NCBI RefSeq assembly: GCF_963678835.1
Contig: NZ_OY787469.1
Span: forward strand, 3,641,001-3,705,000
DNA from: an uncultured Desulfuromonas sp.
GTDB taxonomy: Bacteria; Desulfobacterota; Desulfuromonadia; Desulfuromonadales; Desulfuromonadaceae
Direction of reading: 5' to 3'
DNA length: 64,000 nt
Part shown: piece by piece, positions 1-64,000 of the stretch
How positions within the stretch are numbered: the first letter of the stretch is position 1
Layout of the letters: each line of letters begins with the position of its first letter
Made by a program: the position numbers and the translations under genes
Notes under the pieces: model-generated
Seen by the model: only the letters and a program-made list of their open reading frames with translations
Told to the model about the DNA's origin: nothing
Databases searched by the model: none

Positions 1-1725
1 GGTGAACAGTTGTTTGGCAACGGGTTCTTTAATAGTCAGATTAAACGCAGCCTCGACCAGTTCCGGCACTCTACCGAGTGTCGGAATAAAGTCTCGACGA
101 TCACGGCCAAACAGACCGGTTTCCGTCACGCTTTGCGATTTACCGGCGATCGATTCGAGCTTAGCACCTTCCTGAATTTTTGCCAGCGCCTGCTCTGCAG
201 CCTGCTCAGCCAGCAGGGCAGCCTGTTGACTTTTATAGGCCTGAGTCACAGCCGCTTTAACATTGGAGAACTCCGGGATATGACTGGCGATTTTTTCCGT
301 TACAACGGCAAGAATGACACCACGACTGCTGTTGACCGGAGCCAGAATTTCACCACCTTGTGCAGCAAAAGCTTTATTGGTCAAATCAGCGTTGGCACCG
401 ACTGAAGGAATTGCTTTATCACGAGAGAACAGACCGGTTTCAACCGCGACAGCATCAAGCATTTTGGCCGCAGCAGCAAAATCCTTCTCCTTGCGATTGA
501 GATTGTAGGCGTCCATGGCTTTTTCATAAGCAAGCTTACGCGCCTCTTCCTCACGCAGCTGTTTCTCAACCTTGTCGCGCACGTCAGCCAATGGTGTAAA
601 TCCGGCTTCAATATGCTCGCCGCCCTTAATAATGTGATATCCGAAACGGGTTTCAACCACGGGGCTTAAGGCATCTTTCTCCAGAGCAAATGCGGCAGCC
701 TCAAACGGGGGCACCATGACACCACGCTTAAAGAAGCCTAAATCTCCGCCCTTCTTGGCCGAAGCTTTATCGTCAGAGTATTGCTCTGCCAATTTGGCGA
801 AATCACCCTTGCGGGCTTTTTCAAGAACTTCTTCGGCCAGGGCTTTCTTGGTCTCCCGCTCTTCATCACTGGCTTTTTCGTCAACAGCGATCAGAATATG
901 GGAGGCAGACATCTGTTCCGGAATCTCATATTCGGCAAGATGGCGATCATAATAATGCTGGACAGCATCTTCTTCGAGGACCACCTGATCGACATAATCA
1001 TCGGCATTCAGGGTCACAACACTCAGCGCAACCTGCTCGGGCACCCGAAAATCTTCCTGATGTTCCTCGTAGTAAGCGGTCAGAGCCTCATCGGTCACCT
1101 TGACGTCTTTCTTATATTGTCCGGCTGAAAACGCCACGTAGCTCAGGTTAACTTTTTCGTTAATACGGCGATACTCGTTGGCAACATCTTCATCCGTGAC
1201 CGTCGCAGCACTTTTGAGCTGTTCCCGAGCAAGGCTGACCAGCATTTGCCGTTTTTGCATCTGCTCGAACACCTCTGGGGTCAACCGCTGGTATCCGAGG
1301 ACAGAAAGGTACTGCTCCTTATTGAAGACACCATCAACCTGAAAGGAGGGAATCTCGGCAATGGCCTGGATCAGTTGATCATCACTGATCGAGAGGTTGA
1401 GACGATCCGCTTCTTCAAGCAACAGGGTCTGATCAATCAGCATTTCAACAGACTGACGGGTCAATTGCAGTTGCCGTTCAAGTTCCGGCGTAAAATTTTT
1501 ACCGTAGAGATTGCGGTAAAGATTATACATATTACTGTAGGTGGTCCGGAAGTCCTCGAAGCTGATATCCCGGCCATTAACCTGTGCCGCTACGGTAATG
1601 TCTCTTTGTTGATCGCGGCCTTTACCCCAAACGAGGAAAATTGTGCCGATAAACGTTGCGATAATGACCCAGAAAACAACCTTGACAACGGTGGTTTTCT
1701 GCTTTTTACGAATCAAATCTAACAT
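1..1725 (-). CDS. PpiD/SurA-type periplasmic peptidyl-prolyl isomerase (partial)
   Basis: Membrane-anchored foldase that should help fold exported and outer-membrane proteins in the periplasm. 575 codons are visible and the frame is still open at the left edge, so the C-terminus is missing. Visible: a basic start (MLDLIRKKQKTT), one membrane segment around residues 13-33, a SurA_N/PpiD-like chaperone region to about residue 200, and a parvulin domain near 270-365 with SASHILI, GGDLGFF and GYHIIK. The start ATG at 1725 has an AAGGAG ribosome site. It is transcribed away from mreB. The anchor and length favour PpiD over soluble SurA; the family call is firm, the exact orthologue less so. Confidence 0.85.
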   Translation of the reverse strand, partial: MLDLIRKKQKTTVVKVVFWVIIATFIGTIFLVWGKGRDQQRDITVAAQVNGRDISFEDFRTTYSNMYNLYRNLYGKNFTPELERQLQLTRQSVEMLIDQTLLLEEADRLNLSISDDQLIQAIAEIPSFQVDGVFNKEQYLSVLGYQRLTPEVFEQMQKRQMLVSLAREQLKSAATVTDEDVANEYRRINEKVNLSYVAFSAGQYKKDVKVTDEALTAYYEEHQEDFRVPEQVALSVVTLNADDYVDQVVLEEDAVQHYYDRHLAEYEIPEQMSASHILIAVDEKASDEERETKKALAEEVLEKARKGDFAKLAEQYSDDKASAKKGGDLGFFKRGVMVPPFEAAAFALEKDALSPVVETRFGYHIIKGGEHIEAGFTPLADVRDKVEKQLREEEARKLAYEKAMDAYNLNRKEKDFAAAAKMLDAVAVETGLFSRDKAIPSVGANADLTNKAFAAQGGEILAPVNSSRGVILAVVTEKIASHIPEFSNVKAAVTQAYKSQQAALLAEQAAEQALAKIQEGAKLESIAGKSQSVTETGLFGRDRRDFIPTLGRVPELVEAAFNLTIKEPVAKQLFT

Positions 1726-1992
1726 AGAAAGATTTCTCCTTGTCGAACGCGAAAAATTACGGTAAAAACAGCGTCGCATCTTACGTCAACATCCCAAAGG
1801 ATTGCAACAGTTTTTACCGCAATAGACGTGGCAAACAGGGTGGTTTCAGCGAGGTATTCACCCCCATCGCATCCGCCGGAAGAATCCACACCCTCTTGCC
1901 CCGGTTTACCTGTTGCCACCGAGATGCAAAGCACCCTGTGGATTATCAAACAGCAACATCTTTCGAACCTGACCGGCACCCCCGGTTATTCC

Positions 1993-3125
<1,133 letters not shown>

Positions 3126-3139
3126 TCCCTATTGACAAC

Positions 3140-3167
3140 AACAGCGCAGGGGCCACCCTGCGCTGTT
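3140..3167 (+). other. Perfect hairpin between mreB and mreC
   Basis: A 12-base arm AACAGCGCAGGG (3140-3151), a GCCA loop and its exact complement (3156-3167) fill most of the 58-base gap. No T-run follows, so it is not a classical terminator. It could stabilise the mreB part of the mRNA or act as a partial terminator that sets MreB above the downstream proteins. Confidence 0.6.
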
Positions 3168-3183
3168 CACCCTGAGACTTTTC

Positions 3184-4002
3184 ATGCGCGACTTTCTTAA
3201 GCGATATCAGACCGCGCTGTTATTCTGCCTGCTGCTGTTGTGCGCACTGTTGCTTTATTCCAACAGCTTACGTCAACGTGAGCACACCTCCCTGTTTGAA
3301 AAAGCCATCCTGCAACTGGCCAGCCCTTTTTACCGGGCAATTGATGTCGTCAGCCGCGACACGTCGGCCCTGTGGAACAACTACATCGACCTGATCCATG
3401 TGCGTGAAGAAAACATTGCTCTCAAGGAGCAATTACGCCAGGAGCAGGGACACTTGGCCCATCTGCGTGAAATTGAGCTGGAAAACCAGCGACTTAAACA
3501 ACTGCTCGGATTTCTTGAAGGCACAGAACTCCCGGCCATCCCGGCACGGGTGATAGCCGTGGACGCTTCAAGCTGGTTCCGCACCATTACCATTGACAAA
3601 GGGACCGACAACGGTCTTGATGAAGGGATGCCGGTGGTGGTTACCGAAGGCATCGTCGGCCGCACCATCAAGTGTGCAGCCCACACCTCGCGGGTTTTGC
3701 TGGTGATCGATGCGTCATCGGAAGTCGCTGTCCTGGTCCAGCACAACCGCACCCGCGGTATTGCCCGTGGTCAGGGCGCACAACTGACCTTGGAATATGC
3801 TCTGCGCAGTCATGATGTTGCGCTGGGAGATGTTGTGGTCACCTCGGGAACCGGTGGCGTTTTTCCCAAAGGCTTGCCGGTGGGTACCATCTCCAACATT
3901 GTCAAACACGATTACGGCCTGTTTCAGACCTTGGAACTGACCCCATCGGTGGATTTTGCCCGCCTCGAAGACGTGTTGATTCTCACCGGAGAAACGCAAT
4001 GA
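3184..4002 (+). CDS. mreC: Rod-shape-determining protein MreC
   Basis: Bitopic periplasmic scaffold that links MreB/MreD to PBP2 and RodA. 272 residues: short cytoplasmic start, one membrane helix at about 12-30, a coiled-coil stretch near 70-110 (REENIALKEQLRQEQ, then leucine-rich heptads), and the double beta-barrel domain with VVTEGIVGRT and the late VVTSGTGGVFPKGLPVG signature. The stop overlaps the mreD start (ATGA). Sequence and position agree. Confidence 0.96.
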   Translation: MRDFLKRYQTALLFCLLLLCALLLYSNSLRQREHTSLFEKAILQLASPFYRAIDVVSRDTSALWNNYIDLIHVREENIALKEQLRQEQGHLAHLREIELENQRLKQLLGFLEGTELPAIPARVIAVDASSWFRTITIDKGTDNGLDEGMPVVVTEGIVGRTIKCAAHTSRVLLVIDASSEVAVLVQHNRTRGIARGQGAQLTLEYALRSHDVALGDVVVTSGTGGVFPKGLPVGTISNIVKHDYGLFQTLELTPSVDFARLEDVLILTGETQ

Positions 4003-4508
4003 GCCGAATGGTGCGCCATCTGACCTGCGGCCTGCTGTTTATCCTGCTGCAGACCTCGCTGTTTCCGGCACTGGTCGGCAATGGTCCACGCCCGGACCTG
4101 GTCCTGATTCTCACGCTGTATCTCGGCATTCACGCCTCGCCGCTCCAGGGTGCATTCACCTCTTGGCTGCTCGGCTGCCTTCTGGATGTGTTCAGTGGCA
4201 CAACCTTCGGTCTTTACGGTCTTATTTTACTGCTGGTATTCTGCGCCACCTACCTCGGCGGCCGCCAACTGAATCGCGACAATGCGGCGGTGATGTTTTT
4301 CGCCGCAGTGCTTGGCACCGCCGCTCACGATGTGCTGCTGATCACCACCCTGCTGTTCTTTGCCGATGCTGATCAGGGCTGGCGCATTGTTTTATTTCAG
4401 TTGCCGATGCAGCTTCTACTCAACATCCTGGCCGTGCTGGTCGCAACGCCGTTTCTCAGTCGAACCAGACCGGCAAAGACTCCCAGCCTGCTGCGACACT
4501 CGGGGTAA
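3999..4508 (+). CDS. mreD: Rod-shape-determining membrane protein MreD
   Basis: Small integral membrane subunit of the elongasome. 169 residues with about five hydrophobic helices and the typical N-terminal pattern with PRPDLVLIL around residue 30, and a GCLLDVFSG motif near 58-66. Overlaps mreC by four bases and is followed six bases later by mrdA, so translation is probably coupled. The family is poorly conserved in sequence; the call rests on topology, the DVFSG motif and strict gene order. Confidence 0.93.
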   Translation: MSRMVRHLTCGLLFILLQTSLFPALVGNGPRPDLVLILTLYLGIHASPLQGAFTSWLLGCLLDVFSGTTFGLYGLILLLVFCATYLGGRQLNRDNAAVMFFAAVLGTAAHDVLLITTLLFFADADQGWRIVLFQLPMQLLLNILAVLVATPFLSRTRPAKTPSLLRHSG

Positions 4509-4514
4509 TCACGA

Positions 4515-6377
4515 ATGGCCCTTAACAGTCCCAAACCCGACGACATTTGCCGTAAGCGGCGCTTTGAGCTGCTCATGCTGGCAGCCATCTTTTTCTTCGC
4601 TTTGTTAGCGATGCGTCTGTGGTATCTGCAAATCATCAGCGGCGAGCGTTATCAGCTGTTGTCTCAGAAAAATCGCACCCGTTATATCCCCATTGCCGCA
4701 CCGCGCGGCACCATCTATGACCGTAACGGCCAACTGCTGGTCGACAACCGTCCGTCATTCACAGTTTCCGTGCTGCGCCAGGAGGTTACCGACAAGGAAC
4801 AACTTCTGAAAAACCTGGCCGGTTATCTGCACAGCGACTGGTTGGAACTGGCCGAGGTTTGGGACAAGAAACGCTACTATCCACGTTATCGCCCGATTCC
4901 ACTGAAAAGCGACATCGACCGCGACACCCTGGAACAACTTGCGGAGCATTCGGTGGACCTGCCCGGCATGTTGATCGAAGTGCAGCCGATGCGCTCCTAT
5001 CCGTATGGTGAGGTCGCGGCCCACCTTTTCGGTCATATTGGAGCCATTACCGAAAAGGAACTGACCCGTCGTGAATTCCAAAGCTATCGCGCCGGCGAAT
5101 TCATCGGCAAAAGCGGATTGGAAAAGCATCTGGAAACCTATCTTAAGGGCCAGGCTGGTGAGCGCCTGTTGGAAGTTGACGTGAAAGGCAAAGAGTTGCG
5201 TCAACTCCAGGTTGAGGAGCCACTCCCCGGCAAAAGTGTCTACCTGACCCTAGACCGTGACCTGCAACTGGCCACGGAAGAAGCATTTGATGAACAGGCC
5301 GGTGCCGCCGTGGTTCTCGATGTCAACAGTGGCGACATTCTGGCCATGGTCAGCCGACCAGCCTTTGATCCGGCGCTGTTTGCTCGCGGCATCAGCCAGG
5401 AAGAGTGGCAGGCTTTGGTCAGAAACCCTGACCATCCATTGCAGGCCAAAGCCATCAGCGGCCAATATCCGCCCGGTTCAACCTATAAGATGGTCACCGC
5501 CCTGGCCGCTTTACGCGCCGGTGTGGTTACACCGGATGAGCTGATCGACTGCAAAGGACGCATCACCCTCGGATCACGCGATTTTCGTTGCTGGAAAAAA
5601 ACCGGTCACGGCCCGACAAACCTGAACAAAGCCTTGCGCGAAAGCTGCGACGTCTGGTTTTACGAGATTTCCTTACGCCTCGGCATCGAACGGATGTCAA
5701 CGATGGCACGCGAACTGGGTCTGGGACGCAGTTTCGATTTACCGCTGGACAATGAAAAGGCCGGTCTGATCCCGGACAAAACCTGGAAACGCAACCGCTA
5801 TGGCGCCTCGTGGTACAAAGGGGAAACCGTCATTGCCGGCATCGGCCAGGGCTATGTCTTGGCCACGCCACTGCAACTGGCGGTGATGACCGCCACCATT
5901 GCCAATGGCGGTACCCTGTATCAGCCGCAACTGGTCCGACGCATTACCGATTACAGTGGGCGCACCCTTAAAGAAAATGACCCTGTCGTACTACACCAGG
6001 CCGGGATTGACGACAAAATCCTCAATCCGGTCAAAAAAGGGATGGAGCAAGTGGTCAACCATCCACGTGGCACCGGTAAATCGAGCTGGCTGGCGGATGT
6101 GACGATTGCAGCAAAAACCGGTACCGCCCAAGTCGTTAAAATCCAGGATGACCCGGAGAGTGGTGAAAAGCAAAGCCCGGAAGAGGTCGCCTATCGTTTG
6201 CGTGACCACGCCCTGTTTGTCGCCTACGCCCCTGCGGAAGATCCCCAGATCGCCATTGCCGTCATTGTCGAACACGGTCAGCACGGCGGCAGCGCCGCCG
6301 GTCCGATTGTCCGCAAAATTTTCGAGAATTATTTCAAAATTTCCCCCGGCCCGGAAAAATCGGCCGCAGAAGAATAG
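4515..6377 (+). CDS. mrdA: Peptidoglycan transpeptidase PBP2
   Basis: Class B penicillin-binding protein that cross-links peptidoglycan made by RodA during elongation. 620 residues: membrane anchor at about 20-42, pedestal/dimer region with the PRGTIYDRNG motif near 60, and a transpeptidase domain with the acylated serine in PPGSTYKM, the second motif SCDVWFY (SCD in place of the commoner SxN, usual for PBP2), and KTGTAQV. The C-terminal tail carries a hydrophilic GPEKSAAEE end. Sits between mreD and rodA, its enzymatic partner. Confidence 0.97.
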   Translation: MALNSPKPDDICRKRRFELLMLAAIFFFALLAMRLWYLQIISGERYQLLSQKNRTRYIPIAAPRGTIYDRNGQLLVDNRPSFTVSVLRQEVTDKEQLLKNLAGYLHSDWLELAEVWDKKRYYPRYRPIPLKSDIDRDTLEQLAEHSVDLPGMLIEVQPMRSYPYGEVAAHLFGHIGAITEKELTRREFQSYRAGEFIGKSGLEKHLETYLKGQAGERLLEVDVKGKELRQLQVEEPLPGKSVYLTLDRDLQLATEEAFDEQAGAAVVLDVNSGDILAMVSRPAFDPALFARGISQEEWQALVRNPDHPLQAKAISGQYPPGSTYKMVTALAALRAGVVTPDELIDCKGRITLGSRDFRCWKKTGHGPTNLNKALRESCDVWFYEISLRLGIERMSTMARELGLGRSFDLPLDNEKAGLIPDKTWKRNRYGASWYKGETVIAGIGQGYVLATPLQLAVMTATIANGGTLYQPQLVRRITDYSGRTLKENDPVVLHQAGIDDKILNPVKKGMEQVVNHPRGTGKSSWLADVTIAAKTGTAQVVKIQDDPESGEKQSPEEVAYRLRDHALFVAYAPAEDPQIAIAVIVEHGQHGGSAAGPIVRKIFENYFKISPGPEKSAAEE

Positions 6378-6392
6378 ACAACGGAGACGCAC

Positions 6393-7490
6393 ATGTTTGA
6401 CCGCCGACTGGTTTCAAATATCGACTGGATTCTGTTGGGCCTGGTGCTGACAGCGGCAGGGATCGGCATCATGAATCTGTACAGTTCGACGTCGACCTGG
6501 AACATGAGCGCAACGCCGATTTACCTTAAACAGATCTACTGGCTGGGACTCGGTCTGGTCATCGCATTTGCTGTTGCCCTGTTTGACTACCGCCACCTGG
6601 AATATCTGGGCATTTATGGTTATATCGGTTGCGTCTCTTTGCTGGCGGGGGTCCTGCTGTTCGGCAAAACCAGCATGGGAGCAACCCGCTGGATCGACCT
6701 GGGTGTTTTCAATCTGCAACCGAGTGAAATAACCAAGTTGGTGTTAATCATTGCCTTGGCCGCTTATTTCAGCCGCAATGAACAACCCAACGGCTATAAC
6801 CTCAGGGAGTTGTGGGCCCCCGGATTACTGCTTGGAACCCCGGTGCTGTTGATCATGAAACAACCCGATCTCGGCACGGCCATGATGCTGATGTTTATCG
6901 GCGTCACCATGGCACTGTTCTCCGGCATTCGCCGCTCGACGCTGGTTGTTCTCGGTGTCAGTGGCATACTGGCGATGGTCGGTGGCTGGTTTTTGCTGCA
7001 TGGCTATCAAAAGGACCGCATCCGCACCTTTCTCAACCCGGAACGCGACCCTCTGGGGACCGGCTATCATATTATTCAATCAAAAATCGCCGTCGGAAGC
7101 GGTGGTTTCTGGGGCAAAGGCTTTATGCAGGGCACCCAGTCGCAACTATCATTTCTGCCGGAGCGACACACCGACTTTGCTTTTTCGGTCTTTGCTGAAG
7201 AATGGGGATTGATCGGTTCACTGTTGTTGCTGGCGCTCTATCTGATGATCGTGTTGTGGGGCATCATGATCGCCCGCAAAGCCGGCTCTAGTTTTGGCAT
7301 GTATCTGGGCATCGGCGTCACCGCTATGATTTTCTGGCACATCATTGTCAACCTGGGTATGGTGATCGGCCTGCTGCCGGTGGTTGGCGTCCCGCTCCCT
7401 CTGTTCTCCTACGGTGGCACCAGCATGGTAACAACCATGATCGGCACCGGCCTGTTACTCAATATCAGCATGCGACGCTTCATGTTTTAA
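6393..7490 (+). CDS. rodA: SEDS peptidoglycan glycosyltransferase RodA
   Basis: Polytopic glycosyltransferase that polymerises lipid II, working with PBP2. 365 residues with about ten membrane segments. SEDS signatures are present: NLQPSEITKL near 108, the long loop with FLPERHTDFAFSV containing the catalytic aspartate region, and the C-terminal PLPLFSYGGTSM. Fifteen bases follow the mrdA stop. It closes the rod-shape operon; no clear terminator follows, so reading into comEC is possible. Confidence 0.97.
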   Translation: MFDRRLVSNIDWILLGLVLTAAGIGIMNLYSSTSTWNMSATPIYLKQIYWLGLGLVIAFAVALFDYRHLEYLGIYGYIGCVSLLAGVLLFGKTSMGATRWIDLGVFNLQPSEITKLVLIIALAAYFSRNEQPNGYNLRELWAPGLLLGTPVLLIMKQPDLGTAMMLMFIGVTMALFSGIRRSTLVVLGVSGILAMVGGWFLLHGYQKDRIRTFLNPERDPLGTGYHIIQSKIAVGSGGFWGKGFMQGTQSQLSFLPERHTDFAFSVFAEEWGLIGSLLLLALYLMIVLWGIMIARKAGSSFGMYLGIGVTAMIFWHIIVNLGMVIGLLPVVGVPLPLFSYGGTSMVTTMIGTGLLLNISMRRFMF

Positions 7491-7579
7491 CGCTCCCCCC
7501 CCTCTCAACTTGCCTTAAAAATTAAAATGAAATAACATTGCGGTGTCTATTTTTCTTTTCCCGTCCGCAAGGGAGGTTC

Positions 7580-9931
7580 ATGCTGCACTCATACCGTCAG
7601 CTGGGAAGCTGGCTCCTGCTGTCAAGCTACAGCCTGGGATTGATGCTGGCAAGCTACGGACTCCAGCTGCCGACGACTTTTGTGCTCATCCCCGTGCTAC
7701 TGTGGGGCATGGTGCCGTTTCAGCGCCACGGCCAAAGCTTCTCACGAACAAGCGCAACCATCCTCATTATGCTGTTTCTCGGTCAATTCTGTTATCACCA
7801 GGCATGGTCCGTAACACAAACAGAGGTACCGCCCGGCAAGCAGCAGATCACGGCAACGGTTGTCCGGCTGGAATCGCAACCGCAACGCTGGCGCATGGAT
7901 GTCTTGATCGAGAAGCCGGAGATAATGCGAGGACAGCAGGTTCGCGTTCACCTGCTCGACACGATATGTCCACTGCTCCCCGGCGACACCCTACGCTGGA
8001 CAGGGAAACTGCGCCGTCCGCGACGTTTCGGCACACCGGGGGAATTTGACTACCCACGCTATCTGGCAAATTTGGCAATAAGCGCATCCGGCTACATCAC
8101 CTCTGCCAAGCAAATTGAGGTCGAACATCCGACGACCATCTCCTCACCATTGGTAACGGTGGAACGCTGGCGCAGTCAGCTGAGTCAAGCCATTGCGACA
8201 AAGATCAATCATCCACGAACTCCGTTTCTCATCAGCTTGGTCTTGGGCGAAAAAAGCCGACTGACACCGGCACAACGTCACGACTTAGCGCAATTCGGCC
8301 TCTCACACCTTTTTGCCATTTCCGGCCTGCATCTGGGTCTGCTGGCGACCATGCTCTACCTGTTAGTGCAAAAACTTTACCGGCGCAGCACCCGCGCTTT
8401 GATGTGGTGTCCGTTGCAGCAGGCGGTTGCGGTATTGATTCTGCCGCCATTGCTGTTCTACCTTCTTCTCAGTGGCGGCGCACTGCCAACCTGGCGGGCC
8501 GGATTGCTCATCGCTCTGGCAGCGTGGCTAACTGTCCGCCATCGTCATGTCCGTCCTGACGACCTGCTGTGCTCCATTGCCCTGTTGATCCTGCTCGTCA
8601 AACCATTGGCTCTATTTGGTGCCTCGTTCCAACTCTCTTTTGCCGGAGTGGCGGCCTTAATTCTGGTGCTGCCGGCATGGCGGCACTGGCAACAACACCG
8701 CTGGCAACGTTGGCTGGCACTACCGCCACTGGTCACCCTGACGGCAACCGTAGCAACCCTGCCCATTGCGCTATGGCACTTCCATGTACTGGCTCCGGCA
8801 GCATTGATCAACAACCTCTACGCGGTACCGCTGGTCGGCCTCGTCATCCTGCCACTGACATTATTGTCCACCGCACTGCTGGCAACGGGCCTGCCGGGGG
8901 CGGCCCTTCTGTTTCAGGCCGCAGGCAATCTTCTCGATGGCATTTTATCGACATCCGCCACCGTTACTCAGGGGATTTTGGCAGCCCAACGCCTGTACCT
9001 GACCGCTCCTCAGCACCTGATGCTGGCCGGGGTATCGCTCACTTTACTCGCCCTGCTGGCGAAACATCGCCGCCTGGCCGTTGCCTCTTTAACCACCACC
9101 CTATTCGGCGGTGTGATTTTGGGTGTGACCAGCATGCCACTTTCAACGCTGCAACTCAGTATCTTAAGTGTCGGTCAGGGGGACTGTCTGCTGCTGCAAT
9201 GCACCAACGGCACCACCTGCCTCATTGACGGCGGCGGTTTGTACAGTCAAACGTTTGATGTCGGTGAGCGTCTGGTGGCACCGGCTCTCGGTCGCCTCGG
9301 TGTCGACCAAATCGACACCGTCATCCTCACCCACGACCATCCAGACCATCGCAAAGGACTCATTCACATCCTTGAACATTTTCCGGTTAACGCCTTCTGG
9401 TGCTCAGTCGCGCCGGAACACCTTCATAACAGCCTGCAACAGGTATTACACGCACACAAGATTCCGGTCCGAGTTTTTTCTTCGGGATGGACGGACGTGG
9501 ATCTCAGCGTCCACCAACAACTGAGTGTTTTTGTCGCACCGCAGCCTCACAACAAAAACGATCAGTCCCTGGTGGTCTATGTCCGCAATCACCATCAGGG
9601 CATTTTACTGTGCGGCGATCTGGAACACCACGGCGTTGAACAACTCCTGGCCGATCCCCCACCCGGCCCGGTTAACGTCATCAAATTGCCCCACCACGGC
9701 AGTCGCCACAGCGCCCATGAATCGTTACTGCACAAGCTGCAGCCCGACTGGGCCATTGCTACAGTCGGCTATCGCAACCGCTACCACTTTCCCCACCGCG
9801 CGGTCATCGACACCCTGGAAACCATGCCAACGACATTGCTCCGTACGGATCGCGATGGCTCGGTCCGGCTGATCCAATCAGGCGACGGCTGGCAACGCCA
9901 GGATCTGGCATCAGCATTACCCTGGCCGTGA
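7580..9931 (+). CDS. comEC: DNA uptake channel protein ComEC/Rec2
   Basis: Inner-membrane protein that moves single-stranded DNA into the cytoplasm in natural transformation. 783 residues from the ATG at 7580, which has GGGAGG six bases ahead; an upstream in-frame TTG at 7538 lacks a site and is less likely. Order: N-terminal DUF4131-like soluble part (about 25-170), ComEC membrane core with FAISGLHLGLLATMLY near 250, then a C-terminal metallo-beta-lactamase domain with the metal motif THDHPDH and a later LPHHGSRHS. No other competence gene is seen here. Confidence 0.94.
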   Translation: MLHSYRQLGSWLLLSSYSLGLMLASYGLQLPTTFVLIPVLLWGMVPFQRHGQSFSRTSATILIMLFLGQFCYHQAWSVTQTEVPPGKQQITATVVRLESQPQRWRMDVLIEKPEIMRGQQVRVHLLDTICPLLPGDTLRWTGKLRRPRRFGTPGEFDYPRYLANLAISASGYITSAKQIEVEHPTTISSPLVTVERWRSQLSQAIATKINHPRTPFLISLVLGEKSRLTPAQRHDLAQFGLSHLFAISGLHLGLLATMLYLLVQKLYRRSTRALMWCPLQQAVAVLILPPLLFYLLLSGGALPTWRAGLLIALAAWLTVRHRHVRPDDLLCSIALLILLVKPLALFGASFQLSFAGVAALILVLPAWRHWQQHRWQRWLALPPLVTLTATVATLPIALWHFHVLAPAALINNLYAVPLVGLVILPLTLLSTALLATGLPGAALLFQAAGNLLDGILSTSATVTQGILAAQRLYLTAPQHLMLAGVSLTLLALLAKHRRLAVASLTTTLFGGVILGVTSMPLSTLQLSILSVGQGDCLLLQCTNGTTCLIDGGGLYSQTFDVGERLVAPALGRLGVDQIDTVILTHDHPDHRKGLIHILEHFPVNAFWCSVAPEHLHNSLQQVLHAHKIPVRVFSSGWTDVDLSVHQQLSVFVAPQPHNKNDQSLVVYVRNHHQGILLCGDLEHHGVEQLLADPPPGPVNVIKLPHHGSRHSAHESLLHKLQPDWAIATVGYRNRYHFPHRAVIDTLETMPTTLLRTDRDGSVRLIQSGDGWQRQDLASALPWP

Positions 9932-10118
9932 ATCGTCACCCGAAGTACAGATTTTCCAGCAGCCTCTCCGGTCTTTTCAGGCAGCTCTTCAACAGCGCGT
10001 GCGAGAGTTTTTTTTCTCCGGGGGTTCCCATGAGTCGGTAAATCCTGTATTAAAGGAAATCCGTCCGCCGCACTAAAAAAATGCGCGGTGGAGAACATGA
10101 TTTTCAAAGGAGTCACCC

Positions 10119-11393
10119 GTGAATATAACCGGAATCAAAGGGATGAACGACATTCTGCCGGACGAGATTGCCACTTGGCAGTTTCTAGAGGACACCGCAC
10201 GCCGTATTTTCGCTACGTATGGTTGCCGGGAGATTCGTGTGCCTGTCGTCGAGAAAACCGAGCTGTTCTGCCGCTCCATCGGTGAAACCACTGACATTGT
10301 CGAAAAAGAGATGTACACCTTTAACGACAAGAGCGACAACTCTCTGACCTTACGACCGGAAGGCACCGCTCCGGTGATGCGCTCGTTCATTCAACATAAA
10401 CTTTTCAATCAGGATCAGGTGTCCAAGCTCTACTATATGGGCCCTATGTTCCGTTATGAGCGCCCCCAGAAAGGTCGTTATCGTCAATTTCATCAGATCG
10501 GTGCTGAGATCATTGGCATTGACGACCCGCGCATGGACGCTCAGGTTCTGGCCATGCTCAGCCATTATTTTGAAGCGGTCGGCCTCACCGATGTCAGTCT
10601 GCAGATCAACTCACTGGGCTGCCCCAAGTGTCGCCCCGGTTATCGTCAGACCCTGATCGATTTCCTTCAGCAGCGCCTTGATCAACTGTGCCCGGACTGT
10701 CAGCGCCGCTATGCCACAAATCCGCTACGCGTACTCGACTGCAAGTCAAAATCATGCAAGGAGGCAACTCAGGAGGCCCCATCAGTGCTGGACCACCTGT
10801 GTGATGAATGTGATGCGCACTTTACCACAGTGCAACAGTGTCTGAATCAACTGGGCACCAGCTATTCGATCAATGATCGTATGGTGCGCGGGCTGGATTA
10901 CTACACCAAGACCACGTTTGAAATGGTCACCAACAATCTCGGTGCTCAAAATGCCGTGGCCGCGGGGGGTCGTTACGATGGGTTGGTGGAAGAGCTGGGC
11001 GGACCGTCATTGCCCGGCATCGGTTTTGCCATGGGTGTCGAACGCCTGGTGCTCTTGTTGCAGGACAGCAAAATCGAAACACCGCCGCCGGCACTGTTTC
11101 TGGCCACCCTCGGTCAAGAAGCCGAGACATTTGCATTTAAGGTCCTCCACCAGCTGCAACGTGAAGGGATTTACGCGGAGATGGACTTCACCGGCAGAAG
11201 CCTCAAAGCCCAACTGAGGCGGGCCGACAAACTCAACTGCCGTTACACCATCATGATCGGCGACAACGAACTCAGTGAGGGCAGCGCTCAACTGAAACGG
11301 ATGGCGGATGGTGACCAACAATCCGTGCAATTGGATCAGCTTCTGGATCAACTACGGCCATTGCTTGACGATGGTTCGACAACATCGTTATAA
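10119..11393 (+). CDS. hisS: Histidyl-tRNA synthetase
   Basis: Class II synthetase charging tRNA-His. 424 residues, normal length. Motif 2 region with MFRYERPQKGRYRQFHQ, the histidine-binding signatures LDYYTKTTFE and GGRYDGLVEELGG, and a C-terminal anticodon-binding domain are all visible. The GTG start at 10119 has AAAGGAG seven bases ahead. The 187-base gap before it shows no T-box or leader peptide. It is followed by aspS, the hisS-aspS pairing common in bacteria. Confidence 0.97.
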   Translation: MNITGIKGMNDILPDEIATWQFLEDTARRIFATYGCREIRVPVVEKTELFCRSIGETTDIVEKEMYTFNDKSDNSLTLRPEGTAPVMRSFIQHKLFNQDQVSKLYYMGPMFRYERPQKGRYRQFHQIGAEIIGIDDPRMDAQVLAMLSHYFEAVGLTDVSLQINSLGCPKCRPGYRQTLIDFLQQRLDQLCPDCQRRYATNPLRVLDCKSKSCKEATQEAPSVLDHLCDECDAHFTTVQQCLNQLGTSYSINDRMVRGLDYYTKTTFEMVTNNLGAQNAVAAGGRYDGLVEELGGPSLPGIGFAMGVERLVLLLQDSKIETPPPALFLATLGQEAETFAFKVLHQLQREGIYAEMDFTGRSLKAQLRRADKLNCRYTIMIGDNELSEGSAQLKRMADGDQQSVQLDQLLDQLRPLLDDGSTTSL

Positions 11394-11501
11394 TGGCATG
11401 TTTGACAGGTTGAAAAACGTGTCAACGCGATCTATGTGATCAAGTGACGAGCCCAGACAGACAACGGCTTGCCATAAAATACTTTTTGGGAGGAACAACC
11501 C

Positions 11502-13292
11502 TTGAACGACGCACTCGGAAACTGGAAAAGAACCCATTATTGTGGGGATATCAGCAGCGCGGACATCGGCAATGAAGTCTGCCTGATGGGCTGGGTTCAA
11601 CGTCGCCGTGACCACGGTGGACTGATTTTTATCGACCTGCGCGACCGCGAAGGCATCGCCCAACTGGCTCTCGACCCGGATCGCGATCCGGAAGCCCATG
11701 AAAAGGCCGACAAAGTACGCAACGAGTATGTCGTCGCGGTTAAGGGCACGATCTCTCCGCGCCCCGAGGGCACGGTCAACCCGAAGATGAAAACCGGTGA
11801 AGTTGAGGTGGAAGTCAGCGAACTGCGCATTCTCAACGTGTCCAAAACACCACCGTTCATGCTCGATGACCATGTGGATGTCGCTGAAAACATCCGCCTC
11901 AAACACCGCTACCTCGACCTGCGCCGTCCGGCTCTGCAGAAAAATATGATCCTGCGTCACAAGGTCACCCGCACCGTGCGCAGCTATCTCGACGAGCAGG
12001 GTTTCCTCGAGATCGAAACACCGGTACTCACGAAAAGCACCCCGGAAGGCGCCCGCGATTATCTGGTCCCGAGCCGCGTTAACAGCGGACAATTTTTTGC
12101 ATTGCCGCAAAGTCCGCAGTTATTCAAACAGCTGTTGATGGTATCCGGCTACGACCGCTACTGCCAGATCGTCAAGTGTTTCCGTGATGAAGACTTGCGT
12201 GCCGACCGACAGCCGGAATTCACCCAGATTGACTGCGAAATGAGTTTTGTCGACACCGATGACGTCATGACCATCATGGAGAACATGATTGCCCGCGTCT
12301 TCAAAGAAGCCATTGGTGTCGATGTCGCCGCTCCCATGGCGCGCATGACCTATGCCGAAGCCATGGATCGCTTTGGCGTCGACAACCCGGACCTGCGTTT
12401 CGGCCTGGAGCTGACCGAACTGTCCTCAATTGTCGACGGTTGCGGGTTCAAAGTCTTTGCCGATGCGGTGAAAAACGGCGGCATGGTCAAGGCCATTAAT
12501 GCCAAAGGGTGTGCAACGTTCTCACGCAAAGATCTCGACGCTCTGACCGACTTCGTTAAAATTTACGGTGCAAAAGGGCTGGCCTGGGTCAAGATGACCG
12601 AAGACGGCTGGCAGTCCCCCATCGCCAAATTTTTCACACCTGAAGAGCTGGAAAAAATCAACCAGGCCCTCGATGCCCAGGTTGGTGACCTGCTGATGTT
12701 CGTTGCCGACAGTGCGACGATCACCAACGAAGCTCTCGGCCGCCTGCGCGGGCACCTCGGTCAGAAACTCGGTCTGGCCAAAAAAGATGATTACCAGTTT
12801 GTCTGGATCACCGACTTCCCGCTGCTTGAATGGGACGGGGAAGCAAAACGCCACGTCGCAGTCCACCATCCGTTTACCGCGCCGCGCGACGAAGACTTTG
12901 CCCTGCTCGACAGCGATCCCGGTAAAGCTTGCGCTAAAGCTTATGACTTGGTACTCAACGGCTCGGAAATCGGCGGCGGCAGTATCCGTATCCACGATCA
13001 AGCCATCCAGAGCAAAATGTTTGAACTGCTCGGCATTGGCGAAGAAGAAGCACAGGAAAAATTTGGCTTCTTGCTGGACGCACTGGAATACGGGGCACCA
13101 CCCCACGGTGGTCTGGCCTTCGGCCTAGACCGTCTGGTGATGATCCTGACCGGCTCCGATTCCATCCGCGACGTTATTGCTTTCCCCAAAACCCAGAAGG
13201 CCACCTGCCTGCTGTCCGGGGCTCCGGGCGAAGTCGACGACAAGCAGCTTCAGGAACTGTCCATTCGTTTGCGTACGCGCAAAAAAGAGTAA
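11502..13292 (+). CDS. aspS: Aspartyl-tRNA synthetase
   Basis: Class II synthetase charging tRNA-Asp. 596 residues, the bacterial long form with OB-fold anticodon domain (about 15-105), catalytic core with [18 protein letters not shown] (motif 2) and [12 protein letters not shown] (motif 3), and the bacterial GAD insertion between them. TTG start at 11502, chosen for its GGGAGG site eight bases ahead; no ATG alternative fits the conserved N-terminus. Whether it also charges tRNA-Asn cannot be decided from this window. Confidence 0.96.
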
Positions 13293-13340
13293 CCGACCTG
13301 GCATCCGTTTGCGGAGGCCAGATTCCCTCAAGGCGTTTCG

Positions 13341-14051
13341 ATGAACTTATTTTATCGTGTGCTGATGATTGTTCTGTGTACAGCCGGTCTTCTGACCGGC
13401 TGTAGCAGCAGTCAGCCGGTCGAACTCCATCTCGCCCGTCAAGCCGTCGAGATGGCACGCAACGAGGGCGCGCAAAGCTATGCTTCAGCTGAGCTGGACC
13501 AAGCTGCCGGCGCGTTGCAGCAAGGGGAGCGCCTGCTCAACAATGGCCAGAATGAGAAAGCAGTCGCCACCCTGCAACAAGCTACCCAATGGGCGATCAC
13601 GGCCAAAAGCAAAGCCCGGAGTCAACGTCAGACGATTCAACAGTACGCCAGCCAATGTGAGGCATTAAAAGCTGAACAACGCCTGTCCTCATTGCATAAA
13701 CAGCTCAAAACGTCACAGGATCAACTGCCGGTAATCGCCCCTGCGCCACCTCAACGCCCTGTTGAAACATCACCAGATCCGAAACTCCCAATCTCTGAAC
13801 CTCAACCGACGGCAGCTGTCACGGAATATCGTGTCGGCTCCGGCGAGAACCTATATTCCATCGCGGCACGAACGTCGATTTACGGCGAAGGCCTGCTCTG
13901 GCCCTTGCTGTATCGCGCCAATCGCGACCAGATCAAAGACCCTCAACAAATTTTTCCAGGCCAGATTCTCAGCGTCCCCCGCAACCACACGGACGAGGAA
14001 CGTAAATCTGCCCGTGAAACTGCACGCCGCTCAGGGATTTTTCTCCCGTAG
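13341..14051 (+). CDS. LysM-domain lipoprotein with N-terminal helical repeat region
   Basis: Predicted periplasmic lipoprotein that could bind peptidoglycan. 236 residues: lipoprotein signal ending LLTGC (Cys21), an alanine/glutamine-rich helical region of DUF4398 type (about 28-115: ARQAVEMARNEGAQSYASAE), a proline-rich linker (128-160), and a C-terminal LysM domain (about 160-215: YRVGSGENLYSIA, then IFPGQILSVPR). Follows aspS by 48 bases. The DUF4398-LysM architecture is familiar from delta-proteobacteria, but its specific job is unknown. Confidence 0.85.
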   Translation: MNLFYRVLMIVLCTAGLLTGCSSSQPVELHLARQAVEMARNEGAQSYASAELDQAAGALQQGERLLNNGQNEKAVATLQQATQWAITAKSKARSQRQTIQQYASQCEALKAEQRLSSLHKQLKTSQDQLPVIAPAPPQRPVETSPDPKLPISEPQPTAAVTEYRVGSGENLYSIAARTSIYGEGLLWPLLYRANRDQIKDPQQIFPGQILSVPRNHTDEERKSARETARRSGIFLP

Positions 14052-14099
14052 GACAATAACTTTTCGCCTTGCATCCACGAAAGGGCATGGTAATTTTTC

Positions 14100-14132
14100 T
14101 TGACAGCAATCGGGGTTTTGCATACTGTATAC
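14100..14132 (+). promoter_or_regulatory. mdh promoter with operator-like TGTATAC
   Basis: TTGACA (14100-14105), a 17-base spacer and TACTGT (14123-14128) form a good sigma-70 promoter about 155 bases before mdh. The motif TGTATAC (14126-14132) overlaps the -10 box. The same motif overlaps the korA -10 box, suggesting a common regulator. Confidence 0.6.
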
Positions 14133-14170
14133 GTCGCTTATAGTATAGACTCCGAATCGTTTTATGGAGT

Positions 14171-14249
14171 GGTCCGGACCGAAAAACAATCGCTTGCTTT
14201 TCAATCATTTCGGACACATATTTCCGCGTTCCGGGGCGACACGTGTCGC
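14171..14249 (+). other. mdh 5' leader with two perfect palindromes
   Basis: The predicted leader of about 155 bases contains GGTCCGGACC (14171-14180) and GCGACACGTGTCGC (14236-14249), plus complementary TCCGAA/TTCGGA stretches that could fold around the first. These may be protein sites or RNA structure; I do not recognise a known riboswitch. Confidence 0.4.
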
Positions 14250-14288
14250 TTCGGGTTTTATTCATTTATTTGATTGGAGGAGAGACAC

Positions 14289-15278
14289 ATGGCACGAGCT
14301 AAGATTTCATTGATCGGTGGTGGTCAAATTGGTGGCGTTCTGGCACAGCTGTGCGCACTGCGTGAGCTGGGTGACGTTGTACTGTTTGACATCGTCGAAA
14401 ACATGCCTCAAGGCAAAATGCTCGACATCGCTGAGGTTGCCCGCGTTGATCAATTTGACGTTGATCTGAAGGGTACCAACAGCTACGCTGACATCGCTGG
14501 TTCCGATGTCGTTATCGTTACCGCAGGCCTGCCCCGCAAACCGGGCATGAGCCGTGATGACCTGCTCGGCGTTAATGCCAAAATCATGAAGCAGGTTGCT
14601 GAAGGCATCAAAGAGTACGCTCCTGAATCTTTCGTCATCATCATCTCTAACCCTCTGGACGCCATGGTTACCCTGTGCCAGAAGGTTACCGGTTTCCCGC
14701 CTGAGCGCGTTATGGGTCAGGCTGGCGTTCTCGACTCCAACCGTTTCTGCTCCTTCATCGCTTGGGAACTGGGCGTTTCCGTACGTGACGTCAATGCTAT
14801 GGTTCTCGGCGGCCACGGCGACACCATGGTTCCCATCGTACGTTATGCCAACGTCAATGGTGTTCCCGTTATGGAACAGCTGATCCGCAAGTACGGTAAC
14901 GAAGCCAAGGCACAAGAAGTGATGACTGCCATGGTAGAGCGCACCAAAGCTGCCGGCGGCGAAGTTGTTAAACTGCTCGGCAACGGTTCCGCATTCTACA
15001 GCCCGGCATCTTCCGCCATCGCCATGGCAGAAGCGATCCTGCGTGACCAGAAGCGCGTTCTGCCTACCTGCGCTCTGCTCAAAGGCGAGTTCGGTGTTGA
15101 CAACTACTATGTTGGCGTACCTTGCATTATGGGTGCCGGCGGCATCGAAGGCATCATGGAATTCGAACTGGACGCTGAAGAGCAAGCCCTGTTCGACAAC
15201 TCTGTTGCCGCCGTTAAAGGCTTGATTGATGAGCTGCCGACCATCCTGCCCGACATGGCAGATATCCTGAACAGCTAA
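14289..15278 (+). CDS. mdh: Malate dehydrogenase
   Basis: LDH-type NAD malate dehydrogenase of the TCA cycle. 329 residues from ATG 14289 (GGAGGAG just ahead; an in-frame TTG at 14274 lies inside that site and is rejected). Rossmann motif [10 protein letters not shown], substrate arginines in [12 protein letters not shown], and catalytic histidine in [10 protein letters not shown] are all visible. Codon use is strongly biased to GTT, GCT and CGT compared with neighbours, as expected for a highly expressed central enzyme. Own promoter and terminator. Confidence 0.97.
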
Positions 15279-15304
15279 TCAACTCAACCAAAGTTGACTC
15301 AACC

Positions 15305-15340
15305 CAACAAGGGCAATGGCAACATTGCCCTTGTTGCTTT
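15305..15340 (+). terminator. Hairpin terminator after mdh
   Basis: A perfect 14-base stem (15305-15318 with 15323-15336) with a GCAA tetraloop is followed by CTTTG. The stem is strong but the T-run short, so some read-through towards korA is possible. Confidence 0.75.
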
Positions 15341-15460
15341 GTCAGTGTCTGAGAGCATAAGGACTTTCTTAAAATCCCTCTCCTTTTTTACACTCCCTAA
15401 CACTGTTTTAGCCTAACTCAACGGATGTGATATTTTATTTCATCTCACGCATCTCTGTGC

Positions 15461-15503
15461 TTGCACATTGTATATTGCATATTGTATACAATTGGTGTAT
15501 ACA
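15461..15503 (+). promoter_or_regulatory. korAB promoter with two TGTATACA sites
   Basis: TTGCAC (15461-15466) and TATACA (15485-15490), 18 bases apart, about 95 bases before korA. The palindrome TGTATACA occurs at 15483-15490, overlapping the -10 box, and again at 15496-15503 near the predicted start of transcription, 13 bases apart. This looks like a repressor operator. The leader also has GATGTTT/AAACATC arms (15524-15566) followed by a short T-run. Confidence 0.55.
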
Positions 15504-15587
15504 GTTTGCGACGAGCAAATGACGATGTTTGATTGCTGTAAGCGCAGCATAATTTCTTAAAACATCTCTTTTTACACAGGAGACAGT

Positions 15588-17456
15588 ATGGCAGAGAACG
15601 CAAAACTCACGAGTGCTGAGCAAATTGTCGTGAAATTCACCGGTGACTCCGGTGACGGCATGCAGCTCATCGGTAATCAGCTTACCGCCCTGGCAGCATT
15701 GGACGGTAATGATGTTAACTCCCTTCCCGACTATCCTTCAGAAATCCGTGCCCCGACCGGTACTATCGCGGGTGTTTCTGGTTTCCAAATGTGCTTGGGC
15801 GATCACAAAATCTACACGGCTGGTGACGCTCCTGACGTTCTGGTCGCGTTTAACCCTGCTGCGGTTAAACACAGTGCCAAATTCGTCAAACCCGGCGGGA
15901 TGATCATCACCAACTCCGACTCTTTCACTGAGAAAGCGTTGACTAAAGTTGGCTATGAAAGCAACCCCCTCGAAGACAAATCTCTCGATGGTTACGACGT
16001 TAAGGCCATTCCGATGTTCACTCTGGTGCGTGAAGCACTGGCGGACATGGATATGCCTAACGCGGCTAAGGACCGTTGTAAAAACTTCTTCACCATGGGT
16101 GTTCTGTGCTGGCTGTTCAACAAGACTCCTCAGCTGGTTCTTGACTTCATTCAGGAAAAATTTGGCCCTAACGCCAAGAAGCCTAAGCTGCAAATTGCTG
16201 AAGCCAACACCAAGGCGTTCAAAGCTGGCCTGAACTATGGTGAAACCACCATCATGTTCCAAGAGCGCTATGACCTTGGTGCCGCTCAGATTGAAAAAGG
16301 TCTCTACCGTAACATCACCGGTAATGACGCCGCCGCTTTGGCGATTGCCGCTGCTGGTGCTAAATCGGGTCTGCAATCCTTCATCGGTTCTTACCCCATC
16401 ACCCCGGCAACCGACCTGCTGCACTACGCTTCTGAATTCAAAGACCTCGACCTCGTTACCATGCAGATGGAAGACGAAATCGCGGGTATCTGCTGTGCCA
16501 TCGGCGCTGCTTACGCTGGCAACCTGGCTTTCACCACGACTTCCGGTCCTGGTCTGGCGCTGAAAACTGAAGCTGCAGGTCTGGCTCTGATCCTGGAACT
16601 GCCTTTGGTTATCGTTAACGTTCAGCGTGGCGGCCCCTGTACTGGTCTGCCGACCAAAACCGAGCAATCTGACCTGCTGCAAGCCATGTTCGGCCGCAAC
16701 GGCGACAGCTATATGCCGATCATCGCGGCCAACAGCCCGGCAGACTGCTTTGACGCAACCTTCCAAGGCGCTAAAATTGCTTTGAAATACCGTACTCCGG
16801 TTATCGTCCTGACTGACGGCTACATCGGTCAGGGTAGCTGTCCTTGGAAAGTTCCTACCCTGGATGAGCTGGAGGACCTGCGTCCTTACGTCAACCTGTG
16901 GAAGCCGGAAGATCATCCTGGTGAGACCTACATGTCTTACAAGCGTGATCCCGAGACTCTGGCACGTGACTGGGCTATCCCCGGGACCAAAGGGTGCCAG
17001 CACCGTATCGGTTCTTTGGAGAAAAACGAGTCCGGCGCTGTTAGCCATGACCCGATGAACCACCAGAAAATGACTGAAATCCGTAAAGCCAAAGTTGACA
17101 ACCTGGCCGCTGTACTGCCTGAGGCAGAGATCAACGGTGCTGATTCAGGTAAAGTTCTGGTTATCAGCTGGGGTGGTACTTATGGCGCGGTTAAAGGCGC
17201 GGTTGACCGTCTCATCGCTGACGGCAAATCGGTTTCCGGTGTTAACCTGCGTTGGGTATGGCCGTTCCCGCCGAATCTGGGCGACATCATCAGCCGTTTC
17301 GACAAGGTCCTGGCTCCTGAGCTCAACATGGGCCAACTGAGCCTGCTGCTGCGCGCCAAGTTCCTGGTTGACGTACAATCTCTCTCCAAGGTTCAGGGCG
17401 ACCCGTTCCGCGAGTACGAGGTTATCGACAAAGTCAACGAAATGTTAGGAGAATAA
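15588..17456 (+). CDS. korA: 2-oxoglutarate:ferredoxin oxidoreductase, fused gamma-alpha subunit
   Basis: With KorB it converts 2-oxoglutarate and CoA to succinyl-CoA, reducing ferredoxin (or runs in reverse). 622 residues: gamma domain at about 10-195 (FTGDSGDGMQLIGNQ, SEIRAPTGT) fused to the alpha domain from about 215 (GSYPITPATDLLHY, TTSGPGLALKTE, ITNSDS-type loops in the gamma part). ATG has AGGAG ahead. Codon bias matches mdh and icd. Separated from korB by three bases. Other 2-oxoacid substrates are possible, but TCA neighbours favour 2-oxoglutarate. Confidence 0.92.
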   Translation: MAENAKLTSAEQIVVKFTGDSGDGMQLIGNQLTALAALDGNDVNSLPDYPSEIRAPTGTIAGVSGFQMCLGDHKIYTAGDAPDVLVAFNPAAVKHSAKFVKPGGMIITNSDSFTEKALTKVGYESNPLEDKSLDGYDVKAIPMFTLVREALADMDMPNAAKDRCKNFFTMGVLCWLFNKTPQLVLDFIQEKFGPNAKKPKLQIAEANTKAFKAGLNYGETTIMFQERYDLGAAQIEKGLYRNITGNDAAALAIAAAGAKSGLQSFIGSYPITPATDLLHYASEFKDLDLVTMQMEDEIAGICCAIGAAYAGNLAFTTTSGPGLALKTEAAGLALILELPLVIVNVQRGGPCTGLPTKTEQSDLLQAMFGRNGDSYMPIIAANSPADCFDATFQGAKIALKYRTPVIVLTDGYIGQGSCPWKVPTLDELEDLRPYVNLWKPEDHPGETYMSYKRDPETLARDWAIPGTKGCQHRIGSLEKNESGAVSHDPMNHQKMTEIRKAKVDNLAAVLPEAEINGADSGKVLVISWGGTYGAVKGAVDRLIADGKSVSGVNLRWVWPFPPNLGDIISRFDKVLAPELNMGQLSLLLRAKFLVDVQSLSKVQGDPFREYEVIDKVNEMLGE

Positions 17457-17459
17457 ATC

Positions 17460-18455
17460 ATGGCAGAACTGACTAAAAAAGATTTCGCCTCCGCTGCTGA
17501 GGTTAAGTGGTGCCCGGGTTGTGGTGACTACGCCATTATGAACGCTGTCCGCGCGGGCATGGTTGCCGCTGGCAAGCCCCGCGACGAAGTGGCTATCGTT
17601 TCCGGTATCGGTTGCTCCAGCCGTTTCCCTTACTACATGGAAACTTATGGTCTGCACACCATCCACGGTCGTGCCGCTGCCATCGCTTCCGGTGTTAAAG
17701 TTGGCAACCCTAAGCTCGACGTCTGGGTTATTTCCGGTGACGGTGACTCCACCGCAATCGGCGGTAACCACTTCATGCACGCAATTCGTCGTAACATCAA
17801 CCTGAATTACGTCATGATCAACAACAAGATCTACGGCCTGACCAAAGGTCAATACTCTCCGACTTCGGAGATGGGCCAGATCTCAAAAACCACGCCTTAC
17901 GGTGTTATCGATTACCCGATGACTCCTCTGAAAGTGGCAATGGGTCTTGGTGCAACGTTTGTTGCCCGTGGCCTGGACGCTCAAATGAAGCTGTCTGAAG
18001 AGATCTGCAAACGTGGCGCAATGCACAAAGGTTTCAGCATGATGGAAATCTTTGCCAACTGCATCATCTACAATGATGGCGCACACAGCAAACTGACAGA
18101 CAAAGAAACCGGTGCTGACTTCTACATCATCCTTAAAGATGGTGAAAAAATGATCTTTGGTACAGAGAGCCAGTACTGCCTGGTTCAAGATGGCTTCAAG
18201 ATCAAAGCAGCCAAAGTGGCTGACGTTGCTGAATCCGACATTCTGGTTCACGACGAGAAAAACGCTGAAGTTGCTGCACTGCTGGCGACCATGCGTCCCG
18301 ATGCTAACCTGCCTCTGGCACTGGGCATCATCTTTGCTGACGACAGCAAAAAGACCTACGACGACATGGTTTACGAGCAAGTTGCTGGTGTTAAAGCCAA
18401 GCGCGGCCGCACGGTTGACCAAGTTATGCAAGAAGGTCACACCTGGACGGTTTAA
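17460..18455 (+). CDS. korB: 2-oxoglutarate:ferredoxin oxidoreductase, beta subunit
   Basis: Thiamine-diphosphate-binding subunit of the KorAB complex. 331 residues. WCPGCGDYAIMNAV supplies the first conserved Cys pair, SGIGCSSRFPYY follows, and the ThDP/Mg motif is GDGDSTAIGGNHFMHA with NNKIYGLTKGQ. Translationally close to korA (stop, three bases, ATG) and ended by a strong terminator. No separate delta ferredoxin subunit lies beside it, so the complex is the two-subunit form. Confidence 0.94.
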   Translation: MAELTKKDFASAAEVKWCPGCGDYAIMNAVRAGMVAAGKPRDEVAIVSGIGCSSRFPYYMETYGLHTIHGRAAAIASGVKVGNPKLDVWVISGDGDSTAIGGNHFMHAIRRNINLNYVMINNKIYGLTKGQYSPTSEMGQISKTTPYGVIDYPMTPLKVAMGLGATFVARGLDAQMKLSEEICKRGAMHKGFSMMEIFANCIIYNDGAHSKLTDKETGADFYIILKDGEKMIFGTESQYCLVQDGFKIKAAKVADVAESDILVHDEKNAEVAALLATMRPDANLPLALGIIFADDSKKTYDDMVYEQVAGVKAKRGRTVDQVMQEGHTWTV

Positions 18456-18485
18456 TCACCGCTCCACCTGTAACACGCACAACCC

Positions 18486-18518
18486 GCCCGGAGGATTCAC
18501 ATCCTCCGGGCCGTTTTA
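18486..18518 (+). terminator. Intrinsic terminator after korB
   Basis: An 11-base GC-rich stem (18486-18496 with 18501-18511), TCAC loop, then CGTTTT. Ends the korAB transcript. Confidence 0.85.
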
Positions 18519-18661
18519 ACATATATCCATGGAAGATTGCTGGACATGTCAGGCTTCTGGGATGTTTGACGGCATTTTTGCCAGCCCCATGAACCCTACC
18601 TGTCCCTGCACACTCACCAACGACTCATCTTGCAGTATCGCTTGATAATTTATGGCGATGC

Positions 18662-18708
18662 TTATACAGCGCTCATCCGATAATGGTTTATTTCGGTGAG
18701 CATATGCT
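18662..18708 (+). promoter_or_regulatory. icd upstream regulatory stretch
   Basis: The 310-base korB-icd gap holds the korB terminator and then about 245 bases before icd. TTATACA (18662-18668) resembles the TGTATACA sites of mdh and korA, and AGCATATGCT (18699-18708) is a perfect palindrome. A TTGATA sits upstream but spacing to a -10 box is poor, so the promoter itself is not assigned. Confidence 0.3.
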
Positions 18709-18765
18709 GAGTTACTGCACGTAATAGAGATTGAGCGTTACGGTATTCACCACTAAGGAGAGATC

Positions 18766-20988
18766 ATGTCCACGATTATCTGGTCAGAAATTGATGAAGC
18801 ACCGGCATTAGCAACGTATGCATTGCTGCCTATCGTCCAAAAGTTCCTCAAAGGGTCAGGTGTTGATGTTGAAACACGCGACATCTCCCTTTCTGGGCGT
18901 ATTCTTGCTAATTTCCCCGAAAAGCTGAAAGATGAGCAAAAAGTTGCTGACTACTTGGCGCAATTGGGTGAGCTAACTCAGGATCCTTCGGCAAACATCA
19001 TCAAGCTGCCGAACGTCAGCGCGTCAATTCCTCAGCTGCAAGCGGCCATCAAGGAGTTGCAGGACAAAGGCTACGATGTTCCTGACTATCCTGAAGAGCC
19101 TAAGAACGATGCGGAAAAAGAGCTGCAAGCGCGTTACTCCAAGTGCCTGGGCAGTGCGGTTAACCCGGTACTGCGTGAAGGTAACTCCGATCGTCGCTCT
19201 GCTGCTTCCGTTAAAAAATTCGCCCAGAAAAATCCTCATCGCATGATGAAAGACTGGCCTGCTGACTCAAAAACTCGCGTAGCGCACATGAGCGCCAACG
19301 ATTTTTATGCCAGTGAGACGTCTGTCACTCTCGACAAAGATACGACCCTTACTTATAAATTCGTCGGTAATGATGGTAGTGAGCAAGTTCTGAAAGAAAA
19401 ACTGCCCGTCCTGGCGGGTGAAGTTGTTGATTCCTCTTCCATGAGCATGGCTGCAGTTCGTGAGTTTTTTGCTCAGCAGATTGAAGAAGCCAAAAAAGAC
19501 GGCGTTCTGCTGTCTCTGCACATGAAGGCAACCATGATGAAGATCTCTGACCCGTACATCTTCGGTCAGTGCGTTAAAGTCTTCTACAAAGATGTTTTTG
19601 AAAAATATGGTTCTGTTTTTGAAGAGATCGGTGTCAACGTCAGCAATGGTTTGGGCGATGTTTATGCGAAGCTCAAGCGCCTGCCCGATGCGCAGCGCGA
19701 AGAGATCGAAGCGGCGATTATGGACGTGTACAAAGACCGTCCTGCTTTGGCCATGGTTGACTCCCGTCGTGGTATCACCAACCTGCATGCACCGAACGAT
19801 GTGATCATTGATGCGTCCATGCCGGTTGTTGTTCGCGACGGCGGCCGCATGTGGAACCTGCAAGACGAACTGCAAGACACCGTTGCCATGATCCCTGATC
19901 GTTGCTATGCCACGATCTACCAAACGGTCATCGAAGATTGCCAGAAAAACGGTCAATTCGACCCGGCCACCATGGGCGCGGTTTCCAACGTTGGTCTCAT
20001 GGCTAAAAAAGCTGAAGAGTACGGTTCTCACGACAAGACCTTCTACTCTCCCGGCGATGGCAAAATTCAGGTGATTGATGATGCTACCGGCAACGTATTG
20101 CTTGAGCAGACCCTCGAAGCCGGCGATGTGTTCCGTTCTTGCCAAACCAAAGACGAGTCGATTCGTGACTGGGTTAAACTGGCGGTATCCCGTGCAAAAG
20201 CCACTGGCGTTCCGACTGTCTTCTGGTTGGATCCCAAGCGTGGCCATGATGCGCAAATCATTGCCAAAGTTGAAACCTACCTCAAAGACCATGACACCAC
20301 CGGTCTGGACATCCGCATCATGACTCCTGACGACGCCATGCAGCTTGCTTGTGATCGCAGCCGCCGTGGTGAAGACACCGTTACCTGCACCGGTAACGCC
20401 CTGCGTGATTACCTCACTGACTTGTTCCCGATTCTGGAACTCGGCACCAGTGCGCGCATGCTTTCCATCGTACCGTTGCTGCAAGGTGGTGGCGTGTTTG
20501 AAACAGGCGCTGGTGGTTCTGCTCCTAAACACGTTGAGCAATTCCTCAAAGAAGGTCACCTGCGTTGGGACTCCTTGGGTGAATACTGCGCTCTGGTTCC
20601 CTCTTTGGAGCACATTGCCAAAACAACCGATAATGCAACGGCTCAACTGTATGCTGAAACTCTGGATGCAGCCGTTACGGATTATCTGCTGAATGAGAAA
20701 GCTCCTTCACGTAAGGTCAATGAGATTGACAATCGTGGTAGCAGCTTCTACGTTGCTCTGTACTGGGCAAAAGCGCTTGCAGCACAAGACAAAAATGCTG
20801 AACTGAAAGCCAAGTTCGCTAAAGTTGCTGCAGATCTTGAAGCCAACGAAGCCAAAATCAACGAAGAGCTTCTGGCGGCTCAAGGTTCACCGGTTGATAT
20901 CGGTGGTTACTACAAACCGGAAGTGGCTAAGGTAAGCGCTGCGATGCGTCCGAGTGCAACTCTGAACGCAATTATCGACGCACTGTAA
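18766..20988 (+). CDS. icd: Isocitrate dehydrogenase (NADP), monomeric type
   Basis: Oxidises isocitrate to 2-oxoglutarate in the TCA cycle. 740 residues, the length of the monomeric IDH-II family, and unlike the 400-residue dimeric enzyme. Signatures: [18 protein letters not shown] at the N-terminus, the substrate region KANPHR-like [10 protein letters not shown] near 150, SDPYIFG around 260, and the C-terminal [17 protein letters not shown] ribosome site six bases ahead. Highly biased codons as in mdh and korAB. Own terminator. Confidence 0.96.
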
Positions 20989-21015
20989 AATCTTTCCGGT
21001 GACGGAAACTAAAAA

Positions 21016-21048
21016 GCCAAGGTTGCACTTGCAACCTTGGCTTTTTTT
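21016..21048 (+). terminator. Intrinsic terminator after icd
   Basis: A 12-base stem GCCAAGGTTGCA with its complement (21030-21041), two-base loop, followed by seven T and preceded by five A, so it could also work on the opposite strand. Confidence 0.92.
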
Positions 21049-21057
21049 GTGAAAATA

Positions 21058-21361
21058 ACTCGTCCGTTAGCATATTTGAAATTGTACAGTGTAGGAACGG
21101 CTTCAGCCGCGAATTCCCATCATGATAAGGATCAAGGACCAGAACAATTCGCGAATAAATTCGCTCCTACTGGTGGTCACTCCGATGACAAAATTGACTG
21201 TGTTCGGGTACTCGTCCGTCAGCATATTTGAGATTGTACAGTGTAGGAGCGGCTTCAGCCGCGAATTCCCATCATGATAAGGATCAAGGACCAAAACAAT
21301 CCGCGAATAAATTCGCTCCTACAGGTGCTCTTTCCGAGGACAAAATTGAGTGTGTCCGAGC
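21058..21361. repeat. Two tandem 152-base units of a REP-like paired palindrome
   Basis: Units 21058-21209 and 21210-21361 are nearly identical. Each holds two inverted REP-like sites: a GTAGGA(A/G)CGGCTTCAGCC-type site (21091-21113; 21243-21265) and, opposite in orientation, one reading GCGAATAAATTCGCTCCTAC (within 21148-21170; 21300-21322). All have the frame GTAGGAGCG, short palindromic core, CGCG. This resembles bacterial interspersed mosaic elements spread by RAYT transposases; no such gene lies in the window. They occupy the icd/GGDEF-EAL convergent gap and leave no room for a gene. Confidence 0.85.
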
Positions 21362-21371
21362 ACTAGCGGCC

Positions 21372-23279
21372 TTATTGCTGAAACGGCCAGCCCCTTTGCA
21401 AAAATGCTTCTAATTGTTTTCGAGGTAAAGGCTCGGAAAAGATAAATCCCTGCATGGCTTGACAACCAAGATCATTGAGAAAACTCACCTGTTCCATCGT
21501 CTCGACCCCTTCTGCGATCACGCTGAGACCCAACGTCTCGGCCATAGAGATAATTGTTGCAACAATCGCCGCATGATTATCATCATGCATCACATTGACA
21601 AGAAAAGACTTATCGATCTTTAAGCGATCAACCGGAAAGGTATTCAAATAATTGAGCGACGAGTAACCGGTACCAAAATCATCAATGGCCAGTCGAATTC
21701 CCTGCTGACTGAGCTGACCAAGCGTTTTTCGTGCTGAGTCGGCATTCTCCATCAATATGGTTTCAGTGATTTCCAACTCCAATTGTTCCGGAGGGAAATC
21801 GGTCTCCAGAAGAATCTTTTTTATTTTATACATCAAGGAAAGATCATCAAATTGTCGACCGGACAAATTAACCGAGAGCTGCAATGGAACATTGAGCTGA
21901 CATTGAAGCTGTTGGATCTGAAGACACGCCTGACGTAAAACCCACTCACCGAGAGCGACAATCTGACCGGTATTTTCAACCACGGGAATAAACACCTCAG
22001 GCGGCACCACCTCACCCTGTACCCGGTTCCAACGCACCAGCGCTTCGACGCCGGTTACTTTTTGCCGGCTCCAATCAAATTGTGGCTGGAAATACACCTC
22101 AAATTGCTGATCAATCAGCGCATGACGAAGTTGCTCTTCCAACTCAAGTTGGCGCGTGGCATTTTTGTTCATCTCTTCAGAAAAGAAGCAGTAGCCATTG
22201 CCATGATCATATTTGGCCGCGTACATGGCCATATCGGCATTACGCATCAAAATTTCGGCATTGTCGCCATCCTGAGGGTAAACAGAGATGCCAAGGCTCG
22301 CCGAAACGACCAGCTCCCGCTCAGCTAAGAAATAGGGCTGCGATAATGCAGTAAGAACCTTGCTGGAAATATGGGGAAGATTGCTGATCTGTTTGAATCC
22401 AGAGAGGATGACAACAAACTCATCGCCACCGAGACGTGCGGCTGTATCATTATCACGCAAACTGCTACGCAATCTTCGTGCGGCATCCTTCAACAGCTGG
22501 TCACCAACGGAATGTCCCAACGAATCGTTGACCTTTTTAAACTGATCCAGATCGATAAACATCACGGCCAGATAGTGCGAAAACCGCCGAGCTTCGGCAA
22601 TGGCATGACTCAGACGGTCCTGTAACAAAACTCGGTTCGGTAGTCCGGTCAAAGTATCATAATAGGCCAGTTGATGAATTTTGTGTTCCGCCTGCTTACG
22701 TTCAGAAATGTTACGAAAGATACCTCGAATACTGTGCGGTTGCCCCTCCTCCTGCCTTAAGCTGATGTTGCCTTCAAGGAGGACAGCACGGCCATCTTTA
22801 CATTGGAATGTCACCTCTATCGGCCCGAGTTCGACACCATCGAGCAACGAAATGACCCGATTACGACAGATTGGACGATCAACATAGGTGATAACGTCAA
22901 AGATATTCAATGAGGGGATATCATGATCAAAATAACCGAGGGTTTCTTTCCAAGCGCGGTTCACATAGAGGATCGAACCATCAAGTCGTACGGATTGAAT
23001 CAAATCGGAGGCATTTTCAAACATGTCGAGATAATGCTCTTGCAGTTTCACCTGTTTTAACAGCGCTTGGCGGAGTCGCCGCGACCAGATTCCAACCAAG
23101 CCACCGGCGATGCTGCCATAGACAGCAGGAAAATAATATACTTGCATCCGCCAGACCGGAGCACCGATATACAACTTTTGGACAATGGACAGCACGCTGA
23201 GCAACAGTGCTCCCAGTATTGGCAGAACAAAAAAATCGATACAAAGATTCTTCCGCCGACAGATCGCATCCCACTTCAT
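21372..23279 (-). CDS. Membrane PAS-GGDEF-EAL cyclic-di-GMP protein
   Basis: Predicted bifunctional cyclic-di-GMP enzyme. 635 residues: a two-helix membrane module (about 14-68, with VQKLYIGAP and a following PAVYGSIAGG), a PAS domain (about 80-205), GGDEF near 283 (LGGDEFVV, intact), and EAL near 411 (VEALVRW) with DDFGTGYSS later, so both active sites look competent. The membrane module resembles the doubled module of the histidine kinase at 45702. GGGGGA precedes the ATG. Stands alone between REP elements and the ext island; the sensed signal is unknown. Confidence 0.92.
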   Translation of the reverse strand: MKWDAICRRKNLCIDFFVLPILGALLLSVLSIVQKLYIGAPVWRMQVYYFPAVYGSIAGGLVGIWSRRLRQALLKQVKLQEHYLDMFENASDLIQSVRLDGSILYVNRAWKETLGYFDHDIPSLNIFDVITYVDRPICRNRVISLLDGVELGPIEVTFQCKDGRAVLLEGNISLRQEEGQPHSIRGIFRNISERKQAEHKIHQLAYYDTLTGLPNRVLLQDRLSHAIAEARRFSHYLAVMFIDLDQFKKVNDSLGHSVGDQLLKDAARRLRSSLRDNDTAARLGGDEFVVILSGFKQISNLPHISSKVLTALSQPYFLAERELVVSASLGISVYPQDGDNAEILMRNADMAMYAAKYDHGNGYCFFSEEMNKNATRQLELEEQLRHALIDQQFEVYFQPQFDWSRQKVTGVEALVRWNRVQGEVVPPEVFIPVVENTGQIVALGEWVLRQACLQIQQLQCQLNVPLQLSVNLSGRQFDDLSLMYKIKKILLETDFPPEQLELEITETILMENADSARKTLGQLSQQGIRLAIDDFGTGYSSLNYLNTFPVDRLKIDKSFLVNVMHDDNHAAIVATIISMAETLGLSVIAEGVETMEQVSFLNDLGCQAMQGFIFSEPLPRKQLEAFLQRGWPFQQ

Positions 23280-23344
23280 TACAAATCCCCCATATAAACT
23301 AAGCCATGAAATAATTCTAGCTCATTGAGGAAATAAAATCGCAC

Positions 23345-23376
23345 AAAAAAAGAGGCCCCTTATCAAGAGGGGCCTC
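23345..23376 (-). terminator. Intrinsic terminator at the end of the cytochrome operon
   Basis: On the minus strand a 9-base GAGGCCCCT stem (23352-23360 with 23368-23376) and seven-base loop are followed by seven T. It lies 20 bases past the repeat-lipoprotein stop. Confidence 0.88.
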
Positions 23377-23394
23377 CATCGAATGACCAGCAGT

Positions 23395-24468
23395 TTAATC
23401 CATCAGGGGTTCCTCTTTCCCCCAGTTTTCCAAGCCCATGCCCTGAAAGCGGGGAATCCAGGGAGATTTTTCCATAGCCTGCGGTGACGCTTGCTTCTTG
23501 TGGTCAGCTTGTTCTACGTCATTTTCTTGCGAACCGACAACCGATTGCTGATAAATAACGCCCGATCTAGACGATGAGGAAGTGTCAATCGCACTGGATA
23601 TCGAGTCAACGGGTTCAGTGACAACGGGCTCGGCAACAACGGGCTCGGCAACAACGGGCTCAGCAACAACGGGCTCAGCAACAACGGGCTCAGCAACAAC
23701 GGGCTCAGCAGCAACGGGCTCAGCAGCAACGGGCTCAGCAGCAACGGGTTCAGCAGCAACGGGTTCAGCAGCAACGGGTTCAGCAGCAACGGGTTCAGCA
23801 GCAACGGGTTCAGCAGCAACGGGTTCAGCAGCAACGGGTTCAGCAGCAACGGGCTCAGCGACAACGGGCTCAGCGACAACGGGCTCAGCGACAACGGGCT
23901 CAGCGACAACGGGCTCAGCGACAACGGGCTCAGCGACAACGGGCTCAGCAGCAACGGGCTCAGCAGCAACGGGCTCAGCAGCAACGGGCTCAGCAGCAAC
24001 GGGCTCAGCAGCAACGGGCTCAGCAGCAACGGGTGTGACCGTTATCTGCGCATACAACTGATTCAAAGCTTTTTCAACCCCGGTCCAGAGATCCAGCTCT
24101 CCATCCGCATAAAAATAATCCACAACCCCGAGCAGCTGGCCGTTTTGAGCATTGATAATCTTGGCATGAAAACTCTTAATCGCTTCGGTCGGCTCACTAT
24201 CGTCCGTCAAATCGACAACGCGTTGCCAACGACACAGCAACTGCGCATCTGCCGCAGAGTTCCCGTCAGCCGGTTTCCAGCCCAGGTTATACACAGCATC
24301 GGTCACTTGGGATACTGAAATTTCTGTTGGCGGCTGTTCAACCACGACGGCAACTCGGGCATCTTGCGACAGCCGCCAATGGGAATCGAGATCAACATGG
24401 AGATGGCTGCAGGCACTGACCAGGGCCAGGCTAAACAAAACAAACAGGATACGGATGGGTGTCTTCAT
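23395..24468 (-). CDS. Lipoprotein with 28 PV(A/V)AE pentapeptide repeats
   Basis: Unknown function. 357 residues from ATG 24468, which overlaps the preceding cytochrome stop (ATGA). A lipobox LVSAC puts the lipid on Cys20. Residues 21-145 form a compact domain (ARVAVVVEQPPTEISVSQVTDAVYNLG) that I cannot place. Residues 146-285 are 28 pentapeptides in blocks: six PVAAE, six PVVAE, ten PVAAE, five PVVAE, one PVVTE. A polar tail ends FQGMGLENWGKEEPLMD. The acidic proline-rich stalk could span the periplasm or wall layer. Last gene of the cytochrome operon, so probably an accessory of that complex (inference). Confidence 0.8.
   Translation of the reverse strand: MKTPIRILFVLFSLALVSACSHLHVDLDSHWRLSQDARVAVVVEQPPTEISVSQVTDAVYNLGWKPADGNSAADAQLLCRWQRVVDLTDDSEPTEAIKSFHAKIINAQNGQLLGVVDYFYADGELDLWTGVEKALNQLYAQITVTPVAAEPVAAEPVAAEPVAAEPVAAEPVAAEPVVAEPVVAEPVVAEPVVAEPVVAEPVVAEPVAAEPVAAEPVAAEPVAAEPVAAEPVAAEPVAAEPVAAEPVAAEPVAAEPVVAEPVVAEPVVAEPVVAEPVVAEPVVTEPVDSISSAIDTSSSSRSGVIYQQSVVGSQENDVEQADHKKQASPQAMEKSPWIPRFQGMGLENWGKEEPLMD
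23614..24033 (-). repeat. 15-base tandem repeat, 28 units, within a lipoprotein gene
   Basis: 28 in-frame copies of a 15-base unit (plus-strand form GGCTCAGCAGCAACG with few variants) encode the pentapeptide stalk. Variants come in blocks, as expected from unequal crossing-over or replication slippage, so copy number is likely to vary between strains. Long open frames on the other strand and in other frames here are by-products. Confidence 0.95.
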
Positions 24469-25301
24469 GGGTGCAATTCTCCCTGAGTGGCAGGCCAAGT
24501 GTTATCGATCAGCTTGTGGATCTGCTGATCATTCAAATCGAGCGGCGGCATGACAGCTAGTGGACGGATCTGGCGTGGATTTTTAATCCAACGCATCAGA
24601 CCGTCCGTTGTCCACAGCTGATTATCCTTAAAGTTCTTCAAGTAAAAGGGTGTCAACAAACCAGAGAGGTTGGGCGCAATGGTGTCCGCCCCTAAACCAC
24701 CCAAATGCGGTGTCAGCACACGATGACAAGCCCCACAGTGTTTTTCAAAAGGACGTTCTTCACTGACGGGATTTTCAAAATGGACGATAGTTACGTCGTC
24801 ACCATCCTGTTGAAGCGGCTCTATCCCACCGGCGAGAAGAGCCAGAATCACCAGCTGACGATCCTCCTCACCCAAAGCGAAATCAGGCATATAATAGGCG
24901 GGTTCCAACAAGGCCTGGACCAATTCGTCAACGGACCGCTGGTCCAACAGTTGATCAAGATCCGCCGCAAGCGTATTGCCTTTGCGATTTTGGACATGAC
25001 AACGTCGGCAGGCAAATCGGTCAATGCTCTGTCGTGCCGCAGTCATGATGGGTGTGTCGTCGAGACGAAACCAGGCATAGTCCGCATCAATGCGCTGCGA
25101 ATGGGCCAGATCTTTGCGCCGTGTTTGCGGATTGCCCCGGTGGCAACCAACACAATCCATCAAAGCAACAGGTGAATCCGTCACAAAATCATGGCTTAGC
25201 ACAACACGGCTATGGCACTCCAGACAACTGTTGAGCGTTTCGGCAGACACCGGAACCGTCAGCCCGAGCAGCAGGATTAAAATGGCAAGACGAAGGACCA
25301 A
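24465..25301 (-). CDS. Four-haem periplasmic c-type cytochrome
   Basis: Predicted exported electron carrier. 278 residues with signal peptide (to about PVSA, residue 20) and four CXXCH sites: CLECH, CVGCH, CRRCH and CGACH. The last part (about 185-270, from CGACHR to MPPLDLNDQQIHKL) resembles a class I cytochrome c fold with a distal Met in VMPPL. The only in-frame start is TTG 25301, since an in-frame stop lies just before it; it overlaps the cytochrome b subunit by 25 bases. Position suggests it takes electrons from the Rieske/cytochrome b unit. Confidence 0.85.
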   Translation of the reverse strand: MVLRLAILILLLGLTVPVSAETLNSCLECHSRVVLSHDFVTDSPVALMDCVGCHRGNPQTRRKDLAHSQRIDADYAWFRLDDTPIMTAARQSIDRFACRRCHVQNRKGNTLAADLDQLLDQRSVDELVQALLEPAYYMPDFALGEEDRQLVILALLAGGIEPLQQDGDDVTIVHFENPVSEERPFEKHCGACHRVLTPHLGGLGADTIAPNLSGLLTPFYLKNFKDNQLWTTDGLMRWIKNPRQIRPLAVMPPLDLNDQQIHKLIDNTWPATQGELHP

Positions 25302-25690
25302 TTTTCACCCCGGAAATAAAAAGCAACACCAGTCAGCAAAACAATCACGACAAAACTGACAACAGTCAACCAATTAACCCAACGTTGATCATGCGGCAAC
25401 CAGCAGGCCCGTTTGGACGAAGTCACACCGGGCAGCCAGGGCAACAGGCAAAAAACCCCTCCCAGCAACACGACGCCATAGATGGCATACTTAGAATAAC
25501 TGACCACTTCCTGCATCCAGATCAAAAACCAGGCGGCACGTGACGGATTCGGCACCCGCGAGACATCGGCGGGCTCCAGCAACGGCGCCGGGAACAGCGC
25601 CGCAAATACGACCGTCGCGAGGATCGTTGCCGCCATCGCCCCCTTGATCAGGCGGAAAAAGGTCGGATCACTTTTGACATAGTTTTTCAC
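25277..25690 (-). CDS. extQ: Cytochrome b C-terminal (subunit IV-like) membrane protein
   Basis: Membrane subunit equivalent to the C-terminal half of cytochrome b. 137 residues with three helices (about 15-35, 66-86, 106-126). The family's quinol-site PEWY is not seen; the matching place reads NPSRAAWFLIWMQE. GTG start 25690 overlaps the stop of the cytochrome b gene by four bases. The symbol follows the ext-operon nomenclature for a b-type cytochrome membrane protein and is a judgement by position and topology, not by alignment. Confidence 0.7.
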   Translation of the reverse strand: MKNYVKSDPTFFRLIKGAMAATILATVVFAALFPAPLLEPADVSRVPNPSRAAWFLIWMQEVVSYSKYAIYGVVLLGGVFCLLPWLPGVTSSKRACWLPHDQRWVNWLTVVSFVVIVLLTGVAFYFRGENWSFVLPF

Positions 25691-26316
25691 AGGTAAGGCA
25701 AGGCTCCTTTTTGTTTACGGATCTTGTAAAAATGAAGCGCACACAACAGGACCGTCGTCATGGGCAAGACCACAACATGAAGGATGTAAAACCGCAACAG
25801 AGACAACGGCTCACCAACGGCATCCGGCACCAGAAACTGATAAAACAACTCGCCAAGGGGAAGAATCCGCACCAGCTCCATACCGGTCTGAGTCGCCCAC
25901 AGAGCCAATTGATCCATGGGTAACAGATAGCCGGTGTAGCCGGAAAACAGGGCCAGACACAGCAACAGAAAACCGATCAGCCAATTCATCTGGCGCGGTG
26001 GCCGGTAGGCTCCGGTCAACAGTACCCGCAAGGTGTGAAGAAAAATCAGCAACAGATAGAGATTGGATGCGGTGCGATGCAAACTGTGCAGAAAATGGCC
26101 ACCAAACACCTGCTCTTCAATATACAGAATTGAGCTGTAGGCATGGTCGGCATGCGGCTGATAATACATGGCCAGCAACAACCCGCTGACTGCCAACAAC
26201 CCAAACAAGGTAAAGGCCATGCCTCCCAGACAAAAGGTATAGCTGATTTTCAGGTTCTCTTTGAGAACCATGCGTGGAAACAGATGTCGGATAAAATCTT
26301 TAAACACAGTCACCAT
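25687..26316 (-). CDS. extP: Cytochrome b6-like membrane subunit
   Basis: Di-haem cytochrome b (N-terminal half) of a quinol oxidoreductase. 209 residues with four helices; haem-ligand histidines are likely in GGHFLHSLHRTASNLY plus FLHTLRV, and in FYILHVVVLPMTTVLLCALH. Reads as quinol-oxidising partner of the Rieske protein upstream. Start uncertain: at ATG 26316 the GAGG ribosome site directly abuts the codon, and GTG 26307 is better spaced. Symbol assigned by ext-locus analogy. Confidence 0.78.
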   Translation of the reverse strand: MVTVFKDFIRHLFPRMVLKENLKISYTFCLGGMAFTLFGLLAVSGLLLAMYYQPHADHAYSSILYIEEQVFGGHFLHSLHRTASNLYLLLIFLHTLRVLLTGAYRPPRQMNWLIGFLLLCLALFSGYTGYLLPMDQLALWATQTGMELVRILPLGELFYQFLVPDAVGEPLSLLRFYILHVVVLPMTTVLLCALHFYKIRKQKGALPYL

Positions 26317-26421
26317 CCTCGGTGGTCATTGATAAAGCTCGCGTTTATCGCAGCTGACGCCCTTATAGTTTAGTCAACAACGACTCGAACACACGTAATT
26401 TTGTCATAAAGAAAATCACAT

Positions 26422-26501
26422 GTAGGAGCGAATTTATTCGCGAATATTTTTGAATTGTTGTTTTCCAAAGCATGGATTTTCGCGGCTGAAGCCGCTCCTA
26501 C
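26422..26501. repeat. Third REP-like paired palindrome, inside the cytochrome operon
   Basis: GTAGGAGCGAATTTATTCGC-type site (26422-26444) faces a site ending GCCGCTCCTAC (26479-26501). The two site types are those of the 21058-21361 units but in swapped order and with an unrelated 34-base spacer. It lies in the only sizeable gap (213 bases) between the Rieske and cytochrome b genes. Confidence 0.85.
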
Positions 26502-26529
26502 AAACGACAATTTTGAATGTGCTGAGATA

Positions 26530-26922
26530 TTAGCCATAAACCTGCCAGGAGTCTGCGCGGCGAACGAGACGCAATTGCGGCAATGGTCGATCCGCAGGCC
26601 CCCGTGTCACCTCACCATGTCGATCAAAAGTACTGCCATGACAGGGGCAGCTTAATTCCGTCGAGGTCACCGTGAGCGTACAGCCCAGATGGGTACACAC
26701 CAGACTCAAAGCATAAACGTGCCCCTGTTCGCGAATCAGCGCAAAACGTTGTTGGCGAAACACCAAGGCGCCACGCTCAGGAATCCGCTTGTCCTCTACC
26801 GTTGCCAGCAGGGTTTCCTGCGACTTAGAGGCGGAAAAAAAACGGAACAAACCCCACCCGGAAATCCCACCGACAATCAGGGTTTGGATGAAGCCGCGTC
26901 TTTTTTGAGAAAATCTTGCCAT
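26530..26922 (-). CDS. extO: Rieske 2Fe-2S protein
   Basis: Iron-sulfur subunit of a bc-type menaquinol oxidoreductase. 130 residues: N-terminal twin-arginine-like anchor (RRGFIQTLIVGG, then a hydrophobic helix), and Rieske motifs CTHLGC and CPCHGS giving the two Cys and two His ligands. The start overlaps the end of the ten-haem cytochrome gene by 46 bases, suggesting coupled translation. A REP element separates it from cytochrome b. Rieske identity is certain; the symbol is by analogy with the ext-operon Rieske subunit. Confidence 0.88.
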   Translation of the reverse strand: MARFSQKRRGFIQTLIVGGISGWGLFRFFSASKSQETLLATVEDKRIPERGALVFRQQRFALIREQGHVYALSLVCTHLGCTLTVTSTELSCPCHGSTFDRHGEVTRGPADRPLPQLRLVRRADSWQVYG

Positions 26923-28121
26923 TTTTTCACATATCCTCGGCTATACTCCGGTGTCTTCTGACTCATCCGTTCAAAGCGAGCTGGTGGCATAAAACTGCCA
27001 TTCACCACCCGTTGTCCTTCAGAACGCCACAGGCTGTCAATCCCCAAACCGTCACGATCCGGACGATAAATCCGCTGTTCGAGAGGTTCGAGGATAAAAC
27101 GCCGCGCATTACCGTGACATTGATCGCATAATGCCGTTCCCCGACGAATCGTATGCGGCGTAAAGACTTTCCATTCGCTGGCCAAGCGTTGATTTTCCTC
27201 TCCCTGAGGCTGATTATCGACCACCTTGCTGTAATAGGCCTGGAACTGGGGACGGATCGGTGCCACCCGACCTTCTTCGTTCACGCCCAACGGTGGTAAA
27301 TCTTGTCGCTTGAGATAACTGCTTTTAACATAGCGCTCATTGCCGGTGGGTTTCACCCGGAAGTAGGCGCGGTTGCTGCTATTGATAGTCTCAATATAAT
27401 AGGTCGCATATTCCTGAGCCGCCCAGGACGCATGACAACTGACACATTCCATGTTCTCCAAATGGGCCGCGATGCCATGCTCAATAATGTCTGGATTCAC
27501 ATCGTGACAATCGCGACACGACTTGCCACTGACCTTTCCGTCCAGAAAGCTGGCCATGGTGTGGCAATCGCTGCAATCAAGACCGGCTTCGGCATGCACA
27601 TCAGGGCGCATTTTCAGATAATACTGTTCGTGGGAACGCGGACCACGCTGGTAACGAACACTGTCTTCACGCGGTGCGCGTCCGGAGAAATCCCAACCGA
27701 CAAAATACCCCTGATGACAATTCTGACAGCGGTGCGTGTCCGGAGTGGTGATGTCGTGTCCGGAGCCATGGCAATCCGCACACGAGGCGACATGGCACTG
27801 CTGACAGTTCGTCGCATAGAAGGTAGTATCTGCCCGCCCCCAACTTCGTTGGCAAAACGCCTGTTCCGCCGTCCGACGGCTCATGGCATGGGAAAAAATC
27901 ATGCCGGTATCAGCATGGCATTCAACACAGCCCAATCCGCGATTGTCGGCAATGCCGGGGTTCCCCAGGTTGCCCTGTGCTCCATGACATTCCTGACACG
28001 CTATTCCCTGATGAACACCGGACACCGTCACTTCATGACACTGCTGACAAGGTGCTGCCAGCACAGGAGTCACGCTAACGATCAGGAGTAACGCGCTGAA
28101 GGCAACGGTCAATCTGGTCAT
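26877..28121 (-). CDS. Ten-haem c-type cytochrome
   Basis: Exported multihaem cytochrome. 414 residues with signal peptide ending about VLA (residue 22) and ten CXXCH sites: CQQCH, CQECH, CVECH, CQQCH, CADCH, CQNCH, CSDCH, CRDCH, CVSCH, CDQCH. The first nine are packed before residue 230; the last stands alone near 335. Overlaps the preceding 12-haem gene by 47 bases and the Rieske gene by 46. Likely periplasmic relay between the Rieske/b complex and the outer-membrane conduit; ExtM-like by position (inference). Confidence 0.88.
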   Translation of the reverse strand: MTRLTVAFSALLLIVSVTPVLAAPCQQCHEVTVSGVHQGIACQECHGAQGNLGNPGIADNRGLGCVECHADTGMIFSHAMSRRTAEQAFCQRSWGRADTTFYATNCQQCHVASCADCHGSGHDITTPDTHRCQNCHQGYFVGWDFSGRAPREDSVRYQRGPRSHEQYYLKMRPDVHAEAGLDCSDCHTMASFLDGKVSGKSCRDCHDVNPDIIEHGIAAHLENMECVSCHASWAAQEYATYYIETINSSNRAYFRVKPTGNERYVKSSYLKRQDLPPLGVNEEGRVAPIRPQFQAYYSKVVDNQPQGEENQRLASEWKVFTPHTIRRGTALCDQCHGNARRFILEPLEQRIYRPDRDGLGIDSLWRSEGQRVVNGSFMPPARFERMSQKTPEYSRGYVKKWQDFLKKDAASSKP

Positions 28122-29907
28122 AATCTAAAGCCTGTTGGTAGATGGCATCCTTGGGATCATCATGGCAGACCAGACACTGGTTGACCATGAGAGCCCGACG
28201 CACTTCGTGTTCATTTAAAGGGCGGCTATGTTCCCGCACCACGGCGGAAAACGATTGCACCTCGCCCTGTTTCATCACCATAAAACCGTCCAATGGTAAT
28301 TCGTCAGATTTTTCGCAGATCAGGGTACTCTCAACACTTTGCCCTTCCACGACATGTTGGCCAAAGCCCAAAAAGGCCGGATCAGCATGACACTCACGAC
28401 AACTAACCGCTTTTAAAGCGGTATTATGGGAATAAAACGGCGCAAAACGCAGTTGCTGCTTGCCACGAAAGTTCGCTACATATTCCTCTTTTTGCACATT
28501 GCCACGACGATCAAGAACCGTGACAAACGTCTGGCAGCCCGGCGTCATCGGGGCAATTTTTCCTCGTTGGTCCAACGCCAGAGAAAACGGATAGAGAGAA
28601 CGGTAGTCTTCCGTTTCGCTGAACTTGCCCCAGGTTTCCCGGCCACGGACAAAATCCAACCCTTTTTGGGATTGATCATATTGGGTATGGCACCCAAAAC
28701 ACTGCGGTACCGCAGCCGAATGGCAAGCGTAGCATTCCATCCGTTCATGGCCGACAATCTTGTGCTCAGGCGTCCCGGCAATCTGCTTGCTGATATGTTC
28801 CTGGCCATCACGTTTGCCCACAACCACGATTTTACCGTCTTGATAAAAAACATTGGAATAGGGCCGCCCTTTTGAGGTCAAAACCAGCTTATCACCGGTT
28901 TTAACCTGGCGCTGGTAGTTGCGCGACTCACGCACCGCATCATGGTTTTCACGCTCGACCACTTCATAACGGGGTCCTTCGTCGCCGCGGCCATGGCAAT
29001 CTTCGCAGGCAACTTCGGTCTGCTGATACATATTTTCATAGGCATAGCCATCTCCCATCACATCGCGAGAGGTATGGCAATCAATGCAGTCCATCCCTTT
29101 GTCGAAATGGATATCACCCTGAATATGTGTGACATTGCGCGCCCCGCTGATCAGCTCAGGACCGGGGAAACCATTATTGACCGGCACAAGACCGTTATTG
29201 CCGTCGTTCATGCCCTGATAAGACAAGGCAATCCGGCCACTGCGGTTATGGCAACGAAAACACACCTCATTGGTCGGCAGCGGTTCCATCTGATGACTGG
29301 CGGAATGGGGCCATTTATTTTTCATGGCCAAGTCATTGCCCTGATAGGTGCCATTTTCATTGAACGGAAAGTGACAGGCGGCACAGCCCGATGCATGAGA
29401 GGCTTTCCACGACCGATGTGACTCCATGCCGACATGGCACAACGAACAGTATTTACGATATAGCTCTCCAGCCAGATTGCGCAGCTTTAAGACTGAATGA
29501 TGTTCAACCGGTTTGCCTTCGGCATCATAAAGCTTCTGATCCATCGTCGCATAGAGGTATTCTTCGCCCCCTTCCCAGGTCAGGCGAATATTTTTGATAA
29601 ATCCGGTATTGGTCAGCATCAGGTTGGAACGCACCCGATCCAGCTGATATTGGTGGCACTTGCCGCAGGTCTTTTCCCAGAACTTGGGAGCGGAAGGATT
29701 GCGTGGCCCATACATGGATGCATGAGCGGCTTTTTTGTCTGTCAGAGTCTCATCGCCGCCATGGCAGTCGATACAATCCTGGTGGGTGTCCGACGCCAAT
29801 TCCAGCCCGGCGTGGCAATATTCGCATTGCGAAGTCGTGGACTTAGAACCACAACCGACCAGAAAAAAAGGCAGCAGAAAAAAAATAGCGATAAAGACTC
29901 GAATCAT
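28075..29907 (-). CDS. Twelve-haem c-type cytochrome lipoprotein
   Basis: Large multihaem lipoprotein, 610 residues from ATG 29907; an in-frame TTG at 29946 would put 13 residues before the signal and is rejected. The lipobox FFLVGC (near residue 19) makes it membrane-anchored. Twelve CXXCH sites: CEYCH, CIDCH, CGKCH, CSLCH, CAACH, CFRCH, CIDCH, CEDCH, CYACH, CFGCH, CRECH, CLVCH. First gene of the cytochrome group, downstream of extI but behind a terminator. Likely the porin-associated electron conduit cytochrome; its place inside or outside the outer membrane is unknown. Confidence 0.88.
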   Translation of the reverse strand: MIRVFIAIFFLLPFFLVGCGSKSTTSQCEYCHAGLELASDTHQDCIDCHGGDETLTDKKAAHASMYGPRNPSAPKFWEKTCGKCHQYQLDRVRSNLMLTNTGFIKNIRLTWEGGEEYLYATMDQKLYDAEGKPVEHHSVLKLRNLAGELYRKYCSLCHVGMESHRSWKASHASGCAACHFPFNENGTYQGNDLAMKNKWPHSASHQMEPLPTNEVCFRCHNRSGRIALSYQGMNDGNNGLVPVNNGFPGPELISGARNVTHIQGDIHFDKGMDCIDCHTSRDVMGDGYAYENMYQQTEVACEDCHGRGDEGPRYEVVERENHDAVRESRNYQRQVKTGDKLVLTSKGRPYSNVFYQDGKIVVVGKRDGQEHISKQIAGTPEHKIVGHERMECYACHSAAVPQCFGCHTQYDQSQKGLDFVRGRETWGKFSETEDYRSLYPFSLALDQRGKIAPMTPGCQTFVTVLDRRGNVQKEEYVANFRGKQQLRFAPFYSHNTALKAVSCRECHADPAFLGFGQHVVEGQSVESTLICEKSDELPLDGFMVMKQGEVQSFSAVVREHSRPLNEHEVRRALMVNQCLVCHDDPKDAIYQQALDYDQIDRCLQRVTPDR

Positions 29908-29987
29908 AACTCCGACACACGACAAACAGGGGATGTTATTAGACAAATGATCCTACCATAGAACCGGGGTAGACCCTATGGCAATTG

Positions 29988-30023
29988 AAAAAAAGATGCC
30001 CGCGTCACAAGGACGCGGGCATC
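29988..30023 (-). terminator. Intrinsic terminator between extI and the cytochrome genes
   Basis: On the minus strand a perfect 12-base stem (29995-30006 with 30012-30023) and five-base loop are followed by seven T. It splits the locus into an extH-extI unit and a cytochrome unit unless read through. Confidence 0.92.
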
Positions 30024-30052
30024 GGCATTACGATGAATCTTGAGTCAATTAC

Positions 30053-31231
30053 TTAGAAAACAACTTGAATTTGCGCTGTCAGGCTGTCGAAGTCTTCATA
30101 ATCCGCAGTTTCTTCATCGAATTCAACGGTGGAGTATTCAACAGTTAGCTTAAGATTTTGGCCACGGAAGTAGTAGTTAAAACCACCACCATACCAATCG
30201 ATCTCCTGGTCATAAACTCCGTCTAATTCAGCCAGAGACCAGTTTTCAGCACGGAAAAAGAATTGCAGCGGCACTTCGGGCAGCATATACGCAACCTTTG
30301 TGTAACCACCATTCTTCTCACCAGTCACCCCACAAATACCTGAGTCGGGATCAACGCCCTGATATCCGTCATCGAGATCATAGTCAACATAAGCCGTCGA
30401 CAGGGTAAAGGTACCAACACCCTCAATGGGATACTCGGCAAAGAAATCAACAGTCCATGCTTTGTAATCAACAGCATCTGCTTCGTTGGCCACATCAGCA
30501 TAAGCCACATCTTCTTCAACAGAGTAAGCTGCGCCCAAGGTAATCACTTTCTTTTTACCCATGTAGGTACCTTTATAACCATAACCTGTCTCACCATCGA
30601 GGAATGTGACGTGAGCACGCCCGGTGTAACGGAAGTTAGAATCCGGAGCGGACTCAGAGTCGTTACGACCATTCATGACATCCACACGATACTGAAAGAC
30701 GTCATTAAACAGGTTACCCCAGACAGCAACACCTTTGTCCCGAGTACCAACATACGGAGCGCGGATCAAGACGGAGCGATCCAAGGTCAAGGGTGCTTCA
30801 CAAGCCTCAAGGTTCTCACGGGTCAAGTTATACTTGAATTTACCGGCCCGCACGCGAAATGCATCGTTAAATTTATACCGGATCTGGGCATCAAGCATAC
30901 GGAACTCATTACTGGAACCGTCACTAACTTCAAACGGGCCAATATTGACATCCTCAGTATATTCAGTTTGAGCATAAATACCTAAATTACCGTAGGCCCC
31001 AACCAAGGCAATCCGGTTGCGACGGAAATTAAACTCCATGGTATCGTCACCACCATCGGAGCCCGATCCTGTATCACGGTAGTCCAGTTGAAACTGCCCT
31101 TTATAATCCAACTTCAATAAGCCCTCATCATCAGGACCAAAGGTCCAAGTTGGGCCAGCAAATGCCGATGAGGCCAACAATACAAGGCCAGCGACAGCCG
31201 CACTGAAAAGACTTGGTTTAAATCTAAACAT
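30053..31231 (-). CDS. extI: Porin-like outer-membrane protein ExtI, copy 1
   Basis: Beta-barrel porin of the ext electron-conduit/selenite-tellurite family. 392 residues from ATG 31231 (AAGGAG seven bases ahead); signal peptide ends SSAFA. Alternating aromatic beta strands run to a C-terminal QVVF, the outer-membrane sorting end. Short porin signatures include QFQLDYRDTG, FNFRRNRIALVGAYG and VRAGKFKY. About 90 percent identical by eye to copy 2 at 35445 after the signal. The ext name rests on pairing with a rhodanese lipoprotein and cytochromes. A terminator follows. Confidence 0.8.
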   Translation of the reverse strand: MFRFKPSLFSAAVAGLVLLASSAFAGPTWTFGPDDEGLLKLDYKGQFQLDYRDTGSGSDGGDDTMEFNFRRNRIALVGAYGNLGIYAQTEYTEDVNIGPFEVSDGSSNEFRMLDAQIRYKFNDAFRVRAGKFKYNLTRENLEACEAPLTLDRSVLIRAPYVGTRDKGVAVWGNLFNDVFQYRVDVMNGRNDSESAPDSNFRYTGRAHVTFLDGETGYGYKGTYMGKKKVITLGAAYSVEEDVAYADVANEADAVDYKAWTVDFFAEYPIEGVGTFTLSTAYVDYDLDDGYQGVDPDSGICGVTGEKNGGYTKVAYMLPEVPLQFFFRAENWSLAELDGVYDQEIDWYGGGFNYYFRGQNLKLTVEYSTVEFDEETADYEDFDSLTAQIQVVF

Positions 31232-31283
31232 ATATCTCTCCTTTACAGGGTTCCTATAAAACAAGTATTCCTCAATTCAGCAA

Positions 31284-32624
31284 TTAGCAACCGACTGAAC
31301 CACTATCGCCCCCTGCAGAGGGAGCGTCTCCGTCATCCGAGGATCCGCTGGTGACATAGCTGCTATCTGTTGTTTCAACTTGGTCAGTTTCTTCATCACC
31401 AGGATTGTACCAAGACTCCAAGTCTGCGCTGTAAGGCATCGTATAGATATCCGCAACAGTTTTATCTGCATCATCCGCATTGTATGCAAGATCATCAACA
31501 AAGAAACTCAGATCCCAAGGAGAATCAGATGGAAGGACTGCGCCTGTATTATCATCAACGCCATCCATGTCAGCATCGGTTCCAATGGCAGCATATTGAC
31601 CAGCCTGACTCCAGGAACCGTCGAAAACCTGAACCTCCGTACCAAGAATTGCTTCGAAGGCAAAGAAAATCGGGGTACAAGAAAAACCCGAGGTACAATA
31701 CGTAATAACAGGCATACCCTCTTGCCATCCCGCAGTTTCTAACAGGCCTTTGATAGTATCAGCATCCAGGAACTTACCATCAGCATCAAAAAGAGCTCCC
31801 TGGCTAAAGGCAATACCACCTGCAGGGTGTCCTTCAAAGACAACGGAGCCGGAAATAAGCGAAGTAGTTGTTCCCGCTCCGACAAAACCTGAAGTGGCAG
31901 AGCCACCACGGGCATCAATGGTAATGTAGTCAGTACCATTGGCGATGGTAGCATCATCAAGAGTTTCAATCAGCTCCCCGATAGACACGCGCAGATCATC
32001 GTTAATAGCACCAATATCCTTAACGCTGTATGTCGAGGGAGCCACAACGGTTTCTTCACTTGTCAAGTCATAACCAGCAGCAGTCCATGCGGTTTTACCA
32101 CCATTAAGAACCTTTAAACGGTCTTGAGAAAAGCCCCAATAACGGAATGTCCAGTAAGGACGAGTAGAAAGATAGGCCTTCCCACCGGTCATCAAAACAA
32201 CTGTCGTATTCTCATCAATCCCTGCAGCCTGAATCACTGCATCAATCTGAGGTCCGGTCGCAACCAAAGATGCTGCTGGCGCCAAACCATCAAGGCGAGT
32301 TCCACGCAGCTCATTAACTCCAACCTGAATTGCCCCAGGAATTCGATCTCCAGTTGTTCCATACTCAAGAATAACAACCTTACCGTCATAGCTGTCTGTG
32401 TTATTGACAAGGCCTTCATCTAACCACTGTTTCAGGGTATCAGCTTCAATCAAAACACTTGAAGCTGAACCATTTACAGGATCGTTTGTCGGCGTATCTG
32501 GTTGGTCATAACTATCAGACCCGCCACCACCACCGCCGCAAGCGGTCAAGACAAACGTTGAAAGAAGAATTACTGCGAATAGTGAAAAATTCCTACTAGT
32601 GTGGTTAAACACCTTTCGAATCAT
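31284..32624 (-). CDS. extH: Rhodanese-like lipoprotein ExtH, copy 1
   Basis: 446 residues from ATG 32624 (GGAGG site; a longer frame is rejected). Lipobox VLTAC is followed by six glycines. Two rhodanese-like domains, about 50-190 and 215-360; the second has GHPAGGIAFSQGALFDADGK and a putative active loop TYCTSGFSC ending in FDGSWSQAG. The loop Cys is present but the usual CRxGxR pattern is altered. An acidic serine/glycine-rich tail ends GSVGC. Surface or periplasmic partner of ExtI; whether it moves sulfur or selenium is unknown. Confidence 0.8.
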   Translation of the reverse strand: MIRKVFNHTSRNFSLFAVILLSTFVLTACGGGGGGSDSYDQPDTPTNDPVNGSASSVLIEADTLKQWLDEGLVNNTDSYDGKVVILEYGTTGDRIPGAIQVGVNELRGTRLDGLAPAASLVATGPQIDAVIQAAGIDENTTVVLMTGGKAYLSTRPYWTFRYWGFSQDRLKVLNGGKTAWTAAGYDLTSEETVVAPSTYSVKDIGAINDDLRVSIGELIETLDDATIANGTDYITIDARGGSATSGFVGAGTTTSLISGSVVFEGHPAGGIAFSQGALFDADGKFLDADTIKGLLETAGWQEGMPVITYCTSGFSCTPIFFAFEAILGTEVQVFDGSWSQAGQYAAIGTDADMDGVDDNTGAVLPSDSPWDLSFFVDDLAYNADDADKTVADIYTMPYSADLESWYNPGDEETDQVETTDSSYVTSGSSDDGDAPSAGGDSGSVGC

Positions 32625-32718
32625 ACTGCCTCCACATAGATAACGAAAAATAGAAATACTTCTTAGCACTGACTAAAACCCTCCTGATTAGCCTCCTTTC
32701 CCTTCAGACATAATAAAA

Positions 32719-32728
32719 TGAACATTCA
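32719..32728 (-). promoter_or_regulatory. Operator-like palindrome upstream of extH copy 1
   Basis: TGAACATTCA lies 95 bases before the extH start. The equivalent place before extH copy 2 has CGAACGTTCG. Flanking leader bases with AAAGGAGG and a second GGAGG downstream are also conserved, so the two leaders share ancestry and probably control. Confidence 0.5.
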
Positions 32729-32939
32729 ATCCGCCATATATAGCGGGATAAGTATTGACCTGAACTAACAACAACTTGTCTATAAATTAATGAACTACCA
32801 GCTAACAATTACGCAGAAGGATAGCACAAAATCAGTTCGAAGGAACATTCTTTTCTGCATAAAAAAAGCTAAAACCATCAGCCATAACAATTACTTGAAG
32901 ACCTATAAGGTTCGCTAATATATAACACAAATAGTTGTA

Positions 32940-33210
32940 TTTGCGTCGTCAAAAGATGAAAACAAGGGCTCTAGACCACTCCAGGCATGGTGGATAAAGA
33001 GCGTAAAGGAGGTGTAACCATATAACTCATAAGGTAATTAAGCGCACTCCGAAAAGTGATGTTTCGTCTCGGATTAAGCCTCGCGAGAAGGGGAAGACGA
33101 ACGGCAGAGGTCTATAAAATAAGGATTTTACCATGAACTATATTGCACTAAGGCGTCACGAATGGCAATCTTTTACGAGTCACTCCTCATTCGCATCTTC
33201 AGCAGCATAA
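32940..33210 (+). other. Unexplained stretch in the 656-base gap before extH
   Basis: The gap 32625-33280 carries the extH leader at its low end; the rest has no recognised gene. On the plus strand there are two possible hairpins (ACACAAATA/TATTTGCGT near 32926-32948; TTCGTCT/AGACGAA 33063-33101), AAAGGAGG at 33006-33013, and a 25-codon frame 33133-33210 (MNYIALRRHEWQSFTSHSS...) with AGGA nine bases ahead. It might be a small RNA, a tiny gene or a decayed element; I cannot assign it. Confidence 0.25.
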
Positions 33211-33246
33211 TTCAGCGTCAATGTTACAAAAAACTGATACGTCGCG

Positions 33247-33268
33247 CAAAAAACGCACCGCGCCGGTG
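33247..33268 (-). terminator. Weak terminator after the PAS/GAF sensor gene
   Basis: On the minus strand CACCG-GCG-CGGTG is followed by CGTTTTTTG. The stem is only five base pairs but position and T-run fit. Confidence 0.5.
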
Positions 33269-33280
33269 TTAAAAAACAAA

Positions 33281-35209
33281 TCAACCATGGTAATTAATAA
33301 GGACAACGGTAAACAACTCAACGAGTTGTTCAACAGCCTGGCGATCATGCTCTGCGTAACCACCACTTTTATTGGCCAAAGCAAGCTGCCCGAGGAGATG
33401 GTCATCGCCGTCAAAAATTGGCAGCGCCAGAAAATGGTTAATCTTTTCATTTGCGCCCTCCACAAACGAAACCATCTCCAAAGAATCCAGATCGTTAAAA
33501 CACACATGGTCGCGATAATGATAGACACAGTTCAACAGAGAGTGCCGATTCTCAGACACAAAGGAATCAGACGACTGTCGATTGTGCAAGGATTCTGAAA
33601 ACAAGGGGGTCTGTGCCAGAAAACGTTGCGGACCGTCCGCCCATCGCATTGCGACAAAACCGTGGGGGCTATTGGTTAGATTACGGGCATGATCCAGCAG
33701 TTCATCGGCAATTTCCTCCACATTGCTCGGAGCATGAATAATGGAGCGCGACAGGTTGGCCAAACGAATGTTCAACGCCAGTTCCCACTGCAACGCCTGT
33801 TCGGAAGATTTACGATCCGAGATATCCTCAAAACACTCTATCCCACCGATAACTCGCCCTTGGGTATCTTTTAAAAAATCAACATTTTTACTGATCTGAA
33901 TGAGTTTACCATCTTTGCGACGAATCGTGCACTCACGAGCCATAATGGGCTTGGGAACCGTGTCGTCGAACAACCCGCAATTCTCCTGGCAGGGTTTTTC
34001 TGCGAATAAAAAGCACTCATTCCCAATCATCTCATCAGCCTGATAACCGGTAAGTCGCTCGGCACACCGATTCCAGCTGGTAACAACCTTATCTACATTA
34101 ACGGTAAAAATCGCACTGGGAACAACCCGTTGAATGAGATCAGATTTCTGCTCGGAACAAAACTGATGGATTTTACTTTGTTCAAGATCGTCCAACAACA
34201 GATTGAACTCAGAAACAAGACTGACAACCTCTCTACCCTCAAAATCAGCGATAGGAAGACGAGCTTTTTTCTCGCTTCTTAGACTATGAACAACCTCGGA
34301 AAGCTCTTTAAACGGTTTTTTTACACTTGAGCGCACGATAACGATCAGAACAATACCCATAAAAAAGAAAACAGCGCCGAAAAAAGACAAATGGATCAAG
34401 CTGCCATGGCGTAATTGTAAAATGTGGTCTCGCGGAAAGAACGTTTGAACCAACGCAGTGCGTTGTTTATAAACATCTTCCAACTTAAAATAGACATTTG
34501 AAAAATCATCCGTAGCGCTGTCGACAACGACGGGTTGAGAACGTGAGAGGCTTTGCAAATGTGGTTCTGTTGAAGCAACGGGATAATTCAGCTTAAATTT
34601 AAAACGAAACTGACGGGATAATGTATAGACGAGGGCATCATCAACAGTACGAAAAAAAAGCAGATAATGAAGATGGTTTGGCGCCGTTTCTGCCGTTGAA
34701 CCAATGTAAGTCCCAGATACTAAGTACCAGCTTTGCTCATCTGCAAAGTAACCGGCAAGCACAGAAGGGTACTTTTTGATCTGACGCAACCAGTCATTAT
34801 TGATTTTAGATTGAAAAGAGTCTGAAAGATCTCCGTTCCCATCCTCGGCAACCTGACTGAACAGACAACGACCATCCAAACCAAGAACGGCAACAGCGGC
34901 CACTTGACTCTCCGACAGCATGTCCTGATTGAAAAACGCTTTCCACGCTTGCGGATTGTTGGTATCGACAGATCGAGTGCCAAGCCCAGCGGCATAGCCA
35001 ATAACCAGCTGCTTCAATGATTCAAGCTCACGCTCAAAAGCAAGCTTAACCACAGTTGCCGAATAGCGCGCTTCTCGCTCTTCAAGGCGAATATAATAGG
35101 GGATAATCGCGATATTCCAAAACAGAACAAACAGGGCCACAACACTGGCGAGGAAAAGGACCAATTGCAGCAGAAGTTTTCTATTGAATATGACTTTAGG
35201 TGATTGCAT
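33281..35209 (-). CDS. Membrane sensor: CHASE4-like, HAMP, PAS, GAF, no output domain
   Basis: 642 residues from ATG 35209 (a GTG at 35236 is the longer alternative). Two membrane helices (about 12-34 and 270-295) flank a CHASE4-like extracytoplasmic domain; HAMP follows (about 295-345), then PAS (about 355-475) with a cysteine-rich insert CFLFAEKPCQENCGLFDD, then a GAF domain to the end. No kinase, GGDEF, EAL or methyl-accepting region follows, and no frame continues it downstream. It sits between the two extH-extI pairs, so it may sense their substrate or redox state (inference). Confidence 0.82.
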   Translation of the reverse strand: MQSPKVIFNRKLLLQLVLFLASVVALFVLFWNIAIIPYYIRLEEREARYSATVVKLAFERELESLKQLVIGYAAGLGTRSVDTNNPQAWKAFFNQDMLSESQVAAVAVLGLDGRCLFSQVAEDGNGDLSDSFQSKINNDWLRQIKKYPSVLAGYFADEQSWYLVSGTYIGSTAETAPNHLHYLLFFRTVDDALVYTLSRQFRFKFKLNYPVASTEPHLQSLSRSQPVVVDSATDDFSNVYFKLEDVYKQRTALVQTFFPRDHILQLRHGSLIHLSFFGAVFFFMGIVLIVIVRSSVKKPFKELSEVVHSLRSEKKARLPIADFEGREVVSLVSEFNLLLDDLEQSKIHQFCSEQKSDLIQRVVPSAIFTVNVDKVVTSWNRCAERLTGYQADEMIGNECFLFAEKPCQENCGLFDDTVPKPIMARECTIRRKDGKLIQISKNVDFLKDTQGRVIGGIECFEDISDRKSSEQALQWELALNIRLANLSRSIIHAPSNVEEIADELLDHARNLTNSPHGFVAMRWADGPQRFLAQTPLFSESLHNRQSSDSFVSENRHSLLNCVYHYRDHVCFNDLDSLEMVSFVEGANEKINHFLALPIFDGDDHLLGQLALANKSGGYAEHDRQAVEQLVELFTVVLINYHG

Positions 35210-35374
35210 CGCACTCTCTTTGAAAAGGGGGTACACAATTCAATGCGATCAACTCGCCAGAACCGAAAAAAAGCGCCCCGTTTAAAGGTGGGGAAATCCC
35301 TGCAAGGGTATCTGATTTTTAAATTTGTCCTCTGCTGAGGAATAGAGTAAAAAATGGAATTTGCATTGAACGCA

Positions 35375-35409
35375 TAAAACGAAGGTGCCTGCACAAGCAG
35401 ACACCCTCG
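35375..35409 (-). terminator. Terminator after extI copy 2
   Basis: A 13-base stem with two wobble pairs (35380-35392 with 35397-35409), ACAA loop in plus-strand form, followed on the minus strand by GTTTTAT. Confidence 0.75.
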
Positions 35410-35444
35410 CTTCCTACTCATGACCAAGCGACTAGAACAAACGC

Positions 35445-36617
35445 TTAAAAAACCACTTGGACCTGTGCTGTCAGACTGTCAAAGTCTTCATATTGGGCGG
35501 ATTCATCATCAAATTCAACGGTAGAGTACTCTACGGTCAGTTTGAGATTCTGGCCACGCAAGTAGTAATTAAACCCACCACCGTACCAGTCGATCTCCTG
35601 ATCATAAACACCATCGAGATAAGCCAGAGACCAGCTTTCGGCACGGAAGAAAAACTGCAGTGGTGTTTCAGGCAGCATATAGGCCACCTTGGTATAACCA
35701 CCGTTCTTTTCACCATTAACACCGATGACGCCTGAGTCTGGATCCGCGCCCTTATAGCCATCATCAAGATCATAGTCTACATAGGCTGTCGACAGGGTGA
35801 ATGTACCAACGCCTTCAACAGGATACTCTGCGAAGAAATCAACCGTCCACGCTTGATAGTCCACGGCATCCATCTCATTCGCGCAATCCCCATAAGCGAC
35901 ATCTTCTTCAGCGGAATAGGCGGCACCCAGGGTAATCACTTTTTTCTTACCCATATAGGTCCCTTTATACCCATAGCCTTTCTCACCATCAAGGAACGTC
36001 ACATGTACGCGGCCAGTATAGCGGAAGTTGGAATCAGGTGCCGATGCGGAGTCATTTCGACCATTCATAACATCGAGACGATACTGGAAAATATCGTTAA
36101 ACAGATTACCCCAAACGGCAACACCTTTATCGCGAGTTGAAACAAACGGCGCACGGATCAAGACTGAGCGATCCAGGGTCAAAGGCATTTCACAGGCTTC
36201 CAAATTTTCACGGGTAAGGTTGTATTTGAATTTACCGGCCCGTACGCGAAACGCATTATTAAACTTGTAGCGTATTTGCGCATCCAGCATCTGGAATTCG
36301 CTATCGGAGCCGTCCGATACGGAAAATGGGCCGATATTGACATCCTCTGTGTATTCCGTTTGGGCGTAAATCCCCAAATTACCGTAGGCGCCGACCAGTG
36401 AAAGACGGTTGCGACGGAAATTAAATTCCATGCTATCGTCATCATGACCTGACCCTGAGCCGGTATCGCGATAATCCAACTGAAATTGTCCTTTGTAATC
36501 AAGCTTTAAGAGACCCTCATCGTCTGGGCCAAAGGTCCAGGTGGGCCCGGCAAAGGCCGAGGTCGTCACTAGGGCCACGCCTGCAAAGGTAAGCAACACT
36601 CTTGATATAATGTTCAC
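35445..36617 (-). CDS. extI: Porin-like outer-membrane protein ExtI, copy 2
   Basis: 390 residues; GTG start 36617 with AAAGGAG eight bases ahead. Signal peptide differs from copy 1 (MNIISRVLLTFAGVALV, ending SAFA), but the mature barrel is almost the same, with scattered changes such as DCANEMDAV for DVANEADAV, which gives this copy an extra cysteine. Ends QVQVVF. Paired with extH copy 2 upstream and closed by a terminator. A recent duplication is the simplest reading. Confidence 0.8.
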   Translation of the reverse strand: MNIISRVLLTFAGVALVTTSAFAGPTWTFGPDDEGLLKLDYKGQFQLDYRDTGSGSGHDDDSMEFNFRRNRLSLVGAYGNLGIYAQTEYTEDVNIGPFSVSDGSDSEFQMLDAQIRYKFNNAFRVRAGKFKYNLTRENLEACEMPLTLDRSVLIRAPFVSTRDKGVAVWGNLFNDIFQYRLDVMNGRNDSASAPDSNFRYTGRVHVTFLDGEKGYGYKGTYMGKKKVITLGAAYSAEEDVAYGDCANEMDAVDYQAWTVDFFAEYPVEGVGTFTLSTAYVDYDLDDGYKGADPDSGVIGVNGEKNGGYTKVAYMLPETPLQFFFRAESWSLAYLDGVYDQEIDWYGGGFNYYLRGQNLKLTVEYSTVEFDDESAQYEDFDSLTAQVQVVF

Positions 36618-36686
36618 AACATTTCTCCTTTATCCATTGTTTGCACGAGACAACCACGAACGTTTGATTATTTACCGCGTTCGTAC

Positions 36687-38045
36687 TTAGCAGCCGCCAG
36701 CATCACCAGCATTTCCAGCGCTAGGCGCACCAGCCTCTTCACCGCCGTAATACCAGTACTCATAATCTTCGTCTTCGATCGTGTTGGCACCCTCATCATA
36801 AGGACTCAATGGCGCATCAAAGAAAAACGGTTGCTGAATTTCAGTCGTGTTATCAGCAGGATAAAGATAGAACGGTGCACCACCAGCGCCATCAGAGGTC
36901 AAAACATCCGTAGCCCACGCTGAATAACCGACCGGCAACACATAGGCGGCACTGGGAACCACGGTCTCATCAGCGGTCAAACTCCCCCACTGACTCCATG
37001 AACCGTCATAGGTCATAACATCGACTTCATTGCCGAGAACGATATCAATAGGAGCAAAACCGCTGGACGCCAGGTTACCGGCGCGGCAGTACGTCATGAT
37101 GGTTTTGGACAAATCAACGCCCAGATCATCGACGAGAAATGAACGCATCTCTTCAGCTGATTTCAGGACGGTCACCTCAGTGCCCTCAATCATGGTCGTT
37201 GTTCTCAACCCAGCCAGCATGTTGTCCGTAACGCCATCAAACATCAGGCCCTGAAAAATCACATAACCGCCATTGCCCGCTTCACCATTGTAGGAGCCAT
37301 CCAACGTCTCTGTAATGGTTGCGGTGGTGACATTGGACGTATTTGCATAGGTATTGTAAGGAACTACGGTTTCTTCCGTTACACCGACAATCGCTTCACT
37401 AAGAGACGCACGAGCATCAAAGTCCGGGCCACCGGGCAAGTCGGCAACACTGAAATTCGATGCGGCGACAGGAGAAACGGCTTCTGTTACGTCATAACCA
37501 TAGGCTTGCCAGGCAGGCAAACCACCGTTGAGTACTTTGATTTTTTCTTTTGGGAATCCCCAGTAGCGGAACATGAGGTATGCGCGGTCGGTTGTTGTAT
37601 CCGGATAACCGGTGGGAACAAGGACAATGGTGCTTCCGGCTTTAATACCGGCGGCCTGAATCGCATCATCCATGGATTCTCCATCAAGAACCATGTTGCC
37701 ACTCAGGACCGGGCCATCAATACGGTCAATACCCCGTGGCGCCGTCCACTCCTGAGTGCCTGCAATATGGCCGCCACTGTAGCTGTTGGGTTGCAGGATG
37801 ACGACATTCTCAAAGGCATCAGAATTAACTAAGCCTGCATCCATCCAGGCTTTAAGCGTCGGAGCATCAATCAAAACATTGTCAACCTGACCAGTGATCG
37901 GCGTTGTTGGTTGAGCCTCTGGTTCGTCATAGCTATCACCTCCACCACCGCCGCCGCCACAAGCGGTCAACACAAAACAGGACAAAACAATGGCTGTGAA
38001 TAAAAAAACATTATTTTTTGCGTGTTTAAAAACTCTTCGAATCAT
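36687..38045 (-). CDS. extH: Rhodanese-like lipoprotein ExtH, copy 2
   Basis: 452 residues from ATG 38045 with GGAGG. Lipobox VLTAC followed by seven glycines. Two rhodanese-like domains as in copy 1; the active loop reads TYCRAGNLASSG, closer to the classic CRxG than copy 1, followed by YDGSWSQWG. The tail ends AGDAGGC, again with a terminal cysteine. Sequence between copies is far less conserved than between the two porins, so the lipoproteins diverged faster or the porins were homogenised. Confidence 0.8.
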   Translation of the reverse strand: MIRRVFKHAKNNVFLFTAIVLSCFVLTACGGGGGGGDSYDEPEAQPTTPITGQVDNVLIDAPTLKAWMDAGLVNSDAFENVVILQPNSYSGGHIAGTQEWTAPRGIDRIDGPVLSGNMVLDGESMDDAIQAAGIKAGSTIVLVPTGYPDTTTDRAYLMFRYWGFPKEKIKVLNGGLPAWQAYGYDVTEAVSPVAASNFSVADLPGGPDFDARASLSEAIVGVTEETVVPYNTYANTSNVTTATITETLDGSYNGEAGNGGYVIFQGLMFDGVTDNMLAGLRTTTMIEGTEVTVLKSAEEMRSFLVDDLGVDLSKTIMTYCRAGNLASSGFAPIDIVLGNEVDVMTYDGSWSQWGSLTADETVVPSAAYVLPVGYSAWATDVLTSDGAGGAPFYLYPADNTTEIQQPFFFDAPLSPYDEGANTIEDEDYEYWYYGGEEAGAPSAGNAGDAGGC

Positions 38046-38140
38046 ACTGCCTCCACATTAGATAACGAAAATCCAAACACCTACGTTTTCAACTAGACTG
38101 AAAAACTCCTCCTCATAAACCTCCTTTCCTCTCAATAAAA

Positions 38141-38150
38141 CGAACGTTCG
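38141..38150 (-). promoter_or_regulatory. Operator-like palindrome upstream of extH copy 2
   Basis: CGAACGTTCG, a perfect palindrome 96 bases before extH. On the minus strand a TTGATA lies just upstream of it, so it may sit between -35 and -10. A TetR-family gene lies upstream in the same direction. The rest of the 319-base gap 38046-38364 shows a short GGAC/GTCC hairpin and no gene. Confidence 0.5.
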
Positions 38151-38364
38151 ACCTATCAACACATTGACTTTACACGATTAAGCCTCACAGAAAGTTCACC
38201 TTGCTGCAGGCTCATGAAGGATTGATTATCAATTGCGAAAGATAATAACACAAAACCGAGAAAAGAAAGAACATTCTTTTTCTAAATAGAGGGCGGGCGC
38301 GACGACATCTGGACGGATGGTCCACAAGACTCCCGTGAAGCACGCATAGAGATAAGAAGTAGGG

Positions 38365-38958
38365 TTAAGCTTTAATCGCAGCCCAGGCGTTGGCAACAAG
38401 GTCGTCGGAAATTTCATGCAAAGGTCGGTTAACCACACAAAGCAAGCGCAATTCAACGGCACGCAAAACAACCCCGGTATAACAAATGGCGGCAACAAAG
38501 AGGTCCTGCTTGCGGATAATGCCTTCATTCATTCCTTGCTCGATGCAAACTCGTACTAACTTGAAGGGTTCGGTAAAGCAGATGGGGGAGGTATCGGTCA
38601 TAAACTCGGTGTGTTTCATGTAAAGCATATATTCCATCATCACCGGATCCGACTCAGCAATATCAAAACACAGCTCAGCAAAGGCTTTAAGTTTCTCTTG
38701 AATGCTTGCGGCGCCCACCAGCCGCTCATTGAACATTTCCTGAAAATCGGCCAGCGTATCTTCATGGATGCGCCGCGCCAGGGTTTCCTTATTGGCAAAG
38801 TAGCTGTAAATGGCTCCGGTGCTGACTCCAGAGGCTTTGACGATGGCCGGGATAGACACGTTGTAATAACCTTTCTCAACGAAAAGCTCTCGTGCAACTT
38901 TCAAAACTTTGGCCATTTTCACATTGGGGGCAATTTGGCGTTTTTTATCAGCAGCCAT
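38365..38958 (-). CDS. TetR-family transcriptional regulator
   Basis: 197 residues. N-terminal TetR helix-turn-helix (about 16-62: KVLKVARELFVEKGYYNVSI, ASGVSTGAIYSYFANKETL). The C-terminal ligand domain (65-195) is not recognisable by eye. AGGAG precedes the ATG. Same direction and immediately upstream of the extH-extI pair whose promoter region has a GAACGTTC palindrome, so it is the best candidate for the ext regulator (inference). Confidence 0.9.
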   Translation of the reverse strand: MAADKKRQIAPNVKMAKVLKVARELFVEKGYYNVSIPAIVKASGVSTGAIYSYFANKETLARRIHEDTLADFQEMFNERLVGAASIQEKLKAFAELCFDIAESDPVMMEYMLYMKHTEFMTDTSPICFTEPFKLVRVCIEQGMNEGIIRKQDLFVAAICYTGVVLRAVELRLLCVVNRPLHEISDDLVANAWAAIKA

Positions 38959-39100
38959 GACATTCTCCTATCGAGCAATAAATTTTTATCAACATATCTA
39001 AACACACCCGAAAAGAAAAGACTAATCTCTAATCAGTCGGGTATTCAATATCATTTTGTCACAGATTCATCACAGGATGGCTCAATACCGTAGCAGACGG

Positions 39101-39547
39101 TCAGACCTGCTGCGATGATTGGGAGCAGCGCTTCAGCACATTCCCGGGGCGTGCTTCTTCAGCGAGGGCTTCATAGCCACCATCGAGCACAAAGACCTGC
39201 TCATAACCTTTGGCCTGCAAATACAAGTAACTCATGGCGGCACGCACACCATGGGGACAGAAAATACCGATCGGCCGTCCCTGCGGCAGTTCGGAAAATC
39301 GTGACGGGAGCTGATCCAGAGGGAGATGAATCACCTGGGCATGATAAACAAAGCCCAAGGGCAGTGTCAGCTGCTCCGGCTCAGTACGGATATCCAGCAA
39401 GACGGCATCGTCTGTGGCAAAAAGGGCGGCGGGGGATATTTTATGCCGCGACTGTCCGACAAAATCAAGAGTCATCCGCTGCAGAACCTGATCCACTGCA
39501 TCTTCCATGGCTACACATCCTCTTTCCTGCACGGCGATCACCGCCAT
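39101..39547 (-). CDS. Single-domain rhodanese-like protein
   Basis: Predicted cytoplasmic sulfurtransferase. 148 residues from ATG 39547, overlapping the rlmKL stop by ten bases with GGAAG ahead; ATG 39508 with AGAGGA is a credible shorter start. One rhodanese domain with VLLDIRTEPEQ and a classic active loop FCPHGVRA, so the catalytic Cys and phosphate-type loop are intact, unlike the ext rhodaneses. Third rhodanese within 8 kb. Confidence 0.85.
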   Translation of the reverse strand: MAVIAVQERGCVAMEDAVDQVLQRMTLDFVGQSRHKISPAALFATDDAVLLDIRTEPEQLTLPLGFVYHAQVIHLPLDQLPSRFSELPQGRPIGIFCPHGVRAAMSYLYLQAKGYEQVFVLDGGYEALAEEARPGNVLKRCSQSSQQV

Positions 39548-41697
39548 TCAATCTTCCAACAGTTATGAATATTGCGACGTCGGGAATAGTCTTCAGGAAT
39601 CGTCTGGCGGGTGATATCTTCAATCACCAGGTCGGCCAACTGATCACGGTCCATCTTAAAGTTACGCAGATTATTTGAGAAAATCAAAACACCGCCGGGC
39701 GTCAACAGATCTGCGACAGCATAAATCAAGTCAACATGATCGCGTTGGATGTCAAAATTACCTGCCATCTTTTTTGAATTTGAAAATGTCGGAGGGTCGA
39801 GAAAAATCACATCATACTTCTCTTGACACTCTTTGACCCATTTCAGGCAGTCAGCCCGAATCACTTGATGCTGCGGACCGTCAAAGCCATTAATTTTCAG
39901 ATTTTTTCGCGCCCATTCGGTATAGGTGGTCGACATATCGACAGAGGTTGTCGAGCGTGCTCCACCATCCGCCGCATAAACACTGACACTGGCGGTATAG
40001 GCAAACAGGTTGAGAAAGTGTTTGCCCTGTGTTAACGAGCGAATCAATTCGCGGGTCTGGCGATGATCGAGAAACAGACCGGTGTCCAGATAATCGGACA
40101 GATTCACCAGGAACCAGTTGCCGCCTTCACTGATCTCAAAAAAGGAGCCTTGCTCGGCCTGACGTTCGTATTGCTCGGATCCCCGCTGACGCTTACGGGT
40201 TTTAACATAAACCTGGTCGGCAGCAATGCCCAGTTCATCCGGCAGGACGGTGATAATCTCCCGCAATCGTCGTCTTGCCTGGCGTGTATCCACAGTGGAC
40301 GGCGCCTGATACTCCTGAACGTGGGCCGCCCCCTCATACAGATCAATGGCCACGGCGTAATCGGGAAGGTCGGCATCGTAAACCCGATAACAGGTCACGT
40401 GTTGACGCTTGGCCCAACGTCGCAATTTTTTAAGGTTCTTACGCAACCGATTGACGAACATCTCGGCACCATCGCTAAGCTCTTCCACTTCCGCTAAACC
40501 ATGGGGCAGCGAGACGGTCTCCCGGTAAAAATGCTGTGGCTCGACGTCAAAATGGAGCAACTGACATTTGAGTGCCCCATTGAAAAACTGGTGTTTTTTA
40601 CGGGCGCGCATCTCCAACTGATGACCAAACTGGTTTCCGCTGGTAAACACACTGAGCTGCCAGTGCAAAAAATGTTCACGCACCCGTTGCCCGAGGAGCT
40701 GGTATAACCCCATCAGATCCTCCACCTCGCCTAACCGTTCTCCGTACGGCGGATTGGTGATGATCAATCCGGGTTGCTCACTGATCGGTTCGTCGCCGAA
40801 ACTGGACAGCTCGCGACGCTCAAAGTGAACCTTATCCTGTAATCCGGCATTGGCCGCATTGTCCCAGGCATTCTTGATCGCCGATGGATCCTGATCATAG
40901 CCCACCAGACGCGGCACTGTCTGCAGACCCTGCTCACGACGCTGTACAGCCTCATCGCGCAGGCGATTCCACAGATCGGCATCGTGCTGCCGCCAGTGCA
41001 GAAAGCCCATATAGTCACGCTTCAGCCCCGGCGCACAATCGCCGGCCATCAACGCCGCTTCCAGCACCAGAGTCCCGGAACCACACATGGGATCAACCAA
41101 TGGAGCCCCAACCGCTGCCTTCTGCGGCCAACCGGCACGCAACAACAACGCGGCAGCCAGATGCTCTTTCAGCGGCGCCTTGCCGCCCTGCGTCCGATAG
41201 CCACGACGATGCAGACTGTCGCCGGACAGATCCAGACTCAGCGTCAGCACATCTTTAAGAATCCAGACATTGAGACGCCAATCCGGCTGATCAACGACAA
41301 CATCCGGCCGAACACCGCAGTGATCGCGAAAACGATCCACCACGGCGTCTTTGGTTTTCAATGCTGCATAGCGCGAATGGGTCAATTGCGAACTGGCCAG
41401 GTTACAATCAACGGCAAAGGTATTGGACACATCGAAATGCTCTTCCCAGGCAAAGGCAGCCACCGCGCGATACAGTGATTCACTGTCGGTCACGGGAGCT
41501 TCCACCACCGGCAACAACACTCGACCGGCCAGACGCGACCACAGACACACCCGGTAGGCGGTTTCCAGTGAACCATTGAAACGCACGCCACCACGCACCT
41601 GTCGGACATCCTGCGCCTGAAGTGTCTCCAGCTCTTCAGCCAGAAGGGGTTCCAGCCCCTTGGAAGCGGTCGCAAAAAAATTCAGCTCACCAGCCAT
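39538..41697 (-). CDS. rlmL: 23S rRNA methyltransferase RlmKL (G2445/G2069)
   Basis: Bifunctional enzyme that makes m2G2445 and m7G2069 in 23S rRNA. 719 residues: THUMP domain (about 45-155), RlmL methyltransferase core with DPMCGSGTLVLEA near 204 and NPPYGERLG near 310, then the RlmK half with LFAYTASVSVYAADGGA near 570 and DPPTFSNSKKM near 640. Full length matches the fused gamma-proteobacterial form. AAGGA ribosome site. Followed by an overlapping rhodanese gene. Confidence 0.95.
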   Translation of the reverse strand: MAGELNFFATASKGLEPLLAEELETLQAQDVRQVRGGVRFNGSLETAYRVCLWSRLAGRVLLPVVEAPVTDSESLYRAVAAFAWEEHFDVSNTFAVDCNLASSQLTHSRYAALKTKDAVVDRFRDHCGVRPDVVVDQPDWRLNVWILKDVLTLSLDLSGDSLHRRGYRTQGGKAPLKEHLAAALLLRAGWPQKAAVGAPLVDPMCGSGTLVLEAALMAGDCAPGLKRDYMGFLHWRQHDADLWNRLRDEAVQRREQGLQTVPRLVGYDQDPSAIKNAWDNAANAGLQDKVHFERRELSSFGDEPISEQPGLIITNPPYGERLGEVEDLMGLYQLLGQRVREHFLHWQLSVFTSGNQFGHQLEMRARKKHQFFNGALKCQLLHFDVEPQHFYRETVSLPHGLAEVEELSDGAEMFVNRLRKNLKKLRRWAKRQHVTCYRVYDADLPDYAVAIDLYEGAAHVQEYQAPSTVDTRQARRRLREIITVLPDELGIAADQVYVKTRKRQRGSEQYERQAEQGSFFEISEGGNWFLVNLSDYLDTGLFLDHRQTRELIRSLTQGKHFLNLFAYTASVSVYAADGGARSTTSVDMSTTYTEWARKNLKINGFDGPQHQVIRADCLKWVKECQEKYDVIFLDPPTFSNSKKMAGNFDIQRDHVDLIYAVADLLTPGGVLIFSNNLRNFKMDRDQLADLVIEDITRQTIPEDYSRRRNIHNCWKIEWR

Positions 41698-41734
41698 GTT
41701 TCGCGTGTCCTTTTACCTTGTAGAGTTCTTACGA

Positions 41735-41770
41735 GTGCGGTTTTGCCTCCAGTGGAGCACAAAACCGCAC
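41735..41770. other. Nested inverted repeat between slyD and rlmL
   Basis: GTGCGGTTTTG (41735-41745) and its exact complement (41760-41770) enclose CTCC/GGAG. It lies in the 134-base gap between two minus-strand genes. No T-run on either strand, so a terminator role is uncertain; it may be an operator or mRNA-stabilising hairpin. Confidence 0.5.
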
Positions 41771-41831
41771 AACTGTGCCGGGCAATCAACACCCCGACGT
41801 TTTGGCCACCCCGTCGCGGTCGCCACAAGTC

Positions 41832-42272
41832 TTATGACTCGCCGTCAGCGATCTCAACAAGATGCAGTGAAAAATTCAGGGCTTTTCCGGCCATGGGATG
41901 ATTGCCATCCAATGTGACCTGATCGCCATCAATGGCGGAAACCGTCACAACCAGCGGAATCCCTTCTTGAGTTTGGGCCTGTAACTGCATGCCCACTTCC
42001 ACGTCCAGATCCGCGGGCAGCATGGAACGATCAACAGCCGCACACTGCTCTTCGTCGTAGTCACCGTAGGCATTGGCCGCTTCAATGCGAACTTCTTTTT
42101 TTTCATCAACTGCCATTCCGGTCACGGCTTGCTCGAATCCGGGAATCACCTGGGACGCACCTAAGGTAAACTCCAGAGGATCCTTACCCTGTGACGAATC
42201 AAATTGCTCGCCGTCATCGTAGGTTCCGGTGTAGTGCACTTTGACGCGTTGACCTGGTTTTGCAACACTCAT
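41832..42272 (-). CDS. FKBP-type peptidyl-prolyl isomerase, SlyD-like
   Basis: 146 residues from ATG 42272, chosen for its GGAAGG site; a longer frame to 42323 is rejected. FKBP fold with VKVHYTGTYDDGEQFDSS at the start, an insert-in-flap domain (about 70-120), and NHPMAGKALNFSLHLVEI near the end, the SlyD signature. The metal-binding His-rich tail of E. coli SlyD is absent. Cytoplasmic chaperone/isomerase. Confidence 0.92.
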   Translation of the reverse strand: MSVAKPGQRVKVHYTGTYDDGEQFDSSQGKDPLEFTLGASQVIPGFEQAVTGMAVDEKKEVRIEAANAYGDYDEEQCAAVDRSMLPADLDVEVGMQLQAQTQEGIPLVVTVSAIDGDQVTLDGNHPMAGKALNFSLHLVEIADGES

Positions 42273-42346
42273 CAGTTGCCTTCCTTCCTGTGGTTCGGGT
42301 TTAAAAATCACCGCAAGCCCCATCTGGGCCTTCCGATGGCGAAGAT

Positions 42347-43213
42347 CTATTGCTCGCCCCGCGAGGCCAACACCTCACGTAACGTGGTGTAACAGTTGTA
42401 CGGTATGGAGCCTATCGCTCTTATTTTCCCCAGCTCGGCACCACCATCTTCAATGCCGTGAAAATCGGAACCACCGGTGGCAAATAACCCGCGCAAACGG
42501 ATCTGAGTTAGATACCATTCAATCTCGTCACAGTTGGCCCCATTGTTGTAGACCTCAACCCCCTGCAACCCCAGGGCGGTCAAATCATCCAACAAGGTTG
42601 TCATCACATCAGGGTCCCGCGAGATATACGGCGGGTGCGCCAACACCGCGACGCCACCGGCGTCGTGAATCAAAGCCATGGCCTCATCCACCGGGAAGAA
42701 CTTTTTGGCAATGTTGCACGGCGTCAGATATTTGATAAACGCCTCCTCTACGGTCTTGGCATAACCGGCTGCCATCAACTCCATGGCAATGTGAGGACGG
42801 CCAATGGTGCCACCGGCGCGCTCGGCAACCTTTTCGTAACAGATCGACTGCAAGCCACGCTGCTGAAGGCGTTCATTGATTTTTTCAACAATCAACGCAT
42901 TGCGCTGGCGACGGAACTGCTGGAACGCGCGCAACTCCTCATTGAGACGTGGATGGCGCGGATCAAAACCGTAGCCGAGCAGGTGAATATCCTTGAACGC
43001 TTTCCAGACGCAAGACAGCTCGACGCCGCTGATGACGTCAATGCCGCGCTGGTGCCCAGCCTGCCGCGCCGGCTCAACACCATCAATATTGTCATGGTCA
43101 CACAGGGCCATGGCAACAACGCGGTTCTGTGCGGCTTTTTCGATCAGCTGCTGCGGGGTGAACGCCCCGTCAGAACACGCGCTGTGGGTATGAAGATCGA
43201 TCTGTTCCGTCAT
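42347..43213 (-). CDS. PHP-domain phosphoesterase (YciV/RNase AM-like)
   Basis: 288 residues. PHP metal motifs are complete: DLHTHSACSDG, CDHDN, ELSC, RPHIA, LAHPP and GSDFHG. Members of this subfamily hydrolyse 3',5'-nucleoside bisphosphates or trim rRNA 5' ends; which applies here is not decided. AGGA ribosome site; 21 bases after tex, so likely co-transcribed. Confidence 0.88.
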   Translation of the reverse strand: MTEQIDLHTHSACSDGAFTPQQLIEKAAQNRVVAMALCDHDNIDGVEPARQAGHQRGIDVISGVELSCVWKAFKDIHLLGYGFDPRHPRLNEELRAFQQFRRQRNALIVEKINERLQQRGLQSICYEKVAERAGGTIGRPHIAMELMAAGYAKTVEEAFIKYLTPCNIAKKFFPVDEAMALIHDAGGVAVLAHPPYISRDPDVMTTLLDDLTALGLQGVEVYNNGANCDEIEWYLTQIRLRGLFATGGSDFHGIEDGGAELGKIRAIGSIPYNCYTTLREVLASRGEQ

Positions 43214-43234
43214 AGTGCTATCCTGTTTGCCGGG

Positions 43235-45409
43235 TTAAGCCGAGGGCTTTGCCTGCTTGATCGACAACGAAATCCTCTTGCGTGAGGTGTCTACTGACAA
43301 CACTTTAACATGAACCACCTGGCCAACCTTGACAATTTCTGCCGGGTTTTTCACGAAGCGATCCGCTAGTTCACTGATATGAACCAGGCCGTCCTGATGC
43401 ACACCGATATCGACAAAGGCACCAAAAGCAGCCACATTGGTCACGCTGCCCTGCAACACCATGCCGGGTTGCAGATCACCCATCTCCTGAACATCATCGC
43501 GAAAGGAGGCTGTTTCAAACTGACGCCGCGGGTCGCGACCGGGCTTGAGCAGTTCGTCGCGAATATCCCTGAGGGTCGGCAGGCCGACCTCCTCACTGAC
43601 ATAGCGCGGCAGATCGAGTTGTTTGATTTTTTCGGTATCGCCGACCAGCGTTGCCACATCCACAGCCAGGTCGGCAGCCATCCGTTCCACCAAGGCATAG
43701 TTCTCCGGATGAACGGCGCTGTTGTCCAGGGGGTGCCCCCCTTTCACCCGCAGGAAACCAGCAGCCTGCTCATAGGCCTTGGCGCCAAGGCGCGGCACAT
43801 CAAGCAAATCACAACGCTGGGCAAACCCGCCACGCTGATCGCGCTCCCGGACAATGGCCTTGGCCAGTGTCGGCCCGATGCCGGATACGTAGCCGAGCAA
43901 CGCCGCCGACGCCGTGTTCAAATCGACTCCGACATAGTTGACACAACTTTCCACCACCGCATCGAGAGACTGCTTTAAGGCGCGCTGATTGACATCATGC
44001 TGATACTGACCGACGCCGATGCTCTTGGGATCGATTTTAACCAGTTCGGCCAACGGGTCCTGCAGACGTCGGGCAATGGAGATCGCTCCACGCACGGTGA
44101 TGTCCAGGTCGGGAAATTCCTCGCGGGCAATTTCCGAAGCGGAATACACACTGGCTCCCGCCTCATTGACCATCACTACCGGGCACTTGTGGTCGTATTG
44201 CCGCAGGGTCTGACGGACAAACTGTTCCATCTCCCGCCCCCCGGTACCGTTGCCCACCGCCACCATCCCAACAGCGTATTTGTTGATCAATGCACTGATC
44301 TGATGGGAGAACTGCGGCTGCTGCGCCTTCTGGGTGTGCGGATAGATCGTGGCATGATCAAGAAACGCCCCCGTGGCACTGACCACAGCCAATTTTGAAC
44401 CGGTACGCAACCCGGGATCAACACCGAGCACCACGACTTCACCGGCCGCTGGAGCCAGCAACACATGGCGCAGGTTGTCGGCAAACACGGCAATCGCCGC
44501 CTCTTCAGCAATTTTCTTGGCATCGAGGCGCAGTTCCACCTCTATAGACGGTGCCAGCAAGCGATCATACGCATCAGCAATGACAGACGCGAAAAACTCC
44601 TGCCATGGTGCGCGACGTGGCGCATCACATAAGCGGACCATCTCTTTGAGAATGTCGTCGCGCGGTGTCTCCAGAGTCAGGCGCAGCACCTCTTCCCCTT
44701 CGCCACGTCGCAACGCCAACATGCGATGGGAGGGTATTTGTCTTAACGGCTCGCTGGCCTGATAATAACTTTCGTATTTGCTCGGTTTGTCGGCATAGTC
44801 CGCTGCAACGCGACTGACCAAAACACCCTGCTGCCAGGTTTTCTGACGCACTCGGGCACGAATCGTCGCCTGCTCATTGATCTGTTCGGCCAGGATATCC
44901 CCGGCGCCTTTCAGGGCGGCGGCACCGTCAGCCAGCTCTTCATGCTGACTGGCCAGTTGCTCGGCCAATTGCTCAACCGCCGACCACGCCATGTCCCCGC
45001 GGACCAGACTCAGGGCCAACGGCTCCAACCCTCGTTCGCGAGCCATGGTGGCACGGGTTCGTCGACGCGGTTTGTAGGGCAGATATAAATCCTCTAAAAC
45101 CGCTTTATCGCGCACCTGGACAATACGACCACGCAATTCGTCACTGAGTTTGCCTGCCTGTTCGATGGTCTGCAGAATCGTCTGTTTGCGCTGAGCCAAC
45201 TCATGATAGTACTGGAGTCGTTCCTGCATCTGGCGGATCTGCACTTCATCGAGTTCACCGGTTTGTTCTTTTCGATAACGGGCAATAAACGGCACCGTAG
45301 CTCCGCCGGTGAGCAGGGCCGAGCAATTTTCCACCTGCCATTGCGCCAGACCACTATCCTCGCACAACCAGCCAAGGGGAAATTCATAAGATGTTTTTTC
45401 ACGCGCCAT
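43235..45409 (-). CDS. tex: Tex-family RNA-binding protein
   Basis: Transcription-accessory protein that binds nucleic acids through an S1 domain. 724 residues, normal length. N-terminal helical region with PFIARYRKEQTGELDE, YqgF/RNase H-like domain with VLGVDPGLRTGSKLAVV, helix-hairpin-helix stretch (ASAALLGYVSGIGPTLAKAI), and C-terminal S1 domain (GSVTNVAAFGAFVDIGVHQ). Divergent from the histidine kinase gene. Confidence 0.96.
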   Translation of the reverse strand: MAREKTSYEFPLGWLCEDSGLAQWQVENCSALLTGGATVPFIARYRKEQTGELDEVQIRQMQERLQYYHELAQRKQTILQTIEQAGKLSDELRGRIVQVRDKAVLEDLYLPYKPRRRTRATMARERGLEPLALSLVRGDMAWSAVEQLAEQLASQHEELADGAAALKGAGDILAEQINEQATIRARVRQKTWQQGVLVSRVAADYADKPSKYESYYQASEPLRQIPSHRMLALRRGEGEEVLRLTLETPRDDILKEMVRLCDAPRRAPWQEFFASVIADAYDRLLAPSIEVELRLDAKKIAEEAAIAVFADNLRHVLLAPAAGEVVVLGVDPGLRTGSKLAVVSATGAFLDHATIYPHTQKAQQPQFSHQISALINKYAVGMVAVGNGTGGREMEQFVRQTLRQYDHKCPVVMVNEAGASVYSASEIAREEFPDLDITVRGAISIARRLQDPLAELVKIDPKSIGVGQYQHDVNQRALKQSLDAVVESCVNYVGVDLNTASAALLGYVSGIGPTLAKAIVRERDQRGGFAQRCDLLDVPRLGAKAYEQAAGFLRVKGGHPLDNSAVHPENYALVERMAADLAVDVATLVGDTEKIKQLDLPRYVSEEVGLPTLRDIRDELLKPGRDPRRQFETASFRDDVQEMGDLQPGMVLQGSVTNVAAFGAFVDIGVHQDGLVHISELADRFVKNPAEIVKVGQVVHVKVLSVDTSRKRISLSIKQAKPSA

Positions 45410-45620
45410 AAGGTTTGTTCCAGCCCTTTACGGATTAGTTTGATATGAAAAGGGCCAGAGTCTAGCATGATCATCGGCCGACTCCAAGAGCGATTCCAGC
45501 TTTTACACGAAGGCGTTAAACCAAGATGCCCGACTCGTGAATTGCGGGACACACGTTCCATCCTGGCATCCCTTTAGCCAGGCGTCCTTGCTGCACTCAA
45601 GGCAAAATTCAAATGCCCCT

Positions 45621-45649
45621 TTGTCAAACCACAGTCTTTATTGCATAAT
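45621..45649 (+). promoter_or_regulatory. Promoter of the histidine kinase-ABC unit
   Basis: TTGTCA (45621-45626), 17-base spacer, CATAAT (45644-45649), about 50 bases before the kinase ATG. Good sigma-70 match in the tex/kinase divergent gap of 292 bases. Confidence 0.65.
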
Positions 45650-45701
45650 GTCCTTAGACTCTCTCGCATGTATTGATCTGTTTTAGCGCCAGGAAGAACA
45701 C

Positions 45702-47189
45702 ATGAATTCCATCCTCGACATCATTAAAGTTCTGGCGTCATTTCTAGTCGGTGCCATGACACTGAGCTTTTTATCCTTCACCCAGAAAACCGTAGTCGGC
45801 TACCCCCATCTGATCCTCGGCTATGCCATCCCAGCCCTGGTGGGTGGCCTTGTCAGCGCCACGTTATTCATCCTTTACCGCCGGACTCTTTTACTCACCA
45901 AGAATACAACCTCAGCTCTGCACGGTTTTTCTCGCACTGAACTCACCTACAGCATTCTTGCCGGCAGTGTGACACTGTGTTTATTCTCCGCCATTCAGAA
46001 GGCCATGGCAGGCTATCCGATGAAGCTGGCCGGGTTTACCGTGCCGGTCCTTTTTGGTGGGCTCAGCGGCGCCCTGATTGGCATGTATCTGACCCGCAGC
46101 CGCCGCCTGCTCATTGCCCAGCAGGAAGCAGGCACTTTTTTACAGCAGGAAAAAGAGCGCACCGACGACATCATCACCTCCATCAGCGATGGATTGCTGG
46201 TTACCGATGCCGAGGGTCGTGTTGAACTGGCCAATCCGGCCGCCGTGGAACTACTCGGTATTCCGGCGACCGGCCTGACCGGGAAAACCCTGGCAGAGGT
46301 TTTACAGCAGGCCAGCGCCGAGGACCACAGCGAGTTTCTAAAGCCCAACAACATTGGTCACAGCGCTCAGATCAAACTCAATACTCAAGATGGCAGCTTA
46401 CGTACCGTTCATGCCCGCACCGCAGCCGTCCATAACCATCAACGTTGCAGTGGTGAAATCGTCCTGCTGCTCCACGACAATACCGAAGAGCACCGCATTG
46501 ACCGGATGAAGTCGGAGTTTCTGTCCACGGCAACGCACAACCTGAAAACGCCGATCACAGCGATTACCGGTTATTCGGAACTGCTGATGAGCCAAAACCT
46601 GCTGTCCAGTGAAGAACAACAGGAATTCCTCACCTATATTCACGACAAAGCCTGGCAACTCAACAAATTGATCGACAACCTGCTTGACATCAGCCGGGTT
46701 GAATCTGGTCGCGAGGTTCGCTTGGAAAAAAGTGATGTCAAAGCTCAGCGCCTCATGGATGAAATCAAAACCTTTTGCGACAACCAGCAAACCCACTGTG
46801 AATTTAATTACCAGTTCGAGCACACCGAAAGCCTGCTGTATATCGATCTGACCAAAATGGTTTTGGTCATGGAAAACCTGATCAGCAATGCCATGAAGTT
46901 CTCTCCCGGCGGTGGTCGAATCTCGCTGACCGGCAACAAAACCGGCAACTGCTACGAGATTAAAATCGCAGATGAGGGGATCGGCATGAGCGATGAGGAG
47001 TGCTGCCAGATTTTTGACCGCTTCTATCGTGCCGATGTGTCGGAGTCTGCACCGCATGGATTTGGTTTGGGATTGACGTTGGTCAAACAGTTGGTGGAAG
47101 CCCACGGCGGCGAGGTTCAAGTGCACAGCATCCCACGTCAGGGCACCACAGTTTCATTCCAACTCCCGATCCGAAATGGCGTATTTTAA
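45702..47189 (+). CDS. Membrane PAS histidine kinase
   Basis: 495 residues. The N-terminus has two tandem copies of one two-helix module (about 8-65 and 80-137; each with QKxxxGYP and a following P(A/V)L(V/F)GGL). A PAS domain follows (about 155-270), then HisKA with the phospho-accepting His near 278 (THNLKTP), and a full ATPase domain (ENLISNAMKFSP, DEGIGMS, HGFGLGLTL). No response regulator is adjacent. Its stop overlaps the next ATG (TAATG), so it is translationally coupled to an ABC ATPase, an unusual partner. Confidence 0.93.
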   Translation: MNSILDIIKVLASFLVGAMTLSFLSFTQKTVVGYPHLILGYAIPALVGGLVSATLFILYRRTLLLTKNTTSALHGFSRTELTYSILAGSVTLCLFSAIQKAMAGYPMKLAGFTVPVLFGGLSGALIGMYLTRSRRLLIAQQEAGTFLQQEKERTDDIITSISDGLLVTDAEGRVELANPAAVELLGIPATGLTGKTLAEVLQQASAEDHSEFLKPNNIGHSAQIKLNTQDGSLRTVHARTAAVHNHQRCSGEIVLLLHDNTEEHRIDRMKSEFLSTATHNLKTPITAITGYSELLMSQNLLSSEEQQEFLTYIHDKAWQLNKLIDNLLDISRVESGREVRLEKSDVKAQRLMDEIKTFCDNQQTHCEFNYQFEHTESLLYIDLTKMVLVMENLISNAMKFSPGGGRISLTGNKTGNCYEIKIADEGIGMSDEECCQIFDRFYRADVSESAPHGFGLGLTLVKQLVEAHGGEVQVHSIPRQGTTVSFQLPIRNGVF

Positions 47190-48121
47190 TGTCCTCAGAT
47201 CAACACACATTACACATTCAACAGCTCAGTACTTTTTTCTTCACCGCCAACGGCATCGTCAAAGCAGTGCGTGATGTCAGCCTGACGCTGGAGGCAGGCC
47301 AGACCCTGGCTCTGGTCGGGGAATCCGGCTGCGGCAAATCTATGACGGCTTTGTCGGTTCTGCGTCTGGTTCCGCAACCTGGGCGCATCGTCTCCGGGCA
47401 AATCCATTTTGACGGTGTCGACCTGCTGCAATTACCCAATGAAGAGATGCGCCGGGTACGCGGCAACCGGATTGCCATGATTTTTCAGGACCCCATGACT
47501 GCGCTCAATCCGGTCTTCAACGTCGGCAGTCAACTTAAAGAAGTGTTGAGTCTCCATTTAGGATTAGACAACAAGGCCGCACAGCAAAAGGCCGTCGACC
47601 TGCTTCATCAGGTCGGCATCCCCTCACCGGCCCAACGTTATCGTGACTACCCCCATCAGCTTTCCGGCGGCATGCGTCAACGGGTCATGATTGCCATGGC
47701 CCTGGCCTGCAATCCCGAGGTGTTGATTGCCGATGAACCAACCACAGCTCTTGACGTCACCATCCAGGCACAAATCATGGCCCTGCTCGACGACCAGCGC
47801 CAACAACGGCGCATGGCCAACCTGCTCATCAGTCACGATCTCGGTGTTGTGGCCCAGAATGCCGACAGTGTCGCGATCATGTATGACGGGCTGATTGTTG
47901 AACAAGCTCCGGTCACCACGTTATTCAACGCCCCCCGCCATCCATACACCCAGGGCCTGCTGAACTGCATTCCCCATCTCGGCCAACGCCATAAATCGCT
48001 TTCCAACATGCCGCAAGGGTCCTTCTGGCAACACTGCCCGCAAGACTTTGCCCCGCGTGGTGCCGAATTCGCGCCATTGCGCAACATCGGTGAGAATCAT
48101 CGTGTCCGGATGTGGGAGTAA
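47189..48121 (+). CDS. Peptide/nickel ABC transporter ATPase, OppD/DppD-like
   Basis: ATP-binding subunit of an oligopeptide/dipeptide/nickel-type importer. 310 residues. Walker [13 protein letters not shown]-loop [10 protein letters not shown], signature LSGGMRQRV, Walker [13 protein letters not shown], switch histidine SHDLG, and the Opp/Dpp C-terminal extension after [12 protein letters not shown]. The C-terminus seems short of the usual iron-sulfur cysteine set. Paired with an OppF-like gene; no permease or binding protein is nearby, so substrate is unknown. Confidence 0.93.
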
Positions 48122-48126
48122 TCGTT

Positions 48127-49119
48127 ATGCCAACACCATTACTGGAACTGCGACACGTCCATAAGAGCTTTACTGTCAGCGGCCCCCAGCATCTGGGCAA
48201 ACGGGTTCAGCTGCCGGCAGTGTGCGATGTTTCCCTGCAACTGGAACGGGGCAAAACATTGGGACTGGTTGGCGAATCCGGGTGCGGCAAGTCCACCATC
48301 AGCAAGCTGATCATGGGTCTGTTAACACCGGACCAAGGCACGGTTCACTTTCAAGGCACCTGCCTGAGTGAGCTATCGCCACGCCAATGGCGGCCGTATC
48401 GACGCCAGATTCAGATGATCTTTCAGGACCCATACGCGTCCCTGAATCCTCGCATGACCGTCGAACAGATTCTGTCGGAGCCGTTCATCATCCACACCCG
48501 GCTCAACGCAACCGAGCGCCGCCAAAAAGTGGCGACACTGCTGGATACGGTTGGCCTGTCAGCCTCCTTTGCCCGGCGTTATCCGCATGAATTCTCCGGC
48601 GGTCAACGCCAGCGTATCGGCATTGCCCGAGCCCTGGCGCTGCAGCCGGAAATCATCATTGCCGATGAACCGGTTTCCGCCCTCGACCTTTCCATTCAGG
48701 CCCAGATCATCAACCTTCTCGATGAACTGCAACAAGAGTTTGCCTTGACCTACCTGTTTATCTCCCACGATCTTTCCGTGGTGGAACATCTGTGTGATGA
48801 GATTGCCGTCATGTACCTGGGCCGTCTGGTTGAATCGTCCGAGGTTGACCGTTTTTACCAACAACCGCTCCACCCCTACAGTGAGGCGCTGCTTCAAGCC
48901 CTGCCTGTTGCCGACCCACGCCGACAACGTCGCCCACTGCCAAGCGGCGAGATCCCCTCCCCCTTGAACCCACCACCGGGTTGCCCCTTTCACCCACGTT
49001 GCCCCTATGCCATCGACATCTGCCGCCAACAAACACCAGCGCTGCAAGCGCACCAAAAAGCAGGGGTGGCAGCCTGCCATCGCTGCGATGAATTAACTCT
49101 GGACGGATTGACGCCTTGA
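48127..49119 (+). CDS. Peptide/nickel ABC transporter ATPase, OppF/DppF-like
   Basis: 330 residues from ATG 48127 (GGGAG ahead; upstream in-frame GTG 48112 rejected). Walker [25 protein letters not shown], signature FSGGQRQRIG, Walker B IIADEPVSALD, SHDLSVV, and the OppF tail with CPFHPRCPYAIDIC. Five bases after the partner gene. Permeases and solute-binding protein must be encoded elsewhere. Confidence 0.93.
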   Translation: MPTPLLELRHVHKSFTVSGPQHLGKRVQLPAVCDVSLQLERGKTLGLVGESGCGKSTISKLIMGLLTPDQGTVHFQGTCLSELSPRQWRPYRRQIQMIFQDPYASLNPRMTVEQILSEPFIIHTRLNATERRQKVATLLDTVGLSASFARRYPHEFSGGQRQRIGIARALALQPEIIIADEPVSALDLSIQAQIINLLDELQQEFALTYLFISHDLSVVEHLCDEIAVMYLGRLVESSEVDRFYQQPLHPYSEALLQALPVADPRRQRRPLPSGEIPSPLNPPPGCPFHPRCPYAIDICRQQTPALQAHQKAGVAACHRCDELTLDGLTP

Positions 49120-49125
49120 CCAGGC

Positions 49126-49144
49126 GTGCCAAAAGTGGCACACT
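49126..49144 (+). promoter_or_regulatory. Inverted repeat upstream of the hydrogenase-like regulator
   Basis: GTGCCA-N4-TGGCAC (49126-49141), extended to GTGGCACACT (49135-49144). That ten-base string is the exact complement of AGTGTGCCAC in the inverted repeat at 51551-51579 behind the same gene. Both may be binding sites of the regulator encoded between them. Confidence 0.5.
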
Positions 49145-49254
49145 CCATTGAGACCATATTTCATCAGGGGAGGAAACATCTTTTTCCGGCGCACATTCAG
49201 CGCGTTACCCCACAAGAGCACCGTAAAACCTTTTGCTGCGCTAAAGGACTCACC

Positions 49255-51543
49255 ATGACAGGACCGATCAAAACCGTCAAAGAGCGCTGCCGGAAATGCT
49301 ACGCTTGCGTCAGAAACTGCCCGGTCAAAGCGATTAAAGTCAAAGCCAATTATGCCGAAGTGATCTATCCACGCTGTATCGGTTGCGGCAAATGTATTGC
49401 CGTCTGCACCCAAAAAGCCAAAATCATCGCCGACAGCAGTGAAGAGACCCGCCAGTTCCTTGCCACGGCCAAAAAAACCGTGGCGGTTCTCGGCTGCTCC
49501 TTTCCGGCATTTTTTCATGATGCCAGCCCCGGCCAATTGGTCACCGGTCTAAAGCGACTCGGCTTCTCCGAGGTTCATGAGGGTGCGTCCGGCGTTGAAC
49601 TGATCTCAGATTCGTATATGGATCAGGTCGAACAGTCTCCGGACCAGCCACTGATCAGCACCCACTGTCCGACCATCGTCGACCTGATCGAGCGCCACTA
49701 CCCGCAGATGCTAAAAAACCTGATGACCACGGTATCACCGATGATTGCCATCGGCCGCTTTATCAAGGCCCACCACGGTGAGGATGTGCGCGTTATCTAC
49801 ATCAGCTCATGCATTGCCGGTAAATTTGAAATTGCCGCCGAGCAGGTGGCCGGTGCGATTGACGGGGTTCTGACCTATAAGGAACTCAGCCAGATGTTCC
49901 GCCAGCAGAAGCTCGACCTCAACCGACTCGGCACCACGCCGTTTGACGGTCTGGAGCCGCAAAAAGGGCGGCTCTTTCCGATCACGGGGGGACCGTTTCA
50001 GGTGTTCAATGTCAACGACGATTTCTTCCATCCGCAATTTATCTCAACCGAAGGGGAAGAAAACTCGCTGGAGATCATTCGCGATCTGGCCGCCGGTCGC
50101 ATTCAGGCCCGTCTGGTGGACATTCGCTTCTGCAATGGCGGCTGTATCGGCGGACCGGGTAAAAACAACCGTTTGACCACCTTTGCCAAACGGACCCTGA
50201 TTCATCAATATTTTCAAAGCGGGTCAATCACCTACAACACCAACCCCGCCTACCACAACGCCACGCCGACAATGAATCTGTCGCGCACATTTCGCAACAA
50301 ACATAAACGCCTCGACCTTCCCGGTGGCGACAGTATCCGCAAAATCCTTCAACAGACCAACAAAGTCTGTGAGCAAGACGAGCTCGATTGTGGCGCCTGT
50401 GGCTACGATACCTGCCGCGAACATGCCATTGCCGTCTATCAAGGGCTGGCGGATATTGAGATGTGCCTGCCCTACTCGCTGCAACGCCTGGAAGAGGACC
50501 GTGTCATTCTTGCCCAGAAATACGAACTGGCCAAACATGCCCTGTCCCAGGAATTCGGCGAAGTAGAAATTGTCGGCAAAGACCCCCATACCATTGAGGT
50601 GCTCAACCTGATCCGTCAGGTCGGGCCAACCCCGACAACGGTTCTGATCCGTGGTGAAAGCGGCACCGGCAAGGAACTCACGGCCCGCGCCATCCACCAG
50701 ATGAGCCAACGGGCCGACAAAACCCTGGTCACCCTTAACTGCACCACCCTCACCGACAGCCTGTTGGAAAGCGAACTGTTTGGCCACAAAAAGGGCGCCT
50801 TTACCGGTGCCTTGGCAGACAAACGCGGCCTGTTTGAAGCGGCCAACGGCGGCACGATCTTCCTCGATGAGATTGGCGATATCACTCCCAAACTGCAGGC
50901 GGAGTTACTGCGCGTGCTCGACAGTGGTGAGATCCGCCCGGTGGGAGGCAACAGCAGCCGCCAAGTCGATGTTCGCCTGATCGCCGCGACCAACAAAAAT
51001 CTTGAGCAAGGCGTCACTGATGGCTGGTTTCGTGAAGACCTTTTTTACCGACTAAATGTGTTCTCCATCACCATGCCGCCACTACGCAGTCGTCTCGACT
51101 CCTTAGAAGCCCTGGTGGAACAATTTCTCCGCAGCACCAGTAAACGGGTGAATAAAACCATCGACAGCATTGACCGCCGCGCCATTGAAGCCATGCGTAA
51201 CTACCAGTGGCCGGGCAACATCCGCGAACTGCAGAACATCATCGAACGAGCGGCCGTACTGACCCAGGACAACTGTATCCATTTGGAAAACCTGCCGGTT
51301 GTGTTTACGGAGCTGATCGCCAAGCACCACGATGACCCGGACCAACCCTCGACATCGTTCCGCGACAGCCTTGAGCGCCAACTGCAACTGATCGAAAAAG
51401 GCCTGCTGAAAAGTTATCTTGAGCAAACCCAGGGCAACGTTTCAGAGGCGGCCCGGCGCGCCCAGTTGCCGCGCCGTAGCATGTACCGCCTGCTGGAACG
51501 CCACAATCTGAGCGGTGAAGATTATCGGTCTGGCGAAAAGTGA
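49255..51543 (+). CDS. Sigma-54 activator with ferredoxin and FeFe-hydrogenase-like sensor domains
   Basis: 762 residues from ATG 49255 (AAAGGA six bases ahead; the longer frame from 49126 is rejected). Order: two 4Fe-4S motifs (CRKCYACVRNCP, CIGCGKCIAVC, residues 9-60); an H-cluster-type domain with THCPT near 137, SSCIAGK near 185 and FCNGGCIGGPG near 292-296, so the four cubane-ligand cysteines remain while the proton-relay Cys of TSCCP is His; an Fe-S motif CGACGYDTC near 379; a sigma-54 AAA+ domain (about 435-690) with GESGTGKE and GAFTGA; and a Fis-type helix-turn-helix (about 725-755). Best read as an H2- or redox-sensing enhancer-binding protein. Confidence 0.93.
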   Translation: MTGPIKTVKERCRKCYACVRNCPVKAIKVKANYAEVIYPRCIGCGKCIAVCTQKAKIIADSSEETRQFLATAKKTVAVLGCSFPAFFHDASPGQLVTGLKRLGFSEVHEGASGVELISDSYMDQVEQSPDQPLISTHCPTIVDLIERHYPQMLKNLMTTVSPMIAIGRFIKAHHGEDVRVIYISSCIAGKFEIAAEQVAGAIDGVLTYKELSQMFRQQKLDLNRLGTTPFDGLEPQKGRLFPITGGPFQVFNVNDDFFHPQFISTEGEENSLEIIRDLAAGRIQARLVDIRFCNGGCIGGPGKNNRLTTFAKRTLIHQYFQSGSITYNTNPAYHNATPTMNLSRTFRNKHKRLDLPGGDSIRKILQQTNKVCEQDELDCGACGYDTCREHAIAVYQGLADIEMCLPYSLQRLEEDRVILAQKYELAKHALSQEFGEVEIVGKDPHTIEVLNLIRQVGPTPTTVLIRGESGTGKELTARAIHQMSQRADKTLVTLNCTTLTDSLLESELFGHKKGAFTGALADKRGLFEAANGGTIFLDEIGDITPKLQAELLRVLDSGEIRPVGGNSSRQVDVRLIAATNKNLEQGVTDGWFREDLFYRLNVFSITMPPLRSRLDSLEALVEQFLRSTSKRVNKTIDSIDRRAIEAMRNYQWPGNIRELQNIIERAAVLTQDNCIHLENLPVVFTELIAKHHDDPDQPSTSFRDSLERQLQLIEKGLLKSYLEQTQGNVSEAARRAQLPRRSMYRLLERHNLSGEDYRSGEK

Positions 51544-51550
51544 GCCATTC

Positions 51551-51579
51551 GTGACACACTCGCAAAAAAAGTGTGCCAC
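51551..51579 (+). promoter_or_regulatory. Candidate enhancer site for the sigma-54 activator
   Basis: GTGACACACT (51551-51560) and AGTGTGCCAC (51570-51579) form an inverted repeat with one mismatch around CGCAAAAAA. No T-run follows, so it is not a terminator. It lies 145-170 bases upstream of the predicted sigma-54 transcription start, a normal enhancer distance. Confidence 0.6.
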
Positions 51580-51696
51580 AAAGAGCACATCTTTACGCCA
51601 TTTTTTACCGCAGAGCGACAAACACCTTAACCCGATAAAAACAAAAAATACGCAATTTTAACAAGTTACAAATATTTCTATTTCTTTCGAGAAAGA

Positions 51697-51712
51697 TGGC
51701 ATGCTCGCTGCA
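51697..51712 (+). promoter_or_regulatory. Sigma-54 (-24/-12) promoter
   Basis: TGGCATGCTCGCTGCA matches TGGCACG-N4-TTGCW at the essential GG (51698-51699) and GC (51710-51711) with exact 12-base spacing; two non-essential positions differ. Transcription should start near 51722. Confidence 0.7.
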
Positions 51713-51721
51713 AACATACCC

Positions 51722-51832
51722 AGCCATACTAAATTGATACGGGAGCTACAACATTTCTACCCCCTTTCAGAAATAACCTCCCAACTTTATACGCCGTACC
51801 GGGATCTCTCTCCCCCGGACGGCGTTTTTTTT
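51722..51832 (+). ncRNA. Predicted sigma-54-dependent small RNA
   Basis: Between the sigma-54 start and a strong terminator lie about 110 bases without a credible gene. The RNA should fold as nested stems GGGAG/CTCCC (51741-51745 with 51778-51782) and ATTTCT/AGAAAT (51753-51758 with 51769-51774), exposing the loop ACCCCCTTTC (51759-51768). A C-rich loop next to CCTCCC could pair with ribosome sites of target mRNAs. The remaining part of the 631-base gap, 51833-51970, shows nothing. Prediction from sequence only. Confidence 0.6.
51791..51832 (+). terminator. Terminator of the predicted small RNA
   Basis: ACGCCG (51791-51796) and CCGGG (51799-51803) pair with CCCGG (51814-51818) and CGGCGT (51820-51825), followed by eight T in total (51825-51832). 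Strong intrinsic terminator, far from any preceding stop codon (about 250 bases after the regulator gene). Confidence 0.92.
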
Positions 51833-51971
51833 GCCTTCCCCACAGGGCAAACGCAGGAGAGTGGCCGTAAACAGGTGATCGTCCGCACCAGACAACCGAC
51901 CACCTGCACTCTGCTTGCTGCGATTCTGACTTGCGCCAAAGCCGGACAGGCATGTCCATCAGACAATGACC

Positions 51972-52001
51972 TTGCCGCTAAAACCGCCTTCATGCTATGA
52001 T
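51972..52001 (+). promoter_or_regulatory. Promoter of the yebC-ruvCAB unit
   Basis: TTGCCG (51972-51977), 18-base spacer, TATGAT (51996-52001), about 170 bases before yebC. Confidence 0.55.
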
Positions 52002-52103
52002 CCGCAAGTTTTACATTTCACAACTTAAGTCACGTACAGTGTCGGCAAAGACACGCCTGAATCCTTCGCCTGTCGACTGATTCAGGTTGAATTGAACACA
52101 TCC

Positions 52104-52123
52104 CATCCGAACCCGTTCGGATG
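52104..52123 (+). other. Palindrome in the yebC leader
   Basis: CATCCGAAC, two C, GTTCGGATG: perfect 9-base arms in the predicted 5' leader, 52 bases before yebC. It may be an operator or RNA hairpin. It contains GAAC-N2-GTTC, which is not the spacing of known LexA boxes. Confidence 0.5.
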
Positions 52124-52174
52124 ACACATAAATATGAATGAAGAACACTCGTTAACCAGCAGGAGGCTTTACGC

Positions 52175-52921
52175 ATGGCAGGTCATAGTAAGTGGGCAAA
52201 CATCAAACACCGCAAAGGCGCACAGGACGCTAAGCGCGGAAAAATCTTTACCAAGCTGATCAAGGAAATCACCGTTGCCGCGAAAATCGGCGGGGGCGAC
52301 TTGGAAGCCAATCCGCGTCTGCGCACCGCTGTTGACAAGGCAAAAGGCGGCAACATGCCGAAAGACACGATTGAGCGCGCCATCAAAAAAGGCACCGGCG
52401 ATCTTGATGGCGTCAGCTATGAAGAGGGTACCATGGAGGGCTATGGTCCGGGTGGTGTCGCGGTCATGGTCGAAATCATGACCGACAACCGTACCCGCAC
52501 CGTTGCCGATGTGCGCCACTGCTTTACCAAACATAACGGCAGTCTCGGTGTAGACGGCTCCGTTGCGTTTTTGTTTGACCGCAAAGGGCTGATCGCCATC
52601 AGCAATGCAGCCGACTTTGACACCATCTTTGAAATTGCCCTGGAAAACGGTGCTGAAGACGTCAAGGATGAAGGTGAAAGCTATGAAGTGATCACCGAGC
52701 CCAGCGAGTTTGGCGCGGTTCGCGATGCGCTGGCCGCGCAAGGCATTGAATTTGAAAGTGCCGAAATCACCATGATCCCGCAAAACACCGTCGAACTGGA
52801 AGGCAAAAAAGCCGAGCAGATGCTCAAGCTGATGGATATGCTGGAAGATAATGACGATGTCCAGAATGTCTACACCAATGCCGATATTGACGACGACGTC
52901 ATTGCAGAATTGTTCGGCTAA
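52175..52921 (+). CDS. yebC: YebC/PmpR-family protein
   Basis: 248 residues, normal length. Conserved start [22 protein letters not shown] and the later [12 protein letters not shown] are diagnostic. Family members act as DNA-binding regulators and, as shown for YebC-type proteins, help translation of difficult proline motifs. AGGAGG ribosome site. Stands in front of ruvC, the usual order in many proteobacteria. Confidence 0.97.
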
Positions 52922-52929
52922 CAGCCCAC

Positions 52930-53457
52930 ATGCGCATTCTCGGTATTGATCCGGGCACCCGGATCACCGGTTACGGGATTATCGACCAGCAGGGCAACCG
53001 CTTACGCCATGTCGACAACGGGGCGATCTACACCCAGAGTAGTGATGCGTTGCCCAAGCGTCTGAAAAAAATCCACGACGGGCTGTGTGAAATCATTCTG
53101 CAATACCGTCCGGACGCCGTGGCCATTGAACAGGTGTTTGTCGCCAAGAATGCCCTGTCCGCGTTAAAGCTCGGCCAGGCGCGGGGCGCGGCGATCGTCG
53201 CCAGCGTGAATGCTGACTTGTCGGTCTCTGAATACAGCGCCTTACAAGTTAAAAGTGCCGTGGTCGGCTACGGCAAGGCGGCCAAGAGCCAGGTCCAGCA
53301 GATGGTCAAAGCGCTGATGAACCTGCCGGAAATCGCTCAGGAAGACGCATCGGACGCTTTGGCTGTCGCCATCTGTCACGCCCACAGCGCCCATATCAAT
53401 GGCCAGGTTCGCCAGGCTCTAAAACCCGCTCCAGCCACCAGAAGAAGGTCACGATGA
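52930..53457 (+). CDS. ruvC: Holliday junction resolvase RuvC
   Basis: Endonuclease that resolves Holliday junctions bound by RuvAB. 175 residues. Catalytic acidic residues: Asp7 in [14 protein letters not shown], Glu in IEQVFVAKN, and the Asp pair in [13 protein letters not shown]. Starts eight bases after yebC and overlaps ruvA by four bases (ATGA). Confidence 0.97.
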
Positions 53458-54053
53458 TTGCTCGACTGTGCGGAACGATTGTCAGCAAGACCATTGATCA
53501 GGTGATCGTTGACGTCAACGGCGTCGGTTACCAGGTCAGTGTACCGCTTTCCAGCTTTTACCAGCTTGAAGAAAATCAAGCGGCGACCCTGCAGATTTAT
53601 ACCCACGTGCGCGAAGATGCCCTGCAACTTTTTGGTTTTCAGACTCCGGACGAAAAGCAAATGTTTATTCTGCTGTTGTCCATTTCCGGCATTGGCCCCA
53701 AGGTGGCCTTAAACATCCTGTCGCACATGGACTGCCACGCACTGCGTGACTGCCTGTATCAGGAAGATGCCAAACGTCTGTCCACGCTGCCGGGCATCGG
53801 CAAAAAAACCGCCGAGCGATTGATTCTTGAACTGCGCGAAAAGGTCCGAAAACTTTATCCGCAACAGCCCCAGACCACACAAATAGCGCCCGAAGACGCC
53901 CCCCAAGATAATCATCACGATGATGCACTTTCGGCGCTGATCAATCTGGGATATAAGGAAAAACAGGCCTGCGCCGCCCTATCGCGCTTGACTCGCGAAT
54001 TCAGCAGCATGGAAGAGATGCTCAAAGCAGCTCTGCAACAACTTAGCCAGTAG
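53454..54053 (+). CDS. ruvA: Holliday junction branch-migration protein RuvA
   Basis: DNA-junction-binding subunit that loads RuvB. 199 residues: OB-fold N-terminus ([23 protein letters not shown]), tandem helix-hairpin-helix motifs ([31 protein letters not shown]), acidic linker, and the C-terminal RuvB-contact domain ([16 protein letters not shown]). Coupled to both neighbours. Confidence 0.97.
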
Positions 54054-54061
54054 GAGTGTCG

Positions 54062-55090
54062 ATGACGGACCGCTTGATCAGTGCCGAACTCAGCGATGAA
54101 GACAACATCGACAATCCGTTGCGGCCACGCACCCTGAATGAATACATCGGCCAGGAAAAAGCCAAAGAGAACCTCGAAGTGTTCATCCAGGCAGCGCTCA
54201 ATCGCAACGAAGCTCTGGATCACGTGCTGTTTTACGGCCCCCCCGGACTGGGCAAGACCACCCTGGCCAACATCATCGCCAGTGAAATGGGTGTCAGCAT
54301 CAAAAGCACCTCCGGCCCGGTCATTGAAAAAGCCGGCGACTTAGCCGCCATCCTTACGAACCTCGAGGAGGGCGACGTGCTGTTCATCGATGAAATCCAC
54401 CGATTATCTCCGATTGTAGAAGAGATCCTCTACCCAGCCATGGAGGATTACCAGATCGACATCATGATCGGCCAAGGGCCCTCTGCGCGGACCATTAAGC
54501 TGGATATTCCCCGCTTTACCCTGGTGGGCGCTACCACCCGTGCCGGGCTGCTTTCCTCGCCGCTGCGCGACCGTTTTGGTGTCATTTGCCGACTACAATT
54601 TTACACGCACGAACAACTGGCCATCATCGTCAAACGCAGCGCCTCCATTCTCGGCGTACCCATTGACGAAAAAGGCGCTCTGGAGATCGCCCGCCGCAGC
54701 CGGGGCACACCGCGCATTGCCAATCGCCTGCTGCGCCGCGTCCGCGATTTTGCCGAGGTCCAAAATGATGGCAGTATTACCTGTGACATTGCTGACACAG
54801 CCCTGACCCGTCTCGAGGTTGACAAAATCGGCTTTGACCACATGGACTGCCTGATGCTACAGACCATCATGGATAAATTTTCCGGCGGACCGGTTGGTCT
54901 GGACACGCTTGCGGCGGCAATCGGCGAAGAGAAAGACACGATTGAAGAAGTGATTGAGCCGTATCTGCTCCAACAGGGCTATCTCAATCGGACCCCGCGC
55001 GGGCGCATGGTCACCGAACAGGCTTACCGCCACTTTCACCGTCAGCCAAAAGGAAAACAGGCCGACATGTTCCAATCCGAAGGTTTATAA
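54062..55090 (+). CDS. ruvB: Holliday junction helicase RuvB
   Basis: AAA+ motor for branch migration. 342 residues from ATG 54062 with AGGAG five bases ahead (the GTG at 54056 overlaps that site). [14 protein letters not shown], Walker [13 protein letters not shown], Walker [10 protein letters not shown], sensor [18 protein letters not shown] and the winged-helix end [15 protein letters not shown] are intact. Ends a yebC-ruvCAB repair unit. Confidence 0.98.
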
Positions 55091-55102
55091 CATCGTACTG
55101 TG

Positions 55103-57400
55103 ATGGATACCGCAACACATCAGCGCTTTATCCAGCAGCTCTGCCATTGGGCTGCCACCTATATTGCTCAAGGCCGTTCACCGTTTCGCAAAGCGGAAGC
55201 GGGCACCCCGCTGAGCACCGCACAGGGCCCCCTCTGTCCGGACATGGTGCTGTGGATCAACCAGGACAGTTTTGTCGCCGGTGGATTTATTCAGATCCCC
55301 GACCGTGAAGACGACCTGGATACCCCTTGCGCCTGCGCCGAAAGCCTGGGGGTGAACTACTTTGCCATCTGGGGCAGTAAAACGCTAACGATCCGGCAAG
55401 CAGACAACCGCAAGATCATTGAACAGTGGCCGGTTCCACCACTGGATCAGGACAGTCCGAAAACCTACGAGATGCTCCTGGTTCAACTCATGGACGAGTT
55501 TCGCACCCTGGCAGTTATCGGTGCCTGCCCGCCGGACAAGCTGTCGTATTGGCACCTGACTAACCTGTGTCTGGGAACAATCAACAAAGCAACGCCCCTG
55601 CTCAGTGAACACCTGCGGCGCACACGTAGCGATCAGGTTAAAACCCTTGAGGTTGCCGAACGCCGGGCCGAGAACAAACTGACTCTGGCCATTGCCCGCC
55701 TGCTGGTGCTTCAATATCTGAAAAAATTGCCCTACAGTATTGAACCGGAACGTTTAGATCTGGCATTGAAAAAGTTCAGCGCCGCACTGGACATCTCCCA
55801 CCTCGACCAGCTGTCCGGACACGATGATGAGCCGGATCTGGACGAACAAAGTCAGGTTCTTCTGCACCACCTGCTGCGTCGCCTCGACCAGATTGGCCTG
55901 TTTCGCCAGCCGCAGCGAGCGATCTGCTTCATTAATCAGCTGCTCAATTCAACATCGACCAGTCCCCTGTCGCCAGAAACAACTCCCGACAAAGGAGCGC
56001 TCTACATGCAATACAGCAGCGTCTCCCAACACGATGCTAAGCTGGTAGAGGTGGATCAACCTCAACGCCTGGCATTCAAGTATTTATTACGCGCACTCAA
56101 CGACTGGCCCCACCCAGCCCTCTGCCGCGCAGACCTGTTCAGCCTGCCACGCGAGATCGTTGTGCAGCACATCGTGGCCAATCTATTTGACATGGACGTG
56201 TCTTCAACACACTACCGCAATGCCTGGCAGGCCCATATTCACGCGGCATGGTCCGGTCACCGCCCCTCATGTCCCCGCAACACACCAACCTGGTGCTATC
56301 AAGCACTGTACCTGCTGGGAATTCTTGGTGCCCAGGGAACCATTCATCTCTGTTTACCGGCAAGCGCCCTGTGCCTTCCCTGGCTCGATCATATCTTTGC
56401 ACTGCTTGAAGGTGAATATACCGTTAAAGAGCTTGCGCTGACGGATGACCAGTTTACACTGCAACTCGAACGAGCCAATACTCCTGACCAGATCGCCCTT
56501 CTCTGTGGAGCAACCCACCAACGTGAAATCACCAATCGCGAATTATTTGGTGACGGCGTTACAGCCCTGGCATTACGCCTGCGGGGCAAAGAGAATTTAT
56601 TACGCCCCATCGAAGCAAAACGCCTCCTGCCAACCAACGAAGAGAGTTACGACAGTGACGGTCTGAAACGGTTCCACAAATCTTGTCTGTGTCACGAGTT
56701 GAGCGAAACCCTGCTCGGACCTAACCCGTCCGGGAAATATCTCGACCAACTACCCACCCCCAGCCCAACGGTTCTAAACAGCTTGGCGGCGCTTGATCTT
56801 GACACGCTCTCTTCAGGGCAACAAACAGCCCTCATCGATGCCACGTTGCAACAACTTCTCGGCATCGATGCCCCCACGTGTCAGGGCTCTACACCAGAGA
56901 GTTCAGCGAATGACGCAACACGCATCGATAAAAAATCCCTCGAAGACAAAATCCATAAGGCTCTGGAGGTGAAAGGCGTTCCGCTATTTCCCGATCACTA
57001 TCTGTACGACTTTTACCGCCCGGAATTGCGCAGCTATCACACCGACCACCGGCCATGGCAGCTTGTTGGCGAGTTCATGGGCACATTCACTCTGGAAGAC
57101 AGTGAAGGCAACCGTTGCGACTGCCCCAACGACATCACAGCCTATGCCGTCCTACTGACCAGCCAGAGAGCTGCAACCCCCAACCTGCCAACCGATCCAA
57201 CCATCTGCCAACAAATTGTCGAACGCTTCCTGACCGACTTGGTCCACATCCACGAGTTGATCTGGGATGAATGCCATGCTGCGCTTCCCACCGCCCCAAA
57301 AGCCAACCGCCTAGGCAACAAAATCTGGAAAAACCTCGAGCTCCCTCCGTATAAACTGGTTGACGAGGCGCTGGAACGATTCAACATCTCCCAGCCCTGA
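55103..57400 (+). CDS. Large protein of unknown function with a possible decayed nuclease-like N-terminus
   Basis: Not recognised. 765 residues from ATG 55103 (GTG 55100 also possible; no good ribosome site for either). No signal peptide or membrane helix. Residues about 10-110 follow the order of restriction-type PD-(D/E)xK domains: helical start, FRKAEAG, CPDMVLW, a strand GGFIQIP where E-x-K is expected, then AESLGVNYFAIWGSKTLTI. The aspartate is kept but the E-x-K is not, so an inactive fold is more likely than an active nuclease. The middle is helical; several cysteines (CLCHEL, CDCP) are scattered. Twelve bases after ruvB, so possibly co-transcribed. Confidence 0.7.
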   Translation: MDTATHQRFIQQLCHWAATYIAQGRSPFRKAEAGTPLSTAQGPLCPDMVLWINQDSFVAGGFIQIPDREDDLDTPCACAESLGVNYFAIWGSKTLTIRQADNRKIIEQWPVPPLDQDSPKTYEMLLVQLMDEFRTLAVIGACPPDKLSYWHLTNLCLGTINKATPLLSEHLRRTRSDQVKTLEVAERRAENKLTLAIARLLVLQYLKKLPYSIEPERLDLALKKFSAALDISHLDQLSGHDDEPDLDEQSQVLLHHLLRRLDQIGLFRQPQRAICFINQLLNSTSTSPLSPETTPDKGALYMQYSSVSQHDAKLVEVDQPQRLAFKYLLRALNDWPHPALCRADLFSLPREIVVQHIVANLFDMDVSSTHYRNAWQAHIHAAWSGHRPSCPRNTPTWCYQALYLLGILGAQGTIHLCLPASALCLPWLDHIFALLEGEYTVKELALTDDQFTLQLERANTPDQIALLCGATHQREITNRELFGDGVTALALRLRGKENLLRPIEAKRLLPTNEESYDSDGLKRFHKSCLCHELSETLLGPNPSGKYLDQLPTPSPTVLNSLAALDLDTLSSGQQTALIDATLQQLLGIDAPTCQGSTPESSANDATRIDKKSLEDKIHKALEVKGVPLFPDHYLYDFYRPELRSYHTDHRPWQLVGEFMGTFTLEDSEGNRCDCPNDITAYAVLLTSQRAATPNLPTDPTICQQIVERFLTDLVHIHELIWDECHAALPTAPKANRLGNKIWKNLELPPYKLVDEALERFNISQP

Positions 57401-57457
57401 CCAAACGGCTAAACAGAAAAATTATTTAAAACGCTGTCGCCCGAAACGGAGAAAGGA

Positions 57458-57488
57458 TTGAAAGATCGCCGCGACATGCTACTATACT
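57458..57488 (+). promoter_or_regulatory. Candidate promoter before the coiled-coil/UbiB pair
   Basis: TTGAAA (57458-57463) followed by TACTAT (57480-57485, 16-base spacer) or TATACT (57483-57488, 19-base spacer). Spacing is not ideal. Confidence 0.4.
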
Positions 57489-57521
57489 CAAATCTTTCTA
57501 TCGTCAGCATTGGAGGAATTC

Positions 57522-57821
57522 ATGATTGAAATCATTGAAAAAACCCTTTTAACCGCGCTTGGCGCAGCGTCAATGTCGCAAAAAAAAGCCGAAGAGCTGG
57601 GCCAAGACCTCAAGCAACGCCTCAACCTTTCCGAAGAAGAGGGCAAGGCATTGGTTGATAAACTGAAAAAGAATGCCTGCGACAAACAAGGTGAGTTGGA
57701 ACAACAGGCCAAGGACGAAGTAAAAAAGGCCTGCGAACGGATCGGCATGGTCTCACGGGAGGAATTTGCCACACTGTGTGAGCGAGTCAGTCAACTTGAG
57801 CAACAACAGTCGGCTGATTGA
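57522..57821 (+). CDS. Small coiled-coil protein, phasin-like
   Basis: 99 residues from ATG 57522 (GGAGG six bases ahead). Almost entirely helical and charged: an N-terminal amphipathic stretch (IEIIEKTLLTALGAASM), then KKAEELGQDLKQRLNLSEEE and a C-terminal heptad EFATLCERVSQLEQQ. The shape resembles phasin-like or UbiK-type accessory proteins. It overlaps or abuts the UbiB-like gene, so a role beside that kinase or in quinone/lipid handling is plausible but unproven. Confidence 0.75.
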   Translation: MIEIIEKTLLTALGAASMSQKKAEELGQDLKQRLNLSEEEGKALVDKLKKNACDKQGELEQQAKDEVKKACERIGMVSREEFATLCERVSQLEQQQSAD

Positions 57822-57826
57822 GCTTT

Positions 57827-59518
57827 ATGCTGCCATTGCTGCACCTCAATCGTAACCTGCGTTCGTTAAACCGCTATCGTGAAGTTTTGGCGGTTCTGGT
57901 TTCCCACGGCTTCGGCCATGTCCTCGACGAGCTCAATCTCGATTACTACATTGAGTTGGGCAGGCGCCTGGTCAAACGCGATAATCGCAAGCGGGAACTG
58001 GAAAAACTTCCGCCTCAGGTGCGTCTGCGCATGGCGCTTGAAGAGCTCGGACCAACCTTTATCAAGCTGGGCCAGATCCTTTCGGCACGCCCAGACATTC
58101 TCCCGGCCAGTTACATCACAGAACTCAACAGGCTACAAAATGATGTCCGTCCGGTGGAGCTCTCCGCGATTAAAAGCCAGCTGTACCATGAGCTTGGCGC
58201 CCCGGTCACGGAGCTGTTCAGTAAATTTTCGCCTCAACCGGTTGCAGCGGCCTCCATCGCCCAGGTTCATCAGGCGAAATTGGCCGACGGCACCACGGTT
58301 GCCGTCAAAGTGCGCCGCCCCGGCATTGAGCGGATCATTGAAACAGACCTCGACATCCTGGACAGTCTCACCTCCCTGTTGGAAAACCACGCCGACCCAG
58401 AAGAACTGTTCTCGCCACGTGAAGTGATCCGTGAATTCCGTCGCACCATCTATCGCGAATTGGACTTCACAAAGGAAGGTCACGCACTGGGACGATTCCG
58501 CGACAATTTTTGCGACTCTACCACCGTAACGGTGCCCCGTGTCCACTGGGAACTAACCACCGACGCTATCTTGACTATGGAGTATATTGACGGCATCAAA
58601 ATCTCCAACACAGATCAGCTGCGTGCAGCCGGACACAATTTAAAACAACTCGCCAACAATGGTGCTCAGGCATTTCTCGACCAGGTTCTGGTCTTCGGCC
58701 TGTTCCATGCCGACCCCCATCCGGGCAACATCTTTGTTCTTCCCGATTCAACCCTGTGCTTTATCGACTTGGGCATGGTCGGTCATGTTGATGATGATTT
58801 ACGTCAACAGTTGACCAGCCTGTTGTTGGGGATCTTCAAGCGCGACACCGACCTGCTGGTGTCCGTCATGCTTGCCGAACGGGACCGCTCCAAGGAGATC
58901 AATACCACTCGGCTTAAACGAGAACTTTCTGAATTTATCGACGATTATTACAAAGTCCCCTTGGAGCACATCGATTTTTTCAAATTGATCACCGAGTTTA
59001 TTGATTTGATGCGGCGCCACCACATCAAATTCCCTTCCGATCTGATGTTGTTTTCAAAGGCGATGGTGACTATTGAAGGGATCGGCCGCCAACTCGACCC
59101 AGGCTTCAATCTCATTGAGCAGATTAAACCGACAGCGATGGAGCTGATGCAGCACCGCCTCTCGGCAGGCAGTATCGGCAAAGAGACCACCCAGATTTTC
59201 CGCTCTTATTTCGATGTCATCAAATCACTTCCTCAGGAACTCAAAGAGCTGCTGCTGCGCTTCAACAGCAACAACTTCAAAATCGACCTGGAGCACCGCG
59301 GCCTGGAAAAGCTGATCACCGACCTGGATAAAGCCAGCAATCGCTTGTCATTCAGCTTCATTATCGGTTCGCTGATCATCGGCTCATCTCTGATCATCCA
59401 GACAGACAGCGGCCCCCGCTTGTTTGGCTTGCCGGCACTGGGACTGTTCGGCTATGCATTTGCTGCAGCATTAGGGCTATGGCTGGCACTGGGAATCCTC
59501 CGGTCAGGCCGCCTGTGA
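57827..59518 (+). CDS. ubiB: UbiB/ABC1-family atypical kinase
   Basis: Membrane-associated ATPase/kinase-like protein that supports quinone biosynthesis or transport; here probably menaquinone. 563 residues from ATG 57827; TTG 57818, overlapping the previous stop, is the alternative and neither has a good ribosome site. KxGQ motif in FIKLGQILSARPDILP, ASIAQVHQA, VAVKVRRPGI, catalytic-loop HADPHPGN and metal motif DLGMVG are present. Two C-terminal helices (about 510-560) anchor it. Confidence 0.92.
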   Translation: MLPLLHLNRNLRSLNRYREVLAVLVSHGFGHVLDELNLDYYIELGRRLVKRDNRKRELEKLPPQVRLRMALEELGPTFIKLGQILSARPDILPASYITELNRLQNDVRPVELSAIKSQLYHELGAPVTELFSKFSPQPVAAASIAQVHQAKLADGTTVAVKVRRPGIERIIETDLDILDSLTSLLENHADPEELFSPREVIREFRRTIYRELDFTKEGHALGRFRDNFCDSTTVTVPRVHWELTTDAILTMEYIDGIKISNTDQLRAAGHNLKQLANNGAQAFLDQVLVFGLFHADPHPGNIFVLPDSTLCFIDLGMVGHVDDDLRQQLTSLLLGIFKRDTDLLVSVMLAERDRSKEINTTRLKRELSEFIDDYYKVPLEHIDFFKLITEFIDLMRRHHIKFPSDLMLFSKAMVTIEGIGRQLDPGFNLIEQIKPTAMELMQHRLSAGSIGKETTQIFRSYFDVIKSLPQELKELLLRFNSNNFKIDLEHRGLEKLITDLDKASNRLSFSFIIGSLIIGSSLIIQTDSGPRLFGLPALGLFGYAFAAALGLWLALGILRSGRL

Positions 59519-59686
59519 CCTGGTGTGTCTTTTAGACCACAGACAATTTACCACACTTGGCGGATTTCACCCTTCATGCGAAGAACTATTTTCCTTAAAA
59601 AACAACTACTTAAGAAAAAAGAAGCGAAAGGTACGTTTATTGCATATCTAATCGCCATCTAATAATAACCGAAAGGTGACGAATTC

Positions 59687-60616
59687 ATGATTTATCAATG
59701 CACCATCGCCAACCCCATCGACATCAGCGGTGTCGGCTTACATACAGGTTCCCTCATCACCATGAAACTGCGTCCGGCTCCAGCAGGAACCGGCATTATT
59801 TTTCACCGCAGCGAAGGGGAGAAAATCCGTTCCATCGAAGCACAGTCCTGCAATGTCGTCGACACCCGCATGGCAACAGTGCTGGGGAAAGGTGAGCTAA
59901 GTGTTTCAACGGTTGAGCACTTCATGGCCGCCCTGACGGCATGCCATATCGACAATCTGCATGTCTATATCGATGGTCCCGAAGTTCCCATCATGGATGG
60001 CAGTGCGGCACCTTTTATCAAGCGCCTGCAAGAAGCGGGCATCTCCCGCCACAACCGCAGCCGTAAAGTTCTGGCCATCAGAAAACCCATTACAGTGGTC
60101 GATGGTGAGAAACGGGTCAGCATCATCCCATCCCGTTTTTTCAAGGTCACGTTCGACCTCTCCTTCGATCATCCGTGCATCCGCCAGCAGCACAAGTCTG
60201 TAAACTTGACAGCCGAAACACTGTGTCAAGAAGTTGCCGCAGCACGCACTTTCGGTTTTTACGAAGAAGTGGAATACCTTAAATCGATCGGCCTGGCGCG
60301 TGGGGGGTCACTGGACAACGCCATTGTCATTGGCAAAGACGAAATCCTCAATCCTGACGGACTACGCTATTCCGATGAATTTGTCCGCCACAAAATTCTT
60401 GATACGATTGGTGATTTCAGCTTGCTGGGTTATTCTCTGCTGGGCCATATCAAATCCTATAAGGCCGGTCACGACATTAACCACAAAATGGTCGAAAAGA
60501 TTCTCGCTTCACCGGACTGTTGGCGTATGGTTGAATTTTCGGATGCGGACCTGCAGGAAGCACTGCAATTGCCTGTCCCGGCTCTGCAAACGGATCTGGC
60601 CTGGGCTGAATCCTAA
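59687..60616 (+). CDS. lpxC: UDP-3-O-acyl-N-acetylglucosamine deacetylase LpxC
   Basis: Zinc enzyme for the committed step of lipid A synthesis. 309 residues. SGVGLHTG at the start, zinc-ligand histidine in STVEHFMAAL, ARTFGF, and the second zinc site DxxxD region in RHKILDTIGDFSLLG; HDINHKMV near the end holds the catalytic His. AAAGGTG ribosome site. Followed by a terminator. Confirms an LPS-bearing outer membrane. Confidence 0.97.
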   Translation: MIYQCTIANPIDISGVGLHTGSLITMKLRPAPAGTGIIFHRSEGEKIRSIEAQSCNVVDTRMATVLGKGELSVSTVEHFMAALTACHIDNLHVYIDGPEVPIMDGSAAPFIKRLQEAGISRHNRSRKVLAIRKPITVVDGEKRVSIIPSRFFKVTFDLSFDHPCIRQQHKSVNLTAETLCQEVAAARTFGFYEEVEYLKSIGLARGGSLDNAIVIGKDEILNPDGLRYSDEFVRHKILDTIGDFSLLGYSLLGHIKSYKAGHDINHKMVEKILASPDCWRMVEFSDADLQEALQLPVPALQTDLAWAES

Positions 60617-60642
60617 CACATCCATCACTCTGAATGTTTTTA

Positions 60643-60669
60643 AGGCAGCCTCCACGGGCTGCCTTTTTT
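60643..60669 (+). terminator. Intrinsic terminator after lpxC
   Basis: AGGCAGCC (60643-60650) pairs with GGCTGCCT (60657-60664), followed by six T in total (60664-60669). Confidence 0.9.
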
Positions 60670-60742
60670 ATTGCCGTTGCAGCACCATCAAATCCATGCA
60701 ATGATGTAATATTTATAGCATTTACCTGTTTGGGCTTTGTTT

Positions 60743-62983
60743 ATGGATGAGAATAAAAAGCAGCACACACCTGAATTACGTAAGCGACGGCGTGAATGGG
60801 GACTGATCCTGTTCATTGTCGCGTTGCTTGTTGCTTTGCCGTTTTTTGAAAAACAAATTTACGACCAGACCTCACAGGTACAACTCTCCAACAACATCCT
60901 GGTTCTCGCCTTGATCAACATGAATATCCTGTTGATCATTTTGTTCCTGTTCCTGATTATTCGCAATTTATTCAAGCTGTTCCTTGAGCGACGCCGCAAC
61001 ATCCCCGGTGCGCGATTACGCACAAAACTTGTTGTCACCTTTGTGTCGTTGTCGCTCATTCCTACCATGCTGTTGTTTTTTGCCTCAGCGGGCTTCATCA
61101 CCAATTCAATTGAAAACTGGTTCAGCACCGAAATCGAAAGATCTCTGACCGAATCTCTTGATGTCGCCCAGACGTATTATAAAAACTCACAAAGCAATGC
61201 GTTGTACTATGCAGAACAGCTGGCAGAACAGATCAAAGACGGCAAATTACTCAACGAAGACAAGCTCGAACAGCTGGAAATCCTGATCAGCCTCAAGCAA
61301 AAAGAGTACAACCTGGGCATCGTTGAGGTCTTTTCATCGACCCATGAAGAACTTGTTCGCGTCGCGAACCCCAATGTACCCTTGTCAGAGTTTACCGACC
61401 CCGGTTCCGACGTGATCCAAGAGGCACTAGAAGGCAAGCTGTTTACACGCATTACGCCAATCGGTAAAGCCGACCTCATTCGCGGGGTCGTCCCGGTACG
61501 CTCCAATTGGAATGCCAGTGATATTGTCGGCGTGGTTGTGGTGAACTACCATGTTCCCTATTCGCTGGTCAGCAAGATGCAGGAGATCTCCTCCTCGTAT
61601 CAACAGTACAAAGAGGCGCAACAACTCAAGGGCAAAGTCAAACAGGGCTATATCGCCATTCTGTTGCTCATTGCCCTGGTGATTATCTTTCTAGCAACCT
61701 GGTTTGGCTTCCGTCTCGCTCGCAGCATCACGGTACCGCTGCAGGAGCTGGTTATCGCCACCAAACGCATCAGTACTGACAATCTCGATGTTACCTTACC
61801 GGTTCCCGGAGATGACGAAATCGGCATTCTCATCGACGCCTTTGATAAGATGACTTCGGCTTTGCGTGACGAACGTTACAAAATCAAGCTCGCGCACGAC
61901 GAACTGCAGAACTCTAACATTGAATTGGATCAACGCCGTCGGTACATGGAAATTGTTCTGAAAAACGTCACCGCCGGCGTTATTTCTGTAGACAGTCAGG
62001 GCATCATCACCACGATCAACAAATCAGCCGAGACAATGCTGAAAATCCGCAGCAACCGTGTGCTGGGCAAGCGATATCAGAAAGTTGTCACAGGCGAGCA
62101 ACTCCATCTGATAAAAGGATTTCTCGGCGAGCTGATCAGCTCAGGAAAAGAATCGATTCGTCGGCAGATCTCACTCAGCATCCAGGGACAGCAGCTCACC
62201 CTGTTGCTCAACGTTTCAAGCCTACATGACGAAAATCAGCAGTTTATGGGAACTGTGGTCGTTTTTGACGATCTGACACAATTGCAAAAAGCCCAACGGA
62301 TGGCTGCATGGCGAGAAGTCGCCCGACGTATTGCTCACGAGATCAAGAACCCACTAACTCCGGTACAACTGTCCGCACAACGGTTACGACGCCGCTACCT
62401 TGATCGATTCGACAAAGACGATGTGGTCTTTGATGAATGTACCAAAATGATCATCACCCAGGTAGATGAGCTTAAAAACCTGGTCAACGAATTTTCTAAT
62501 TTTGCGCGCATGCCGGCCAGCAACCCTACGCCACAGGATCTCAACAGCATCATCAGTGAAACGCTGGTCCTCTATCAGCAGGGGCACAAGGAGATCTGTT
62601 TTAACTTTGCGAAAGCCGAAGGATTGGAAAAGCTCAACCTGGATAAGGATCAGATCAAACGCGTCATCATCAATCTGATTGACAATGCCGTTCACGCCGT
62701 GGAAAACAATGCAACAGCGGCCGAAATCAGCCTAAAAACTGAAGTCAACACCAGCCTGCAAATGGTTACATTGACCATCAGCGACAACGGCTGCGGCATC
62801 GCTGATGCCGACAAACCACGCATGTTCGAACCTTATTTCTCAACAAAGAACACCGGTACCGGATTGGGTCTCGCCATTGTCGCGACAATTATATCCGATC
62901 ACAATGGCTATATTCGCGTTAAAGACCATATTCCCACGGGAACAGAGATCATTATCGAACTGCCCCTGCCATCGGTTTCATAA
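60743..62983 (+). CDS. NtrY-like membrane histidine kinase
   Basis: 746 residues from ATG 60743 (TTG 60737 also open). Helices at about 20-40, 52-75, 97-120 and 303-325 frame a periplasmic sensor loop (120-300). HAMP follows (325-380, RLARSITVPLQ), PAS (about 395-510), HisKA with RRIAHEIKNPLTPVQLSAQ, and an ATPase domain (NLIDNAVHAVENN, DNGCGIADAD, TGTGLGLAIV). The EIKNPLTP H-box and layout are those of NtrY. Fifteen bases separate it from the NtrX-like regulator, its likely partner. Confidence 0.93.
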   Translation: MDENKKQHTPELRKRRREWGLILFIVALLVALPFFEKQIYDQTSQVQLSNNILVLALINMNILLIILFLFLIIRNLFKLFLERRRNIPGARLRTKLVVTFVSLSLIPTMLLFFASAGFITNSIENWFSTEIERSLTESLDVAQTYYKNSQSNALYYAEQLAEQIKDGKLLNEDKLEQLEILISLKQKEYNLGIVEVFSSTHEELVRVANPNVPLSEFTDPGSDVIQEALEGKLFTRITPIGKADLIRGVVPVRSNWNASDIVGVVVVNYHVPYSLVSKMQEISSSYQQYKEAQQLKGKVKQGYIAILLLIALVIIFLATWFGFRLARSITVPLQELVIATKRISTDNLDVTLPVPGDDEIGILIDAFDKMTSALRDERYKIKLAHDELQNSNIELDQRRRYMEIVLKNVTAGVISVDSQGIITTINKSAETMLKIRSNRVLGKRYQKVVTGEQLHLIKGFLGELISSGKESIRRQISLSIQGQQLTLLLNVSSLHDENQQFMGTVVVFDDLTQLQKAQRMAAWREVARRIAHEIKNPLTPVQLSAQRLRRRYLDRFDKDDVVFDECTKMIITQVDELKNLVNEFSNFARMPASNPTPQDLNSIISETLVLYQQGHKEICFNFAKAEGLEKLNLDKDQIKRVIINLIDNAVHAVENNATAAEISLKTEVNTSLQMVTLTISDNGCGIADADKPRMFEPYFSTKNTGTGLGLAIVATIISDHNGYIRVKDHIPTGTEIIIELPLPSVS

Positions 62984-62998
62984 AACAGAGGAACAGCG

Positions 62999-64000
62999 AT
63001 GAAACATATTCTTGTTGTTGACGATGAACGTAATATTCGTGAAAGCATCACCGGAATTCTTCAAGATGAAGGCTTTCAGGTCACAACCTCAAACGACGGT
63101 GCCAGCGCTCTGGACGCCGTAACTGAGGAGAAGCCGGATCTGGTGTTATTAGATATCTGGATGCCGGGCATGGATGGGATTGAAACACTAACCCAGTTGC
63201 GCAACCAATATGACGACCTTCAGGTCATCATGATGAGCGGCCATGCCACCATTGAAACCGCGGTTACTGCAACCAAACTTGGTGCCTACGACTTTATCGA
63301 AAAACCACTCTCCCTTGAGAAGCTTTTAGTTTGTATCCACAACGCTCTCAAAGTGCATGAACTGGTCGAAGAAAATAAAACCCTCAAAGCCAAAATCGGT
63401 AAAAGTTACGACATCATCGGTGATAGTGCCCCTGTGCGCGAACTCAAGCAGCAAATCGACATTGCCGCGCCAACCTCTGGGTGGGTTCTGATTACCGGTG
63501 AAAACGGTACAGGAAAAGAGCTGGTTGCCCGTTCCATTCACCGCCTATCCAAACGAAGCTCAAAACCATTTATTGAAGTCAACTGCGCGGCAATTCCTGA
63601 GGACCTGATTGAATCAGAGCTGTTCGGACACGAGAAAGGCGCGTTTACTGGAGCGACATCGAAACGTAAAGGAAAATTCGATCTGGCCCATGAAGGCACC
63701 CTGTTTCTTGATGAAATCGGCGATATGAGCCTGAAAACCCAGGCCAAAGTTCTGCGCATCCTGCAAGAACATAAATTTGAACGGGTTGGTGGCAGTAAAA
63801 CCATTGAGGTCGATGTCCGCGTCATTGCCGCCACCAACAAGAGCCTTGAGGAGGAGATCAAAGCGGGACACTTTCGTGAAGATCTGTTTTACCGTCTTAA
63901 CGTGCTGCCGTTTCATGTTCCATCTCTACGTGAACGACGCGAAGACATTGAAGTGCTTGCGACACACTTTCTCACATCCTACTGTGAAAAAGAAAATGCT
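62999..64000 (+). CDS. NtrX-like sigma-54 response regulator (partial)
   Basis: 334 codons before the right edge; the C-terminal DNA-binding part is missing. Receiver domain (1-120) with DDE near the start, phospho-acceptor Asp in [13 protein letters not shown] and Lys in FIEKPLS. A sigma-54 AAA+ domain follows with [18 protein letters not shown] and LFLDEIGDM, so it should activate sigma-54 promoters. ATG has GAGG ahead. Partner of the NtrY-like kinase. Confidence 0.94.

Follow-up and report, generated by a model that had tools for sequence, protein, structure and literature searches.

CrcZ of Pseudomonas is a sigma-54-dependent RNA, the Qrr RNAs of Vibrio act by base pairing, and RoxS/RsaE and FsrA of the Firmicutes are not known to be driven by sigma-54. 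According to excerpts of PMC8871633, the gene for CrcZ forms a separate unit downstream of those encoding its activator system (CbrB), and the same arrangement is found at the locus described here, which was analyzed within a window of 64,000 nt (the whole stretch of DNA under study). CrcZ antagonizes catabolite repression under two-component control, whereas in the window one seed loop is combined with a hydrogenase-like sensor. The Qrr RNAs are likewise driven by sigma-54 and an enhancer-binding protein, LuxO (excerpts of PMC10162802), but they serve quorum sensing, and the RNA of the window has no Rfam match. RoxS/RsaE and FsrA contain C-rich regions and target mRNAs of central metabolism, including, for RoxS, that of the citrate synthase CitZ, and RoxS is raised by NO (available part of PMC8216469). 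The likeness thus lies in the chemistry and in the probable target, whereas the sequences are unrelated and the proposed seed of the RNA of the window is its terminator loop.

A protein system is also relevant. In the available text of PMC2725144, GSU3364 of Geobacter sulfurreducens has a predicted RpoN promoter, and the gene upstream of it encodes an enhancer-binding protein. GSU3364 is HgtR, for which excerpts of PMC7894505, PMC8691401 and PMC7726332 report induction by H2 and repression of citrate synthase (gltA); in the proteomes of PMC7894505 itself, HgtR was undetected. HgtR resembles the system proposed here in its reported induction by H2, in lowering citrate synthase and in its genetic arrangement, but it is a protein repressor, whereas the RNA of the window would act on translation. 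No earlier report of this RNA was found in the open-licence literature searched, a scope that excludes subscription papers, and the accessible portion of PMC2700814 holds nothing on this element.

The RNA gene and the hydrogenase-like activator

The features of the locus, in coordinates of the window, are:

49125..49142, no strand: dyad CGTGCCAAAAGTGGCACA, 5' of the activator gene, one mismatch to TGTGCC-N6-GGCACA
49255..51543, + strand: activator; Pfam ferredoxin, [FeFe]-hydrogenase C-terminal, FeS, sigma-54 AAA+ and Fis-type HTH domains
51541..51558, no strand: distal dyad copy TGAGCCATTCGTGACACA, two mismatches, overlapping the activator stop codon
51572..51589, no strand: proximal dyad copy TGTGCCACAAAGAGCACA, one mismatch, 124 bp before the promoter
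51696..51712, + strand: -24/-12 (sigma-54) promoter ATGGCATGCTCGCTGCA, from direct reading, with a counterpart in 71 of 72 parsed loci
51722..51832, + strand: gene of the small RNA (predicted length about 111 nt, start inferred from the promoter); conserved across the order
51741..51782, + strand: 5' nested hairpin, from folding, with a GGGAG/CUCCC outer stem and an inner loop with ACCCCCUUUC
51791..51832, + strand: 3' hairpin plus T-run, the terminator and carrier of the seed loop, from covariation
51804..51813, + strand: terminator loop AUCUCUCUCC, proposed mRNA-pairing seed; near-invariant, complement of the gltA ribosome site

Judged from its sequence, 51722-51832 holds a genuine gene for a structured small RNA. 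The predicted unit folds at -30 kcal/mol (z -4.29), and none of 200 shuffles equals it. The terminator stem spans 51791-51825 and is followed by eight T. The only open reading frame of at least 90 aa on the + strand across the RNA (51701-52000) continues past the terminator, and Pfam gave no match to it at E 0.001. The promoter has GG at 51698-51699 and GC at 51710-51711, and it is among three sites scoring at least 12.5 on both strands of the 64 kb in a simple consensus score of our own. These results agree with a reading made earlier from the sequence only, which had described a -24/-12 promoter with correct GG/GC spacing, about 110 bases without a plausible gene, nested hairpins and a strong terminator with eight T: the spacing is correct, and folding recovered both the nested hairpin and the terminator stem.

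In a search of the 64-kb window, no Rfam family reached its gathering score, and neither the Qrr nor the RsaE/RoxS models matched. The only sub-threshold matches at E values up to 5 were to ar14 (RF02344; 20.9 of 58.8, E 0.051) and LhrC (RF00616; 20.4 of 110, E 0.8), two small-RNA families with C-rich motifs; these scores are far below gathering and indicate no membership.

The activator has two ferredoxin-type cysteine motifs and GAFTGA in its sigma-54 AAA+ domain. It has a sequence match in the PDB to an Fe-hydrogenase alpha subunit (E 3.3e-22), and the nearest sequences to its hydrogenase-like domain are subunits of the alpha/HydA type. Among 31 aligned sequences, of which the window and L061 are one gene, SSC and FC..GGC are present in all 31 and HCP in at least 28, which provides what we take to be the four H-cluster cysteines. 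The residues that, on our assumption, mark an active [FeFe] hydrogenase, namely the proton-transfer cysteine of CCP and those surrounding the diiron site, were not found: in comparison with the enzymes, the first Cys of CCP is His, EVMAC is replaced by DIRFC, and MPC by SSC. We take the domain to be a sensor of H2 or redox state and not an enzyme, and H2 or redox as the signal seems moderately likely. This step, which the sequence-only reading had also proposed, stays conditional because the domain keeps the cluster cysteines but not the catalytic-site residues, and it is strengthened because hgtR of Geobacter, reported as an H2-induced repressor of citrate synthase, fits the target of the activator there.

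Conservation of the RNA, its promoter and a candidate activator site

A blastn search with 51680-51840 found the element in all nine other searched genomes of the genus at 72-98% identity; in one of these (G004), the match covers only the last 63 query bases, at 81% identity. The terminator part is present at 84-96% identity in many other families of the order. A covariance model, R1, was built on the 3'-terminal 57 nt at 29 loci, so that the promoter was excluded from it, and was searched in 226 genomes of the class. It matched at E 0.001 or better in 88 of the 226 genomes, 77 of them within the order of the window. Weaker matches in G000 (510801; L098) and G056 (C12; L102) look like ordinary terminators, as do the three that were read of the 11 outside the order (G142, G129 and G144; L099, L100 and L101). 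A strict DNA pattern of the hairpin, run over named genomes, retrieved 30 contigs: two carry the label Geobacteraceae, seven no more than Deltaproteobacteria, and the rest Desulfuromonadales or the names of members of that order, on which the use of this name for the order of the window is based. Geothermobacter hydrogeniphilus is among the carriers of the RNA.

In an alignment of 75 loci (69 distinct rows), which was fitted to R1 and is thus biased in favour of structure, 96.8% of the cells of the terminator stem are paired, and eight of the 11 pairs show two-sided changes. None of 500 shuffles reached the observed value of any measure; in slid controls, 38-57% of the cells were paired. The loop CUCUCUCC is near-invariant across the 75 loci although the stem changes; exceptions include G004 (AUCUCCCC), G033 (CACUCUCC) and G010 (UUCUCUCCUU). 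In the 5' domain, the GGG..CCC arrangement is frequent in other families, the inner hairpins are family-specific, and the folding signal is weak (mean z -1.11, n = 72; half below -1). Several loci of family f8 (L228, L240, L246, L251 and others) have a 5' hairpin that consists of a conserved CCGUUC-CCGCCC-GAACGG, unlike other families.

The promoter scores at least 12.4 of 14.4 in 71 of 72 parsed loci, compared with 26 of 14,400 shuffled upstream blocks; the single exception is G098 (11.2). The RNA lengths derived from the promoters range from 90 to 123 nt. The R1 matches of four genomes (G103, G080, G094 and G019), at E 9e-6 to 9e-4, do not count among the 72 because none has a properly placed promoter, and G023, in which the hairpin is kept and the promoter is absent, was never part of the set. 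The equally weak G102 (E 2e-5) was retained because its promoter is present. The choice of loci therefore leans towards the promoter, and if the five dropped hairpin loci are counted as failures, the proportion is 71 of 77. Also outside the 72 are L007 and L021, which were not parsed and in both of which a TGGCA..GC promoter is visible, and L096 (G020), with a promoter score of 13.2.

The first 430 residues of the activator match 174 of the 226 genomes at E 1e-60. By tblastn, the activator adjoins the RNA in 26 of the first 30 loci. Of the 77 genomes of the order with an R1 match, 66 have the RNA immediately 3' of the activator gene (64 by script, plus G112 and G057). In six others (G037, G048, G052, G044, G020 and G102), the RNA and its promoter are kept although the activator search gave no match. 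The remaining non-adjacent cases are G023, with the hairpin alone, and the weak, promoterless matches of G103, G080, G094 and G019. Conversely, R1 found no match in five genomes of family f4 (G105, G107, G016, G055 and G108), the activator matches of which are more distant (E 1e-108 to 1e-117). By eye, the RNA lies beside a dppD/dppF-type ABC transporter pair in the activator-less G052, G044 and G020 and in G023, and ptsP adjoins this pair in G044, G020 and G023; in G037, one dppD/dppF-type gene was recognized near the RNA.

A dyad, TGTGCCA-N4-TGGCACA, precedes the promoter of the RNA, often as two copies, which in the genus are 31 bp apart; this is the spacing between the distal and the proximal copy in the window and in the other listed two-copy loci of the genus. 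None of 200 shuffles of the upstream region contained a dyad as good as the proximal copy. At up to two mismatches, the dyad was found at 69 of the 72 RNA loci (shuffles, 68 of 7,200) and, within 250 bp upstream, at 29 of 30 activator loci (L061-L090; shuffles, 44 of 3,000); since these loci are orthologues and not independent, Fisher values for the dyad overstate its significance. The three RNA loci without it (L013 in G052, L025 in G044 and L260 in G102) are all from genomes without an activator match, and G020, another such genome, is likewise dyad-less. Thus, the dyad is missing in four of the six genomes that have the RNA and promoter but no activator match, and G037 and G048, with no activator match at E 1e-60, retain dyad, promoter and RNA. 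The dyad is a probable binding site of the activator, and the copy at 49125..49142 would be a probable autoregulatory site.

Therefore both marks of a sigma-54-dependent RNA, a conserved -24/-12 promoter at constant distance and an enhancer-binding protein with a putative site upstream (activator in 66 of 77 genomes, dyad at 69 of 72 loci), were observed. That 51722-51832 is a real sigma-54-dependent small RNA belonging to the adjacent activator appears to us very likely. The sequence-only reading had named such an RNA, had assigned its control to the adjacent activator, and had proposed as checks the conservation and covariation of 51722-51832 in related genomes and the retention of promoter and hairpins in relatives that carry the activator. 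Comparison supports the first of these claims by the promoter and the covarying terminator, and the second by the shared dyad and its absence from four of the six activator-less genomes that keep RNA and promoter; the element was present in every genome of the genus that was searched.

The dyad also occurs at other promoters. Elsewhere in genomes of the order, it lies 164-171 bp before sigma-54 promoters of genes for small RHH proteins, and 11 of 13 such promoters have it at up to two mismatches. In a search of 12 genomes for the exact dyad, the fetched dyads with a good downstream sigma-54 promoter belong to the RNA or to RHH genes. In each of the seven regions read from a sister order (families f23-f25), the activator gene is followed immediately by a sigma-54 promoter, upstream of which a dyad can be seen. 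What comes behind this promoter is not the RNA but a gene of 57-61 codons for an RHH protein (MG-MRENPRYNVISMR...). We infer that this order is Geobacterales and that the RHH gene is hgtR, the latter from arrangement and description, not from sequence comparison. Since the activator precedes an hgtR-like gene there, the RNA may exert at the level of mRNA the control that HgtR exerts at the level of DNA. More distant RHH genes occur in 21 of 58 relatives; the RHH protein was therefore not simply lost in the order of the window.

Candidate target mRNAs

The likeliest seed, as judged from the alignment, is the terminator loop. The earlier proposal that the loops pair with ribosome sites gains support from the results below. 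However, it is CUCUCUCC, in the loop of the terminator, that is conserved as a seed, whereas the loop ACCCCCTTTC that had been put forward was seen in the family of the window only.

A scan of 20 genomes for GGGGAGAG-N2..12-ATG, with loci L168-L197 read, revealed no recurrent target. GGAGAGA-N2..9-ATG was scanned in six genomes; 40 sites were fetched (20 from G000 and 20 from G027), 38 were parsed, and their reading gave citrate synthase and [NiFe] hydrogenase as leads before HgtR came up. Of the candidate genes, which also included formate dehydrogenase, enolase, PNPase and leuB, the follow-up covered citrate synthase in 30 + 30 genomes and hydrogenase in 30. The sites are in excess in five of the six genomes scanned; the sixth, the genome of the window, has 79 compared with 70 in the reversed control, which is no excess.

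GGAGAGA was present at the gltA ribosome site, mostly as AAAGGAGAGAGAG, in all 30 RNA-bearing genomes searched first. Among five further RNA-bearing genomes, it was found in G033, G004 and G102 and not in G010, and G012 had no gltA match. Altogether, 33 of the 34 RNA-bearing genomes with a gltA found have the motif. For five control genes, the motif occurred in four of 141 upstream sequences; the starts of these genes were extrapolated from tblastn, and several ptsP and some dppD rows are off the true starts, so that both are weak controls, and the activator, yebC and dppF alone gave three of 87. In the sister order, gltA had GGAGAGA at none of nine sites in eight genomes, with GGAG or GGAGAG instead. 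The match between loop and gltA site in the genome of the window is 7 nt long. In G010, the gltA site is AAGGAGAGTAT, and the altered loop UUCUCUCCUU pairs with AAGGAGAG over 8 nt. The loop of G033, CACUCUCC, pairs over 6 nt only, and G004 keeps GGAGAGA at gltA, yet has a loop, AUCUCCCC, without CUCUCUCC.

Genomes of the order that do not have the RNA were also analyzed. In this group, the gltA motif is present in nine of 16 (G077, G078, G079, G081, G083, G049, G040 and G096 of family f8, plus G041), and the motif therefore does not need this RNA. It is absent from G095 and from all six RNA-less genomes of family f4 (G016, G055, G107, G105, G036 and G047); G039, likewise RNA-less, had no gltA match and is outside the 16. 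These nine genomes and G004 are the main results against gltA as a target. They stand opposite the features expected of a trans-acting antisense RNA, a conserved unpaired seed and a complement in an mRNA, both of which were found. On balance, the terminator loop probably targets gltA directly.

Other CUCUCUC-loop hairpins were observed in three f8 genomes that do not have the sigma-54 RNA, G077 (L452), G094 (L454) and G103 (L259), and possibly represent a second RNA with the same seed. Those of G077 and G094 lie 3' of a gene that, by eye, resembles one for a glycolate-oxidase-type FeS protein. Such hairpins might stand in for the RNA in G077, G094 and G103, among which the gltA of G077 was read; a pattern search in the other eight RNA-less genomes that keep the motif gave no clear candidate for a stand-in RNA.

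For [NiFe] hydrogenases, 30 of 45 matches were read. One clade has the motif in 10 of 10 cases and the other clades in one of 20; the latter mostly use AAGGAGGA-type ribosome sites. The motif-bearing clade was not found at E 1e-15 in five searched genomes of the family of the window. Long complements of the loop are present in G027 at a [NiFe]-hydrogenase site (L331, GGAGAGAGG) and at a formate-dehydrogenase-like site (L333, GGAGAGAGAGG). Further GGAGAGA sites belong to formate dehydrogenase and enolase (G027) and leuB (G000).

Proposed mechanism, alternatives and further dyads

The explanation that we favour, and consider likely to be right, is a sigma-54-dependent trans-acting RNA that is driven by an H2/redox-responsive activator and would block translation of gltA-type mRNAs through its loop. 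The sensor domain would detect H2 or a strongly reduced electron pool, upon which the activator would bind the dyads and drive the RNA from the -24/-12 promoter. The loop CUCUCUCC would then pair with GGAGAGA-type ribosome sites, above all that of gltA, and block translation; where present, the ribosome site of the one [NiFe]-hydrogenase clade would likewise be blocked. The outcome would be less acetate oxidation via the citric acid cycle when H2 is available, and the RNA would be the counterpart of the H2-induced HgtR, whose gene this activator apparently controls in the sister order.

Alternatively, the locus could encode a real, activator-driven sigma-54 small RNA that has other mRNAs or several ribosome sites as its main targets, with the GGAGAGA of gltA unrelated to it. 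The retention of the motif in the nine RNA-less genomes and, despite the changed loop, in G004 would fit this, as would the pairing of only 7 nt in the genome of the window and the presence of GGAGAGA at formate dehydrogenase, enolase and leuB. GGAG itself is a ribosome-binding sequence, which also counts against the favoured explanation. However, ribosome binding requires GGAG(G), not GGAGAGAGAG; if the motif served the ribosome alone, its rarity at the control genes, the AAGGAGGA-type sites of the other hydrogenase clades, the GGAG or GGAGAG at gltA in the sister order and the joint difference of loop and gltA site in G010 would not be expected. We regard this alternative as rather unlikely. 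Titration of a protein (CsrA-like or C-binding) by the loops, in the manner of CrcZ, instead of pairing with mRNAs, appears far less probable still. The C-rich loops are exposed in the RNA, and CrcZ likewise lies downstream of activator genes, cbrAB, as a separate unit (excerpts of PMC8871633), but a single seed loop contrasts with many repeated binding motifs, and the near-invariant loop is complementary to ribosome sites. By eye, GGA motifs are inconsistent across families, and titration of CsrA through them was rejected.

Even less credence is due to the idea that the activator gene simply ends in an ordinary terminator hairpin, next to a promoter-like sequence that arose by chance, and that there is no separate RNA. 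A hairpin 3' of the activator would also stop read-through, and G023 has the hairpin without the promoter; against this stand the promoter at 71 of 72 parsed loci, the dyad in front of it, a loop that stays constant while the stem covaries, and the six genomes that retain RNA and promoter without an activator match.

Under the favoured explanation, the Desulfuromonadales, which are anaerobic acetate oxidizers and reducers of metals and electrodes, would gain an RNA that links H2 or redox state to the entry step of the citric acid cycle. The complementarity of the loop to the gltA ribosome site suggests such a link, by which H2 or redox state could lower acetate oxidation. A protein regulator and an RNA regulator would then occupy the same place of one circuit, and the hydrogenase-like domain fused to a sigma-54 activator would be offered a function. 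The locus supplies an RNA family with a promoter, a probable activator site, a seed and candidate targets. For a wider version, an order-wide H2/redox switch in which the RNA uses the loop of its own terminator to silence both citrate synthase and one [NiFe]-hydrogenase clade and holds the place behind the activator that the gene of HgtR has in the sister order, with distant RHH genes elsewhere in the genome still under the dyad, we see the chances as evenly balanced.

Additional dyads were recorded in the course of these searches. A small RHH gene at G000:C1:516537-516932 (L122, L204; MGRKKEHPKKHIVSCR...) has its own sigma-54 promoter with a dyad 164 bp upstream, and is probably a second member of the regulon of the activator. 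In the genome of the window, the exact dyad L166 lies inside a coding region and was rejected. The exact dyad L167 (G000:C1:2861085-2861102), between leuD and leuB, has no good sigma-54 promoter and was likewise set aside; a second dyad-like site accompanies it there. Since the leuB ribosome site is GGAGGAGAGAC and L167 is nearby, leuB could be touched by both the activator and the RNA. Within the window, the dyad-like TGTGACATTGCTGACACA at 54782-54799 lies in the ruvB reading frame and is probably a coding coincidence; similar dyad-like sites are present about 3 kb 3' of the RNA in G002 and G007.
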